Origin: Nitrosovibrio sp. Nv4 | Lineage (GTDB): Bacteria > Pseudomonadota > Gammaproteobacteria > Burkholderiales > SG8-39 | NCBI GenBank assembly: GCA_945906765.1 | Contig: CAMDRF010000009.1 | Coordinates: forward strand, 1 to 56,805 | Reading direction: 5' to 3' | Length of the DNA stretch: 56,805 nucleotides | In this document: positions 1-56,805 of the stretch, piece by piece | Layout: every line of letters begins with the position of its first letter | Position numbering within the stretch: position 1 is the stretch's first letter | The notes under the pieces: model-generated | Told to the model about the DNA's origin: nothing | The model's database searches: none | The model's input: only the letters and a program-made list of their open reading frames with translations | Position numbers and translations under genes: made by a program

Positions 1-165
1 AGTTTCGGCGGGATATTCTCCTGTCGTGCGCCACGCTTTCTTTCCCCGCATACCGGTATTCGATCCTGGCAGCGGCAACCCTGCGCAGGAAGCGCCGCGG
101 CGTGGCGTGATTGGTGCTTGCTCTTTACTGCCGCAACGGGAGACACTCCTGGTTGTTCAAAATTC

Positions 166-2118
166 ATGGCGACACCAATGCAAAAGGCAGCGAAAAAACC
201 GAGGGCGGTCGTCAACCCGGTGGAGTGGACGCCCGCGGAGTCGGCCGAACTCTACGGGATCCGCAATTGGGGCGCCGGCTACTTCGATATCGACGAGCAT
301 GGCAATGTCACCGTAAGCGTGCCGGCCAACGGCGCGCGCGTGGCGGTCAGCCTGATGGACCTGATCGCCGGCATGCAGCAGCGGGGCTTGCAGATGCCGG
401 CGCTGCTGAGGCTCGACAACCTGCTCGAGGCGCAGATCGCGCTGCTAAACGAGTCTTTTGGCAGGGCGATCCAGGCCCTCGGCTACAAGGCCGAGTACCA
501 CGGCGTGTTCCCAATCAAGGTCAACCAGCAATGCGCGGTAATCGAGGAAATCGCGCGGGTCGGGGCACGCTACGGCCACGGCCTGGAGTGCGGCAGCAAA
601 GCCGAACTGCTGATCGCGCTTGCGTACCTCGAACCGGATAAAGGTTACATCATCTGCAACGGCTACAAGGATGAGGAGTTCGTCGACCTGGCGCTGCAAT
701 CGCTGCGCCTCGGCTTCAAGTGCTTCTTCGTGCTCGAGACCCCGACCGAGCTGCCGCTGATTCTGGAAGCGAGCCGGCGCCTGAGCGTGCGGCCGATGCT
801 GGGCATCCGCGTCAAGCTGGCCGCCAAGGTCGAAGGCCACTGGAACGAGTCGAGCGGCGACCGCAGCATCTTCGGCCTGACGACGGCGCAGATCGTCGAG
901 CTGGTCGATGCGCTGCGCGAACATGAATTGCTCGACTGCCTGCAGCTGCTGCACTACCACCTCGGTTCGCAGATCCCGAACATCCGCGACATCCGCGGCG
1001 GGGTGCTGGAGGCCTGCCGGTACTATGTGTCCCTCAAGCAGGAAGGGGCGACGATGGGCTTCCTCGACCTGGGCGGCGGCCTCGGGGTGGACTACGACGG
1101 CTCGCAGACCAACTCCAACCACAGCAAGAACTATTCGCTCGACGAGTACTCCAGCGATGTCATCGAGACCATCATGACCGCGCTCGCGGGGACGGATGTC
1201 GCGCACCCGGTGCTCATCACCGAGTCGGGCCGGGCGACGGTGGCCTATTCCTCGATCCTGCTGTTCAACATCCTTGATGTCACCAGCTACGAACCGGGGG
1301 AGGCCGCTCCGGTGGTGCCCGCTGAAGAGCACGAGTTGGTGAAGAACCTGCACGAAGTGCTGAGCGGCGTGAGCATCAAGACCGCCAAGGAGTGCTACAA
1401 CGACGCGATTCACTACCGCGAGGAGATCCGCGATCTGTTCCGCCGCGGCCAGATCCGGCTGCGCTCGCTGTCGCTCGCCGAGAACATCTTCCTGCACATC
1501 GTCTGGGACATCCTCGCAGTGCTGCAGAAGGCCAAGCGCGTGCCGGCCGGATTCGACGATCTCGAGGAATCGCTGGCCGACATCTACTACGGCAATTTCT
1601 CGGTGTTCCAGTCGCTGCCCGACGTCTGGGCGATCGAGCAGGTGTTCCCGATCATTCCCGTGCACCGGCATACCGAGCAGCCGACGCGCCGCGCCATTCT
1701 CGCCGACATCACCTGCGACTCCGACGGCAAAGTCGACCGCTTCATCGAGTCGGGCGGCCTGCGCCGCAGCCTGCCGGTGCACCCTTTCGTCGAGGGCCAG
1801 CCGTACTACTTTGGCGTCTTCCTGGTGGGCGCCTACCAGGAGACCCTCGGCGACCTGCACAATTTGATGGGCGACACCAACGTGGCGAGCGTGCGCATCC
1901 GCGACGACGGCAGTTTCGAATTCGCGCGCGAGATGAGCGGCGACAGCATCGCCGACGTGCTCAGCTACGTCGAGTACCAGCCGCAGCAATTGCTCGAGCA
2001 GTTGCGCCGCACCGCGGAGCAGGCGGTGCGCGACGAGCGCATCACGCTGGCGCAGCGCCAGGCGCTGCTGGAGTCGTTCAGCGCCAGCCTGCGCGGCTAC
2101 ACCTACTACGAAGACTGA
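166..2118 (+). CDS. speA: Biosynthetic arginine decarboxylase (SpeA)
   Basis: Pyridoxal-phosphate enzyme converting arginine to agmatine, the first step of the agmatine route to putrescine. The protein (650 aa) matches the long SpeA type over its full length: the Schiff-base lysine lies in FPIKVNQQ (about residue 118), followed by GLECGSKAELL, the substrate/PLP region LLHYHLGSQIPNIRDI, the glycine loop DLGGGLGVDYDG, and the C-terminal catalytic cysteine region DITCDSDGKVDRFI; it ends GYTYYED, as in E. coli SpeA. The frame is open from a TTG at 118; ATG 166 is chosen because homology starts soon after it, and ATG 178 is also possible. No strong ribosome site is visible. It heads a four-gene operon for spermidine synthesis with an intergenic gap of 20 bases to the next gene. 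Confidence 0.96.
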   Translation: MATPMQKAAKKPRAVVNPVEWTPAESAELYGIRNWGAGYFDIDEHGNVTVSVPANGARVAVSLMDLIAGMQQRGLQMPALLRLDNLLEAQIALLNESFGRAIQALGYKAEYHGVFPIKVNQQCAVIEEIARVGARYGHGLECGSKAELLIALAYLEPDKGYIICNGYKDEEFVDLALQSLRLGFKCFFVLETPTELPLILEASRRLSVRPMLGIRVKLAAKVEGHWNESSGDRSIFGLTTAQIVELVDALREHELLDCLQLLHYHLGSQIPNIRDIRGGVLEACRYYVSLKQEGATMGFLDLGGGLGVDYDGSQTNSNHSKNYSLDEYSSDVIETIMTALAGTDVAHPVLITESGRATVAYSSILLFNILDVTSYEPGEAAPVVPAEEHELVKNLHEVLSGVSIKTAKECYNDAIHYREEIRDLFRRGQIRLRSLSLAENIFLHIVWDILAVLQKAKRVPAGFDDLEESLADIYYGNFSVFQSLPDVWAIEQVFPIIPVHRHTEQPTRRAILADITCDSDGKVDRFIESGGLRRSLPVHPFVEGQPYYFGVFLVGAYQETLGDLHNLMGDTNVASVRIRDDGSFEFAREMSGDSIADVLSYVEYQPQQLLEQLRRTAEQAVRDERITLAQRQALLESFSASLRGYTYYED

Positions 2119-2138
2119 TTTCCGGAGGATCGAAACGC

Positions 2139-3315
<1,177 letters not shown>

Positions 3316-3332
<17 letters not shown>

Positions 3333-4560
3333 TAGGGACGGCGCGGACGGTCGGGAGGACGGCGCTCGCGCCGTGGCGAGCGCGCGCCTCGAACGCTTCC
3401 GCTGGCTCGACACGCAGCGGCTGCCATCGCCTTGCTTCGTCGTCGACGAGGTGGCGATCGAAGAAAACCTGCGCGTGCTGGAGCGCGTGCAGCAGGGCAG
3501 CGGCGCGAAGATCCTGCTGGCGCTCAAGGCCTTCTCGATGTGGAGCCTCGCGCCGCTGGTGGCGCGCTACCTGGCCGGCACCTGCGCAAGCGGCGCGCAC
3601 GAGGCGCGGCTCGGGCGCGAGGCGTTCGGCGGCGAGGTGCATACCTACAGCGCGGCCTTCAGCGAGCCCGACCTGAAAGAGGTGCTCGGCCTTTCCGACC
3701 ATGTGGTGTTCAACTCGCCCTCGCAGTGGCAACGCTTCCGGCCGCTCGCGCTCGAAGCTGCGGCGGCGCGGCCCTCGCTGCGCTTCGGACTGCGCGTCAA
3801 CCCGGAGCATTCCGAGGGCCAGGTGCCGATGTACGATCCCTGCGCCCCCGGCTCGCGCCTGGGTACGCCGCGTTGCGCGATCGCGGCGGCGGACCTGGAG
3901 GGCCTGACGGGGTTGCACTTCCACACCTTGTGCGAGCAGGATCTGCCGCCGCTGGTGCGCACCCTCGCCGCCTTCGAGGAAAAGTTCGGCGACCTGCTGG
4001 CGGGCATGCAATGGGTGAATTTCGGCGGCGGGCACCACATCACGCGCCCGGGCTACCAGGTCGAGGAGCTGGTGCGCGTGCTGCGCAATTTCGCCGCGCG
4101 CCACCGCGTCCAAGTCTATCTCGAGCCGGGCGAAGCGATCGCCTATCACGCCGGCGTGCTGGTCGCGGAAGTGCTGGACGTGATGCATAACGGCATGCCG
4201 ATCGCGATCCTCGACACCTCCGCCACCTGCCACATGCCCGACGTGCTCGAGATGCCTTACCGGCCCGCGATCCGGGGGGCGGGCGAGCCCGGCGCGCAGG
4301 CGCACGCCTACCCGCATACCTACCGTCTGGGCGGCCAATCCTGCCTCGCGGGCGACGTGATCGGCGACTATTCCTTCGCCGCGCCGCTGGCGGCCGGCCA
4401 GCGGCTGGTGTTCGAGGACATGGCCTACTACTCGATGGTCAAGACCACCACCTTCAACGGCGTGCGCCTGCCCGCGATCGCGATCTGGAACTCCGCCAGC
4501 GGCGCGCTGCGGGTGGTGCGCGAGTTCGGGTTTGAAGACTTCAAAGGGCGATTGTCTTGA
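3316..4560 (+). CDS. nspC: Carboxynorspermidine/carboxyspermidine decarboxylase (NspC type)
   Basis: PLP-dependent alanine-racemase-fold decarboxylase that removes the carboxylate from carboxyspermidine to give spermidine. Visible blocks: PLP lysine in ILLALKAFSMW, substrate region LRVNPEHSEGQ, LHFHTLCEQD, NFGGGHHITRPGY, YLEPGEAIAYHAG, and the C-terminal LGGQSCLAGDVIGDY with the catalytic cysteine. ATG 3316 overlaps the previous gene by 17 bases; GTG 3373, preceded by GGGAGG at 3353-3358, would give a 395-residue protein closer to the usual family length and may be the true start. The stop overlaps the agmatinase start at 4557-4560. Confidence 0.93.
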
Positions 4561-5408
4561 GATTTTTTGAATCCGACGTTCCAGACCTCGCGCCGGAGAA
4601 AGCGCGTTTCCACGTACTGCCCGTGCCCTACGAGAAGACGGTGTCCTACGGCGGTGGTACCGCCAAAGGCCCCGCCGCCATCCTCGCTGCCTCGGGGCAG
4701 CTCGAGCGCTGGGACGGCCAGAGCGATCCCGGCGCCGACGGGATCTACACCTGGCCGGCGGTCGACTGCTCACGGGCGCCGCAGCGTGTTCTCGGCGATA
4801 TCGCCCTGGCGGTGGAAAAGATCCTGAAGCTGAAGAAGTTGCCTGTGGTCCTCGGCGGAGAGCACACCGTGACCTGGGGGGTCATCAAGGGGTACCTCGA
4901 CGCGGGCGTGAAGGATTTCGGCGTGGTGCAGATCGACGCCCACGCCGACCTGCGCGACGCCTACGAAGGAGACAAGTACAGCCACGCCAGCGTCATGCGC
5001 CGCGTGGTGGAGGCCGGGATCCCGCTGGTGCAACTGGGTGTGCGCGCTTTCTGCGAGGAAGAACGCGAGGCGCGCAAGGCGCACAAGGTTCTTGCTTTTG
5101 ACGCCATTGAGCTTGCTCCTCGCGGGATCAGCAAGATCAAATTACCGAAAAAATTCCCCCCCAAAGTCTTCTTCACGCTCGACGTGGACGGCATCGACCC
5201 CTCGGTGCTGCCGGCCACCGGCACGCCGGTGCCCGGCGGGCTGGGCTGGTACCAGACGCTCGGCCTTTTCGAATCGGTTGCGCGCCAGAGAAAAATTATC
5301 GGCTTCGACGTCATGGAATTCGCGCCAATCCCGGGTTTTCACGCCTTCGATTTTGCCGCCGCGCTGCTGGCCTACAAGCTGATGGGAATCGTGCAGCGCT
5401 GTAGCTGA
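4557..5408 (+). CDS. speB: Agmatinase (ureohydrolase family)
   Basis: Mn-dependent hydrolase that splits agmatine into putrescine and urea, the second step of the operon's pathway. The 283-residue protein has the ureohydrolase metal motifs in order: GGEHT, DAHADLRDAYEGDKYSHAS, and LDVDGIDPSVLPATGTPVPGG. The start is TTG 4557 within a TTGA overlap with the preceding decarboxylase stop; homology to family N-termini (HVLPVPYEKTVSYGGGT) follows closely. It is the last gene of the polyamine operon and converges on ppk with only 19 bases between the stops. Arginase or formiminoglutamase are alternatives, but the neighbours argue for agmatinase. Confidence 0.93.
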   Translation: MRFFESDVPDLAPEKARFHVLPVPYEKTVSYGGGTAKGPAAILAASGQLERWDGQSDPGADGIYTWPAVDCSRAPQRVLGDIALAVEKILKLKKLPVVLGGEHTVTWGVIKGYLDAGVKDFGVVQIDAHADLRDAYEGDKYSHASVMRRVVEAGIPLVQLGVRAFCEEEREARKAHKVLAFDAIELAPRGISKIKLPKKFPPKVFFTLDVDGIDPSVLPATGTPVPGGLGWYQTLGLFESVARQRKIIGFDVMEFAPIPGFHAFDFAAALLAYKLMGIVQRCS

Positions 5409-5427
5409 TTGCAGCGTTAAGGGGCGA

Positions 5428-7512
5428 TCAGGCCACCGGCACCAGCGCGCGCAGCAACTCCTCTTGCGCCACGCGCGCCTTGCCGCGGCGCGGCGCGGGC
5501 GGCTCGTAGGCGCCCTCCGAACCCATGATCCAAGCCTGGTTGGCGTCGTCGAGGTAGGCCTGCAAGCCCTCATCGATGACGCGCGCCTTGAGCGCCGGGT
5601 CGAGCACCGGAAACGCGAGCTCGATGCGGCGGAAGAAATTGCGGTCCATCCAGTCGGCGCTCGACAGAAAAACATCCCCTGCACCCTCGTTCTGGAAATA
5701 GCAGATGCGGGTGTGCTCGAGAAATCTGCCGACCACGGAACGCACGCGGATATTTTCCGAGAGTCCCGCGACCCCGGGCCGCAGCGCACAGACGCCGCGC
5801 ACGATCAGGTCGATCTGCACCCCGGCTTGCGAGGCGGCATAGAGTTCCTCGATCAGCTCGGGCTCGAGCAACGCGTTCATCTTCGCGATGATGCGCGCCG
5901 GCTTGCCTTCCTTCGCCAGGCGCACTTCGTTGCGCACCGCCGCGACCATGCGCTTGTGCAGGGCGAAGGGCGAGAGCCACAGGTGCTTCATGCGGCTGGA
6001 GCGGCCGAGCCCGGTGAGCTGCTTGAAGACCTCGTTGACATCCGAACAGATCTCTTCCTTGGCGGTGAGCAGCCCGAAATCCGTGTACTGGCGCGCGGTG
6101 CGGGGGTGATAGTTGCCGGTGGCCAGGTGCGCGTAGCGCCTGAGCACGCTGCCCTGCGGACCGTCTTCGCGCCGCACCACCAATGCCATCTTGGCATGGG
6201 TCTTGTGGCCGACGACTCCATAGACGACATGCGCGCCGACTTCTTCCAGCCGCGACGCCCAGGTGATATTCACTTCCTCGTCGAAGCGCGCCATCAGTTC
6301 CACCACCACCGTGACTTCCTTGCCGCGTTTCGCCGCCTCGATCAGGATCTCCATCAGCTCGGAGTCGGTGCCCGTGCGGTACACGGTCTGCTTGATCGCG
6401 ATCACGCGCGGATCGGTGACCGAAGTACGGATGAAATCGATCACCGGCGTAAAGGACTCGTAGGGATGGTGCAGCAGCACGTCCTGCTTTTTCAGCACCG
6501 CGTAGATGTCCTTCTGGCCGGCCAGTGCCGGCGGCGGCGCGGGCTGGAATACGGGGTACTTCAACTCCGGCCGCTCCACGCGGTCGGGCACCTCGCGCAG
6601 GCGGTACAGGTTTACCGGGCCGTCCACGCGGTACAGGTCGGACTCGGACAAGCCGAATTGCTGCAAGAGGAAATCGACGGTCTGCTGCGAACAGTTGTCG
6701 GCGACCTCCAGGCGCACCGCGTCGCCGAAGTGGCGCTGCAGCAGTTCGCCCTGGATCGCGATGCGCATGTTCTTGATCTCTTCCTCGTCGACGAAGAGGT
6801 CCGAGTTGCGCGTCACGCGGAACTGGTAGCAGCCCCGCACTTGCATGCCGGAGAACAGCTCTTGCACGTGCGCGTGCAGGATCGAGGACAGGAACACGAA
6901 CGCGTACTCCGCGCCCGCGACGTCAGCGGGCAGGCGGATGACGCGCGGCAGCGCGCGCGGCGCCTGCACGATGGCGGCGCGCGATTTGCGGCCGAAGGAA
7001 TCGCGCCCCTCCAGCTCGATGGCGAGGTTCAGGCTCTTGTTCAGGACGCGCGGGAATGGGTGCGCCGGGTCCAGGCCAATCGGCGTAAGCACGGGCAGCA
7101 ACTCGCGCATGAAATAGTCGCGGATCCAGGCACGCTGCGGCTCCGTCCAGTCCTCGCGGCGAGGGAAAATCACGCCCTGCTTCACCAGGGCGGGGAGCAG
7201 CACGCTATTCAGCAGCCGGTACTGCTCGCCGACCAGGACACGGGCCTGCGCCGACACCAGTTCGTAGACTTGCGCCGGGCTGCGGCCGTCCGGACCCGAC
7301 TCCTTGATGCCCGACTTGATCTGCTCCTTCAGCCCCGCGACGCGGATTTCGAAGAATTCGTCGAGATTCGAGGAAACGATGGTGAGGAAGCGCAGCCGCT
7401 CGAGCAGCGGCACCGCATCGTCCACCGCCTGCGCCAGGACGCGCCGGTTGAACTCGAGCAGGCCGAGCTCTCGATTCAGAAAATGGGATGGCTGGAGATT
7501 CTTTTTGGCCAT
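5428..7512 (-). CDS. ppk: Polyphosphate kinase PPK1
   Basis: Membrane-associated enzyme that polymerises the ATP gamma-phosphate into polyphosphate. At 694 residues it is the normal size of PPK1. The N-terminal domain begins with LNRELGLLEFNRRVL; the phospholipase-D-like catalytic half contains GHKTHAKMALV, whose histidine (residue 439) corresponds to the autophosphorylated histidine of E. coli PPK, then YAHLATGNYHPRTARQYTD with the second conserved histidine, and the C-terminal SADWMDRNFFRRIE. The frame is open to 7581 but ATG 7512 (MAKKNLQPSHF) fits the family start. It diverges from ppx across 118 bases; I see no convincing Pho box in that gap. Confidence 0.96.
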   Translation of the reverse strand: MAKKNLQPSHFLNRELGLLEFNRRVLAQAVDDAVPLLERLRFLTIVSSNLDEFFEIRVAGLKEQIKSGIKESGPDGRSPAQVYELVSAQARVLVGEQYRLLNSVLLPALVKQGVIFPRREDWTEPQRAWIRDYFMRELLPVLTPIGLDPAHPFPRVLNKSLNLAIELEGRDSFGRKSRAAIVQAPRALPRVIRLPADVAGAEYAFVFLSSILHAHVQELFSGMQVRGCYQFRVTRNSDLFVDEEEIKNMRIAIQGELLQRHFGDAVRLEVADNCSQQTVDFLLQQFGLSESDLYRVDGPVNLYRLREVPDRVERPELKYPVFQPAPPPALAGQKDIYAVLKKQDVLLHHPYESFTPVIDFIRTSVTDPRVIAIKQTVYRTGTDSELMEILIEAAKRGKEVTVVVELMARFDEEVNITWASRLEEVGAHVVYGVVGHKTHAKMALVVRREDGPQGSVLRRYAHLATGNYHPRTARQYTDFGLLTAKEEICSDVNEVFKQLTGLGRSSRMKHLWLSPFALHKRMVAAVRNEVRLAKEGKPARIIAKMNALLEPELIEELYAASQAGVQIDLIVRGVCALRPGVAGLSENIRVRSVVGRFLEHTRICYFQNEGAGDVFLSSADWMDRNFFRRIELAFPVLDPALKARVIDEGLQAYLDDANQAWIMGSEGAYEPPAPRRGKARVAQEELLRALVPVA

Positions 7513-7630
7513 CGGGATACGCGGCAGGTGGGCCCCACAATCCCACCCTACACCACAATTGCCGCGCCTTTGTGAAAGCACCGGATAGCCCGATTTGCCG
7601 GGTTATCCACAGGGTGTAAAGTGCTTGGCC

Positions 7631-9154
7631 ATGTCCCGCCCTGATGTGCTCGCCGCGATCGACCTCGGTTCGAACAGTTTCCACCTGCAGGTCGGAAGGG
7701 TCGAGGGCGGGCAAATCTATCCGCTCGATTCGCTGCGCGAAGTGGTGCGCCTGGGCGCCGGCCTGACATCCGAGAAGCGCATCGACCGCGCCACGCAGGC
7801 GCGCGCGCTCGAAGCGCTCGCGCGCATCGGTGAGCGCCTGCGCGGCCTGCCGCGCGGCGCGGTGCGGGCGGTGGGCACCAATACGCTGCGGGTGGCCAAG
7901 AATGCGCCGCAATTCCTGCGCGAGGCGCGCGCCGCGCTCGGTTTCCCGATCGAGGTGATCGCCGGCCGCGAAGAAGCGCGCCTCATCTACCTCGGTGTCG
8001 CGCACGCAATGCCGCCGGCCGCGCACGGGTCGGACAACAAGCGGCTGGTGGTGGACATCGGCGGCGGCTCGACCGAATTTATCGTCGGCAAAGGCCTCGA
8101 CCCGCTGCTGACGGAAAGTCTCTACATGGGCTGCGTCAGCTACAGCCTCGCCTATTTTCCGGAAGGGCGGATCGAGAAATCGCGCTTCAAGAATGCCGAG
8201 CTCGCGGCGCGCCAGGAACTCGCCGGCATGGCGGGCGCCTACCGCAGCGCCGGTTGGCAGGAAGCCGTCGGTTCATCGGGCACGGCGCGCGCTCTGGAGT
8301 CGATGCTGCGCGAGAACGGCTTTGCCGAGGAAGGCATTACGCTGGAAGGCCTGGAGCGGCTGAAGGGCCTGCTCCTCAAGCACGGGCGCGCCGACCCCGA
8401 GCGGATCTCCGGGCTGCGCAAGGACCGGGCGGTAGTGATACCCGGTGGCCTGGCGATCATGCTCTCGGCGTTTGCCGAGCTTGGCATCGAGCGCATGTCC
8501 GTATCGGAGGGCGCACTGCGGCATGGCGTGCTCTACGATCTGCTCGGGCGCGTGCAGCACCATGACATGCGCGAGGCCACCGTCGTTCAGTTCATGCGCC
8601 GCTACCATGCCGACGCGGCGCAGGCGGAACGGGTACGAACCCTGGCGCTGAGGATTTTCGATGCGATTTCTGCAGAGGAAAAGGAACTGGATGCGGAGCG
8701 CCTGCTGCTCGACTGGGCGGCGCGCCTGGCCGAGATCGGCTTGTCGGTGGCGCACGCCCAGTACCACAAGCACTCGGCTTACATCCTGTCCAACGCCGAC
8801 ATGCCGGGCTTTTCGCGCATGGAACAGCAGCGCCTCGCGCGCATCGTGCTCGCGCACCGCGGCAAGCTGGGCAAGATGCACGACGCCGGACTGGAAGATG
8901 ACGACTGGGCCATGGTGTTCGCGCTAAGGATCGCGGCGCTGGTGCTGCGCAACCGCACCGACGCGCGCTTTCCGCTGCTGCGCGTGGCGGGCGACGAGGC
9001 GGGCTATTTGCTCGACCTGCCGCAGGCCTGGTTGGACGAAAACCCGCTGGCCGCCGCTGCGCTCGACACCGAAACCGAAAACTGGAAGGCGATCGGCATG
9101 AAATTATCGGTCAACGGCCTGTCCGAGAAAAAGGTCGCGCAGTTGCGAAACTGA
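7631..9154 (+). CDS. ppx: Exopolyphosphatase / GppA-type phosphatase
   Basis: ASKHA-fold phosphatase that removes terminal phosphate from polyphosphate (or hydrolyses pppGpp). The 507-residue protein has the nucleotide-binding P1 motif AAIDLGSNSFHLQVGRV, the VDIGGGSTEFIVG loop, and the HD-like C-terminal domain of long Ppx/GppA proteins (YHKHSAYILSNADMPGFS). The open frame begins at 7595, but ATG 7631 matches the family start. It stands back to back with ppk, so one short region controls both making and degrading polyphosphate, and it ends 7 bases before the convergent sixA stop. Confidence 0.93.
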   Translation: MSRPDVLAAIDLGSNSFHLQVGRVEGGQIYPLDSLREVVRLGAGLTSEKRIDRATQARALEALARIGERLRGLPRGAVRAVGTNTLRVAKNAPQFLREARAALGFPIEVIAGREEARLIYLGVAHAMPPAAHGSDNKRLVVDIGGGSTEFIVGKGLDPLLTESLYMGCVSYSLAYFPEGRIEKSRFKNAELAARQELAGMAGAYRSAGWQEAVGSSGTARALESMLRENGFAEEGITLEGLERLKGLLLKHGRADPERISGLRKDRAVVIPGGLAIMLSAFAELGIERMSVSEGALRHGVLYDLLGRVQHHDMREATVVQFMRRYHADAAQAERVRTLALRIFDAISAEEKELDAERLLLDWAARLAEIGLSVAHAQYHKHSAYILSNADMPGFSRMEQQRLARIVLAHRGKLGKMHDAGLEDDDWAMVFALRIAALVLRNRTDARFPLLRVAGDEAGYLLDLPQAWLDENPLAAAALDTETENWKAIGMKLSVNGLSEKKVAQLRN

Positions 9155-9161
9155 GCCGCGG

Positions 9162-9614
9162 CTAGATCAGGTCGGGCGCGATCACCGCGCGCACCACCAC
9201 CTGCACTTCGCCGCCCCGCACGCGGCTGCTCAGCCACCACAACCCGCCTTTCTTCACGCTCCATTCGGCCGCCGACCCGGAAACGAGCGCCGCCGCCAGC
9301 CGTCCGAAATCCGGTTGGTGCCCGACCAGGACCACCGCCCCCTTGTGCCTGGGCCAGCCAGCGGCCTCGACAAGGTCGCCGGCCTGCGCACCCGGCGCAA
9401 GACGATCCGAAATCTTGTAGCGCGCCTTGAGCGCATCCGCGGTCTCCCGGGCGCGCCGCGCCGGACTGGAAATCGCCGTGAACTTCGACGGCAGCCGGTG
9501 CTGCAGCCACTGCGCCACGCGCGCGGCCTGCTTGCGGCCCTTGCCGGTGAGCTTGCGCTCCAGATCGCGCTCGCCCTCCGCCGCGTCCGCGTGGCGCCAA
9601 AGAATCAGTTCCAT
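9162..9614 (-). CDS. sixA: Phosphohistidine phosphatase SixA
   Basis: Small histidine phosphatase (150 aa) of the phosphoglycerate-mutase superfamily, known to dephosphorylate phosphohistidine on HPt and phosphotransfer proteins. The catalytic RHADAAEG motif is at the N-terminus, the family sequence LTGKGRKQAARVAQWL follows, and the second histidine is in VLVGHQPDFGRLA. It starts one base after the phoR stop, so it is the last gene of the phosphate operon. That placement suggests, but does not prove, a role in resetting a phosphorelay or in phosphate signalling. Confidence 0.9.
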   Translation of the reverse strand: MELILWRHADAAEGERDLERKLTGKGRKQAARVAQWLQHRLPSKFTAISSPARRARETADALKARYKISDRLAPGAQAGDLVEAAGWPRHKGAVVLVGHQPDFGRLAAALVSGSAAEWSVKKGGLWWLSSRVRGGEVQVVVRAVIAPDLI

Positions 9615-9615
9615 C

Positions 9616-10854
9616 CTAACCCTCCACTTTCTGCCGTGCGGGCGCGAGGCGCGCCGCCGGGAAGCGAACAGTGAACCGGCTGCCTTTGCCGGGCGTGCTG
9701 TCGATAGTAAGCGTCGCCTGGTGCCGCGCCAGTGCGTGTTTCACGATCGAAAGACCAAGCCCGGTGCCGCCGGTTTCCCGCGAGCGGCCGCGGTCGACGC
9801 GGTAGAAGCGCTCGGTCAGGCGCGGCAGGTGCTCCGGATCGATGCCGATGCCGGTGTCCTCGACCGAGAACTCTGTGCCGGCATCCGTAGAATTCCAACG
9901 CAGGCGGATCTCGCCACCGGCCGGCGTATAGCGCACCGCATTTGACACCAGATTCACGAAGGCGCTCGAGATTTCACTTTCCGCACCGAGCAGATCGTAC
10001 TCTACGGCGGCCTCCAGCGAGATCCGATGCTTGCCCCCGGACAAGGCTTCCGACTCGGCGCGCACGCGCTGCAGCAGCGGCCGCAGTGCCACGCGCTCGT
10101 CGTTCGGCGGCGCAGGTGCATGCTCGAGCGACGAGAGCGTAAGCAAGTCGTCTATCAAGCGCTTCATGCGTTCGGCCTGGGGCGCCATCAGGCCGACATA
10201 GTCCCGCACGCGTCCGGCATCGAGCTTGAGGTCCTGGATGGTTTCGAGGAAGCCCGCCAGCACGGTGAGCGGCGTGCGCAGTTCGTGCGAGACATTGGCG
10301 ACGAAGTCGCGCCGCATCGCCTCGACGCGCTCGACCCCGGTGACATCCTGCGACAGCAGCAGGTGTTCCTCGTCGCCGAAGGATACGATCTGCAGCGCGA
10401 GCGCGCGCGGGTTTCCCGGCGAGTGCAATCGCAGCGCTTCGCCGAAATCGCCGGCACGCAGGTATTCCACGAACTCCGGCGCCCGCACGACGTTTACGAT
10501 CGGCTGGCTCCGGTCCCGCTCAGGATCGAGCCCCAGGTGTTCGCGCGTGGCATCGTTGCACCAGTCCAGGCGGTAATCCGCATCCAGCACCGCAACCCCG
10601 TAGGGCAGCGCCTGCGCGCCACGGCGCGAGCGCACGATGAGCCGCGCCAGTTCGCGCCGGCGCTTGAGCATCGCGCGCCGGTGACGGTGCAACAGGTTGA
10701 AGACTTCTCCCCAGCCGCCTTCGGCCTCGGGCGGGTCGCTCAGCCGCGGTTGCGACGCCCAGCGCCTGAGCTTGCCTAACTGGCGCAACTGCCGGAAAAG
10801 CAGAACAGCCAGGACGCCGGCGGCGAGCGCGAGCACGATCTCGGGGCCCGTCAT
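9616..10854 (-). CDS. phoR: Phosphate-regulon sensor histidine kinase PhoR
   Basis: Inner-membrane sensor kinase (412 aa) that phosphorylates PhoB when the Pst transporter is idle. One N-terminal membrane segment (VLALAAGVLAVLLF) is followed by a linker, a PAS region around GVAVLDADYRLDWCN, the H-box FVANVSHELRTPLTVLAGFL, the N-box VNLVSNAVRYTPAGG, and the G-boxes VEDTGIGIDPEHLPRL and GTGLGLSIVKHAL. The start overlaps the phoB stop by four bases, so the pair is translationally coupled. It lies downstream of pstSCAB-phoU-phoB on the same strand. Confidence 0.96.
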   Translation of the reverse strand: MTGPEIVLALAAGVLAVLLFRQLRQLGKLRRWASQPRLSDPPEAEGGWGEVFNLLHRHRRAMLKRRRELARLIVRSRRGAQALPYGVAVLDADYRLDWCNDATREHLGLDPERDRSQPIVNVVRAPEFVEYLRAGDFGEALRLHSPGNPRALALQIVSFGDEEHLLLSQDVTGVERVEAMRRDFVANVSHELRTPLTVLAGFLETIQDLKLDAGRVRDYVGLMAPQAERMKRLIDDLLTLSSLEHAPAPPNDERVALRPLLQRVRAESEALSGGKHRISLEAAVEYDLLGAESEISSAFVNLVSNAVRYTPAGGEIRLRWNSTDAGTEFSVEDTGIGIDPEHLPRLTERFYRVDRGRSRETGGTGLGLSIVKHALARHQATLTIDSTPGKGSRFTVRFPAARLAPARQKVEG

Positions 10855-11534
10855 GGCCTCAGCGCATAGCCGCTGCCGCGCACGGTCTCGATCAGCACAT
10901 CGTGGCCACTGGGCGCGAGACCCTGGCGCAGCCGGCGGATGTGCACGTCCACCGTGCGCTCCTCGATGAACACGTGGTCGCCCCAGACTTCGTCGAGCAG
11001 CTGGGTGCGCGAGTACACGCGGTTCGGATGCGTCATCAGGTAGTGCAGCAAGCGGAACTCGGTTGGCCCGAAGGCAAGCGCCTGGCCGCTGCCGGTGACG
11101 CGGTGCGCGGCCGGATCGAGCCTGAGCCCGGCGATCTCGATCGGGGCGTCGCCATGCTGGGGCTTCCTGCGCCGCAGTACGGAACGGATACGCGCGACCA
11201 GTTCCTTGGTGGAGAACGGTTTGGTGATGTAGTCGTCGGCCCCCGCCTCCAGGCCGGCAATCTTGTCGGGTTCGTCGGCGCGAGCGGTGAGGAAAATAAG
11301 CGGCATTTCCCGGGTGCGCGCGTCGCCGCGCAGCCGGCGCGCCAGCGCGAGCCCGGACTGGCCGGGCAGCATCCAGTCCAGCAGCACCAGGTCGGGCAGG
11401 ATATCGCCCAGCAGGCGGCCGGCCTCTTCCGCGCTCTTCGCGCGCAGCGTTTCGAAGCCGGCGTGCTCGAGGTTGACCGCCACCAGATCGAGAATTGCCG
11501 GTTCGTCCTCTACGATGAGTACCGTGGCTGGCAT
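10851..11534 (-). CDS. phoB: Phosphate-regulon response regulator PhoB
   Basis: OmpR-family response regulator (227 aa) that binds Pho boxes when phosphorylated. The receiver domain has the acidic pair in VEDEPAILD, the phosphoacceptor aspartate at residue 53 in LVLLDWMLPGQSG, and the conserved lysine in ITKPFSTKEL. The winged-helix output domain carries GPTEFRLLHYLMTHP and RTVDVHIRRLR. The open frame extends upstream to 11603, but ATG 11534 (MPATVLIVEDEP) is the family start. It sits 16 bases after phoU and overlaps phoR. Confidence 0.97.
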   Translation of the reverse strand: MPATVLIVEDEPAILDLVAVNLEHAGFETLRAKSAEEAGRLLGDILPDLVLLDWMLPGQSGLALARRLRGDARTREMPLIFLTARADEPDKIAGLEAGADDYITKPFSTKELVARIRSVLRRRKPQHGDAPIEIAGLRLDPAAHRVTGSGQALAFGPTEFRLLHYLMTHPNRVYSRTQLLDEVWGDHVFIEERTVDVHIRRLRQGLAPSGHDVLIETVRGSGYALRP

Positions 11535-11550
11535 GCGGCGAGCGCTTCCT

Positions 11551-12261
11551 CTATTCCTTGGACAGTTCGCGTTCGATGTCGGCGAATGACGTGTGGCGCA
11601 CATCCGTTCCCTTGACGATGTAGATTACCTGCTCGGCGATGTTCTTGGCATGATCGCCGATGCGCTCCACCGCTTTCGCCACCCAGACCGTTTCCAGCGA
11701 GGCCGAGATGGTGCGCGGGTCTTCCATCATGTAGGTGATCAGCTGGCGCAGCACGGAGCGGAACTCGTCGTCGATCGCCGAGTCTTCCTTGAGCACCTCG
11801 GCGGCGCTGGCGACGTCCAGGCGCGCAAACGCATCCAGCGCCTGGCGCAGCATTTTCACCGCGATCTGCGCCATATGCCGGATCGCCGGAAAGCGTTGCG
11901 CGTGATGCGCGCCGCCCTCGTGGATCCCCTTTGCCATGCGCGCGATCTTCTCGGCCTCGTCGCCGATGCGCTCAAGATCCGTCACGATCTTGCTGATCGC
12001 CATGACGAGGCGCAGATCGGTCGCCGCGGGTTGCCGGCGCACCAGCAGTTGGCCGCAGGCGCCGTCGATCGCGACCTCGTAGCCGTTGACCCGTTCGTCG
12101 TTGGCGATCACCTGCTCGATCAAAACCGCATCGCCCGAGGCGTAGGCCTGGATCGCCGCGAGGATCTGCGCCTCGACCAGACCGCCCATCTGCAGCACGC
12201 GCGTGCGCGTGGCGTCGAGATCGGCCTCGAAGGCCTTGGAAATGTGCTCGGTGACGCCCAT
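11551..12261 (-). CDS. phoU: Phosphate transport system regulator PhoU
   Basis: Cytoplasmic two-repeat helical protein (236 aa) that links PstSCAB activity to PhoR and restrains the Pho response. The two PhoU repeats are visible, each with an acidic metal-binding signature: LERIGDEAEKIARMAKG in the first and VERIGDHAKNIAEQVIYI in the second. ATG 12261 (MGVTEHISKAFEADLD) is the family start, though the frame is open further upstream. It follows pstB by 8 bases and precedes phoB. Confidence 0.96.
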   Translation of the reverse strand: MGVTEHISKAFEADLDATRTRVLQMGGLVEAQILAAIQAYASGDAVLIEQVIANDERVNGYEVAIDGACGQLLVRRQPAATDLRLVMAISKIVTDLERIGDEAEKIARMAKGIHEGGAHHAQRFPAIRHMAQIAVKMLRQALDAFARLDVASAAEVLKEDSAIDDEFRSVLRQLITYMMEDPRTISASLETVWVAKAVERIGDHAKNIAEQVIYIVKGTDVRHTSFADIERELSKE

Positions 12262-12269
12262 GGGGACTC

Positions 12270-13088
<819 letters not shown>

Positions 13089-13091
13089 GGT

Positions 13092-14018
13092 TCACCATTT
13101 TATGTTCTTGCGCAGGCGGTAGCGCAGCCAGATCGCGAAGCCGTTCATCGCCAGGGTCAACAACACGAGCACGAACCCCGCGGCGGCCGCGTTCTGCAGG
13201 AATGCCGCCTCCGGGCGCGAGGTCCAGTTGAACATCTGGATCGGCATCACTGTGAACGGCGATGTCAACCATTCGAATGACAGGAACGGCGGTTCCGCCT
13301 TGATCGGCGAGGGCGGCAGGAACGCGATGAAGGTCAGCGCGCCGATGGTAATGACGGGCGCGGTCTCGCCGATCGCGCGGGCCATGCCGATAATGACGCC
13401 TGTGAGGATGCCGGCCGACGAATACGGAATGATGTGGTCCTTGCAGACCTGCCATTGCGTCGCGCCGAGCGCATAAGCAGCCTCGCGGATGCCGACCGGG
13501 ATCGAGCGAATCGCCTCGCGGGTGGCGACGATCACCACCGGCAGTATCAGCAACGCGAGCGTGAATCCCGCCGAGAGGATCGATTGGCCGAAGCCGAACT
13601 GGTAGACGAACACGCCGAGCGCGAGCAGGCCGTAGACGATCGAGGGCACCCCGGCAAGATTGGTGACGTTGATCTCGATCACATCGGTGACCCAGTTCTT
13701 GGGCGCGTATTCCTCGAGGTAGAGCCCGGCGCCCACGCCCAGCGGGACCGCGACGAAGGCCGTCACCAGCATCACCAGGCAGGAGCCCACCCACGCCGAG
13801 AGGATGCCCGCCTGTGCCGCGTGCCGCGACGGAAAATTGGTGAAGAAGTCCCAGTTGAGGCGCGGCACGCCGTCGATCGCCATGTCGACGAACAGGGCGA
13901 TGAAGGTGAGCAGTCCGACCATCAGCGCGAGCACGCCACAGCAGGCGAACACCAGGTCCCAGCGCTTGTGGGCGGCGATCAGGCGGCGGATCGATTTCAG
14001 GTCGCGGGCGTAAGGCAC
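13092..14018 (-). CDS. pstA: Phosphate ABC transporter permease PstA
   Basis: Inner-membrane permease of the phosphate importer (308 aa with this start). About six hydrophobic segments are visible, plus the permease cytoplasmic loop EAAYALGATQWQVCKDHIIP and the downstream SSAGILTGVIIGMARAIGETAP. GTG 14018 is chosen because it shares its G with the TAG stop of pstC and gives a normal length. The longer frame up to 14495 is only the shadow of pstC. Confidence 0.94.
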   Translation of the reverse strand: MPYARDLKSIRRLIAAHKRWDLVFACCGVLALMVGLLTFIALFVDMAIDGVPRLNWDFFTNFPSRHAAQAGILSAWVGSCLVMLVTAFVAVPLGVGAGLYLEEYAPKNWVTDVIEINVTNLAGVPSIVYGLLALGVFVYQFGFGQSILSAGFTLALLILPVVIVATREAIRSIPVGIREAAYALGATQWQVCKDHIIPYSSAGILTGVIIGMARAIGETAPVITIGALTFIAFLPPSPIKAEPPFLSFEWLTSPFTVMPIQMFNWTSRPEAAFLQNAAAAGFVLVLLTLAMNGFAIWLRYRLRKNIKW

Positions 14019-14968
14019 TAATAGGTCTCGCGGAAGCGCTTGCGCAGCACGTGGCCGGCGATGTTGCACGCGAACGTGAACAGCATCAACGTCAGGCCCG
14101 CGGCGAAAATGGTCTGGTAACCGATTGAGCCGTGCGGCAGGTCGCCCAGCGCCACCTGCACGATATAGGAGGTGATGGTGGCGGCGGGCTCGAGCGGATT
14201 GAAGGTGAGGTTGGGCTGCATGCCGGCCGCGACCGCGAGGATCATGGTCTCGCCCACCGCGCGCGAGATTCCCAGGATGTAGGCCGAGGCGATGCCGGAG
14301 AACGCCGCCGGCACCACCACTTTGACGGCGGTCTGAAAGCGCGTCGCCCCCATGGCGTAGGAGCCCTCGCGCAGGTTCATCGGCACCGCGCGCATCGCGT
14401 CCTCCGAAATCGAGCTCACGTACGGAATGATCATGACGCCCATCACGATGCCGGCCGAGAGCAGGTTGAAGCCGGGCAGTTCGGGATAGAACCATTGCAG
14501 TATCGGCGTCACGAACAGCAGCGCGAAGAAACCATAGACGATGGTGGGCACGCCGGCCAGAAGCTCCAGGAACGGCTTGGCGATCTCGCGCAGCTTGAAC
14601 GGCGCGAACTCCGAAAGATAAATGGCGATGATGGTGCCGAGGGGTATCGCGATTGCGAGCGCCACCACCGAACTGGTCAGCGTTCCCGAGAGCAGCACCA
14701 TGATGCCGAAGTGCTGGTCATCGAAAAGCGGGGTCCATTGCGTGTCGGTGAGGAAGGCGACGATGGACACTTGCTGGAAAAACACCACCGATTCCTTCAC
14801 CAGGATGTAGACGATACCGACGGTGGTGAACACCGACACCAGCGCCGCCAGGAACAGCACCATTTCGATGGCGCGCTCCTTAAGAACGCGCGCACGGCGC
14901 TGCGCGAGCCGCGGGCTCTGGGCTTGGGTGAACATCGTCGAGGAAGCGCCCGGGGCGACAGCCGACAT
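14018..14968 (-). CDS. pstC: Phosphate ABC transporter permease PstC
   Basis: Partner permease of PstA (316 aa). Six hydrophobic stretches are visible, with the family blocks FLELLAGVPTIVYGFFALLF, the coupling loop EGSYAMGATRFQTAVKVVVP and SAYILGISRAVGETM. The gene begins at ATG 14968, 70 bases after the pstS stop; that gap holds a strong hairpin (14997-15026). The protein ends at a TAG whose last base starts pstA. Confidence 0.95.
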   Translation of the reverse strand: MSAVAPGASSTMFTQAQSPRLAQRRARVLKERAIEMVLFLAALVSVFTTVGIVYILVKESVVFFQQVSIVAFLTDTQWTPLFDDQHFGIMVLLSGTLTSSVVALAIAIPLGTIIAIYLSEFAPFKLREIAKPFLELLAGVPTIVYGFFALLFVTPILQWFYPELPGFNLLSAGIVMGVMIIPYVSSISEDAMRAVPMNLREGSYAMGATRFQTAVKVVVPAAFSGIASAYILGISRAVGETMILAVAAGMQPNLTFNPLEPAATITSYIVQVALGDLPHGSIGYQTIFAAGLTLMLFTFACNIAGHVLRKRFRETY

Positions 14969-14994
14969 GAGTGAAGAGATGCCGATTATGAACG

Positions 14995-15026
14995 AAAAAC
15001 CGCCCGCGGGCAGCCGCGGGCGGTTT
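14995..15026 (-). terminator. Hairpin with U-tract between pstS and pstC
   Basis: Read on the minus strand, a perfect 13-base-pair G+C-rich stem (15026-15014 pairing with 15009-14997) closes a 4-base loop and runs into a stretch of five T residues. It begins 12 bases past the pstS stop. As an intrinsic terminator inside an operon it would probably act as an attenuator or as a 3' stabiliser, giving much more pstS than pstCAB-phoU mRNA. Confidence 0.8.
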
Positions 15027-15038
15027 GTGCGATGCGGC

Positions 15039-16034
<996 letters not shown>

Positions 16035-16061
16035 GACTCACCCTTTTCGTTGGGAACGGGC

Positions 16062-16098
16062 GCGAGTCTAGGGAGTCAAGGTTACAGCTGTGTTACAC
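16062..16098 (-). promoter_or_regulatory. Pho box and -10 of the pst-pho operon
   Basis: On the minus strand two 7-base units, GTGTAAC (16098-16092) and CTGTAAC (16087-16081), recur with the 11-base period of a PhoB site. The consensus half-site is CTGTMAY-like, so the second unit is the better match. A TAGACT hexamer at 16070-16065 lies at the position expected for the -10 of a PhoB-activated promoter, where the box replaces the -35. The pstS ATG is at 16034. Confidence 0.7.
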
Positions 16099-16171
16099 CA
16101 CAGCCCGGGATCCGGCCGGCGTGCTGCATCAATCACTTACGGGCAGACGGCCCGGAAGCCAGGACAGCTTT

Positions 16172-16414
16172 TCAGGAAATCGGCAAGACGGAAACGGCGA
16201 AACCCTCGCGCACCACGTCTTTGCCCTCCAGCAGTTCCTGCGCCTGGGCGCGCTCCAGGTCGAAGATCACGGTTGCGAGGCTTTGCAGGTTCGTACGGGC
16301 CTCATCAATTGTCTGCCCGTGCGAATTGACCCCGGGCAATTCCTCGATGAATCCGACGTAGCCGTGCGGCGCCTTCAGGTAAACAGCGGTAAATGACATC
16401 ACCGGATGGTCCAT
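16172..16414 (-). CDS. HicB-like antitoxin domain protein, no HicA partner
   Basis: 80-residue protein with the HicB fold signature: a FTAVYLKAPHGYVGFIEELP strand pair and PGVNSHGQTIDEARTNLQ. The C-terminal DNA-binding domain of full HicB proteins is not obvious. AAGGAG lies about 7 bases before ATG 16414, supporting that start rather than ATG 16399. No HicA-like toxin gene is next to it: upstream is the divergent desaturase and downstream the phosphate operon. It may be an orphan antitoxin or a HicB-fold protein with another role. Confidence 0.75.
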   Translation of the reverse strand: MDHPVMSFTAVYLKAPHGYVGFIEELPGVNSHGQTIDEARTNLQSLATVIFDLERAQAQELLEGKDVVREGFAVSVLPIS

Positions 16415-16489
16415 GTCTCTCTCCTTGTGTGTGGCACGAGGATAAGCGCCACATGTGACGTCGCGATGAATCGCCGTAAAATCTGCGTT

Positions 16490-17506
16490 ATGAGCACCTC
16501 GATACGCGGCGAAGAGTTCAAGGACGATTTCCGGCGCGCGCTGCCGAAGGAACTGGTGCGGCGCCTGTCACAGGTATCGTTCTGGCGTTCGGCGTGGTCG
16601 GTACTGCAGGAATTCCTCGTGCTGGGCGTGGTGATCGCCGCCGCGCTGTACTGGTGGAGCTGGTGGGCGGTGATTCCCTGCGTGTTCCTGATCGGCACCC
16701 GCCAGCACGCGCTCTTCGTGCTGGCGCACGAGTCGGCGCATTACAGGCTCTTCGAGCAACGCTGGCTGAACGACTTGGCCGGACGTGTGTGCGCAACGCT
16801 GGAGGGCCTGTCGATGCGCACCTACCGCGTGATCCATCGCTTGCACCACAACAACCTTTACACCGAGCTCGATCCCGACACCGCGCTGCACGGCGGCTAC
16901 CCGCGAGGCAAAGCCTACCTGGTGAAGAAGCTGCTCAGGGATCTCGCCGGGTTCACCGCCTGGAAGACCTACGCCTATTTTCTCGGCGGCGCGCCGGCGC
17001 TCAATACCCGGACCAAGGTGGCGATTCGACCGCTGGATGACACTTCCGGGAAGCTGCGCGAAGAGGCGCGCATCGACCGCAATACCGTGATTCTTTTTCA
17101 CGCAACGGCATTGCTTTTTTTCGCGTGGAGCGGATTTCTCGTGGAATACCTGGTGCTCTGGATCCTGCCGCTGGTCACCGTGGTGCAGGCGATCCTGCGG
17201 TTGCGCGCCATTGCCGAGCATGGCGCCACCACCGATTTTTCATCGCCGCTGACGGCGGCGCGCACCAATCTGGTCCCCGCGTGGCTCGGCTGGCTGATCT
17301 TCCCGCACCACGTCAACTACCACATCGAGCACCACCTCTACGCTTCGGTGCCGCAATACAACCTGCCCGAGTTGCACCGCGAGCTTGCGGACCGCGGCTT
17401 GCTGGCGGGTGCGGAAATCATCCTCTTCAGGGTCACACTTGGAAAGATTTTCGCCAGCCGGTCGCGGCCCGAAGCACCGCCCGCGAATCCACTCAACGCA
17501 GCTTGA
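16490..17506 (+). CDS. Membrane fatty acid desaturase family protein
   Basis: Integral-membrane di-iron desaturase/hydroxylase family (338 aa). The three histidine boxes are present: HESAH near residue 80, HRLHH near 117, and HIEHH near 280. Hydrophobic segments occur at LVLGVVIAAALYWW and near YLVLWILPLVTVV. The true substrate cannot be read; fatty acyl chains are most likely, but carotenoid or alkane-type substrates are possible. ATG 16490 is chosen over upstream ATGs at 16466 and 16406 because family homology starts after it. Its 3' end overlaps the convergent GNAT gene by 14 bases. Confidence 0.85.
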   Translation: MSTSIRGEEFKDDFRRALPKELVRRLSQVSFWRSAWSVLQEFLVLGVVIAAALYWWSWWAVIPCVFLIGTRQHALFVLAHESAHYRLFEQRWLNDLAGRVCATLEGLSMRTYRVIHRLHHNNLYTELDPDTALHGGYPRGKAYLVKKLLRDLAGFTAWKTYAYFLGGAPALNTRTKVAIRPLDDTSGKLREEARIDRNTVILFHATALLFFAWSGFLVEYLVLWILPLVTVVQAILRLRAIAEHGATTDFSSPLTAARTNLVPAWLGWLIFPHHVNYHIEHHLYASVPQYNLPELHRELADRGLLAGAEIILFRVTLGKIFASRSRPEAPPANPLNAA

Positions 17507-17945
17507 GTCGCATCGGCAGCATTGCCGATCGCACGAATCCGCTGCGTTGGTACAACCTCTGCGCATTCAAGTTGTCGCCATCTGTCAGCAGTATCAACCG
17601 CAGCAACCCGTCCGCCTTTGCGCAGCCGATGGCATAGGCGAGCAGCTGGGCGCCCACGCCCCTGCCGCGGCACTCGGGGCGCACGATAAAGTCCTCCAGC
17701 ATGCCGGCCGTGCCGCCTTCGGCGGTGCTCACGGTGCGCAGGATGCATACCGAACCGAGCACGCGTGCGCCCTCGCGCGCAACGTAGATGCGTCCGAGCG
17801 CGGGATCCTCGACGATCAGGCGCAGGCCGCGCAGTTGTTTCTCTGCATCGGGCGCCAGTTCGTGCTCCTGGGTGAACAGAATTCCCAGCAGCTCGACCAG
17901 CTGCGCCAGATCGTCGGTCCGCGCAAAATCGAAGGAGGTCGTCAT
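17493..17945 (-). CDS. GNAT-family N-acetyltransferase
   Basis: 150-residue acetyltransferase. The acetyl-CoA binding motif A is clear: LEDFIVRPECRGRGVGAQLL, followed by AQRLYQRSGFVRS. The substrate cannot be predicted. The ATG at 17945 overlaps the upstream peroxidase remnant stop in an ATGA, so the gene probably belonged to an operon with the amidohydrolase and peroxidase genes. The 3' end overlaps the convergent desaturase gene. Confidence 0.85.
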   Translation of the reverse strand: MTTSFDFARTDDLAQLVELLGILFTQEHELAPDAEKQLRGLRLIVEDPALGRIYVAREGARVLGSVCILRTVSTAEGGTAGMLEDFIVRPECRGRGVGAQLLAYAIGCAKADGLLRLILLTDGDNLNAQRLYQRSGFVRSAMLPMRLKLR

Positions 17946-18823
17946 CGCCGGCACGCCGCGCTCGGGCGCCTCGGTTGCAGCGCGCTTGTGCGCTCGGTGA
18001 GGGATTCCAGGAACGCGACCAGGTCGGCGGATTCCTCCGCGCTCAAACGCAGGGGTTTGAGCAGGCTTTCCCCATCGGAATGCAGGCGATCGGGGTTGAG
18101 CTCGGAATAGTGCCGCACCACGTCCGCGAGCGTCGCCAGGCTGCCGTTGTGCATGTAGGGCGCGGTCTGCGCGACGCTCCTCAAGGAGGGAACCTTGAAT
18201 TCGCCGAAGTTCCGGTGTTCGATCGCCACCTGGCGCGTCTTCACCGTGCTCGCCCCGGAACGATCGTCGTTGCGCGCGCCAATCAGGTTGAAGACATTCG
18301 CCTGGAGTTTCTTCAGGCCTCCATGGCGGCCTGGATCGACGCCGCCCGGGATGAAGAATGGCACGCCAGTATCGTGAAACTCGCCATTCGTGAAGGCCGG
18401 CCCGAAATGGCAGGCGCTGCAATTTCCTTTGCCGACGAACAGCCTCAATCCGCGCTGCGCGGCGAGCGGGTAGCGCGCCGCCGCCGGGCGATCGCCTTTT
18501 TCAAGCGCATCGCGGAAATCGTCGAACGATGTGCGTCTGCTGACGATCGTTTCCTGAAAAGCCGCGAGCGCTTTGCCGATGCCTGCGAACACGCCTTCGT
18601 CGTCGGCAGGCGGCGCACCGAACGTCTTCTGGAAGCGGCAAGAGAGTTCCGGATCGCGGCGGATCAACGCCGCCGCCTCGGCCTGGCTGCCGCCCATTTC
18701 GCGCGCATCGAGGATCGGGCGGACGCTCTGCGCCCACAGCGAATCGCCGGCGCCGTCCCAGCCGAACCAGCGGTTGTTGCGCACGTTGAACAGGCTCTGG
18801 GTATTGCGCTCGCGCAGGCCGCC
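17942..18823 (-). pseudogene. Di-haem cytochrome c peroxidase (MauG-like), N-terminal haem domain lost
   Basis: The frame encodes only the C-terminal part of a bacterial di-haem peroxidase: NTQSLFNVRNNRWFGWDG, the second haem site GNCSACHFGPAF, and the region PYMHNGSLATLADVV. Family members have a preceding domain with another CxxCH and a signal peptide; both are absent. Homology stops abruptly near 18815-18823, where the frame runs into the truncated upstream gene in another frame. A GTG at 18784 could start a cytosolic fragment, but without export it could not receive haem. I read it as the remains of a deletion. Confidence 0.8.
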
Positions 18824-19002
18824 AGCTCCAGCGCGAACGGTTGGCCGACGACGATCTTCGCCGGAAGCGTCGTATAGGAAATGGCAATGCGCTCGGATTC
18901 GACGCGCGCGCCCGGCGGCAGCTCGCAGGCCGTCGCAGTTACAGCAGCCAGCGCGGCTATTGCGCCAGCAAGCCGCCGAACAGGGTCTCGCCGTTTTCCC
19001 AC
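18664..19002 (-). pseudogene. Truncated periplasmic small protein (N-terminal part only)
   Basis: From GTG 19002 (GGAG 8 bases upstream) a plausible exported protein begins: a basic n-region, a hydrophobic stretch LAGAIAALAAVTATA, then CELPPGARVESERIAISYTT and KIVVGQPFALELA. This resembles a small periplasmic domain of about 120-130 residues often found beside such peroxidases. After about residue 61 the sequence becomes arginine-rich nonsense because the frame has entered the peroxidase gene out of phase. I interpret it as one partner of a deletion junction near 18815. Confidence 0.6.
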
Positions 19003-19793
19003 GCGATGCGCTCCGCTACATCCTTCGGCAGGTCGCCGAGCCATTGCCGCGACCAGCTGGCGTGCTCGGCGATGTAATGCCAGCGCTCCGGCGTGAACGA
19101 ATCCGTGCCGACCATGAAGCGATCCGGGAACTCGAGAAACGCGGCGCGCCAGTCCGCATCCACCTTGCCTCCGCGCGCATGATCGGTGCGGAAGGCAAGG
19201 TCGCACCACAGGTTCTTGCGCTTGCGCAGCATCTCGCGCACTTTCTCCGGACGGTCGAAACCGGCATGGGCCCACAGGATTTTCGCCTCCGGCCACTGCT
19301 TGAACAGTCGCTCTACCGCGTCCACATCCGAGTGCGCATGCAGGAACAGCTTGTGCTGCCGCGCCAGCTGCACCATGCGGCGCGGCACCGGCAGGTCGGC
19401 ATCGGCGCCATACAGATGAAACTCGCCGATCCCCGCGTAGCGGTATTTGCCGAGCCGCTCCTCAAGATAGGGGATCACGCTCTGGTCGCGAAACCAGGAA
19501 CCGATTTCCCCGCGCGAACGGTACGGGCGCAGCTCGGCTATCACCAGGTCGGGCGCCAGCGCGGCAAGGCGCTGCTGGCCATCGTCGCCGGAACTCGAGA
19601 TCAGCGCGCGCTTCAGGCCCGCCTTGCGCAGGATCGCGATCGCCTCTTCCGGCGGCAGCGTCTGCCACGCATCGTGGCTGTAGTGCAGGTGCGCATCGAT
19701 TATCGGCAAATCCGCGGCGTGCACCGCGCCCGCGCCACAGGTGAAGCTTGCCAGGCACAGCGCGGCGCCGGCCGCGATGTTGCGCACAGCCAA
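18957..19793 (-). CDS. Exported amidohydrolase family protein
   Basis: 278-residue metal-dependent hydrolase of the amidohydrolase (TIM-barrel) superfamily with a Sec signal peptide (cleavage near AGAVHAAD). The metal motif IIDAHLHYSHD is near residue 32; further histidines are in LFLHAHSDVDAV and ILWAHAGFDRP, and the late aspartate in FMVGTDSFTPERW. The substrate is unknown. The gene overlaps the start of the truncated small protein downstream, and follows the ankyrin gene by 5 bases, so they form one leftward transcription unit. Confidence 0.82.
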   Translation of the reverse strand: MAVRNIAAGAALCLASFTCGAGAVHAADLPIIDAHLHYSHDAWQTLPPEEAIAILRKAGLKRALISSSGDDGQQRLAALAPDLVIAELRPYRSRGEIGSWFRDQSVIPYLEERLGKYRYAGIGEFHLYGADADLPVPRRMVQLARQHKLFLHAHSDVDAVERLFKQWPEAKILWAHAGFDRPEKVREMLRKRKNLWCDLAFRTDHARGGKVDADWRAAFLEFPDRFMVGTDSFTPERWHYIAEHASWSRQWLGDLPKDVAERIAWENGETLFGGLLAQ

Positions 19794-19798
19794 GCGCC

Positions 19799-21235
19799 TT
19801 ATTCCTTGGCGCCGCTGCGTACCAGCAACTGTGCCACCCCGGCACCCGCACTGCCGCGCGACTTGGCGATCGACAGCGCGGTTTTGCCGCCCTGCGAGCG
19901 CAGGTTCGGGTCCGCGCCCTTTGCCAGCAGCATGCCGGCAATGTTGGCGTCGCCGTTGGCGACCGCGATCATGAGCGGCGTGAAGCCGTCCTTCTGACGC
20001 GCGTTCGGATTCTTGCCGTCGTCGAGCAATTCCTTGACCGCCGCCGGGTCCCGCATCACGGCCGCAGTTATCACATCGTTGTAGCGCGCATAGACCTCGC
20101 GGATGTTGTCCGGGCGCTTGTAGCCCAGCGCCGCAACCGGCGTCGCGGGCGCGGCGGCCGGCTTCTCGGAAGATTTCTGTTCTTCGGCTTTCGCGGCTGG
20201 TTCCAGCGTCGCCGGCGCTTTGGCTACCGACATGCTGCGCCTTGACATGGCGAGCTTGCCTGCCTCGGCGCCCAAGGCGCTGCCCCGGCTCGCCAGGACC
20301 GGACGAACCGCGTTCGCGAGAACTTCATTGCCCCAGCGCCCGGTATCCGTATCGATCAGCTTCACGTATTCGGCAAGCTCTTCGTCGGTCACGTTGCGAT
20401 ACGTCGCTAAAAGCACCGAACGGATCTGAGCCCGCGCCTGGTCGCGCATCGTATTGAGCTGCGATGCCAGCATCTGGCTCGCTTCCTTGGGGACGTTCTT
20501 TCCCTTCTTCTGCAGCTCCGCGAGCATGGTATCGACCATGCTTCGCGCGATGGTCGCCGACATCTCCAGCGCGACTTCGGAGGTTCGAGTTGCGTCGTCG
20601 AGCGACTGGATCAGTTTGACGCGCGCCGGCGAGGGTGGATTCTTGCGGGATTTTTCCAGAAACTCCTTCACCGCCTCCGGCGGGGCGCTGCGCGTATCCT
20701 GCGAATTCATCTTGAGCGCGATCGGCCGACGCAGCAGTTCGAGGAAGCGGCCCATCCGCTCGACGTCCAGGCTGCTCTTCAGGTTGACCGTGAGCTCGCC
20801 GTTAATTTTTCCGGGCTCGTAAACGCGGTCGAATATCTCTGAAATTGCGCGAATTTCCGCCGCTCCCGGAGGCTCACCGCCCATATCCGCCTGCAGCACC
20901 ACCTCGCGCGCGAACGGCAGAAACTGCGTCTTGACGCCTGAGCTTTCGAGCACCTCGGCGGTCAGCCGATCCGGGTTTTCCGGAATGGGCTTCGCGCCTG
21001 GTTTGGCGGCTGCTGGCGTCGTGGTCGCGTCACCCTGCTTTGGCGCATCGGCGGCCGGCTTGCCTGCGACAGCCTGTTTCGCCCCGTCCACGGGCGCGCT
21101 CTTCGCGGCAGCGGGCTTCGGCGGAGGCTCGTTCAGGAAGTCCTCCAGAAAAAAGAACCACGCGCCGGCGCCGACTGCGGCCAGCGCCACCACCCCAGCC
21201 AGGATCTTCGTTCGATTGTTCAGCTCGATTGCCAT
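19799..21235 (-). CDS. Membrane-anchored DUF2059-like protein with C-terminal ankyrin repeats
   Basis: 478-residue protein with one N-terminal membrane anchor (ILAGVVALAAVGAGAWFFFL), a proline/alanine/lysine-rich linker of about 70 residues, a central helical region resembling DUF2059 (MVDTMLAELQKKGKNVPKEA, YRNVTDEELAEYVKLIDT), and about two to three ankyrin repeats at the end (DGFTPLMIAVANGDANIAGM, GGKTALSIAKS). ATG 21235 is preferred over 21241 because AGGAGG then sits 8 bases upstream. It is probably periplasmic and protein-binding; no enzymatic motif is visible. Confidence 0.75.
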   Translation of the reverse strand: MAIELNNRTKILAGVVALAAVGAGAWFFFLEDFLNEPPPKPAAAKSAPVDGAKQAVAGKPAADAPKQGDATTTPAAAKPGAKPIPENPDRLTAEVLESSGVKTQFLPFAREVVLQADMGGEPPGAAEIRAISEIFDRVYEPGKINGELTVNLKSSLDVERMGRFLELLRRPIALKMNSQDTRSAPPEAVKEFLEKSRKNPPSPARVKLIQSLDDATRTSEVALEMSATIARSMVDTMLAELQKKGKNVPKEASQMLASQLNTMRDQARAQIRSVLLATYRNVTDEELAEYVKLIDTDTGRWGNEVLANAVRPVLASRGSALGAEAGKLAMSRRSMSVAKAPATLEPAAKAEEQKSSEKPAAAPATPVAALGYKRPDNIREVYARYNDVITAAVMRDPAAVKELLDDGKNPNARQKDGFTPLMIAVANGDANIAGMLLAKGADPNLRSQGGKTALSIAKSRGSAGAGVAQLLVRSGAKE

Positions 21236-21333
21236 GTGCATTACCTCCTTGAGGCCACCTCAATGTCGGTGCCATGATACCCGGGGCGTTCCCCGATGCG
21301 AATTTCCGCAGGAGCTTGGAGTAGACTTCTCGG

Positions 21334-21661
21334 ATGGTGAATGAGCAAGCCGCCGCGCTGAAGGCAATGGACCTGTGCCGCACGCTGTCCGGTGCGGAAC
21401 TCGACGCGATCGCCGCGATCGTCGAGAGGCGCGACGTTGCCGCGGGCAAGGATCTGTTCCGCGAGGGCGATCCTGGCGACGGCCTGTTTCTCGTGATCTC
21501 GGGAGAAATCAACGTCACCAAGCGCGCCCCCGGCGACGATGAACGGCGTGGTCCTCGAACTCACCGCCAAGGCCGGCGGTCCCGCCGCCGACGTCCCCTC
21601 TCTGGGCCAAACCCAGAAAATGATCGCCCTGCATCGCACGATGCAGCTCTGGTCGTTCTAG
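21334..21661 (+). pseudogene. Cyclic-nucleotide-binding domain protein, frameshifted
   Basis: The first frame from ATG 21334 gives the start of a cNMP-binding domain: CRTLSGAELDAIAAIVERRD and DLFREGDPGDGLFLVISGEI. After about 21535 this frame becomes arginine-rich, while the next frame (from 21539) reads sensibly to the stop at 21659-21661 (NGVVLELTAKAGGP ... MIALHRTMQLWSF). A one-base change near 21536-21540 would join them into about 109 residues. Even joined, the conserved phosphate-binding cassette (GExA/L...RxA) is missing, so an internal deletion is also likely. A sequencing error could account for the frameshift alone. Confidence 0.6.
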
Positions 21662-22756
21662 CTATACGTTGAAGCGGAAGTGCATGACGTCGCCGTCATG
21701 CACGACGTAATCCTTGCCCTCGACGCGCAGCTTGCCGGCCTCCTTGGCGCCTACCTCGCCCTTGCAGGCGATGTAGTCAGCGTAGGTCGTCACTTCGGCG
21801 CGGATGAAACCGCGCTCGAAATCGGTGTGGATCACGCCCGCGGCCTGCGGCGCGGTGGCGCCGACCGGCACGGTCCAGGCGCGCGCCTCCTTGGGCCCCA
21901 CGGTGAAATAGGTTTGCAGCCCGAGCAGCTTGTAGCCGGCGCGGATCACGCGCGCGAGGCCGGGCTCTTGCATGCCCATGTCGGCAAGGAAGACCGCCTT
22001 ATCCTCGTCCGGCATGTCCGCGATCTGGGATTCCATCGCGGCGCAGATGGCGACGACGGGAGCAGCTTCCTTCTTCGCGTGTGCTTCCACCACCGCCAGC
22101 AGGGGATTGTCCGTGAAGCCATTCTCGGCGACGTTCGCCACGTACATCGTCGGCTTCATGGTGAGCAGGAAGAGCGGCTTCAGGACGACCAGTTCCTCCT
22201 TCGACCAGTCGACCGAGCGCACCGGGCTGCCCTGATCGAGCGCGGCGATCGCCTTCTCCAGCACCGAAACCAGGCGCTGCGCCTCCTTGTCACCGCCGGT
22301 CTTGGCGACTTTGGCGTTGCGCGACAGCTGCTTCTCGACCGCGGCGAGATCCGCCAGCGCGAGCTCGGTATTGATCACCTCGATGTCGGACAGCGGATCG
22401 ATTTTGTTCGCCACGTGGATCACGTTCGGATCCTCGAAGCAGCGCACCACATGCACGATGGCGTCCGTTTCCCGGATGGTGGCGAGAAACTGGTTGCCGA
22501 GCCCCTCGCCCTTTGATGCGCCGGCCACGAGGCCGGCGATGTCGACGAACTCCACCGCCGCAGGGATGACTTTCTGCGACCTCTCGATCGCCGCCAATCC
22601 CGCCAGGCGCGGGTCGGTCACCTCGACGATGCCCACGTTCGGTTCGATGGTGCAGAACGGGTAATTCTCCGCGGCGATGCCGGATTTCGTCAGGGCATTG
22701 AACAGCGTGGACTTGCCCACGTTCGGCAGGCCCACGATCCCGCAGCGCAGGCTCAT
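21662..22756 (-). CDS. ychF: Redox-regulated ATPase / Obg-like GTPase YchF
   Basis: Ribosome-associated P-loop NTPase (364 aa), full length. Walker A is [15 protein letters not shown]; switch and Walker B region [20 protein letters not shown]; the C-terminal TGS-like domain contains [20 protein letters not shown]. YchF proteins prefer ATP because the NKxD motif is altered. The gene overlaps pth by four bases (ATGA) in the usual pth-ychF order. Confidence 0.97.
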
Positions 22757-23484
22757 TTCTTCGTTTTTGAGAACAAAGACCCGAACAAGCTTTTCGAAGC
22801 AGGCTTTTCCGGCGGGACGTCCACCTTCGGTTCGGGTTTGGGTTCTGGCCTGGCTTCAGCTTTCTTTTGGACCGGCCTTTCTTTCTCAAAGCTATGCAGC
22901 TTGTGCATCGCGCCCTGCAGGTCGCCGGCGAGGCACAGCGGCAGGACTTCGATGCCGCGCGCGATGGCGCCGTCGATGACTTCGCGATCCTCCGCCGAAG
23001 GCCTGTTCAGCACGTAGTCGGCGACCGCATGCTTGTCGCCCGGATGGCCGATGCCCAAACGCAGCCGCCAGTAGTCGTGCGTGCCAAGCCGGTGGGAGAT
23101 GTCGCGCAGGCCGTTGTGGCCGGCGATGCCGCCGCCCTGCTTTATCTTCGCCGTGCCCGGTCCGAAGTCGAGCTCGTCATGCACCACCAGGATCTCCGCC
23201 GCCGGGATCTTGAAAAAACCGGCCAGCATCTGCACCGCGTGGCCGCTCGCGTTCATGAAGCCCTGCGGCAGCACCAGCCAGGCGCCGTTGGCGCCGCTTT
23301 TCGAATTCATGCGGCCAACCAACGCCTGGTACTTGCCGTCCTTGCGCAGCGCCACCCCCGATTGCACGGCGAAGCGCTCCACCAGCCAGCAGCCGGCGTT
23401 GTGGCGGGTGCGTTCGTACTCTTTGCCCGGATTTCCCAGGCCGACAATGAGCCGGATAGAGGCAGGGCGGATGGCGTCGGACAA
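22753..23484 (-). CDS. pth: Peptidyl-tRNA hydrolase with charged C-terminal tail
   Basis: Cleaves the ester bond of peptidyl-tRNA released from stalled ribosomes. The catalytic region [20 protein letters not shown] includes the essential histidine; the second block [18 protein letters not shown] and GHNGLRDI are intact. At 243 residues it is about 45 longer than usual; the extra C-terminus is rich in K, E and P and ends [10 protein letters not shown]. It starts 3 bases after the rplY stop. Confidence 0.96.
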
Positions 23485-23487
23485 GGT

Positions 23488-24231
23488 TTACTTCTTCTCT
23501 TTCTTGTCGGCCGCTTTTTCGGCCGGCTTGCCGCCCTTGGCGCCGGCCTTGTCCTTGTCGCCGCCGGCCGCAGCGTCCGCTGCCTTGTCGGGCGCAGCCT
23601 GCGCAGTGGTGGGTACGTCAGCTGCCGCCACAGCTTCGGTCGCGGTGGTTTCCTCTTCAGTGATCAACGCGGGCTGGATGATGGTTGCGACCACCGGATT
23701 CTCGCCCCGGTGCAGCACCGCCGCCACCCCTTTGGGCAGACTCAGTTCCTTGACGTGCACTGAGTGGCCGATCGTGAGATGGCCCATGTCGACCTGGATG
23801 AACACCGGCAGATCGTCCGGCAGGCAGATGACGTCGAGCTCGTTCAGGACGTGGTTCGGGATCCCGCCCTGCTCCTTCACGCCCGGCGATACCTCGGCAT
23901 TGACGAAGTGCAGCGGCACCTTCATGTGGATCTTCTTGTCCTTGGAGACGCGCTGAAAATCGATGTGCTGCACATGCCCCTTGTAGGGATGCATGTTGAA
24001 GGCACGCAGCAGCACGTCCTCGGCCGCGCCGTCGAGCTTGAGCGACAGGATCGAAGCGTGGAACTTCTCGTTCGTCAGGTGCTGGTAGAGCTCCTTGTGG
24101 TTCAGCTCGATCGTCACCGCGTCCTTGCTGCCGCCATAGACGATGCCCGGGACGTTGCCCGTGCGGCGCAGACGGCGGCTCGCACCCGTCCCTTGCGCCT
24201 CGCGCTTGCGCGCGTTGATTTCAATTTTCAT
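23488..24231 (-). CDS. rplY: 50S ribosomal protein L25 (Ctc type)
   Basis: Long, general-stress-type L25 that binds 5S rRNA (247 aa). The N-terminal L25 domain starts MKIEINARKREAQGTGASRR and includes GNVPGIVYGG; the TL5/CTC C-terminal domain contains VEQGG-like KEQGGIPNHVLNELDVICLP. The last ~45 residues are an alanine/lysine tail (ending ADKKEKK) of unknown role. It follows prs in the standard betaproteobacterial order. Confidence 0.96.
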   Translation of the reverse strand: MKIEINARKREAQGTGASRRLRRTGNVPGIVYGGSKDAVTIELNHKELYQHLTNEKFHASILSLKLDGAAEDVLLRAFNMHPYKGHVQHIDFQRVSKDKKIHMKVPLHFVNAEVSPGVKEQGGIPNHVLNELDVICLPDDLPVFIQVDMGHLTIGHSVHVKELSLPKGVAAVLHRGENPVVATIIQPALITEEETTATEAVAAADVPTTAQAAPDKAADAAAGGDKDKAGAKGGKPAEKAADKKEKK

Positions 24232-24303
24232 CGCAATACTCCTTCAGTTGCCGCCGGTTCCGCGACCAGACCCCGGCGGGGTTGGAAAACTATTCAGTAA
24301 AAA

Positions 24304-25278
24304 CTATTCGATAAACAGCGAACTCACCGAGTCCTCGGTGTAGATCCTCAGGATCGTTTCCGCGAGCAGGCCGGCCACCGACAGGCTGCGGATTTTCTTG
24401 CAGGCCAGTGCGTCGGCGCGCAGCGGAATGGTGTCGGTCACCACCAGTTCGTCCATGTCCGAGGCGGCGATGCGCTTGACCGCGTCGCCCGAGAGCACCG
24501 CGTGCGTGCAGTAGGCGACGACCTTGACCGCGCCCTCCATCTTGAGCACCTCGGCCGCCTTGCACAGCGTGCCGGCGGTATCCACCATGTCGTCCATGAT
24601 CACGCAGGTGCGGCCCTTGACCTCGCCGATCACGTTCATGACTTCCGACACGTTGGCGCGCGGGCGGCGTTTGTCGATGATCGCCAGGTCGGACTCGAGG
24701 CGCTTGGCGAGCGCGCGGGCGCGCACCACGCCGCCGACATCGGGCGAGACCACGATCAGATTGTCGTAGCTCTGCTTCCAGACGTCGCCCAGCAGCACCG
24801 GCGCGGCGTAGATGTTGTCCACCGGCACGTCGAAGAAACCCTGAATCTGGTCGGCATGCAGGTCCATGGTCAACACGCGCGAGACGCCCACCGAAGTGAG
24901 CATGTTGGCCACCACCTTGGCGCTGATGCCGACACGCGCCGAGCGCGGACGCCGGTCCTGGCGCGCATAGCCGAAGTAGGGCATCGCGGCCGAGACGCGG
25001 GCGGCGGAGGAGCGCCTCAGCGCATCCACCATCACCATCAGTTCCATGAGATTGTCGTTGGTCGGCTGGCAGGTGGATTGCAGCACGAACACATCCTTGC
25101 CGCGTACGTTCTCCATGATTTCGACCATCACTTCGCCGTCGGAGAACTTGCTGACCACGGCGCGGCCAAGCGAAATGTTGAGTTGCTTGACCACCTCCTG
25201 CGCCAGGCGCGGGTTCGCGTTGCCTGCAAATACCATCAGGCGGTCCATCGTGGCGAGAGGCGTGAGAGGATCGATCAT
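24304..25278 (-). CDS. prs: Ribose-phosphate pyrophosphokinase
   Basis: Makes PRPP from ribose-5-phosphate and ATP for nucleotide, histidine and tryptophan synthesis. The 324-residue frame has the ATP region SDGEVMVEI, the flexible loop [39 protein letters not shown], and the PRPP loop [19 protein letters not shown] 25278 is the first start; ATG 25248 ([13 protein letters not shown]) fits the family better. The tRNA-Gln gene ends only 14 bases upstream of 25278, so the two are probably co-transcribed. Confidence 0.96.
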
Positions 25279-25291
25279 TCGGCAGTTTGTA

Positions 25292-25369
25292 TGGCTGGGG
25301 CGCTAGGATTCGAACCTAGGAATGCCGGAATCAAAATCCGGTGCCTTAGACCAGCTTGGCGACGCCCCA
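25292..25369 (-). tRNA. tRNA-Gln (anticodon TTG)
   Basis: A full cloverleaf reads on the minus strand: a 7-base-pair acceptor stem (25369-25363 with 25302-25296), discriminator G, and encoded CCA at 25294-25292. The anticodon arm is CCGGA-TTTTGAT-TCCGG with anticodon TTG, and the T arm contains GGTTCGAATCC. It sits between ispE and prs, its usual place in betaproteobacteria. Confidence 0.97.
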
Positions 25370-25375
25370 GTTGTA

Positions 25376-26227
25376 TTACTTGTCTTGAGCCCATTCATAA
25401 AGAGGGTGGCGTTCGAGTCCCTGGGCGACAAAGCCCCGTATTGCCGCCGGCAATTCGCTGTGCAGCAAAACGGCATCTTCTTCCCTTGGAAATTCGGTAA
25501 ACACACAGGCCCCGGAACCCGTCATGCGCGGTGGAAAAGCAGCCCGCGGACCGCGCTTCCTCAGCCACTCGAGATGCTCCGCGATTTCCGGATATCGGCG
25601 CATCGCGACCGCCTCGAGATCATTGCGGCCCTGCCCCGATAAAAAGGGCGACATTCTGAGCGGTTTCGTATCCCGTGTCAACGCAGCATCGGAGAAGATT
25701 TCTTTTGTCGAAACCGGGACTTGGGGCGTCAGAACCAGGTACCAGGCGGGCGCCAAATCGAGCCCTTGCAGGCGTTCCCCGACCCCCTCGCCCAAGGCGT
25801 TGCGGCCATATAAAAACACCGGCACGTCCGCGCCCAGCCGCAGGCCGAGTTCCATGAGCTGTGCTCTTTCGTAGTCCAATTTCCAGAATCGATTCAACAC
25901 CAGCAGCACCGTCGCCGCATCGGAGGAGCCCCCGCCCAGACCGCCGCCGATGGGGAGCTGCTTGTCGAGTTCGATATCAGCGCCCTTGCTGCTGCCCGCC
26001 GCGCTTTGCAGCAGGCGCGCGGCGCGCGCGCACAGATTGTCTTCGCCAAATTCCCCGGTAAAACAGATTTGAGCGTCGTCACGCACCCGGATGCCGACGT
26101 GGTCGCAACGATCAACCAGCCGGAATACGGTCTGCAACTCGTGCATACCGTCGGCACGACGGCCGAGCACGTGCAGGAAGAGATTCAGCTTGCCCGGCGC
26201 CGCAAACCACTGCAGGGACGAGCTCAT
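25376..26227 (-). CDS. ispE: 4-diphosphocytidyl-2-C-methyl-D-erythritol kinase
   Basis: GHMP-family kinase of the MEP isoprenoid pathway (283 aa). The N-terminus has APGKLNLFLHVLGRRADG and the ATP loop is PIGGGLGGGSSDAATVLL; the C-terminal GHMP block is MTGSGACVFTEF. ATG 26227 overlaps the lolB stop (ATGA). The much longer open frame upstream is the shadow of lolB. Confidence 0.96.
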   Translation of the reverse strand: MSSSLQWFAAPGKLNLFLHVLGRRADGMHELQTVFRLVDRCDHVGIRVRDDAQICFTGEFGEDNLCARAARLLQSAAGSSKGADIELDKQLPIGGGLGGGSSDAATVLLVLNRFWKLDYERAQLMELGLRLGADVPVFLYGRNALGEGVGERLQGLDLAPAWYLVLTPQVPVSTKEIFSDAALTRDTKPLRMSPFLSGQGRNDLEAVAMRRYPEIAEHLEWLRKRGPRAAFPPRMTGSGACVFTEFPREEDAVLLHSELPAAIRGFVAQGLERHPLYEWAQDK

Positions 26228-26766
26228 TTCCAGGCGGATATGGCGAGCCTCAACTGCACGCCGGGGTAGGCCAGGTGAAGACGCGAGGGCAGCGTTCCGG
26301 TGTACTCCAGATACTCGATCCTCCACCCGGACTGCTCGAGGTGGGCGAGACGCCCCTCGCCGTCCACCCGGGCGACCGCGGGACCCGGCGCCGCCCGTCC
26401 GCGCACCCAGTCGGCGAGGCCCAGCAGCGGCAGGCGGAAGCCGAGCACCTGTTCGGTGAGCGCTTCGGCGTCCGCCGCCCTGAACTCGCGCCCGTCCTGC
26501 ACCGTCAGCGTGACCTCGTTGCCTGCGCGCGCGAGGCGCGCGATACCCTGGCCGAAGGGCGTGGTCAGGAGCATTTCGTCGGCGCCCGCCGCATGGCGCC
26601 AGGCAATGTTGCCGCTGCCCGCGTCGTCGCGGTAGGTCACCGCGATGCGGCCCGCAAGCTCGAACTCGACGTCGATTGCGGGAGACAGAAACCGCGGCGT
26701 GGCGCAAGCCGCCAGCAGCAGCGCGACTAGGGCGGCGCAAAGGCTACGCACGGTCTCGCTACGCAC
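26224..26766 (-). CDS. lolB: Outer-membrane lipoprotein LolB
   Basis: Receives lipoproteins from LolA and inserts them in the outer membrane. The signal peptide ends in a lipobox LLAAC with the acylated cysteine near residue 21; family blocks include FELAGRIAVTYRDDAGSGNI and RVDGEGRLAHLEQSGWRIEY. The start is ambiguous: a 15-base tandem repeat (26746-26760 and 26761-26775) provides two in-frame GTG starts, 26766 and 26751. It precedes ispE in the usual lolB-ispE-tRNA-prs order. Confidence 0.9.
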   Translation of the reverse strand: MRSETVRSLCAALVALLLAACATPRFLSPAIDVEFELAGRIAVTYRDDAGSGNIAWRHAAGADEMLLTTPFGQGIARLARAGNEVTLTVQDGREFRAADAEALTEQVLGFRLPLLGLADWVRGRAAPGPAVARVDGEGRLAHLEQSGWRIEYLEYTGTLPSRLHLAYPGVQLRLAISAWK

Positions 26767-26775
26767 GGTCTCGCG
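26746..26775. repeat. 15-base tandem repeat over the lolB start
   Basis: Two adjacent copies of a 15-base unit (26746-26760, 26761-26775) differ only at the last base. On the minus strand each copy contains a GTG in the lolB frame, so the duplication repeats the residues around the start (RSET/VRS). Confidence 0.85.
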
Positions 26776-26794
26776 GTTCCGGGCGCCGCTGACC

Positions 26795-28552
26795 CTAAGG
26801 AACGAAGCGCTTCAAGGTCTTTTGCAGCGTGTCGTTCTCGGGACTGGTCTTGAGGGATTCCTGCCAGATACGTCGCGCTTCGTCGCGCTCGCCGAGCGCC
26901 CACAGCACTTCGCCCAGGTGCGCGCCGATCTCGCCGTCCGGGCGGCCATCCCAGGCGCGCCGCAACTCGCGCGCGGCGCCCTTCAGGTCGCCCATGCGGT
27001 ACAACACCCAGCCCAGCGAGTCGATGATGAAAAAATCCGTGGGCGCGATCTCAAGCGCCTTCTCGATCAGCTGTTTGGCCTCCGGCAGGCGCAGGTTGCG
27101 CTCCGCGAACGAATAACCAAGCGCGTTGTAGGCATGCGCATGGTCCGGCTTCAGCTGGATCAGCCGCCTGAGGCTCGATTCGAGAACATCGAAGCGATCG
27201 AGTTTCTCCGCGGTGAGCGCATGGTCGTACAGCAGGTCGGGCTGGTCGGGGCTCTTCTGCAATGCCTGGCCGAGCAGCTCGAAGGCCTCGCGATTCAGGT
27301 TTGCCTCGCGCAACAACTGCGATTCGGCCACCAGCAGCTGGACGCGCTGCGGTTCGGCCTGCACGCTTACGCCGCGCAGATAGGCGCGCGCCTCCGCCAG
27401 ATTGCCCTGCTTGGCTAGCGCGTTGGCGGTGCGCATGCGCGCCGGCAGCGCCTGTTCGCCGCGCTGGATCGCGTCGTACCACTGGATCGCGCCCGGCCAG
27501 TCCTTCTGCTCTTCGGCGATCTGGCCGAGCGTGAAGCGCACCGAATTGGCATCCCGAAAGCCAAGCTCGAGCAGCCGCTTCAGGTTGGCTTCGGCAACCG
27601 CGTACTCCTTGACCTGGAAGGCAAGCAGGCCGACCGCGTAGATCGCGTCGATGTCCTTCGGAAAGCGCTTGACGATCGACTCGAACTCCGAGCGCGCCTC
27701 CGCATAGCGCTTGTCGAGAACCAGCATGCGCGCATGGCCCAGCCGCACGTCGCGCGAATCGGGATACTTCTCCAGGAACGCGGCCAGGCGCTTGGCCGCC
27801 TCGGCGGGCGAGCGCCGCTGCAGCAGCTGCGCTTCGTACATCACGGAGATTTCCCAGTCCGGGCGCAACGCCGTGGCGCTGCGTGCTTCCGCCAGCGCAA
27901 GTGCTTCGTCGTTCGCGACCGCCGCGACCTGCGACAGCGCCAGATGCGCCTGCGGCAGATTCGGATAGACCGCCGCCAGATTGCGCGCCACGCGCAGGTT
28001 CGCCTGTGCATCGGGATTCGCTGCGAGCATTCGCGCAAGCTGCATGAATCCGTTTGCCGCCGCATTGGCGTTGATCGCAAGCAGCTTGGCGATATAGGGC
28101 TCGGCCTCGTCCACGCGCTTGGCGCCCACCAGCAGGACGGTGACGGCCTGCAGCGCCTGCGCGGATACTGGATCGGTGTCATGCCAGACACGCGCCGCCT
28201 CCAGGGCGAGCGCTGGCATGCGCGCGAAATTCGCGACCTCTACGGCGCGCCGCGCGATGCGCGGGTCGCGCGTGCGCCGGGACAGCTCGAGGAAGGTCTG
28301 CGCCGCCAGCGCGGGGTTGCCGCGCTGCGCGGAAATTTCGCCGTAGAGTAATTCGTATAGCGTCTGCCCCGTCAGCTCCTGCAGCGGCAGGTTTGGCGGC
28401 GGTCCGGCGACAGGCGCCAGCGCCGGCGCAGAGGGCGTGTCGTCGTCGTCGGCTTCGTCAGGCTGCTGCTGGGCCTGCACAGCGCCATGCATGAAGACCG
28501 CGACAAGGAACGTCGCGGCGATCGCGGCAAGCCAGCGTGGAAGTACGCACAT
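26795..28552 (-). CDS. Exported tetratricopeptide-repeat protein
   Basis: 585-residue protein with an N-terminal signal segment (LAAIAATFLVAVFMHGAVQA), a short acidic/proline linker and then about a dozen degenerate TPR units through the C-terminus, for example AHAYNALGYSFAERNLRLPE and FFIIDSLGWVLYRMGDLKGA. This is the TPR protein commonly found between lolB and mutM in betaproteobacteria, likely a periplasmic scaffold. Its partners are unknown. It is divergent from mutM with a 62-base gap. Confidence 0.88.
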   Translation of the reverse strand: MCVLPRWLAAIAATFLVAVFMHGAVQAQQQPDEADDDDTPSAPALAPVAGPPPNLPLQELTGQTLYELLYGEISAQRGNPALAAQTFLELSRRTRDPRIARRAVEVANFARMPALALEAARVWHDTDPVSAQALQAVTVLLVGAKRVDEAEPYIAKLLAINANAAANGFMQLARMLAANPDAQANLRVARNLAAVYPNLPQAHLALSQVAAVANDEALALAEARSATALRPDWEISVMYEAQLLQRRSPAEAAKRLAAFLEKYPDSRDVRLGHARMLVLDKRYAEARSEFESIVKRFPKDIDAIYAVGLLAFQVKEYAVAEANLKRLLELGFRDANSVRFTLGQIAEEQKDWPGAIQWYDAIQRGEQALPARMRTANALAKQGNLAEARAYLRGVSVQAEPQRVQLLVAESQLLREANLNREAFELLGQALQKSPDQPDLLYDHALTAEKLDRFDVLESSLRRLIQLKPDHAHAYNALGYSFAERNLRLPEAKQLIEKALEIAPTDFFIIDSLGWVLYRMGDLKGAARELRRAWDGRPDGEIGAHLGEVLWALGERDEARRIWQESLKTSPENDTLQKTLKRFVP

Positions 28553-28614
28553 TTCTCAGACAGTGTAGGTACATTTAATGCCTCGCACAAGATAACCTGC
28601 GGGTAAGCTGCGCG

Positions 28615-29424
28615 ATGCCCGAACTGCCAGAAGTCGAAGTCACCTGCCGGGGCATCGCGCCCCACCTCGTTGGCCGGAAGATCGCCGGGGTCACAGTGCG
28701 CGAACCCCGCCTGCGCTGGCCCATTCCCGATGCGGTGCGCTCGCTTGCCGGGCGCGTCGTGCGTCAAGTCAGGCGGCGCGGCAAGTATCTGCTGCTCGAT
28801 TGCGGCGAAGGCCACCTCATCCTGCACCTCGGCATGTCGGGCAGCCTGCGCATGGTCGCCGCCGGAACGCCCCCCGGCAAGCACGACCATTTCGACCTCG
28901 GCGTCGGCGGACAGCTGCTGCGCCTGCGCGATCCGCGCCGCTTCGGCGCGGTGCTTTGGACAGCGCAAGCGCCCGAGGAGCACCCGTTGATCCGCCATCT
29001 GGGCATTGAGCCGCTCTCGCGCGCCCTCGATGGCCGGCGCCTGCATGCGCTTACCCGCGGGCATCGCGCCGCGATCAAGCAGTTCCTGATGGACGGACGC
29101 CGCGTCGTCGGCGTCGGCAACATCTACGCCTCCGAGAGCCTGTTCCTGGCCGCGATCCACCCGCGCACCAGCGCCGGCCGCCTGTCGGCGCAGCGCAGCG
29201 CGCGTCTCGCCCGCGCGATCAAGAGCACGCTGCGCGCCGCGATCCGGGCGGGCGGTTCGTCGCTGCGGGATTTCGTCGGCAGCGATGGTGCGCCGGGCTA
29301 CTTTCAGCGGCGCGCCTGGGTCTACGGCCGGGAGGGACAGGATTGCAGGCGTTGCGGTTCGCAAATCCGCCGCATCGTTCAGGGGCAGCGGGCGACCTAT
29401 TACTGTCCGGGTTGCCAGAGTTAA
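28615..29424 (+). CDS. mutM: Formamidopyrimidine-DNA glycosylase
   Basis: Removes 8-oxoguanine and cuts the abasic site. The N-terminal MPELPEVEV supplies the catalytic proline and glutamate; GKYLLLDCG carries the beta-elimination lysine; [14 protein letters not shown] is the helix-two-turn-helix; and the C-terminal zinc finger is [11 protein letters not shown]...TYYCPGCQ. Length (269 aa) is normal. Its TAA stop shares bases with the convergent coaD stop. Confidence 0.97.
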
Positions 29425-29909
29425 CCGCCGAGTGATTTAACCTTCGCGGCGAGCTTCGCGCGCACCACCGGATCGACGAACTTGGACACATCGCCGCCGA
29501 GAGTCGCGATTTCGCGCACCAGGGTCGCCGAGATGAACATGTGCTGCTCCCCCGGCGTGAGAAACACGGTTTCAAACTCCGGGTTGAGGGCCCGGTTCAT
29601 CCCCGCGAGCTGGAATTCGTACTCGAAATCGGAAACCGCGCGCAGGCCGCGCAGCACGACGCGCGCTTCCTGCTGGCGCACGAACTCGGTCAGCAGGCCC
29701 TTGAAACCGACGATGCTCAGGTTCTTCACATCGGAGAGCACTTCCCGCGCGATGTCGATGCGCTCCTGCAAGGTGAAGAACGTGCGCTTGGCGCTGCTGT
29801 CGGCAATGCCGAGCACCAGATTGTCGAACAACCGGCTGGCGCGGCGCACCAGGTCCTCGTGCCCGCGCGTGAGAGGATCGAACGTTCCCGGATACACCGC
29901 TTTGATCAT
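29421..29909 (-). CDS. coaD: Phosphopantetheine adenylyltransferase
   Basis: Penultimate step of coenzyme A synthesis (162 aa). The nucleotidyltransferase motif is [19 protein letters not shown] and the second motif is [18 protein letters not shown]. The start ATG 29909 overlaps the rsmD stop (ATGA), the common rsmD-coaD pair. The stop overlaps the mutM stop in the sequence TTAA. Confidence 0.97.
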
Positions 29910-30478
29910 GACTGTTCCTCGTTGGTGTGCCACTGCAACAGTTGGTAGCTGACCTGCCCTGCCCTGGCGCGCTTGAGCTCGGCCCACGGCGCCGCCACCT
30001 CGACCGGCACATCCGACTCGACATAGACGCGTGCATTCGGTTCCAGCCGTGGCGGAAGTTTCCCGAGCATCGCCGGCACGGCATTCTGCCTGAACGGTGG
30101 ATCGAGGAAAACCACGTCGAAAAGTCCGCGTTCGCGCACGAGGTAGCCCTCGGCGTCGCCGCTGACGATGGTCACCTGAGTTGCATCGAGCGCGGCACGG
30201 TTGCGCTCCAGTTGCGCCGCTGCCGCGCGGTCCTTCTCCACCATCACGACGCGCATCGCGCCGCGCGAAGCGGCCTCGAAACCGAGCGCCCCGCTGCCGG
30301 CGAAGAGATCCAGGCAGGCGAGCCCGCTCAGGTCCTGCCCAAGCCAGTTGAACAGCGTTTCCCGTACCCGGTCCGGCGTCGGGCGCAGGCCGGGGCGCGC
30401 CGGTACGCGAAGCAGGCGGCTGCGATACTTGCCGCCAATGACGCGCAAAGCGCCGGGCGTGCGTTTGCTAGAATTCAT
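29906..30478 (-). CDS. rsmD: 16S rRNA (guanine-966-N2)-methyltransferase
   Basis: SAM-dependent methyltransferase (190 aa) acting on the 30S subunit. The start region [12 protein letters not shown] and [18 protein letters not shown] loop [15 protein letters not shown], and catalytic motif VVFLDPPF are all present. It diverges from ftsY with only 6 bases between the two ATG codons. Confidence 0.96.
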
Positions 30479-30484
30479 CCATCC

Positions 30485-31423
30485 ATGTTAGCAGCGACGT
30501 CCTGGGCGGCACGCCTCAAGGCAGGACTGGCGCGCACTCGCGAAGTACTCGGAACCGATGTCGGCACGCTGTTCGGCCGCCGAAAAATCGACGCGGCGCT
30601 GTTCGATGAACTCGAGACCGCGCTGCTGTCGGCCGATTGCGGTGTCGAGGCGACCCGCGCGTTGCTGGATGATCTGCGTAATCGAGTAAAAAAGCAGGGG
30701 ATCGAGGACAGCGTTGCACTCAAGGCGGCACTCAAGGTGGAGCTCCTCGCCCGCCTCGTGCCGCTCGAGCGCAAGCTCGAAACCGGCGCGCACAAGCCTT
30801 GCGTCATCGTCATCGCAGGCGTCAATGGCTCGGGCAAGACCACCTCGATCGGCAAGCTCGCGAAATTGCTGCAGGGCCGCGGCCTGAAGGTGATGCTCGC
30901 GGCCGGGGATACGTTTCGCGCCGCGGCGCGGGAGCAACTCGCCGCCTGGGGCGAGCGCAACGGCGTAACGGTGATCGGACAGCAGGGCGGCGACCCGGGC
31001 GCAGTCGTATTCGACGCGATCAGCGCGGCGACGGCGCGCAGTGCCGATGTGCTGATCGCCGATACCGCCGGCCGGCTGCCGACGCAGTTGCACCTGATGG
31101 AGGAGTTAAAGAAGGTCAAGCGCGTGATCGCGAAAGCGATGCCCGGCGCACCGCATGAAACGTTGCTGGTACTCGACGGCGGAACCGGCCAGAACGCCAT
31201 CGCGCAGGTAAAGGCATTCGACGAAGCGCTCGGGCTGACGGGCCTGATCCTCACCAAGCTGGATGGAAGCGCGAAGGGTGGAGTAATTCTTGGCATCGCG
31301 CATGCGCGATCCAACGATCCAAAAGCAAGGCCGATGCCGCTGTTGTTCATCGGGGCGGGCGAAGGCATCGACGACCTGCGGCCCTTCGTCGCCAGCGAAT
31401 TCGTGGAGGCGCTGCTTGATTAG
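30485..31423 (+). CDS. ftsY: Signal recognition particle receptor FtsY
   Basis: SRP receptor GTPase (312 aa) that docks ribosomes to the Sec translocon. The NG core is complete: N-domain LFDELETALLSADCGVEATR, G1 VIVIAGVNGSGKTTSIGKL, DTFRAAAREQL, G3 DTAGRLPTQLHLMEEL and G4 LTKLDGSAKGG. The long acidic A domain of E. coli FtsY is missing; the N-terminus is short. The gene runs into ftsE with an 8-base overlap. Confidence 0.96.
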   Translation: MLAATSWAARLKAGLARTREVLGTDVGTLFGRRKIDAALFDELETALLSADCGVEATRALLDDLRNRVKKQGIEDSVALKAALKVELLARLVPLERKLETGAHKPCVIVIAGVNGSGKTTSIGKLAKLLQGRGLKVMLAAGDTFRAAAREQLAAWGERNGVTVIGQQGGDPGAVVFDAISAATARSADVLIADTAGRLPTQLHLMEELKKVKRVIAKAMPGAPHETLLVLDGGTGQNAIAQVKAFDEALGLTGLILTKLDGSAKGGVILGIAHARSNDPKARPMPLLFIGAGEGIDDLRPFVASEFVEALLD

Positions 31424-32069
31424 CTTCTCGGGCGTGGTCAAGCGCTATCCCGGCGGCCAGGAGGGGCTGAAGGGTGTCTCCTTCACCATCGAGGCAGGGG
31501 AATTCGCGTTCGTCGCCGGGCATTCGGGCGCCGGCAAATCCACGCTGCTCAAGCTGATCCCCGCGATCGAGCGGCCGAGCAGTGGCGCGGTCCTGGTCAA
31601 CGGCCAGCACGTCGGCGCCCTGAAACGCGCCGCGCTGCCCTACCTCAGGCGCAACCTCGGCCTCGTGTTCCAGGACCAGAAACTGCTCTATGACCGCAGC
31701 GTCTACGACAACGTGCTGCTGCCGCTCGCCTTCAGCGAATTGAGCGGGCGCGAGGCGGCGCGCCGCGCGCGCGCCGCGCTCGAGAAAGTCGGCCTGCTCG
31801 CGCGCGAGAAAGCCAATCCGATCCAGCTCTCTGGCGGCGAGCAGCAGCGCCTCGCCATCGCGCGCGCGGTGGTGAACCGGCCCTCGGTGCTGATCGCGGA
31901 CGAGCCCACCGCCAACCTGGACGCGGGCTCGGCCGCGGCGATCCTCGAAATCTTCGCCGATTTCAACAAGGTCGGCGTCACCGTGCTGGTCGCCACGCAC
32001 GACGAAGCGCTTATCGGGCGCTTTGCGAGGCGGGTGCTGCGCCTGGCCAAGGGCAGCTTGGTCGAATGA
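31416..32069 (+). CDS. ftsE: Cell-division ATP-binding protein FtsE
   Basis: ATPase partner of FtsX that controls septal peptidoglycan hydrolases. Walker A GHSGAGKSTLLKLI, Q-loop LVFQDQKLLYDRSV, signature LSGGEQQRLAIARAVV, Walker B VLIADEPTANLD. The only suitable start is TTG 31416 (then ISFSGVVKRYPGG), with a GGAGG about 8 bases upstream, inside the end of ftsY. The protein is 217 residues, close to E. coli FtsE. Confidence 0.94.
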   Translation: MISFSGVVKRYPGGQEGLKGVSFTIEAGEFAFVAGHSGAGKSTLLKLIPAIERPSSGAVLVNGQHVGALKRAALPYLRRNLGLVFQDQKLLYDRSVYDNVLLPLAFSELSGREAARRARAALEKVGLLAREKANPIQLSGGEQQRLAIARAVVNRPSVLIADEPTANLDAGSAAAILEIFADFNKVGVTVLVATHDEALIGRFARRVLRLAKGSLVE

Positions 32070-33007
32070 AAACCTGGCTGCGCCAGCACCGCCAGGCGAT
32101 CGCGGCCGCTTTCGGCAAGCTTGCCGCGCAGAAGTCGGCCGCGGCGCTGAACGCGCTGGTGATCGGCATCGCGCTGTCGCTGCCAGCCGGCGGTTACGCG
32201 CTGCTCTCCAGCCTGCGCAACGTCACGCTGGGCGCGGCGCTCGAGCCGCGGCTGTCGGTGTTCCTGCGCGCGGAAATCAGGCGGCCGGAGGCCGACGCGC
32301 TGGGCGCGCGGCTGAAGGCCGATGCGCGCGTAAGCGATGCGCGTTTCGTGTCGCGCGAACAGGCCCTGAAGGAACTGCAGGCGATCGAAGGCCTCGCCGA
32401 GGTGGTCGGCGCGCTCAGCCGCAATCCGCTGCCGGACGCGTTTGTGCTGCGGCCAAAGGCCGCCGACTCCGCCGCGCTGGAGGCGCTGGCGGCGCAGCTG
32501 CGCGCAATGCCCGGGGTGGCGCATGTGCAGGTGGATTCCGCCTGGGCACGACGCCTCGGCGCCCTCGCCGGCACGGCGCGGCTCGCGATCGCGCTGCTTG
32601 CCGCGCTGCTCGCCTTCGGTCTGGTGGCCATCACCTTCAATACCATCCGGCTGCAGGTTCTCACCCAGCGCGCCGAGATCGAGATCTCCAAGCTGATCGG
32701 CGCCACCGATGCCTTCATCCGCCGGCCCTTCTTCTACCTGGGCGCGCTGCAAGGCCTGGCAGGCGGATTGGTGGCGCTCGCCATCCTTGGGGCAAGTCTC
32801 GCTGCCCTGAACATCGGCGTTTCTGAGCTTGCCTCGAGTTACGGCTCGTCGTTCCGGCTCGGTTTCCTGGAATCGGGCGACGCGCTCGCCGTGGTGCTGT
32901 TCTCCGCCGCCTTGGGTTGGTTTGGCGCATTTCTATCAGTGAGCAAATACTTACTTGAAATAGAGCCAAAATATGGCTCTTGTGAGGATAACCCATGGGG
33001 AACCTAG
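32066..33007 (+). CDS. ftsX: Cell-division protein FtsX
   Basis: Membrane partner of FtsE (313 aa). Four hydrophobic segments are visible (near residues 28-50, 180-205, 230-255 and 275-300), with a periplasmic loop after the first and the family block VLTQRAEIEISKLIGATDAF. ATG 32066 overlaps the ftsE stop. The last ~12 residues (after SVSKYLLEIEP) look non-conserved. A short inverted repeat lies in the coding end at 32962-32980. Confidence 0.94.
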   Translation: MKTWLRQHRQAIAAAFGKLAAQKSAAALNALVIGIALSLPAGGYALLSSLRNVTLGAALEPRLSVFLRAEIRRPEADALGARLKADARVSDARFVSREQALKELQAIEGLAEVVGALSRNPLPDAFVLRPKAADSAALEALAAQLRAMPGVAHVQVDSAWARRLGALAGTARLAIALLAALLAFGLVAITFNTIRLQVLTQRAEIEISKLIGATDAFIRRPFFYLGALQGLAGGLVALAILGASLAALNIGVSELASSYGSSFRLGFLESGDALAVVLFSAALGWFGAFLSVSKYLLEIEPKYGSCEDNPWGT

Positions 33008-33014
33008 GACGGGA

Positions 33015-33041
33015 TTGGCACTCAAACACCCGGAGTGCTAA
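33015..33041 (+). promoter_or_regulatory. CIRCE element (HrcA operator) upstream of rpoH
   Basis: The left arm TTGGCACTC (33015-33023) and right arm GAGTGCTAA (33033-33041) are separated by exactly 9 bases. The classical CIRCE is TTAGCACTC-N9-GAGTGCTAA, so 17 of 18 arm bases match. It ends 26 bases before the rpoH ATG, a position suited to repression by HrcA. Confidence 0.9.
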
Positions 33042-33067
33042 GATTCTCGCAACCAAGGAGACAAGCT

Positions 33068-34054
33068 ATGCAGACGGCGATTTCGTTGCCGATGACGTTC
33101 CCGGCCCCCATTTCGGCCGGCAGCATCGACGCCTACATTCAGGCAGTCAACCGGATTCCGCTGCTCAGCTCGGAAGACGAACGCGCGCTCGCGACGCGGC
33201 TGCGCCAGAGCAATGACCTCGAAGCAGCGGGCAAACTGGTGCTGTCGCACCTGCGCCTTGTGGTGTCGGTCGCGCGCGGCTACCTCGGCTACGGCCTGCC
33301 GCACGCCGATCTGATCCAGGAAGGCAACATCGGCCTGATGAAGGCGGTGAAGCGCTTCGACGCGGAGCGCGGCGTACGCCTGGTGTCGTTCGCGATCCAC
33401 TGGATCAAGGCCGAGATGCACGAGTACATCCTGCGCAACTGGCGGCTGGTGAAGGTCGCCACCACCAAGGCGCAACGCAAGCTCTTCTTCAACCTGCGCT
33501 CGATGAAGCGCGGGCTCGCGCCGCTCACGGCCGATGAAATCAAGCACGTTGCCGCGACGCTCAAGGTCAAGCCCGAGGAAGTGGTCGAGATGGAAACCCG
33601 TCTTGCCGGGCGCGACGTCGCCTTCGAAGCCGACGACAACGATGACGAAGCGACCTACGCGCCGGCGCAATATCTCGCCGCCGACCCCGAGTCCGAGCCT
33701 TCGCGCGTGCTGGAAGCCGAGGAAGACGGCAACATCGGCGCGGCGGGCTTGCGCAGCGCGCTTGCGGCGCTCGACCCGCGCAGCCGCCGCATTGTCGAGG
33801 CGCGCTGGCTGAAGGAGAAGGACGGCGCCACGTTGCATGATCTGGCGGCCGAGTTCAAGGTGTCGGCGGAGCGCATTCGCCAGCTCGAAGTCAAGGCGAT
33901 GGAGAAAATGCGCAAAGTGCTGCAGTCTACGGGGAACACCGCGCGACGCCCCTCGGGCGTCTCCCGGCTGATGATTTTTCGGCTGCAGACGCAGGCGACT
34001 AGATCCGGATCCTTTTCCAGGGAGCGCGACTCGCCGAAATCGGCATCGAACTGA
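33068..34054 (+). CDS. rpoH: Heat-shock sigma factor RpoH (sigma-32), with a non-native C-terminal extension
   Basis: Alternative sigma factor for chaperone and protease genes. Region 2 is intact (ANGLRLV-like KLVLSHLRLVVSVARGY, DLIQEGNIGLMKAVKRF, RLVSFAIHWIKAEMHEY), followed by the RpoH box QRKLFFNLR and region 4 with GATLHDLAAEFKVSAERIRQ. AAGGAG precedes ATG 33068 by 7 bases. The native protein should end near KAMEKMRKVLQ (about 33930); the remaining ~42 residues are read from the antisense strand of a decayed signalling gene. The sigma factor itself looks complete. Confidence 0.93.
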   Translation: MQTAISLPMTFPAPISAGSIDAYIQAVNRIPLLSSEDERALATRLRQSNDLEAAGKLVLSHLRLVVSVARGYLGYGLPHADLIQEGNIGLMKAVKRFDAERGVRLVSFAIHWIKAEMHEYILRNWRLVKVATTKAQRKLFFNLRSMKRGLAPLTADEIKHVAATLKVKPEEVVEMETRLAGRDVAFEADDNDDEATYAPAQYLAADPESEPSRVLEAEEDGNIGAAGLRSALAALDPRSRRIVEARWLKEKDGATLHDLAAEFKVSAERIRQLEVKAMEKMRKVLQSTGNTARRPSGVSRLMIFRLQTQATRSGSFSRERDSPKSASN

Positions 34055-34664
34055 TCGTAGATCACCGCGTGCTGGATGTTGCTCTCGTTGAACTCGGTGT
34101 CGTGGTCCGGATTGGAAAGAGCGAACAGGCGCACCCTGCGGGCCTGGACGCTGGCGCTCATGACCTCGAGCAGGGATCCCAGAAGTTTCTGCGAATCGGA
34201 ATGACGCGTAAGATCAATAATCGCGTCGAGATAGCCGCTGAACTCCCGCGCCGAGATGTTCAGCGCCATCACCGGCAGAGCCACCGCTCCCCTGGAGAGG
34301 CAATCGAGCAGTTTCTCGACCATGACGCAGTCGAGCCGCGGAATGAGTCCGGGGCGCGCCGCCATCGGCAGAAACTGCGCCGCAGGAACCGGTTCGCCAT
34401 GCCCGGCCAGCATGCGCGCCGTAACTTCGCTGTGCACCGGCGTCTTCGCGGGAAGGCCGAACGCGTTCTGCGCGAAGAGCGCGAACTGGTTGTTATCCAG
34501 AGCATTTTCAATGCGCACGCCCCTGCCGGACTGGCGCTCCCGGTGGGCGATCAGACCCGGCGTCAGGCTGCGGGAATATCCCAACTCCGCGGCAGCCGAG
34601 ATCGCGGCCGCGGCGAGCGACACAGGGCCGCGGCCAGCGCCACGCGCAGCGTGGGAAATTTCAT
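33933..34664 (-). pseudogene. Composite remnant of GGDEF/EAL signalling genes
   Basis: Three pieces are joined. ATG 34664 starts a signal/anchor (MKFPTLRVALAAA), which continues only after a one-base shift (SLAAAAISAAAELGYSRS). Next comes the first half of an EAL domain (NNQFALFAQNAFGLP, EVTARML, PMAARPGLIPRLD, LNISAR). Around 34246 this switches to what looks like the N-terminal sensor of another GGDEF protein (LLEVMSASVQARRVRLFALS, QHAVIYDQFDADF, DPDLVACV). It ends where the rpoH 3' end begins. No GGDEF motif and no second half of EAL exist, so the region is non-functional. Assignments to families are by pattern, not search. Confidence 0.65.
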
Positions 34665-34667
34665 GCC

Positions 34668-35225
34668 TCAGGCCACGGCGAAGTCGGCGAGCGGACGCGG
34701 CCGCTGAATGCCGAATCCCTGGGCGTGGCTGACGCCCAGCGCCTTGAGGCGCGCGAGGATGTCCCGATCCTCGACCATCTCGGCGATCACGCCGAATCCG
34801 AATGCCTCGGCCACGCGCAGTATGGCCCGCAGTTTCCTTTCCGCGGACAAACTGCTCAGAAGCTTGCGCACGATCGTCTGGCTCGAAAGATTGATCGAAA
34901 AGCGCGCAATCCGGGAACCCGTCGCCAGATGACGTACCACGCTGCGCACCACCCACCGATCAAGTGCCGGCATCATGCGGTAGTGCTCGAAGACGGGCAG
35001 GAACTCTCCCGGCGGCATGAGGGAGCTCTCCTCTGCGCGGAACCGCACCAGCACCTCCGCCATCGGAAACCGGTCCTCGCCGGAGAACGCCGCGATCGGC
35101 TGGCAATACAGCACCAACTCGTCGCGATCGAGCGCCTCCTGCATGCGCGCGACAGGGTTGAGCCAACCAGAGAGCTTGGCATCCTGCTCCAGCAGGAGCG
35201 GATCAGGTTTCATTCCGGCGTTCAT
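34668..35225 (-). pseudogene. EAL-domain protein with central deletion
   Basis: The 185-residue frame is open, and its ends fit an EAL phosphodiesterase domain: MAEVLVRFR (the EAL-position motif), DRWVVRSVVRHL, FSINLSS with the metal-binding asparagine, then VIAEMVEDRDILARLKALGV and AQGFGIQRP near the end. The middle part, which should hold the conserved ITE, DDFG and KID motifs (about 90 residues), is missing between INLSSQTI and RKLLSSLSAER. It cannot be an active phosphodiesterase; a residual binding role is possible but unlikely. It lies directly upstream of the composite remnant. Confidence 0.7.
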
Positions 35226-35282
35226 TATGCCCCCCGCAAAACGGGGCCGGGCGGCTATCCCGGCCGTCGCGCGAGCGGCAGA

Positions 35283-35879
35283 TCAGGCCGGCGCATGCAG
35301 CAATGCCCGCAAGTCCTCGGCAAGGTCCTGCGCGATACGGTCGTGCCTTACGAACAGGCGCAGCCGGCCCTGCGGGTCGATGATGTAGCTCTGCCCGCTG
35401 TGATCGACGGTATAGGCGCCTGGCACGCTGCCGGGCCGCTTCTCGTAGAAAATCTTGAATTCCTTCGCCACGCGTTGCGTCGCGGCGGCGTCGCCGTAAA
35501 GGCCGAGGAAGCGCGGGTCGAAAGCGGGAACATACTTGGAGAGCACTTCGGCCGTGTCCCGCTCCGGATCCACCGTCACCATCAGCACCTGCACGCGCTC
35601 GGCATCCTTGCCGAGCGCCTTCATGACGGCGGCCGCATCGACCAGCGTCGTGGGACAGATGTCGGGGCAATGGGTAAAACCGAAGAACACAACCACCGCC
35701 TTGCCGCGGAAGTCCGCCAGCGTCCTCGGCTTGCCGTCGTGCCCGGTGAGCGCGAGCTCCTTGCCGAAGTCCGCGCCCGTGATGTCGGTGCTCTTGAATT
35801 TCGGCGCATCGGCCCCGCACGCCGCCAGCAGAACGGCTGCGGCGAACGCCAGAAACTTACGCCAGGTAATGATCGGCAA
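35283..35879 (-). CDS. senC: SCO1/SenC/PrrC copper-chaperone lipoprotein
   Basis: Thioredoxin-fold copper protein (198 aa) that helps assemble the CuA centre of cytochrome oxidase. A lipoprotein signal ends in LLAAC (C21). The copper motif [14 protein letters not shown] places the cysteines at 71 and 75; the third ligand histidine is in [12 protein letters not shown]. The start is TTG 35879, overlapping the ctaB end by 23 bases, so the two are coupled. It was presumably the end gene of the ancestral cox operon. Confidence 0.92.
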
Positions 35880-36777
35880 GCAGCGCCGCGAACAGCGCCG
35901 ACAGGTACACGATGGAGTAGCGGAAACAGCTGCGCGCGAGGCGATCGCTGTAGGCGACGTAGATGCGCACCGCGTAGCCGATGTAGACCAGGCCGAGCAC
36001 GGTTGCCGCCGCCAGATAGAGCCAGCCGCTCATGCGCACGGCGAACGGCAGGAGCGAGACGCCGAACAGGATCAGGGTGTAGAGCAGCACCTGCAACCGC
36101 GTGTAGTCCTTGCCGTGCGTCACCGGCAGCATCGGCACACCGGCTCTCGCGTAATCCTCGGTGCGGTACAGCGCGAGCGACCAGAAGTGCGGCGGCGTCC
36201 AGGCGAAGATGATCAGGAACAGGAGCATTGCCTCGGTGGTAACCTGCCCGGTCACCGCGGCCCAGCCCAGCACCGGCGGCATCGCCCCGGAAGCGCCGCC
36301 GATGACGATGTTCTGCGGCGTGAGGGGTTTGAGGATCACCGTGTAGACGACCGCGTAGCCGACGAAGGTGCCCAGCGTCAGCCACATCGTCAGCGCGTTC
36401 ACGTAATGCACTAGGATCCACAGGCCGAAGCCGCCGACCGCGCCGGCAAACACCACGGCCTGCAGCGGCGTCAGCTCGCCGCGCGGCAGCGGGCGCCAGC
36501 TGGTGCGCTGCATGCGCGCGTCGATCTTCTGCTCGACCAGGCAGTTGACCGCGGCCGCGGCGCCGGCCACCAGCGCGATGCCGAGGGTCGCGGCAAGCAG
36601 GACCTGCAGCGGCACCATCCCGGGCGTGGCGAGCAACATCCCGATCACCGCGGTGAAGACGATCAACGAGACGACGCGCGGCTTGGTGAGCGCGAGAAAA
36701 GCCCGGGCGCGGCGGCCCAGCGTCCTGGCGGAGGATTCGGAAAGGAATTCGGAGGACAAGGCGGAAAATTTTAGCAC
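35857..36777 (-). CDS. ctaB: Protohaem IX farnesyltransferase (haem O synthase)
   Basis: Polytopic membrane prenyltransferase that makes haem O for haem-copper oxidases. Clear UbiA-type motifs: [17 protein letters not shown], the aspartate-rich [32 protein letters not shown], and the second block [18 protein letters not shown]. About eight or nine hydrophobic segments are visible. The start is uncertain: GTG 36777 and TTG 36759 are both possible, and neither has a good ribosome site. Confidence 0.93.
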
Positions 36778-36826
36778 GGGTAAAATGGCGGACCTGCCGC
36801 TCATTGCATCGCTGGGAGAGGATCGG

Positions 36827-37137
36827 ATGGACTTCACCGTAGGGATGCTGCTGGGGACATTTGTACTCTCGGTCCTGGCCCTTTTCTTCTTCATCTGATC
36901 GATGGCCCGGGGGCTGTTCGCAATGGCCAGTCGGCCGCGGCCGTTATCTTCGCGCGCAATCAGTTCGGCATCGTTGAAGATCCGGCGGCGACTGCCCAGG
37001 AGCAAGGCGATCTTCAACTCATGCGGCACATGACAGCCGCCGAAATTGGACAACGGGCGCTGTATCAGGACGGCGCCGGCACACAGCACCACGAAGTCCG
37101 CGAGTGGATTGAGGCGATCCGCGCTCGCCTTCAGTGA
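36827..37137 (+). pseudogene. Small single-pass membrane protein, broken by a stop codon and a frameshift
   Basis: ATG 36827 follows GGGAGAGG and encodes a membrane segment ([19 protein letters not shown]), then TGA at 36896. Past the stop the frame continues SMARGLFA, and after a one-base shift near 36923 reads [20 protein letters not shown] ... [14 protein letters not shown] to TGA 37135-37137. The joined product would be about 103 residues with the TGA in place of a likely TGG tryptophan. I do not recognise the family. Its place beside ctaB suggests a link to oxidase assembly. Confidence 0.6.
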
Positions 37138-37236
37138 CACGTGGAGAGGATCAAGATCCACCTTCGATAACACCTCCCTATTAAAACCGTATCAATATCG
37201 GCCGTCGTGATTTCCTGAAAGCGGGTTCGCTCCCCG
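37138..37236. other. Gap between the broken membrane protein and a small frameshifted reading frame
   Basis: I see no gene, RNA or clear promoter here. It is more A+T-rich than the surrounding housekeeping operons and may be close to the left edge of the replaced oxidase segment. Confidence 0.4.
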
Positions 37237-37438
37237 ATGGCCACTTCAAATTCCTCCACCCGTGGCCACCGGGGACCCAACCATAGCTTTGCCCGTTTCG
37301 AACAAGCCTTAAGCGACGGCAAACGTATCTTTTTCGTGGATCTCGAGCCCCCCCCAAGAGGAAGCGGTATTGGAGAAGACGCTAAAATCCCACCCGCAAG
37401 CGGAGCTGGCAGGAACGGGGTCAGGATTTCCTCATTGA
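37237..37438 (+). pseudogene. Small reading frame interrupted at a run of eight C residues
   Basis: ATG 37237 starts a frame reading NHSFARFEQALSDGKRIFFV. At a run of eight C (37348-37355) this frame passes into glycine/arginine-rich sequence, but with one C fewer it would continue QEEAVLEKTLKSHPQAELAG to TGA 37436-37438, giving about 66 residues. The continuation looks far more like coding sequence. The run could be a real indel, a slippage site or a sequencing error. The family is not recognised. Confidence 0.45.
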
Positions 37439-37444
37439 GCAGTC

Positions 37445-38455
37445 ATGAACAAAATATCTCTCAAATTCAGCCTCATGATAACCAGCGTCGCGCTGGCGGC
37501 GGTGCTTGCCGGGGTGTGGCTCGCTGACGTATATCGGGAACACGATGCGCGGGCCATGTTGCTGCCGAGTCAGGTGATCACCTTGTTTCCCGAGCCCAAG
37601 CCGTTGACGGCCTTTGCGCTTACCGATCATAAGAATCGGGTATTCGATGTTGCGAGCTTGAAGGGTAAATGGTCGTTTCTCTTTTTCGGCTTCACCCATT
37701 GCCCGGACGTTTGTCCGACGACCCTGGCGGAACTGGCCCGCGCGCGCGACGACATCGCCAGGCATACGGCCGGCGCCGAAGATGTCCAGTTCGTCTTTGT
37801 CTCGGTGGATCCGAATCGCGATACCGCCGGCAAGCTCGGGCAATACGTGGGCTACTTCGATGCGGCCTTTCTCGGTGTGACGGGAAACGACGCGCAGATC
37901 GGCAACCTGGCCGGTCAACTGGGCGCCGTGTATCAGGTTGCGAACGCACCAGAGTTGGAAAACTATCCCGTCACTCACAGCACGGCGGTATTTCTGCTGG
38001 ATCCGCGCGCCCGCTATCATGCCGTGTTCACGCCGCCGCATGATGCGGAGGCCATCGGCAAGCGTTTCAAAGTGGTGCGGGAGCTTGAAGCAGGCGATGC
38101 GGTTTCGGTACGCGATGCCTGGATCCGGGAAGCGCCGCCCGGCATGACGATGATGGCGGGATACATGGAGTTGCGGAACAACACCTCACGGCCGCAAGTA
38201 CTCGTGGCCGCAAGCAGTTCCGGGTTCGGCAGCGTGATGATTCACCGCACTATCGTCAAGGACGGCATGGCGGGTATGGCGCACGCGTCGCGGCTCGAGC
38301 TTGCAGCCAACGCGAGTTTGATCTTCGCGCCGGGAGGCTATCATCTGATGCTGATGAAGCCGAAACGGTCACTGCGCGCTGGCGACCGGGTCGACATCAA
38401 TCTGGAATTCCGCGGCGGCCTTGTGTTACCCGTCGCCTTCGAGGTCCGCAAATGA
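37445..38455 (+). CDS. SCO1-like domain fused to a PCu(A)C copper-chaperone domain
   Basis: 336-residue protein joining two periplasmic copper chaperones usually encoded separately. An N-terminal anchor (LMITSVALAAVLAGVWLA) is followed by a SCO domain with [14 protein letters not shown] (C86, C90) and the histidine in YPVTHSTAVFLLDP. From about residue 220 there is a PCuAC (DUF461) domain: MTMMAGYMELRNNT, SVMIHRTIVKDGMAGM and the C-terminal HLMLMKPK, with the histidine and methionine ligands of the family. In known systems PCuAC hands Cu(I) to the CuA site of subunit II while SCO acts as chaperone or thiol reductant, so the fusion fits assembly of the adjacent oxidase. It converges on the cytochrome gene. 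Confidence 0.9.
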   Translation: MNKISLKFSLMITSVALAAVLAGVWLADVYREHDARAMLLPSQVITLFPEPKPLTAFALTDHKNRVFDVASLKGKWSFLFFGFTHCPDVCPTTLAELARARDDIARHTAGAEDVQFVFVSVDPNRDTAGKLGQYVGYFDAAFLGVTGNDAQIGNLAGQLGAVYQVANAPELENYPVTHSTAVFLLDPRARYHAVFTPPHDAEAIGKRFKVVRELEAGDAVSVRDAWIREAPPGMTMMAGYMELRNNTSRPQVLVAASSSGFGSVMIHRTIVKDGMAGMAHASRLELAANASLIFAPGGYHLMLMKPKRSLRAGDRVDINLEFRGGLVLPVAFEVRK

Positions 38456-38470
38456 GAACCGGCAAACGGT

Positions 38471-38974
38471 CTATTTCGACTGCGCCACCATGTAGTCGAC
38501 GGCGGCCTTGACCTCGGCGTCGCTCAACGCCGGGTTGCCGCCTTTGGCCGGCATCACTCCAGCGCTCCCCTGCATCCCATTGACGGCGCTGGCGTAGAGA
38601 GTATTGAGGCCCTTGGCGATGGGCTTGGCCCACTGGCCTTTGTCACCCAGCTTCGGCGCGCCGGCGATGCCGGCGCCGTGGCAGACGACGCAGCTCGCCT
38701 GGTAGACTTGTTGGCCGTCGCGGCCGGGCGACGCCGCGGCCGCCGCGATTTTTACCGGCTCCGGCCGAGTTTCCGCCGAAAGGATGCTGACCTGGCCGAC
38801 GGGTTTGATCCGCTCGGCCACGCTCGAAGCGGTGGACAGCAGCGCGCCGCGGTCCAGCCGGACCCGCTCGGGGATGCCGCGGTGATGGGCCACCAGAACG
38901 AATATGAACAGCAGCAACACCGCACTGGCCCCAAGAATCATCGCAACGTGCATCGCGTAGCTTTTTTTGGTCAT
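38471..38974 (-). CDS. Membrane-anchored class I cytochrome c
   Basis: 167-residue c-type cytochrome. An N-terminal membrane segment (HVAMILGASAVLLLFIFVLV) anchors a linker and a single haem domain with CVVCH near residue 97 and the distal methionine in GVMPAKGGNPALS. It resembles cytochrome c5. It overlaps the oxidase subunit IV stop (ATGA) and is the last gene of the leftward cox operon, so it may deliver electrons to that oxidase. Confidence 0.88.
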   Translation of the reverse strand: MTKKSYAMHVAMILGASAVLLLFIFVLVAHHRGIPERVRLDRGALLSTASSVAERIKPVGQVSILSAETRPEPVKIAAAAASPGRDGQQVYQASCVVCHGAGIAGAPKLGDKGQWAKPIAKGLNTLYASAVNGMQGSAGVMPAKGGNPALSDAEVKAAVDYMVAQSK

Positions 38975-39336
38975 TGCACCAACAATCCCTTCACGAAAAA
39001 GACGCCCCGCGTAAAGAAGGTGTAGTCCGCTTCAAGCGCGCCGATGCCCAGAAGCACCATCAGCAACAGCGTCGGGACCAAGATCGCATACATCAGGGCC
39101 AGGCGCTCCCACATCATGTGCATGAAGACGGCGACGATCAGCCCGGCCTTCAGCAACATGAACACGATGATCAGAAACCACCTGAGGTAACCCTGAAATT
39201 GGTAGTAGTCGACCGCATAAGACGCGGCGCTGAGAACGAACAGCAATCCCCAGATTTTGAGATAAATGCCGATCGGATGTTGCTGGCCCTCTACGTGTGC
39301 CCCGATAGCCGGTTGTCGCCCCTGTGCGTGTTCCAC
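38971..39336 (-). CDS. Cytochrome c oxidase subunit IV (prokaryotic type)
   Basis: 121-residue membrane protein of the bacterial COX4 family: three hydrophobic segments, with HPIGIYLKIWGLLFVLSA, FLIIVFMLLKAGLIVAVFMH and LVPTLLLMVLLGIGAL. GTG 39336 is chosen; AAGGG lies just upstream and it begins 8 bases after the subunit III stop. Subunit IV of this type is found with caa3/bo3-like oxidases. Confidence 0.85.
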   Translation of the reverse strand: MEHAQGRQPAIGAHVEGQQHPIGIYLKIWGLLFVLSAASYAVDYYQFQGYLRWFLIIVFMLLKAGLIVAVFMHMMWERLALMYAILVPTLLLMVLLGIGALEADYTFFTRGVFFVKGLLVQ

Positions 39337-39344
39337 GATAGCCC

Positions 39345-40067
39345 TTACCAAAGATAGAAGAGTGCGAAGATGAATACCCACACCAGATCGACGAAGTGCC
39401 AATACAGGCCCATGGTTTCGACCATCTCGTAGTTGCCCTTCCTGCCGGTCAGAAAGCCCGGCCTCTGGTGATCCAGATCCCCCCGCAACACTTTTATCGC
39501 CACGACGATCAGGAAGATCACGCCGATCGTCACGTGGGTGCCATGGAAACCCGTGATCATGAAAAAGGCCGAGCCAAACTGGGCCGCGCCCATGGGGTTG
39601 CCCCAGGGACGTACCCCATCCTTGATCAGCGTGATCCACTCAAAGGCCTGCATGCCGACGAAGGTGGCGCCCAATGCCGCGGTGATCAGCAACAGGATGA
39701 AGGTCATCTGCTTGTTTTTCTGATAACCGAATCTGACCGCCATCGCCATCGTGCCGCTGCTGCTGATCAGGATGAAGGTCATGATGGCGATCAGGAGGAG
39801 GGGGACTTGCTTGCCGAAGAGCGTTAAAGCGAAGACCTCGCTGGGATTGGGCCAGGGCTCCACGGTGGACATGCGCACCGTCATGTACGAGATCAAAAAA
39901 GCGCTGAAGATGAAGGTATCGCTGAGGAGGAAGATCCACATCATGGCCTTGCCCCAGGGGACATTCTTGAACGCCCGCTGGTCGGAGGACCAGTCGGCGA
40001 CGATGCCTTGCACGCCGTCAGCCAGCGGCAGGGGTTGTGCGATAGTCGTCGGAGTCGCTGGTGTCAT
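39345..40067 (-). CDS. Cytochrome c oxidase subunit III
   Basis: 240-residue haem-copper oxidase subunit III with about six to seven membrane segments. Family blocks: GKAMMWIFLLSDTFIFSAFL, FEWITLIKDG, GFHGTHVTIGVIFLIVV and ETMGLYWHFVDLVWVFIFAL. It is the second of two adjacent subunit III homologues, 15 bases downstream of the first. Confidence 0.92.
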   Translation of the reverse strand: MTPATPTTIAQPLPLADGVQGIVADWSSDQRAFKNVPWGKAMMWIFLLSDTFIFSAFLISYMTVRMSTVEPWPNPSEVFALTLFGKQVPLLLIAIMTFILISSSGTMAMAVRFGYQKNKQMTFILLLITAALGATFVGMQAFEWITLIKDGVRPWGNPMGAAQFGSAFFMITGFHGTHVTIGVIFLIVVAIKVLRGDLDHQRPGFLTGRKGNYEMVETMGLYWHFVDLVWVFIFALFYLW

Positions 40068-40082
40068 GTGCTTCGGGCCTTC

Positions 40083-40733
40083 CTACCTGATCCCGCAGAG
40101 CTTCAATAAAAGGTCCAGATTATTCCCGGTGAACAGCAGACCAAAAAGGACCAACCAGACCAGCAGCAGGAAGTGCCAGTAAACGGTGCACAGCTCCACG
40201 CTCTGCCTGACCTTCGCCACCTCGAAATCGCCCCACACTTTGGCGACGGTCCTGCCCCAGGCCACCAAACCGCCCAACAGGTGCACCCCGTGCACTCCCG
40301 TGATCAGATAGAAAAACGCGATTGCCGGATTCGTGACGTCGAAATAAACCATCATCGCCAGCTGCCGCCAGGCCAGGACCTGCCCGAACAGAAAAACCAC
40401 GGTGAACGCCCCGCCGGCGAGCAGCCCCACTCGCATGGCGTCCATCTGCCCGCGACGCACCGAATACTGCGCCCACTGCAAGGCGGCACTGCTCAAGATC
40501 AGCACCAAGGTATTCGCCCATAACAGGTTTACCTGGGGTGCCGGACGCCAGTCCTCATACACCATCCGGCCGCCGTAGGCGGTGACCAAAAGCGTGAACA
40601 GGACCGTGACCACCGCCAGAAATACCCTCAGAGCGAGTTTCTTCGCAAGCCGGGAAGATGCGCCTCCAGCGTAAAGGTCATCGAGCTTGCCCTGGTCGGC
40701 CGCCCAGGGCTTGGCCATCAACTGTTGGAACAT
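40083..40733 (-). CDS. Second cytochrome oxidase subunit III homologue
   Basis: 216-residue membrane protein of the subunit III family: AANTLVL-like LLWANTLVLILSSAALQWAQ, ITGVHGVHLLGGLVAWG and ELCTVYWHFLLLVWLVLFGLL. It is more divergent than the neighbouring subunit III, and tandem subunit III genes are uncommon in betaproteobacterial aa3 operons. ATG 40733 lies 2 bases after the subunit I stop. The two copies may give a split or duplicated subunit III. Confidence 0.88.
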   Translation of the reverse strand: MFQQLMAKPWAADQGKLDDLYAGGASSRLAKKLALRVFLAVVTVLFTLLVTAYGGRMVYEDWRPAPQVNLLWANTLVLILSSAALQWAQYSVRRGQMDAMRVGLLAGGAFTVVFLFGQVLAWRQLAMMVYFDVTNPAIAFFYLITGVHGVHLLGGLVAWGRTVAKVWGDFEVAKVRQSVELCTVYWHFLLLVWLVLFGLLFTGNNLDLLLKLCGIR

Positions 40734-40735
40734 AC

Positions 40736-42499
40736 TCACGTGCGGGCGACCTCTCGCGCCGGGACGTTTTGCGGTATGAAGTCCTGGTCGGCGCCCGGCA
40801 CGCTGTAGTCGTACGCCCAGCGATAAACCACCGGTAACGTGGCGCCAAAGTTGCCGTGTTTCGGCGGCGTATCGGCGGTTTGCCACTCCAGCGTGGTGGC
40901 GTTCCAGGGGTTGCCCCCCGATGGTTTGCCTTTGAAATAACTCCAGACCAGGTTGTACAAAAACACCAGTTGGACGGCGCCCACGAGCAAGGACGCGATG
41001 GTGATGCCGGCGTTCAAGGACTGCGCCGATGCGGGGATAAAGTCCGTGCCTCCCACTGCATAATACCGGCGCGGCACGCCCAAAAAGCCCAGGTAATGCA
41101 TCGGCAGGTAGATGGCATAGGTGCCGAGGAAGGTGGCCCAGAAGTGGAATTTGCCCATGCCCTCGTTCAGCATGCGGCCGGTGATCTTGGGATACCAGTG
41201 GTAGATCGCCCCGAACACCACCATGATCGGCGCCACGGCCATCACCAAATGGAAGTGGGCGACCACGAACATGGTGTCCGAAAGCGGTACGCTCACGGTC
41301 ACGTTACCGAGGAACAGGCCCGTCAACCCGCCATGGATGAACGCGAAGATGAAGCCAATGGCGAACAGCATCGGGACGGTGAGCTGGATGTTGCCGTGCC
41401 ACAGCGTCAGGACCCAGTTGTAGACCTTGAGGGCCGTGGGAACGGCGATGATCAGGGTGGTGGTGGCGAAAAAGAAGCCGAAGTACGGGTTCATGCCGCT
41501 GACGTACATGTGGTGGGCCCACACCACGAAACTCAAGCCCCCGATGGCCACGATCGCCCACACCATCATCCGATAGCCGAAGATGTTTTTTCGCGCATGG
41601 ACGCTGAGCAGGTCGGAGACAATGCCGAAGGCCGGCAGGGCGACGATGTAGACCTCGGGATGACCGAAAAACCAGAACAGGTGTTGAAACAACAACGGAC
41701 TGCCTCCCGCGTGTTCACTCTGTTGTCCCATCGAAACGAGGGCGGGCATGAAGAAACTCGTGCCGAGAAGCAGGTCGAACAACATCATGATGGCGCTGAC
41801 CAACAAGGCGGGAAAGGCCAACAGCGCCAGAACCGTGGCCATGAAAATGCCCCATATCGTCAGGGGCATCCGCATCAGCGTCATGCCGCGTGTGCGCGCC
41901 TGTAATACGGTCACCACATAGTTCAAACCGCCCATGGTGAAGCCGATGATGAAGAAGACCAGGGAAACGAGCATCAAGATGATTCCCCAAGTCGCCCCCG
42001 GCGTGCCCTGGAGGATTGCCTGGGGCGGGTACAGGGTCCAGCCGGCGCCCGTAGGCCCGCCTGGCACGAAGAAACTCGCGACCAGCAACAATACGGCGAA
42101 CAGATAGACCCAGTAACTCACCATGTTGACATAGGGGAAAACCATATCGCGGGAGCCGACCATCAGCGGGATCAGGTAGTTGCCAAACCCCCCCAGAAAC
42201 AACGCGGTCAGCAGGTAGACAACCATGATCATGCCGTGCAGGGTGACGAACTGCAGGTAGTTGCTCGGGTCGATAAAGGAGAAGCTGTCCGGAAAACCCA
42301 GTTGCAGCCGGATCAACCACGACATCACCAACGCCACCAAGCCGATGCCGATCGCGGTGATCGCGTACTGGATGCCGATGACTTTGGCGTCCTGGCTCCA
42401 GACGTACTTCCCCAGCCAAGTTTTCGGATGGTAAAGCTCCATCTCCCCGACTTCGGCGGGTGGGGCGAAAACCGATGCGTCATGCGCAACGTAAGCCAT
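40736..42499 (-). CDS. ctaD: Cytochrome c oxidase subunit I (A-type haem-copper oxidase)
   Basis: Catalytic subunit (587 aa), about 12 membrane helices. Haem and CuB ligands are present: FVTLHGMIMVVYLL, FFGHPEVYIVALPAFG (CuB histidine and the A1-type glutamate), WAHHMYVSGM and VVAHFHLVMAV. GAGGAG precedes ATG 42499 by 6 bases. An N-terminal extension of ~35 residues precedes the first helix. It follows the subunit II gene by 33 bases. Confidence 0.96.
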   Translation of the reverse strand: MAYVAHDASVFAPPAEVGEMELYHPKTWLGKYVWSQDAKVIGIQYAITAIGIGLVALVMSWLIRLQLGFPDSFSFIDPSNYLQFVTLHGMIMVVYLLTALFLGGFGNYLIPLMVGSRDMVFPYVNMVSYWVYLFAVLLLVASFFVPGGPTGAGWTLYPPQAILQGTPGATWGIILMLVSLVFFIIGFTMGGLNYVVTVLQARTRGMTLMRMPLTIWGIFMATVLALLAFPALLVSAIMMLFDLLLGTSFFMPALVSMGQQSEHAGGSPLLFQHLFWFFGHPEVYIVALPAFGIVSDLLSVHARKNIFGYRMMVWAIVAIGGLSFVVWAHHMYVSGMNPYFGFFFATTTLIIAVPTALKVYNWVLTLWHGNIQLTVPMLFAIGFIFAFIHGGLTGLFLGNVTVSVPLSDTMFVVAHFHLVMAVAPIMVVFGAIYHWYPKITGRMLNEGMGKFHFWATFLGTYAIYLPMHYLGFLGVPRRYYAVGGTDFIPASAQSLNAGITIASLLVGAVQLVFLYNLVWSYFKGKPSGGNPWNATTLEWQTADTPPKHGNFGATLPVVYRWAYDYSVPGADQDFIPQNVPAREVART

Positions 42500-42532
42500 C
42501 AAAATCTCCTCTTCGCTAATCGAGCCGGCCCG

Positions 42533-43903
42533 TCATTTCAGGGCATTGATGTAGGCAACGAGGTCATTGATTGCCCGCTCGTCGGTCAGAGTTTTGGACA
42601 TCAATGTCATCTGGGGTCCGTACATGTCTTGCGGATGGGCGCCGCGAACACCCTGTTTGAAATTTTTCAATTGAGTGACCAGATACCAATCGCTCATCCC
42701 CTTCAGCGCGGGGGCATTCATCGCCTGTACGCCCTGCCCACCAGGACCGTGACAGGTTCCACAGGTCGATACATAAAGCCTTTTACCGTCGTTCGCATTG
42801 CCCTTCACCGTGGCCGGGGCAGGATTATCCGGCAGCGTCTTGATATAAGCGCTGACGTTATCGATGGCGGCGTCATCGGCCAGCGTCGCCGCTATCGGCG
42901 CCATCATTTTACCGAACACATCCTTGTCGTGTGTCCCCCGGGTACCTTGCTTGTAATTTTTCAATTGCCGTTGCAGGTACCAGTCTCCCAGCCCGCTCAA
43001 TTTCGGCGCATGCAGCGCGGGATTGCCCTCCGCTTGCACGCCATGACAGGCAGCACACACCGCATAGAGTTGTTTGCCCGCGGCAGCATCGCCGGTTGCC
43101 CGCGCCGAGGTTTGCGCGAACGTCGGATGGCCGCTTAACCACGCCTGAAACGCGGGCTCTTCTTCCACCACCACTTTGCCGCGCATGACGTAGTGCCCGA
43201 CGCCGCACAATTCGTTGCAGAGGATGTCGAATTTCCCGGTTCGGGTGGGGGTGAGCCAGAAATAGGTGACCATGCCCGGCACCAGATCCATCTTGGCCCG
43301 GAACTGCGGTACCGCGAAGTTGTGCAGGACGTCTACGGAGCGCAGCAGCAGCTTGACCGGCTTGCCGATGGGGAGATGCAGCTCCGAGGCCGGTATCAAG
43401 ACGTCATCCTGTCCGTTGGGATCGTCGGGATTCATGCCAAACGGGTTTTTATCGCTGATGTACTTGGCATCGACGGTACCCAACTTGCCGTCATTGCCCG
43501 GGAAGCGAAAGCTAAAAAACCATTGCTTGCCCACCACCTCGACCACCGCCGCATCGTTCGGGACCTCGACGAATTTCGCCCAGACAAACAAGCCGGGGGC
43601 CAACATGGCGGCGATGCCCACCGCGGTCAATCCGACCAGCCACGCCTCCAGCTTCTTGTTCTCGGGTTCGTACGCGGCCCGTTTTTCCTTCCGGTAGCGG
43701 AAGCGGACCACGCAATAAGCCATGAACAAATTGACGGCGACGAAGACAGACCCCGTGATCCAGAACGTGAGCTTGATGGTGTCGTCGATCGCGCCCCAGT
43801 TGGAGGCGATCGGCGTGAAATACCACGGGCTCAGGAATTGAAAAAGGACGGAGCCCAGGACCAACAATATCAATACGATCGCCATAGCCATGCGCGGATT
43901 CAA
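42533..43903 (-). CDS. ctaC: Cytochrome c oxidase subunit II with two fused cytochrome c domains
   Basis: 456-residue subunit II. Two membrane helices lead to a cupredoxin domain whose CuA ligands are H194 and C229-N-E-L-C233...H237...M240. Two homologous haem c domains follow: CAACH at 283-287 and CGTCH at 381-385, each with a block like DWYLxxQLKNxKQGxRG, evidence of tandem duplication. The usual caa3 subunit II has one haem c domain; two are unusual. It probably receives electrons directly without a separate soluble cytochrome. It is the first gene of the leftward oxidase operon, behind a terminator at 43923-43950. Confidence 0.94.
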   Translation of the reverse strand: MNPRMAMAIVLILLVLGSVLFQFLSPWYFTPIASNWGAIDDTIKLTFWITGSVFVAVNLFMAYCVVRFRYRKEKRAAYEPENKKLEAWLVGLTAVGIAAMLAPGLFVWAKFVEVPNDAAVVEVVGKQWFFSFRFPGNDGKLGTVDAKYISDKNPFGMNPDDPNGQDDVLIPASELHLPIGKPVKLLLRSVDVLHNFAVPQFRAKMDLVPGMVTYFWLTPTRTGKFDILCNELCGVGHYVMRGKVVVEEEPAFQAWLSGHPTFAQTSARATGDAAAGKQLYAVCAACHGVQAEGNPALHAPKLSGLGDWYLQRQLKNYKQGTRGTHDKDVFGKMMAPIAATLADDAAIDNVSAYIKTLPDNPAPATVKGNANDGKRLYVSTCGTCHGPGGQGVQAMNAPALKGMSDWYLVTQLKNFKQGVRGAHPQDMYGPQMTLMSKTLTDERAINDLVAYINALK

Positions 43904-43922
43904 CTCCCAAGCGCAACTCGGT

Positions 43923-43950
43923 TAAAAAGCACGGGTGAAGCACCACCCGT
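43923..43950 (-). terminator. Intrinsic terminator between the coxB stump and the new cox operon
   Basis: On the minus strand a 7-base-pair stem (43950-43944 with 43937-43931) and 6-base loop are followed by GCTTTTTA. It would stop transcription coming from the coxB stump or BioC side before the cox operon. Confidence 0.7.
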
Positions 43951-43972
43951 AGCTTGCCAAGGAACAATGATA

Positions 43973-44245
43973 TCAAATTAATGCCTGCGCGATCGCCGTC
44001 TTGGTGACGGGCCAGGCGATGATCGCGAGGATGATCAGCGGGATCACCGTCCAGGCAATCTCGACGCCGATATTCTGGTGAAAATTCGCCGCCTTGCGGC
44101 CAACCGACTTGCGGTGCGCAACCACCGACCAGAACATGAAGGAGAACACGCCGATGAAAATCACGGCGCACAGGATCATCACGTACTCGTGCAGGTCGTA
44201 AATGAGCGTCTCGCAAGCGTGAAAAATGCCGCGCAATATTACCAC
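43973..44245 (-). pseudogene. Stump of a canonical cytochrome oxidase subunit II gene
   Basis: The 90-residue frame matches only the membrane part of subunit II: YDLHEYVMILCAVIFIGVFS, FWSVVAHRKSVGRKAANFHQ, VEIAWTVIPLIILAIIAWPV. It stops where the CuA domain should start and also lacks the usual signal peptide. It is unlike the fused subunit II next door, so it is not a duplicate of that gene. I read it as the remains of the ancestral coxB of this locus. Confidence 0.8.
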
Positions 44246-44262
44246 AGCCGCCCCCCGCTCAA

Positions 44263-45189
44263 TCAGCGCCGGCGTTCGAACTGCACTATGGCGCGCCCGT
44301 CCGCGGCCCGGCGCGGCGCCGCCTTCCAGGCGTGGCCGTACACCACTTCATAGCTGACGGAAAGCCCGCCCGCGCCGCGCTGCGCCGCGAGCTTCTCCAT
44401 GAGAACAGCGCGGAACCGCCGCCCGGCGAGGCCGCGCCGCGGTTCGCCGATCGGGCCGCTGAGCGCGCAGGTCTGGCCGCTCGCGCGCAGATCCGCGAGC
44501 AGCGCCTCGCCATCCGCGTACACCATGGTGATGCGCTCCATGTCCATCACCGGCTCGGCGAAGCCCGCCGCGACCAGCATGTCGCCCAGGTCGTGCATGT
44601 CGGCGAACGAATGAACCCTCGCCGCGCCCGCCGCCGAGCGCAGTTCGGCGAGCGTATCGGGGCCGAGCGTGCTGAACATCAGCAGTCCCTCGACCGCGAG
44701 CACACGATGGAACTCATGCAAGGCGGCGAGGGGATCCGCCGCCCAATGCAGGGCCATGTTCGACCACACCAAGCCGATCGTCGCGCTCGCAAAGGGCAGC
44801 CGGGCCAGATCGGCGCACACCGGCTTGGGCGGCCGCCGCTGGAAAAAGCGCAGGCGCGGCCGGCCCGCATGCAGCATCGCCCGCGAGAAATCGACGGCGA
44901 GCACGTCCGCTTTACGGTAGCGCTTGGCCAGCGCGCGCGCATCGCGCGCCGGGCCGCTGCCGGCATCGAGCACCCGGCGCGGCGCGAGCTTCACGTAATC
45001 GAGGCGCTCGAGCATGCGCGCGCCGACTTCGGTTTCCAGCCTGGAGGCATGCGCATAGCTGTTTGCAGCGCGCTCGAACCTGCGCCGCGCAGTGCGCGCG
45101 TCTATCGCAAAACCAGGGGGGCGCGGCCGCCCCGGCTCAATTTCCGCCGGCAAGCACGCCTTCCACGGCGCGTGCGGCGGCGAGCACAT
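44263..45189 (-). CDS. bioC: Malonyl-ACP O-methyltransferase (BioC-like)
   Basis: SAM-dependent methyltransferase that would mask the malonyl carboxyl group to start biotin synthesis. Blocks seen: FERAANSYAHASRLETEVGA (BioC N-terminal helix), SAM loop VLDAGSGPARDARAL, LVWSNMALHWAADPLAALHE and FSTLGPDTLAELR. No other biotin gene is nearby. The start is uncertain: ATG 45189 overlaps the upstream amidase by 53 bases; TTG 45153 would shorten this to 17 bases. Confidence 0.85.
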   Translation of the reverse strand: MCSPPHAPWKACLPAEIEPGRPRPPGFAIDARTARRRFERAANSYAHASRLETEVGARMLERLDYVKLAPRRVLDAGSGPARDARALAKRYRKADVLAVDFSRAMLHAGRPRLRFFQRRPPKPVCADLARLPFASATIGLVWSNMALHWAADPLAALHEFHRVLAVEGLLMFSTLGPDTLAELRSAAGAARVHSFADMHDLGDMLVAAGFAEPVMDMERITMVYADGEALLADLRASGQTCALSGPIGEPRRGLAGRRFRAVLMEKLAAQRGAGGLSVSYEVVYGHAWKAAPRRAADGRAIVQFERRR

Positions 45190-46483
45190 GCCGGTCGGAC
45201 ATCGCCACGCCGCAGACCATCAGGCCGACCGGTGCCTCGCCCGGTGCGTGGCAGGGCAGCGTCGCGGCGCAGCCGTCGAGAAAGTTCGCGAGACCGGTGT
45301 TGCGCAGGATGCGCGAATTCCAGCGGAAGTAGGCCTCGTCGCTCGCACTTGCTTCGGCAATCGTCGGCGCGATGCAGGGCGCGGTAGGCATCAGGAAGGC
45401 GTCATAGGGCGCCATCAGCTCGCCGAGCTCCTTCATGTACGCCTCGCGCATCAGCCCGAGTTCGACGAGTTCCCAGGCCGCGATGTCCTTGCCCAGAGTC
45501 ATGCGCTTGGCGACGCGCGGATCGTACTCGGCGAAACGCGCGGCCCAGCGTTTGTGAATCGCATACGCCTCCGCTGCCGCGAAGCCGCCGTTGCGGAAAA
45601 ATTCCGCCTGCCGGTCGAACGACGGCACTTTGCGCTCCTCGATCACCGCGCCGGCGCGCGACAGCGCCGCAAGGGACGCTTCGAAAGCCTTCGCCACCGC
45701 CGCATCGAGCTCTTCGATCGCGCTCGAGCGCGGCAGCAGCAGGCGCAGGCCACGTGCGGGCAGTTCCTTCAGCCGCGCATCGGGCTCGCCGGCGAGGACC
45801 GCATCATAGGCCGCGCAGCACTCCACCGTGTTGGCGAGCGGGCCGATGGAATCGAGCGTGTAGGACAGCGGAAACGCGCCTTGCCGCGGAACGCGCCGCG
45901 CCGTCGGCTTGAACCCGGCGACACCGCACAGCGCCGCCGGCTGCCGGATCGAGCCGCGCGTGTCGGACCCCAGGCCCATTACGCCCATGCCGTCGGCCAC
46001 CGCGACCGCGGCGCCCGAGGACGAACCGCCAGGCACGCGGCCTGTCTTGCGATCCCAGGGGTTTTTCGGAGTGCCGTAATGCGGGTTGATACCGACAGCG
46101 CCGAAGGCGAACTCGACCATGTTGGTGCGCCCGATGATCACCGCGCCCGCGGCGCGAAGCCTGGCTACTGCCGGCGCATCCGCACGCGCCGCCGGCGCGT
46201 CGGCAAGCAGTTTCGAACCGGCGCGGGTAACGTCGCCGCCCACATCGAACAGGTCCTTCACCGAGACCGGCAGCCCGTCCACCGTCGAGCGGACGATTCC
46301 AGCCTTGCGCAGCCGGTCCGCCTGGTCGGCGTCGGCGCGCGCCGATTCGCCGTATACCTTCATGAAAGCGCGCGCGCCCTCGCCCGCCGGATCGGCGATC
46401 CGCGCCAGGGCCGTTTCCACCAGCGCGCGGCTGGTGGTGCGGCCCGCGGCCAGATCGCCTGAGAGCGCGTCAACAGTCCACAT
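45137..46483 (-). CDS. Amidase signature family protein (GatA-like)
   Basis: 448-residue serine amidase. The catalytic lysine is in PVSVKDLFDVGG, and the serine pair lies in GGSSSGAAVAVA and SDTRGSIRQPAALCG. Its length and neighbours do not fit the GatCAB amidotransferase, since gatB and gatC are absent; it is more likely a free amidase such as AtzF/allophanate- or indoleacetamide-type. The substrate cannot be told. It is divergent from comF with a 28-base gap. Confidence 0.88.
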   Translation of the reverse strand: MWTVDALSGDLAAGRTTSRALVETALARIADPAGEGARAFMKVYGESARADADQADRLRKAGIVRSTVDGLPVSVKDLFDVGGDVTRAGSKLLADAPAARADAPAVARLRAAGAVIIGRTNMVEFAFGAVGINPHYGTPKNPWDRKTGRVPGGSSSGAAVAVADGMGVMGLGSDTRGSIRQPAALCGVAGFKPTARRVPRQGAFPLSYTLDSIGPLANTVECCAAYDAVLAGEPDARLKELPARGLRLLLPRSSAIEELDAAVAKAFEASLAALSRAGAVIEERKVPSFDRQAEFFRNGGFAAAEAYAIHKRWAARFAEYDPRVAKRMTLGKDIAAWELVELGLMREAYMKELGELMAPYDAFLMPTAPCIAPTIAEASASDEAYFRWNSRILRNTGLANFLDGCAATLPCHAPGEAPVGLMVCGVAMSDRHVLAAARAVEGVLAGGN

Positions 46484-46511
46484 GCGGGCAGTCTAGCGCA
46501 CAATATTCCTC

Positions 46512-47213
46512 ATGCTGGCGAACCTGGGGCGGCGCATCGGCAAACTGCTGTTCAGCGGCAGCTGCTTTCTGTGCCGCGGCGAGGCGCCGGACATCCTGTG
46601 CGCCGATTGCGATGCGGACTTGCCCCGGCTGCAGGGAGCACTGTGCCCGCGCTGCGCGCTCGCCTCGCCCGGGGGCGCCGTGTGCGGCCGCTGCCTGACG
46701 CAGGCACCGCAGTACGACGCGACGCTCGCCGCGCTCACCTACCGTTTCCCCGCCGACGTGCTGGTGCACGCGCTCAAATTCCGCGGCCAATTGGCGCTTG
46801 CGCCCTATCTGGCGGAACTTCTTGCGGGATGCATTTCGACCAAGAACACGGACTACGTGCTTCCCGTGCCGCTCTCCCGTGAACGGCTGCGCGAGCGCGG
46901 CTACAACCAGTCGCTCGAGATCGCGCGGCACGTAGTGCGCGCCACCGGAACGCGGCTGGCGGCGGAACTCTGCGAGCGCCGGCGCGACACTCCGGCGCAG
47001 ATGGAACTGCCGCTGACCGAGCGCGCTAAAAACGTTCGCGGCGCATTCCACTGCCCTCGGCTGATCGCGGGCGCCAGGGTCGCGGTGCTGGACGATGTCA
47101 TGACCACCGGCGCCACGCTCGACGAGATCGCCGCAACTTTGAAACGCGCCGGCGCGGCGCGCGTGGAAAATTGGGTCATCGCCCGGACCTTGCCGCCCGG
47201 GCCGGCACCCTGA
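46512..47213 (+). CDS. comF: ComF family phosphoribosyltransferase-like protein
   Basis: 233-residue protein related to competence factor ComF. An N-terminal zinc-ribbon-like region has four CxxC pairs or near pairs (CFLCRG, CADCD, CPRCA, CGRC), followed by a type I phosphoribosyltransferase domain with LPVPLSRERLRERGYNQSLE and the PRPP loop VAVLDDVMTTGATLDE. The role is likely in DNA uptake or repair; the enzymatic reaction is not established. The stop overlaps trmL (ATGA). Confidence 0.9.
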   Translation: MLANLGRRIGKLLFSGSCFLCRGEAPDILCADCDADLPRLQGALCPRCALASPGGAVCGRCLTQAPQYDATLAALTYRFPADVLVHALKFRGQLALAPYLAELLAGCISTKNTDYVLPVPLSRERLRERGYNQSLEIARHVVRATGTRLAAELCERRRDTPAQMELPLTERAKNVRGAFHCPRLIAGARVAVLDDVMTTGATLDEIAATLKRAGAARVENWVIARTLPPGPAP

Positions 47214-47668
47214 TGTTCGACATCGTTCTCGTCCATCCGGAAATTCCGCCCAACGCCGGCAACGTGATCCGCCTCGCCGCCAACACCGGCGCGCGCCTGC
47301 ACCTGGTGGAACCCCTCGGCTTTTCCATGCACGACAAGCAGCTGAAACGCGCCGGGCTCGATTACCACGAATACGCCAGCGTGCGCGTGCACGCCGATTG
47401 GCAGGCCTGTGTTTTAGTCCTGAATGAAAAACGTTTGTTCGCCCTGACGACAAAGGCGGAGCAAAGCGTGTTCGACGCGCGCTTCCTGGAGAACGACGCC
47501 TTCGTGTTCGGTTCGGAAACCGCAGGCTTGCCGCAGGAAATCCTGGATTCGTTCAAGACCGAAATGCGGCTGCGGCTGCCGATGCGGCCGGGGAATCGCA
47601 GTTTGAATCTTTCCAACGCGGTCGCTGTCACCGTCTTCGAAGCCTGGAGACAGGCCGGTTTTCGCTAA
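47213..47668 (+). CDS. trmL: tRNA (cytidine/uridine-34 2'-O)-methyltransferase
   Basis: SPOUT-class methyltransferase (151 aa) acting on the wobble base of tRNA-Leu. Motifs: [31 protein letters not shown] and [19 protein letters not shown], forming the trefoil knot. ATG 47213 is set by the overlap with the comF stop. The TAA stop overlaps the gpsA stop on the other strand. Confidence 0.95.
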
Positions 47669-48645
47669 CCCTCGGCTTTCGGATCCCGCGCGAGCAACAG
47701 CTCCACCGCCTGCGGCGGCGTGAGGCGTCCCTGCAGCACCGCGTCCACCGCGGAGGCGATCGGCATTTCCACGGAGCAGCTCTTTGCGCGCACCAGCGTC
47801 GCTTGCGCCGAGCGCACGCCTTCGGCAACGTGGCCGAGGCCGGCGACGATTGCCTGCAGCGGCTTGCCGCGCGCGAGTTCGAGGCCGACGCGCCGGTTGC
47901 GCGACAGATCGCCGGTGGCGGTGAGGATCAGGTCACCCGCGCCGGTGAGTCCCATCACGGTTTCGGCGCGCCCGCCGAGCGCGACGCCCAGGCGCGCGAG
48001 TTCGGCCAGGCCGCGGGTGACCAACGCCGCGCGCGCGTTCTGCCCGAGACCCAGGCCGTCACAGATGCCGACCGCGATCGCCAGCACGTTTTTCACCGCG
48101 CCGCCGATTTCGACGCCCACCACGTCCTCCGAGTGATAGACGCGCAGCCTGCCGCCATGCAACTGGGCGGCGGTCGCGGTCGCGAACGCGGCGTCGGCCG
48201 AAGCGAGCGTCAGGGCGCAGGGCAATCCCTGCGCGACTTCCAGCGCAAATGAAGGGCCGGAAAGCGCTCCGCTGGGTGCGCGGATACCCGAGGCGGCGAC
48301 AATTTCGTGCGGCAACGCGGCGCTGTCCTGCTCGAAGCCCTTGCACAGCCACAGCAGCGGCACAGTCCCGCCCTTCAGTTTGCCGAGCAGTTCGCGCAGT
48401 CCCGCCACCGGTGTGGCGACGATGAGCAGTTCCGCTCCCGACAGGGCCTGGTCGAGGCTCGATTCGACGCGCAACGCTTCCGGCAGAGCAATTTCGGGCA
48501 GGTAGCGCGCGTTGCGACGTCCGGAGGCGAGAGAGAGCGCTTGCGTGGCGTCACGCGCCCACAACGTCACTTTATGACGGCTGGCAACTGCAACTGCAAG
48601 GGCTGTGCCCCATGCGCCTGCACCCAGTACCGCGAGCGCAGTCAT
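47665..48645 (-). CDS. gpsA: Glycerol-3-phosphate dehydrogenase [NAD(P)+]
   Basis: Makes sn-glycerol-3-phosphate for phospholipids (326 aa). The NAD loop is [16 protein letters not shown], then [32 protein letters not shown], and the catalytic lysine in [17 protein letters not shown] 48645 is the family start although the frame is open to 48717. It lies 10 bases after the SH3 gene. Confidence 0.96.
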
Positions 48646-48655
48646 CTTCCGCTGC

Positions 48656-49087
48656 TCAGTCGCCCCAGACCGAAGCGGCGCGCACGAAGCCGGTCGCGCC
48701 GTCGTTATGGCGTACACGCAGCCAGCCGTTGGGCGCGATCTCGACCAGCTCCAGCGCCACGTTCTGCGCGGCGCTGAATACGGCCGGGGCGCCGTCTTCG
48801 GCGCGCTGGCGCGCTTCCACCGACGGCGCGGTTACCAGCACGGTGCGCTTGTCGCTCAGCGCCTTCTTCTCGATCCAGGTGAGCGCTCCCGCATGGTCGC
48901 GCACCTTGACCCAGGCTTCGAGGTTGACGATCACCTCGAGCGGATAGCTGCGCGAGACCACGAACAGCGGCGTCGCCTGGCGCGAGGGCGCGTCGTAGAG
49001 CACCGCGGCGTTCTCCTGCACGGAACGGAAATCAGCCGCGCTGGCACCGCAGGCAACCAACAGGAACGGAACGCAAATCGCCTTCAT
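48656..49087 (-). CDS. Exported SH3-domain protein
   Basis: 143-residue protein with a signal peptide (cleavage near GASAADF) and two bacterial SH3-like repeats: [20 protein letters not shown] with [20 protein letters not shown], then [19 protein letters not shown]. Such domains bind peptidoglycan peptides. It lies between secB and gpsA, a recurrent neighbour in betaproteobacteria. Confidence 0.85.
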
Positions 49088-49089
49088 GC

Positions 49090-49593
49090 TCAGTTCGCCA
49101 GTTCGATTTTCGGCCCGCCCGCCGCCGCCTGCTGCCGGCGTTCCAGGTAGATCTGCTCGAACGAGACCGGCGCCAGCACCACCGCGGGGAAACCCGCGCG
49201 CGTCACCAGGTCGGAGATCGCTTCGCGCACGTACGGGTAGAGGATCGTCGGGCAGCCGATGCCGAGCAGCGGCTCGAGGTCCTCGGGCGGGACGCCGCGC
49301 ACCGTGAATATCCCGGCCTGCGCCGCTTCGGCGAGGAACACGGTCTTGTCGCCGGAACGCGCGGTCACCGTGACCGTGACCACGACCTCGAACAGCGCTT
49401 CGGCGAACTGCGATCCCTCGTTGCGCACCTGGATTTCGAGCTGCGGGTTCTCCGCCTGCATGAATACCTGCGGCGCGTTGGGCACCTCGAGCGACAGATC
49501 CTTGATGTAGATCTTTTCGATCTGGAACGAGGCTTGCGCGGGGCCTGGATCGGCGCCTGCGGCTTGTGTCGGGTCGCGCATCTGATCGCTCAT
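49090..49593 (-). CDS. secB: Protein-export chaperone SecB
   Basis: Tetrameric cytosolic chaperone that delivers preproteins to SecA (167 aa). Recognisable blocks: FQIEKIYIKDLSLEVPNAPQ, FEVVVTVTVTARSGDKTVFL, and CPTILYPYVREAISDLVTRA. ATG 49593 overlaps the grxC stop (ATGA). The N-terminal ~20 residues are alanine/proline-rich. Confidence 0.96.
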   Translation of the reverse strand: MSDQMRDPTQAAGADPGPAQASFQIEKIYIKDLSLEVPNAPQVFMQAENPQLEIQVRNEGSQFAEALFEVVVTVTVTARSGDKTVFLAEAAQAGIFTVRGVPPEDLEPLLGIGCPTILYPYVREAISDLVTRAGFPAVVLAPVSFEQIYLERRQQAAAGGPKIELAN

Positions 49594-49853
49594 GGGGCCT
49601 TTGCCAGTAGTTTGTCGAGTTGTCCGGAATCGTCCAGACGGTGCAGTTCGTCGCTGCCGCCGATGTGCCGGCCGTCGATCCAGATCTGCGGCACCGTGGA
49701 GCGGCCGCTCTTTTGCTGCATTTCGGCGCGCCGTGCGGGTTCCAGGTCGACGCGCACGCGCTCGATGTCGCTCACACCCTTGCGCTCGAGCAACCGGTCG
49801 GCGGCCTGGCAATACGGGCACGCGGCGGTGGCATAGATCAGTACGCGCGCCAT
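49590..49853 (-). CDS. grxC: Glutaredoxin 3
   Basis: 87-residue glutathione-dependent disulfide oxidoreductase. The dithiol site is CPYC (C12, C15), the cis-proline is in [22 protein letters not shown] 49853 is the family start. It is the middle gene of the rhodanese-grxC-secB operon. Confidence 0.95.
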
Positions 49854-49869
49854 CGATCGGGGTTGCCGT

Positions 49870-50277
49870 TCATTTCTCCACCGGCAGGCCGGCCTGCAGC
49901 CAGGCGGCGTAACCGCCGGCAAGATTGTGTACCTTGTCGAAGCCTTTGCCGCGCAACACCGCCACCCCGCCGCCGGCGCGATTGCCGTCGCCGCAATGCA
50001 GGATCAACGGCTTGGTCTTGAGCTTGTCGAGCTCGCCGGCGCGCCGCTCCAGATCGGCAAGCGGGATGTTTCTCGCGCCGAGGATGTGCCCCCTGGCGTA
50101 GTCCTCGGCGCTGCGCAGATCGACCACCAGCGCATCGCTGCGATTGATCAGCTGCGTCGCCTCGAGCGTATTCACCCAGGGCCCGCCCGCGCCGCGGCGC
50201 AGCAGCGGCCAGAGCAGCATGCCGCCGGAGACCGCGGCGACCGCGATGAGAGCCCAGTTCTTGATGATGAATTCCAT
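49870..50277 (-). CDS. Membrane-anchored rhodanese-like protein
   Basis: 135-residue protein: one N-terminal membrane helix ([17 protein letters not shown]) and a single rhodanese domain with [20 protein letters not shown] and the active cysteine in [13 protein letters not shown]. Sulfur transfer or redox control is likely. It precedes grxC and secB as in many betaproteobacteria, and is divergent from gpmA with 27 bases between starts. Confidence 0.9.
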
Positions 50278-50290
50278 GGGGAGCATCACA

Positions 50291-50297
50291 TTATAAT
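50291..50297 (+). promoter_or_regulatory. Possible -10 (TATAAT) directly in front of gpmA
   Basis: A perfect TATAAT (50292-50297) ends 7 bases before the gpmA ATG at 50305. Transcription would begin close to the ATG, giving a leaderless or nearly leaderless mRNA. No good -35 is visible at the usual distance, so this is tentative. Confidence 0.35.
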
Positions 50298-50304
50298 TCA
50301 GCGC

Positions 50305-51045
50305 ATGCACAAGCTCGTGCTTCTGCGGCACGGCGAATCCGGCTGGAACCGCGAGAACCGCTTTACCGGCTGGACCGACGTCGATCTCTCGCCGCAGGGC
50401 GTCGAGGAAGCGCGCAGCGCGGGCCGCCTGCTGCGCGCCGAGGGCCACGCCTTCGATTTGGCCTACACCTCGATGTTGAAGCGCGCCATCCGCACGCTGA
50501 ACCTCGCGCTGGAGGAGCTCGACCAGCTCTGGCTCCCGGTCACCAAGGACTGGCGCCTGAACGAGCGCCATTACGGCGCGCTGCAGGGGCTGAACAAGGC
50601 GGAGACGGCGGCGAAATTCGGCGAGGCGCAGGTGCTGATCTGGCGCCGCAGCTACGACACGCCGCCGCCGGCGCTGGCGCCCGGCGACCCGCGCCATGAG
50701 GCGAGCGACCCGCGCTATGCGGACGTAGCGGTGCCCACGACCGAATGCCTGAAGGACACGGTGGCGCGGGTGATTCCCTGCTGGGAAAGCGTCCTCGCCC
50801 CGGCCGTGCGCGGTGGCTGTCGGCTCCTCGTGGCCGCGCATGGCAACTCGCTGCGCGCCCTGATCAAGCACCTGGACGGCGTATCGGACGCGGACATCGT
50901 CGGCTTGAACGTGCCCACCGGCGTGCCGCTGGTCTACGAGCTGGATGACCGGCTGCGCCCGCTAAAGCACTACTACCTCGGCGATGCGGCGGCAGTGGCA
51001 AAGCGCGTCGCCGCAGTTTCAGCGCAGGGCAAGGCACAACCCTGA
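50305..51045 (+). CDS. gpmA: 2,3-bisphosphoglycerate-dependent phosphoglycerate mutase
   Basis: Glycolytic enzyme (246 aa). The phosphohistidine loop is [20 protein letters not shown], followed by [19 protein letters not shown] and the second histidine in [17 protein letters not shown]. No ribosome site is evident before ATG 50305. It heads the gpmA-envC-ctpA-hesA/moeB operon; its TGA stop is part of a CTGA overlap with the next gene. Confidence 0.96.
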
Positions 51046-52240
51046 CGGCGAATTTCCTTCTCCGCCTTGCCCTCGTCGCCGGCTTGCTCAACACGGCGGC
51101 CCTCGGGGCGGCGCCGGGGGCAACGAGGGAGGAGGACCTTGCCGCGCTGCGCTCGAGGATCGATTCCCTGCGCTCCGAGCTGGGGGGCCGGGAATCCGAC
51201 CGGCACGAGGCGCGCGACGCGCTGCGCGCGTCCGAGGTCGCGATATCGGACGCCAACCGGGCGCTGCAGGCCGTGGAGACGGAGGCCCGCGCCGCGCGCG
51301 CGGCGATCTCCGACCTTGCCACGCGAAGGGCTATTCAGGAGCGCTCGCTGGAAGCCGGCCAGGCCGCGCTCGGGCGCCTGCTCGCCGCGCGCGCGGTGGC
51401 GGGCATTTCGGGCGGGTCGCCCGATTTCCTGCGTCTGGCGCTCTCGGGGGAGGATCTGGCCGACGCCGCGCGCAAACTTCACTACCTGACATACGTGTCC
51501 CGCGCGGCGGCGCAAATGATCGAAGGCCACCGTAACAGCCTCGTCGAAGCCGCCCACCTGAAAGCCGACTCCGAGGGCAAGGCGCGCGAACTGGCGGCGA
51601 TCGAGGCGCGCGGCCGCAGCGACCGGGAGCTGCTCCTGAAGGAGCGGCGCGAACACCGCCGCCTGCTGGAGCGCATTGCCGGCGAGATCCGCAACGCGAA
51701 GAACCGGATCCAGGTGCTGGTCGCCGACGAATCGCGCCTGGCGCGCCTGGTCCAGGAAATCGGCAAGGTACTCGCAGCGCGGCCCGGCGCGGGCTATGCC
51801 CGCGTGACAGCCGTGCCGGAGGCAGGTACGGGTGCGGTGACCGGCCTGTTTTCCGCCTTGAAAGGAAGCCTCCGCCTGCCGGTGCGCGGGGAACTTGCCG
51901 GGCGCTTTGGCACTCCAAACGCACAGGGAGGCATTTCCGCCAAAGGCGTCTTCATCCGCGCCCCGGAAGGCGAGCAGGTACGTGCGGTCGGCGCCGGCCG
52001 GGTGGTGTATTCCGACTGGATGCGGGGTTTCGGCAACCTGCTGATCGTCGACCACGGCAAGGCTTTCCTGTCGATCTACGGCAATAACGAATCTTTACTC
52101 AAGCAAACCGGCGATACGGTTACTCTGGGCGAGCCTCTTGCGACGGTCGGACACAGCGGGGGCAACGAGCAAACAGGTCTATACTTTGAATTGCGGCATC
52201 TGGGCAGGGCCTTCGATCCCCTACGGTGGGTAAAACTGAA

Positions 52241-52244
<4 letters not shown>
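51042..52244 (+). CDS. envC: Murein hydrolase activator EnvC-like (degenerate LytM/M23 protein)
   Basis: Periplasmic activator of septal amidases. From CTG 51042 the protein has a normal signal peptide ([22 protein letters not shown]), which is lost if TTG 51084 is used, and no ATG or GTG is in frame between them. Long coiled-coil segments rich in E, A and R cover residues ~40-240; the LytM domain ([41 protein letters not shown]) lacks the zinc ligands (AKGVFI where HxGxD is expected), as in non-catalytic EnvC. The ATGA overlap couples it to ctpA. Confidence 0.88.
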
Positions 52245-53655
<1,411 letters not shown>

Positions 53656-53659
<4 letters not shown>

Positions 53660-54405
53660 ACGACCAGCAGCTTCTTCGTTATAGCCGCCACATCCTGCTC
53701 GATGAAATAGGGATCGAGGGCCAGGAGAAGCTGCGCAATTCGCATGCACTGATCATCGGCGCCGGCGGCCTGGGTTGCCCCGCGGCGCTCTACCTCGCCG
53801 CCAGCGGCATCGGCAAGCTGACGCTGGCCGACCCGGACAAGGTCGATCTCACAAATCTGCAGCGCCAGATCCTCTATCGCACCGATTCGGTGGGCACGCC
53901 AAAAGTGGCAGCGGCACGCGCTGCCCTGTCCGCCTTGAATCCCGATGTAAAGATTTTTCCCTTGCAGAAAAGAATCGAAGCGAACGAACTGCAATCCCTG
54001 CTCGCCGATGTCGATGTCGTCCTCGACTGCTCCGACAACTTCGCCACGCGCCACGCGCTCAATCGCGCCTGCGTGAAGTTCAAGAAGCCCCTCGTCTCCG
54101 GCGCCGCGATCCGCTTCGACGCGCAAGTCGCGGTGTTCGACCTGCGAAAACCCGATGCGCCCTGCTACGCCTGCCTGTTTCCCGAGGACGGCGCAATCGA
54201 AGAAGTGCAGTGCTCCACCATGGGCGTCTTCGCGCCGCTCACCGGCGTGGTCGGCGCGCTGCAGGCGATGGAAGCGGCGAAGCTGCTTACTGCAGCGGGC
54301 GAGACTTTGAACGGAAGATTGCTACTGCTCGACGCGAAACGATCCGAGTGGCGCACGGTACGCGTCAAGCGCGATCCCGATTGCGCAGTTTGTGGCGTCA
54401 GCTAA
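53656..54405 (+). CDS. HesA/MoeB/ThiF-family adenylyltransferase
   Basis: E1-like enzyme (249 aa) that adenylates the C-terminus of a ubiquitin-like sulfur carrier such as MoaD or ThiS. Motifs: nucleotide loop LIIGAGGLGCPAALYLAASG, DKVDLTNLQRQILY, zinc cysteines CYAC and CAVC, and the catalytic cysteine in VQCSTMGVFAPLTG. Homology begins with NDQQLLRYSRHILL exactly at CTG 53656, which overlaps the ctpA stop as CTGA; no ATG, GTG or TTG occurs in frame before GTG 53890, which is already past the nucleotide loop. MoeB or ThiF cannot be separated by sequence. Confidence 0.9.
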
Positions 54406-54436
54406 TCACGCTTGCGCGAGTGTGTTTTTTCGCCTT
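54361..54436. repeat. Left copy of a duplicated convergent gene end
   Basis: The 60 bases 54361-54420 match 55054-55113 without gaps at 51 positions, and similarity continues with small gaps for about 15 more. It covers the end of the HesA/MoeB gene (RVKRDPDCAVCGVS and stop) on the plus strand and, on the minus strand, a degenerate end of the small gene at 55099-55329 (LAQA and stop in place of LAEA). Confidence 0.8.
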
Positions 54437-54443
54437 CACTGCC

Positions 54444-54737
54444 TCACGCCCGGTCCAGGCCGAATCGGGGATGGCGTCTGTGGTGCCGAATGGCCAGTAT
54501 CCAGACGCAATCGGAATCGACCACGCGAAACAAAACCGAGTAGGGAAATCGATGCACTATGCTGCGCCGGATCTGCGCTTCGACGACCGGAAATTGCGCG
54601 GGGTTCCTGGAAATCCGCTCCACGACGGCGTCGATTTCGCCGCGGAAATCGGAGGCCAGCCCTGGCCGGGCGCGCCCTTAGTAGGACGCAGCAGCGTTCA
54701 CGTCATCGGCGGTGGAGGGGTGGAACTCGACCCTCAT
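54444..54737 (-). pseudogene. ParE/RelE-type toxin with an early stop codon
   Basis: The frame starts at ATG 54737, overlapping the antitoxin stop (ATGA): MRVEFHPSTADDVNAAASY, then TAA at 54680-54678. Beyond the stop the same frame continues as a typical ParE: LASDFRGEIDAVVERISRNP, VVEAQIRRSIVHRFPYSVLF and IRHHRRHPRFG, to TGA 54446-54444. Family members have SYYE at the position of the TAA, so a small change there killed the toxin. Length (98 codons) is normal otherwise. Confidence 0.8.
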
Positions 54738-54973
54738 TCAGCCGTGCCGCGGGTGCGCCGGCGAAACTCCTCGAGGGTGAGAGGGGTGACCTGCCCGGAT
54801 TCAATCGCAGCATCGCGCTCACGGGCCACGGCGATGCCCTCGCGGTCGGTCTGCGGATCCGCAAGCCACGCGGTGGCTTCCTCCAGGCTTGCCCAGGCGG
54901 CGAGCGCAAGACGCTCACGATCGCGAGGCGGCAAGCGCATCAATTCGGCCTCAAGCTGGTCGGTCGTGCTCAT
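54734..54973 (-). CDS. Addiction-module antitoxin component
   Basis: 79-residue protein of the short 'putative addiction module component' family: DQLEAELMRLPPRDRERLAL at the N-terminus and EEFRRRTRG near the end, with no recognisable DNA-binding domain. The overlap with the downstream ParE-like gene is the usual arrangement of type II modules. The toxin is broken, so this gene is free to decay, but its own frame is intact. Confidence 0.82.
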   Translation of the reverse strand: MSTTDQLEAELMRLPPRDRERLALAAWASLEEATAWLADPQTDREGIAVARERDAAIESGQVTPLTLEEFRRRTRGTAE

Positions 54974-55053
54974 AGGGCAAGTCTAGCACCGCCGAGGCGG
55001 GCGGGTTGTCGTTCTTGTCCCTCTTGTTTTCATGACGGATCACAGCGCCCCCG
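54974..55053. other. Short spacer of the inserted addiction-module segment
   Basis: No gene or RNA is visible. This stretch lies upstream of the antitoxin and would hold its promoter, but I cannot point to convincing -35/-10 hexamers. Confidence 0.4.
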
Positions 55054-55131
55054 CGCGTCAAGCGCGATCCTGTTTGCGCAGTCTGCAGTGTGAGCTGATC
55101 ACGCTTCCGCGAGCAGGGCTTTTTTTGCCTT
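55054..55131. repeat. Right copy of the duplicated convergent gene end
   Basis: Offset 693 bases from the left copy. On the plus strand it reads RVKRDPVCAVCSVS and a TGA, a diverged relic of the HesA/MoeB C-terminus with no gene in front of it. On the minus strand it is the intact end of the 76-residue protein gene (KKALLAEA and stop). Confidence 0.8.
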
Positions 55132-55329
55132 GGCCGGCAGGTCCACAAATACGAAATGCGATTCCGGATACAGATAGTCTTCCCCCGATTCGTCAACGAC
55201 GCGGAGAAAATCGTCGCGCTTCGCGCGCGCGTCGGGAAGAACTCGATAAATCTTTCCCTTTTCGAGATCGTCGCAGTCCTTGTTCTCAACACATAGCGCG
55301 AACCTGGTTTTAGAACGCGTATTCGGCAT
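55099..55329 (-). CDS. Small conserved hypothetical protein
   Basis: 76-residue acidic/basic cytosolic protein starting MPNTRSKTRFALCVENKDCD and containing LEKGKIYRVLPDARAKRDDF and DYLYPESHFVFVDLP; it looks like a compact beta-barrel of the kind found beside toxin-antitoxin genes and in many proteobacteria. GGAG lies about 8 bases before ATG 55329. The longer frame to 55395 is less likely. Function unknown. Its 3' end is duplicated at 54421-54436. Confidence 0.75.
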   Translation of the reverse strand: MPNTRSKTRFALCVENKDCDDLEKGKIYRVLPDARAKRDDFLRVVDESGEDYLYPESHFVFVDLPAKAKKALLAEA

Positions 55330-55468
55330 AACGATTACTCCAGAAACCTCTTCACTTTGATTTTGCGCTTGCCGATACCATGCGCCTCCTACCAATGTAG
55401 TTCCGCTCAGCGCACCCGGCCATCGGCCAGCCGTCCACGCTCACCGGCGCGGCTGCCGCGCTCAGTTT

Positions 55469-56497
55469 TCATTCGGCGTCATCGTTTACCATGACCCAGA
55501 TTCTTTTCAGCCGCAATTCCGCTTTGATCTCATCGTCGAGCCGTTCATAATTCTGCAGAATAGCATCCACTACGTCGCCCTGATTCCACAATCGAACCCT
55601 GAAGAAATCCTTTCGCGCGTCCAGCTTCACTTGATTCGTGAATCCACCCCACGACACCAGAAGGCCTTGCTGAGAAGCGAACTTTGACACGACGCCGAGG
55701 AGTTCGTTGTAGGTCGACTGCCCCTCGGCCCCACTACCGGACTTGACCTGCACACAAAGGCGGGGTTGATCGAACCCGAGCGAGCCTGAACCGGCCAGGA
55801 TGTCTACTCCTCCATCGGGCCCGGGGGGCGAAACCTCTGTCTTGTATCCCTGTGCCCGCAGGACTGCATCGACCAGGTGGGCAAGATCATGGCCTTTGAA
55901 ATTGGCCTGAATGAACTTGAGGATCTCATCTCGCGCGGTCTCCTCTAGATTGACCGTGTCATCAACGGCAAGACCTTCGATCTCAGCTTCGGAATTCTCT
56001 GTAGCGACTTCGGGTAGTTCCAATGGAGCCAAAGTGAGAATCTTGTTTACGCGGTTTTCCGCATCGTTGCGATAAACCTTGAACACGGTGAGCGCCGAGT
56101 TCATTGAGAAGAGTATGTCTTTCGGGAAGACAGAACGTGGTACCGTTTTGAGCCATTCCACGCTGCGGATGTGCATTACGTTCGGGGCAACCTTCTTGTA
56201 CTGGTATTCGCCCGCAACTCGACCGAATGCGAATGCAGATTCGGTCTTGAGAGGCAGCGCAACCAGATCGCCCTTTTGGATATCTCGTGCGAATCTCCAA
56301 ACTTGGCCCAGTCCGGCGTTGACCTGCTTTTCATTTTCTCCGGGATACGTCTCCTTGTAGAGTTGACGCATCTCGTCCTTTGTGCGGAAGGCAGAGTAGT
56401 CCGGAAGCTCGTTCCAGGCATGACAGACAAGGCACTCCTTGACGGCTGTCTCCTGTTGCTCGCCATGCCTGCCCGCGCGGACGACCCACAGCGACAT
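55469..56497 (-). CDS. Mrr-like restriction endonuclease
   Basis: 342-residue protein. The C-terminal half has a PD-(D/E)xK nuclease core of the Mrr_cat type: LVDAVLRAQGYKTEVSPPGP, then DGGVDILAG and LCVQVKSGSG supplying the D...QVK residues. The N-terminal ~120 residues (LWVVRAGRHGE, WRFARDIQKGDLVALPLK, AFGRVAGEYQY) resemble a PUA/EVE-like base-reading domain. Such enzymes cut modified DNA. Codon use is less G+C-biased than in the housekeeping genes, suggesting acquisition. Confidence 0.85.
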   Translation of the reverse strand: MSLWVVRAGRHGEQQETAVKECLVCHAWNELPDYSAFRTKDEMRQLYKETYPGENEKQVNAGLGQVWRFARDIQKGDLVALPLKTESAFAFGRVAGEYQYKKVAPNVMHIRSVEWLKTVPRSVFPKDILFSMNSALTVFKVYRNDAENRVNKILTLAPLELPEVATENSEAEIEGLAVDDTVNLEETARDEILKFIQANFKGHDLAHLVDAVLRAQGYKTEVSPPGPDGGVDILAGSGSLGFDQPRLCVQVKSGSGAEGQSTYNELLGVVSKFASQQGLLVSWGGFTNQVKLDARKDFFRVRLWNQGDVVDAILQNYERLDDEIKAELRLKRIWVMVNDDAE

Positions 56498-56556
56498 CGT
56501 ACCCTCCGTTTTCGCTACCCGCCCTGCGGCTAACGATTGATGAACGACACGAAAAC

Positions 56557-56630
56557 GATGCTAGTAGCATCTATGTATGGATGCAAGCATCTACAAATGA
56601 ATGCTGGCATGTACCGGCAGATATCTGCCG
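56557..56630. promoter_or_regulatory. Cluster of four palindromes upstream of the Mrr-like gene
   Basis: Four inverted repeats follow each other: GATGCTA-G-TAGCATC (56557-56571), GATGC-AA-GCATC (56580-56591), ATGC-TG-GCAT (56601-56610) and the perfect 16-base CGGCAGATATCTGCCG (56615-56630). The first three share an ATGC/GCAT core and their centres are about 20-21 bases apart, two helical turns. They look like operator sites for a dimeric regulator. Confidence 0.6.
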
Positions 56631-56649
56631 ATTGATGAATGCTTCGCTG

Positions 56650-56805
56650 CTAAGCCGCGAGGAAACTTCGCTGCGCGGCGTAGCTCTCGGTGGGTTTCTT
56701 GGTAAAGCCGGATTTCGCGTAGTGATGCAGGCAGCCGATGATGTAGCGCACCAGCAGGCCCGCCTGCGCGTTGACGTCGGCGTCCGCGGGTTTTTGGCCG
56801 CCGTC
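56650..56805 (-). CDS. C-terminal end of an unidentified protein (cut by the window edge)
   Basis: The last 51 codons of a minus-strand gene are visible, running off the right edge: DADVNAQAGLLVRYIIGCLH, then YAKSGFTKKPTESYAAQ and ending RSFLAA before TAG at 56652-56650. The sequence is coding-like but I do not recognise the family. It is oriented in the same direction as the Mrr-like gene, with the palindrome cluster between them. Confidence 0.5.
   Translation of the reverse strand, partial: DGGQKPADADVNAQAGLLVRYIIGCLHHYAKSGFTKKPTESYAAQRSFLAA

Follow-up and report, generated by a model that had tools for sequence, protein, structure and literature searches.

The window, meaning the entire 56.8-kb contig under study, belongs to genome G000, a 149-contig assembly listed as 95% complete in which a single COX1 gene was located. 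One end of the locus is formed by two minus-strand genes that are the native end of the old cox operon: senC (35283–35879; Pfam PF02630, SCO1-SenC) and ctaB for haem O synthase (35857–36783; Pfam UbiA, with the start taken at 36783 in an ORF of 35857–37173). The other end holds a minus-strand remnant of ordinary coxB (43985–44203, about codons 48–119) in an ORF at 43973–44245 that matches COX2_TM only, followed by a methyltransferase gene (44263–45015, minus strand; Pfam Methyltransf_11), the native flank of the site and the same neighbour as in relatives.

Between these ends lies a different set of oxidase genes on the minus strand. Subunit II (42533–43885) is CoxM-like, with a CuA domain and two CxxCH haem domains (Pfam COX2 and two cytochrome c stretches), and subunit I (40736–42442; Pfam COX1, E 9e-134) is CoxN-like and of A1 type. 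Downstream of subunit I come a pair of Pfam COX3 ORFs, the first and second subunit III genes (40083–40733, then 39345–40067), oxidase subunit IV (38971–39303; Pfam COX4_pro, start taken at 39303), and a mono-haem cytochrome c (38471–38974; Pfam Cytochrome_CBB3/Cytochrom_C). Convergent to them, on the plus strand, is a gene for a SCO-PCuAC fusion protein (37445–38455; Pfam PF02630 and PF04314). An earlier, sequence-only reading of this DNA had described the di-haem subunit II, the tandem subunit III genes, and the fusion, all of which the Pfam matches bear out; one correction to that reading is the plus-strand orientation of the fusion gene.

When aligned to a solved subunit I, the G000 protein presents ffghpevyi, ahhmy, vahfh, srdmvfpyvn, and vptalk; these contain the GHPEVY motif, HH pair, HFH, and D- and K-channel motifs of an A1 haem-copper oxidase. 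Subunit II matches a solved aa3 subunit II (cnelcgvgh aligned) and cytochrome c4, and both CxxCH sites can be read in its sequence. Subunit I is 94% identical to its counterpart in G074, 92% to that of G013, and 74–88% to the best 80 of 591 loci, including those of Bradyrhizobium, Ramlibacter, and Rhizobium; a Pseudomonas sp. GM41 locus shows 74% and Bradyrhizobium loci 77–80%. In our reading of the unannotated records, the best-matching loci would be CoxN. The subunit II matches at the Bradyrhizobium loci cover only 57–70% of the G000 query, so these loci may lack the haem part. By its sequence, the cluster encodes a coxMNOP-type (“A1, a-III”, ccaa3-like) cytochrome c oxidase. PMC5492768 presents coxMNOP of Pseudomonas pseudoalcaligenes KF707 as a ccaa3-type alternative oxidase whose CoxM has two CxxCH sites, and cites 1992 work on Bradyrhizobium; like the G000 cluster, the coxMNOP system comprises genes for subunits II and I and a pair for subunit III. 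A doublet of COX3 homologues is likewise characteristic of type a-III COX operons, also called A1 subtype a-III, in PMC6431628 and PMC4013037. Unlike the known coxMNOP systems, the G000 cluster sits in a native cox locus, has the cytochrome c and SCO-PCuAC genes attached, and stands where the ordinary oxidase is gone.

Ends of the locus and edges of the cluster

The senC-ctaB DNA is 87% identical over 1402 bases to that of G010, the sister of G000 (support 100) in an rpoB/C tree of 21 genomes, whose support labels near the re-rooted base may be shifted. The ctaB protein is 85–91% identical to those of three same-genus genomes versus 74–84% for seven others; a ctaB search whose query was one base out of frame serves for locations only. 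The coxB stump aligns to residues 37–120 of the 383 in intact coxB of same-genus G003 (68%, E 2e-28; in DNA, 82% over 218 bases), and it was nearest to G003 among nine coxB genes compared (80% DNA), with G083 barely behind (78%). These affinities agree with the proposal that ctaB-senC and the stump are the minus-strand ends of the old operon. The stump has neither signal peptide nor CuA domain, and 164 bases around the coxB start are absent from its locus on DNA comparison. It is this loss of the start and CuA part that demonstrates decay, since the dN/dS of the stump against G003 (0.51) falls within the range of intact pairs (about 0.21–0.57) and is no proof of it. In the rpoB/C tree, G003 pairs with G051 of another genus whereas its cox contig is genus-like, a discrepancy probably due to a foreign contig in the G003 assembly.

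Upstream of subunit II, 43886–43984 is 77–79% identical to the equivalent place in G013 and G083 and is assigned to the import. The opposite edge is more complex. Next to ctaB, 36784–37182 has no assigned feature: the ORF at 36787–37173 gave no Pfam match and, except for the first ~30 bases adjoining ctaB, the stretch gave no blastn match in the compared loci. The following 50 bases (37183–37232) are 94% identical to a segment of G016 located between a sco gene and ordinary coxB. They run into an IS21-family element end (37229–37270), a scar whose transposase is absent here; it matches 23 plasmid records, and in all four regions examined the istB 3′ end lies 28 bases from the match. Such an element may thus have taken part at this edge of the import. 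Beyond it is the frameshifted 3′ remnant of a plus-strand gene (37275–37435), detected by blastn (72–74% over 148–149 bases to loci L102, L055, and L056) and by tblastn (57% and 48%, in two frames); the gene that it matches comes after the cluster in G051, G049, and G079. As for SCO-PCuAC, it is a fusion of genes that stay separate and adjacent in G083 and are also split in G019, G110, and G112.

The cluster had been judged by eye to be less G+C-rich than its flanks, and measurement agrees: 1-kb windows give 57–64% over 36.5–44 kb versus 63–71% at 30–36.5 kb and 66–72% at 44–51.5 kb, although the contig end (55–56.5 kb) is lower still at about 55%. Ordinary cox genes account for about half to three quarters of such a drop by themselves, given a G+C of 0.585 for the cluster, 0.624–0.648 for ordinary cox genes at five loci of the genus, and 0.677–0.710 for their flanks. 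Third-position G+C of the cluster (0.80) is near that of the window's own flanks (0.84), versus 0.92–0.95 for the ordinary cox genes of the same five loci.

Ordinary, dual, and displaced states in relatives

The genomes of the relatives are fragmented. Three states of the locus can be read among them. An ordinary cox operon with the same neighbours, sought as the ancestral arrangement, is present at the site in five same-genus genomes (G003, G004, G008, G012, and, over two contigs, G005). The sister genome G010 retains ctaG-cox3-surf1-ctaB-senC without an insert on a contig that stops before coxA, and a search of it for the new subunit I gave no match. In same-genus G011 (82% complete), ctaB is preceded by 1050 bases that lack ordinary cox genes and the cluster alike, and a COX1 search found no match.

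In other genera, both oxidases occur side by side, in several arrangements, in at least seven relatives: the cluster adjoins a full ordinary operon in G016, G019, and G112, and one truncated by a contig end or missing a gene in G013, G083, G109, and G079. It also adjoins ordinary coxB in G111. A full ordinary operon beside the cluster in relatives is an arrangement that the sequence-only reading had counted against itself. The dual loci can be read instead as stages preceding deletion, located in other genera, none having been seen in the genus of G000.

The displaced state is also seen outside the genus. G074, of another genus, has the G000 order (coxB remnant, cluster, reverse sco, ctaB, senC) on one contig, and a similar order spans two contigs of G061. 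In the latter, ordinary genes are absent from the locus and a 19-residue piece of SCO-PCuAC adjoins ctaB, the layout expected after a deletion in an arrangement like that of G016; G016 and G061, which thus resemble dual and deleted stages, are neighbours in the rpoB/C tree (96) and group together with G019 and G112 (97/96) in a cluster protein tree of 26 hand-chosen rows. A further tree used a selected part of the 94 rows that remained after G110, G055, G082, G111, G080, and G109 had been dropped (<55% covered); its support labels near the re-rooted base may be shifted too. G001 was set aside as a clean displaced case, as its ctaB-senC contig stops at ctaB, so that an ordinary operon may have gone unassembled; the G001 cluster sits elsewhere, next to a diverged coxB-like fragment. 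The repeated order also bears on whether two organisms were joined during assembly or binning. An assembly of 149 contigs invites this suspicion, but it is most improbable given the G074 and G061 loci and given that both breakpoints fall well within one 56.8-kb contig, flanked by genes of native type.

Evidence for transfer and displacement

Synonymous divergence (dS) between the G000 and G013 clusters is 0.25 for coxA, 0.23 for coxB, and 0.28 for cox3b, whereas rpoB/C gives 0.55 for this pair and 0.33 between the sisters G000 and G010. For ordinary coxA, four same-genus genomes stand at 0.42–0.47 from G013, and two same-genus pairs differ by 0.41 and 0.46. Since the cluster is closer to that of another genus than ordinary coxA genes are within the genus, it was acquired horizontally, and the predicted split in affinity between the oxidase and the same-genus-like ctaB-senC is upheld. 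The G000–G074 cluster values (0.39–0.46) are below rpoB/C (0.59) and within the inter-genus range of ordinary coxA (0.40–0.45), so that this pair gives no proof of transfer, and G000–G083 values are mixed (0.27–0.46). Vertical descent from a genus ancestor with both oxidases, with G000 losing the old one and the others the new, would accord with the frequency of dual states in the family, but it would require at least three separate cluster losses on the rpoB/C tree (G010; G012; G004 with G005), besides G003 and G008, which also have the ordinary type only and are unreliably placed in or outside that tree. It also sits poorly with the low G000–G013 dS and with the weak rejection (p 0.022) of a G000+G013 cluster clade, the species-like order, and is considered quite improbable. 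A clade of the G000 and G001 clusters was rejected as well (p 3e-05).

With native ends and a coxB remnant, an imported middle, an ordinary operon at the site in the genus, and most of the native set retained by G010, the evidence argues for displacement in place. Very probably, horizontal transfer brought a coxMNOP-type cluster into the native cox locus, where the ordinary catalytic genes, ctaG, and surf1 were lost. The proposed order is insertion, then deletion of these genes, with the coxB stump and ctaB-senC remaining at opposite ends. A donor fragment already in the displaced arrangement could alternatively have recombined at both flanks in one step. The shared order of G000 and G074, the grouping of their clusters in the protein tree (99/98; 97 with codon positions 1+2), and the absence of dual states from the genus of G000 all speak for this route, although third codon positions unite G000 with G013 instead (support 45). 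Against it, each coxB remnant is nearest its own genus (that of G074 to G014), the remnants are unlike, with G074 additionally retaining coxB 319–358 and coxA 1–27, and a 105-base upstream stretch of G000, common to G013 and G083, has no match in G074; we regard it as rather unlikely. Of the original proposal that old catalytic genes were swapped out, displacement in place is supported, and a single swap as the sole route is not.

Haem and copper supply, and wider meaning

The old-type coxA, coxC, ctaG, and surf1 are missing from the site as had been proposed, but ctaA was not lost: it was found on another contig of G000 (C11, 32926–33855) and likewise lies away from the cox operon in the five same-genus genomes named above. 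The idea that ctaA loss left a haem-O-only oxidase is thereby rejected. Searches of G000 for ctaG (PF04442) and SURF1 (PF02104) gave no match, and Cox11-type CtaG, Caa3_CtaG, and SURF1 went undetected in G000, G074, and G061, each of which still has an A1 oxidase; such absences are weak in fragmented assemblies. With ctaB and ctaA present, subunit I may carry haem A as in a ccaa3-type oxidase, and the enzyme would pass electrons from cytochrome c through the subunit II haems and CuA to a haem-CuB centre. Haem would come from the retained CtaB together with CtaA, and copper from SenC, SCO-PCuAC, and a separate PCuAC; the last was found apart from the fusion in 15 of 16 genomes searched, G000 among them, with no PCuAC match in G061. 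SCO-PCuAC as a stand-in for CtaG in every displaced genome was rejected, as G061 has merely the 19-residue piece.

Core respiratory enzymes are usually considered hard to replace. In situ displacement of operon genes, in which foreign genes replace native ones while the neighbours stay, was reportedly described in a 2003 paper; here, by comparison, a whole catalytic set and assembly genes are involved, apparently in more than one lineage and with dual stages visible. Portions of PMC6431628 and PMC4013037 classify operons, mainly alphaproteobacterial, and leave displacement of one by another undescribed; no published account of the present displacement was found in the open-licence literature. 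In Cupriavidus necator, coxMNOPQ is labelled bb3 and its inactivation left fitness unaffected, according to parts of PMC11540253, which leaves the general importance of the enzyme type undemonstrated.

Both this type of oxidase and this kind of process are already known, and the interest lies in recurrence and visible intermediates: a single family offers readable ordinary, dual, and displaced states, seemingly across more than one lineage. It is conceivable, and put forward only tentatively, that the family's cox locus is a recurrent landing site where an A1 oxidase of coxMNOP type takes the place of the ordinary one again and again, and that this oxidase assembles without Cox11/CtaG, Caa3_CtaG, or Surf1, such that displaced genomes would be natural knockouts with SCO/PCuAC-type or unknown factors filling CuB. 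A direct role of Sco and PCuAC in CuB assembly is termed an open question in a passage of PMC9145763. Displaced genomes hint at which assembly genes accompany which oxidase and, if the ctaG and surf1 absences hold in closed genomes, would offer a natural test of that role.

Gene content and native ends

The window comprises the entire contig 9 of a 3.10-Mb genome (149 contigs; listed completeness 95%), and Pfam matches bear out the gene content proposed in the sequence-only reading: senC, ctaB, a SCO-PCuAC gene, a cytochrome c, subunit IV, subunit III (two genes), subunit I, and a subunit II that combines a CuA domain with two cytochrome c domains. A further ORF carries the COX2 transmembrane domain only. 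Of these, SCO-PCuAC alone lies on the plus strand; the rest are on the minus strand. The ORF with the transmembrane domain contains the proposed stump of canonical coxB (43985-44203, minus strand), which retains about codons 48-119; the coxB start with its signal peptide and everything past codon 120 are gone.

On comparative sequence evidence, both ends of this locus are native. The senC-ctaB pair shows 87% DNA identity to G010, the closest relative of the window's genome (support 100 in a 21-genome rpoB/C tree); for the ctaB protein, identity is 85-91% with three genomes of the genus and 74-84% with seven others. The stump is closest to same-genus G003 (80% DNA), with G083, from elsewhere in the family, at 78%; the coxB remnant of G074, another family member, is closest to G014 of its own genus (82%).

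At the same site and with the same neighbors, G003, G004, G008 and G012 possess an ordinary operon, coxB-coxA-ctaG-cox3-surf1-x-ctaB, as does G005, split over two contigs; senC follows downstream in four of these five same-genus genomes, G008 being the exception. G010 retains an insert-free ctaG-x-cox3-surf1-x-ctaB-senC, its contig stopping before coxA. This same-genus comparison left out G002, G006, G007 and G009. In same-genus G011, the 1050 bases before ctaB lack both the ordinary cox genes and the cluster; by eye, this stretch (L209, 1-1052) encodes an antitoxin-like protein and a small acetyltransferase. G003 also has a tandem double ctaB-senC at a contig end (L036, 13997-16323), perhaps an assembly effect, and in G014 a 1027-aa opposite-strand ORF separates the ordinary cox genes from ctaB (L041, 14183-17263).

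Origin of the cluster

The coxMNOP-type cluster between these native ends is, by the same kind of comparison, evidently foreign. Of 98 family genomes, 20 contain relatives of its subunit I (78-94%), a count that includes fragments and the window's genome itself, and the best 80 of 591 loci among named records lie at 74-88%. Between the window's genome and G013, which belong to different genera, three cluster genes show synonymous divergence (dS) of 0.25, 0.23 and 0.28. By comparison, rpoB/C gives 0.55 in that pair and 0.33 between the window's genome and G010, and ordinary coxA gives 0.41 and 0.46 in two pairs of same-genus genomes. Cluster dS to the window's genome is not clearly low for G074 (0.39-0.46) or G083 (0.27-0.46). 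A tree built from 26 selected rows places the window, G074 and G013 clusters in one clade (100/99), outside which falls that of same-genus G001; a single clade of the window and G001 clusters was rejected (p = 3e-05). The G001 cluster sits at another genome location, just downstream of a diverged coxB-like fragment (L032, 12633-13202) with 47% identity to same-genus coxB.

The reported G+C dip is real (57-64% versus 63-72% nearby), but ordinary cox genes of the genus are likewise lower in G+C than their own flanks. Ordinary cox genes at five same-genus loci have third-position G+C of 0.92-0.95, and the cluster has 0.80; since clusters in the other genomes compared are similar (0.72-0.89), this value marks the cluster and not a particular donor. 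At the contig end (55001-56500), G+C falls to ~55%, below the oxidase cluster.

Arrangements in relatives and edges of the import

The cluster lies at the cox locus in 12 of the 20 genomes with subunit I relatives; no such link was seen in G001, G049, G051, G053, G055, G081 or G082, and a possible cox3 fragment is its sole sign in G080. Several relatives are dual, with both oxidases side by side. In G016, over two contigs, the order is methyltransferase gene, cluster, coxB; in G083 the cluster follows ctaB, without senC; in G019 and G112 it is inverted ahead of the methyltransferase gene, an order also readable to the contig ends in G109 and G111 and visible on its outer side in G110; and in G079 an inverted cluster lies between ctaB and surf1, without ctaG. 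In dual G013 the cluster stands between cox3 and surf1, immediately behind broken ctaB pieces (L033, 11520-11816), which suggests that it came in beside a ctaB copy. The displaced state, with the cluster only, is contained within one contig each in the window and G074, and in G061 spans two contigs, each of them ending within subunit I. Among the best 80 of 591 named-record loci, the ordinary operon adjoins the cluster in L142 and L165, ctaB stands beside it in L109, and L100 is the G019 locus. There was probably more than one entry into the cox locus, since the G079 cluster groups (99/98, 26-row tree) with those of G053, G051 and G049, which lie away from it.

The import starts at 43985 with ~100 bases that the window shares with G013 and G083. 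At the opposite edge, what remains of the 3′ part of a gene found intact after the cluster in G051, G049 and G079 abuts a 42-base stretch (37229-37270) that matches 23 plasmid records. In all four plasmid regions inspected, an istB gene of an IS21-family element has its 3′ end 28 bases from this match. The window's genome has another copy of this element end at G000:C90:7315-7337. Copies are present in 6 of 98 family genomes; of the ten outside the window, six are no more than 200 bases from a contig end. No transposase accompanies the element end in the window; an IS21-family element may have acted at this edge. At 37445-38455, sco and pcuAC are joined in frame, without the pcuAC signal peptide; G083 possesses an sco with its own stop followed by a separate pcuAC with its own signal peptide, and the SCO part alone was seen at the locus in G013, G016 and G074.

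Oxidase function and assembly genes

Alignment to a solved subunit I revealed A1 oxidase motifs, and subunit II matches both aa3 subunit II and cytochrome c4. On these grounds, electrons would probably enter via the subunit II haems or via the small cytochrome c and pass to CuA, with O2 reduced at the haem-CuB center. Neither another COX1 nor a bd oxidase was found in the window's genome, so the cluster enzyme may be its main oxidase.

The surf1, ctaG and ctaA genes had all been considered missing from the locus. The last is no loss, as ctaA lies on another contig here and in the five same-genus genomes with an ordinary operon. Both ctaG and SURF1 are without a match in the window's genome, G001, G074 and G061, and also in G009, G011 and G053 (7 of 28 genomes), making absence from a single assembly weak evidence; Caa3_CtaG was found in none of 16 genomes. 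The window and G074 provide stronger evidence for ctaG and surf1 loss, as in each a single contig runs across the former place of both genes.

In situ displacement is a known kind of process. The oxidase type, too, is already known (PMC5492768, PMC6431628). The unusual feature is the displacement of a core respiratory operon at its own site, apparently in more than a single lineage, with relatives still showing dual stages.
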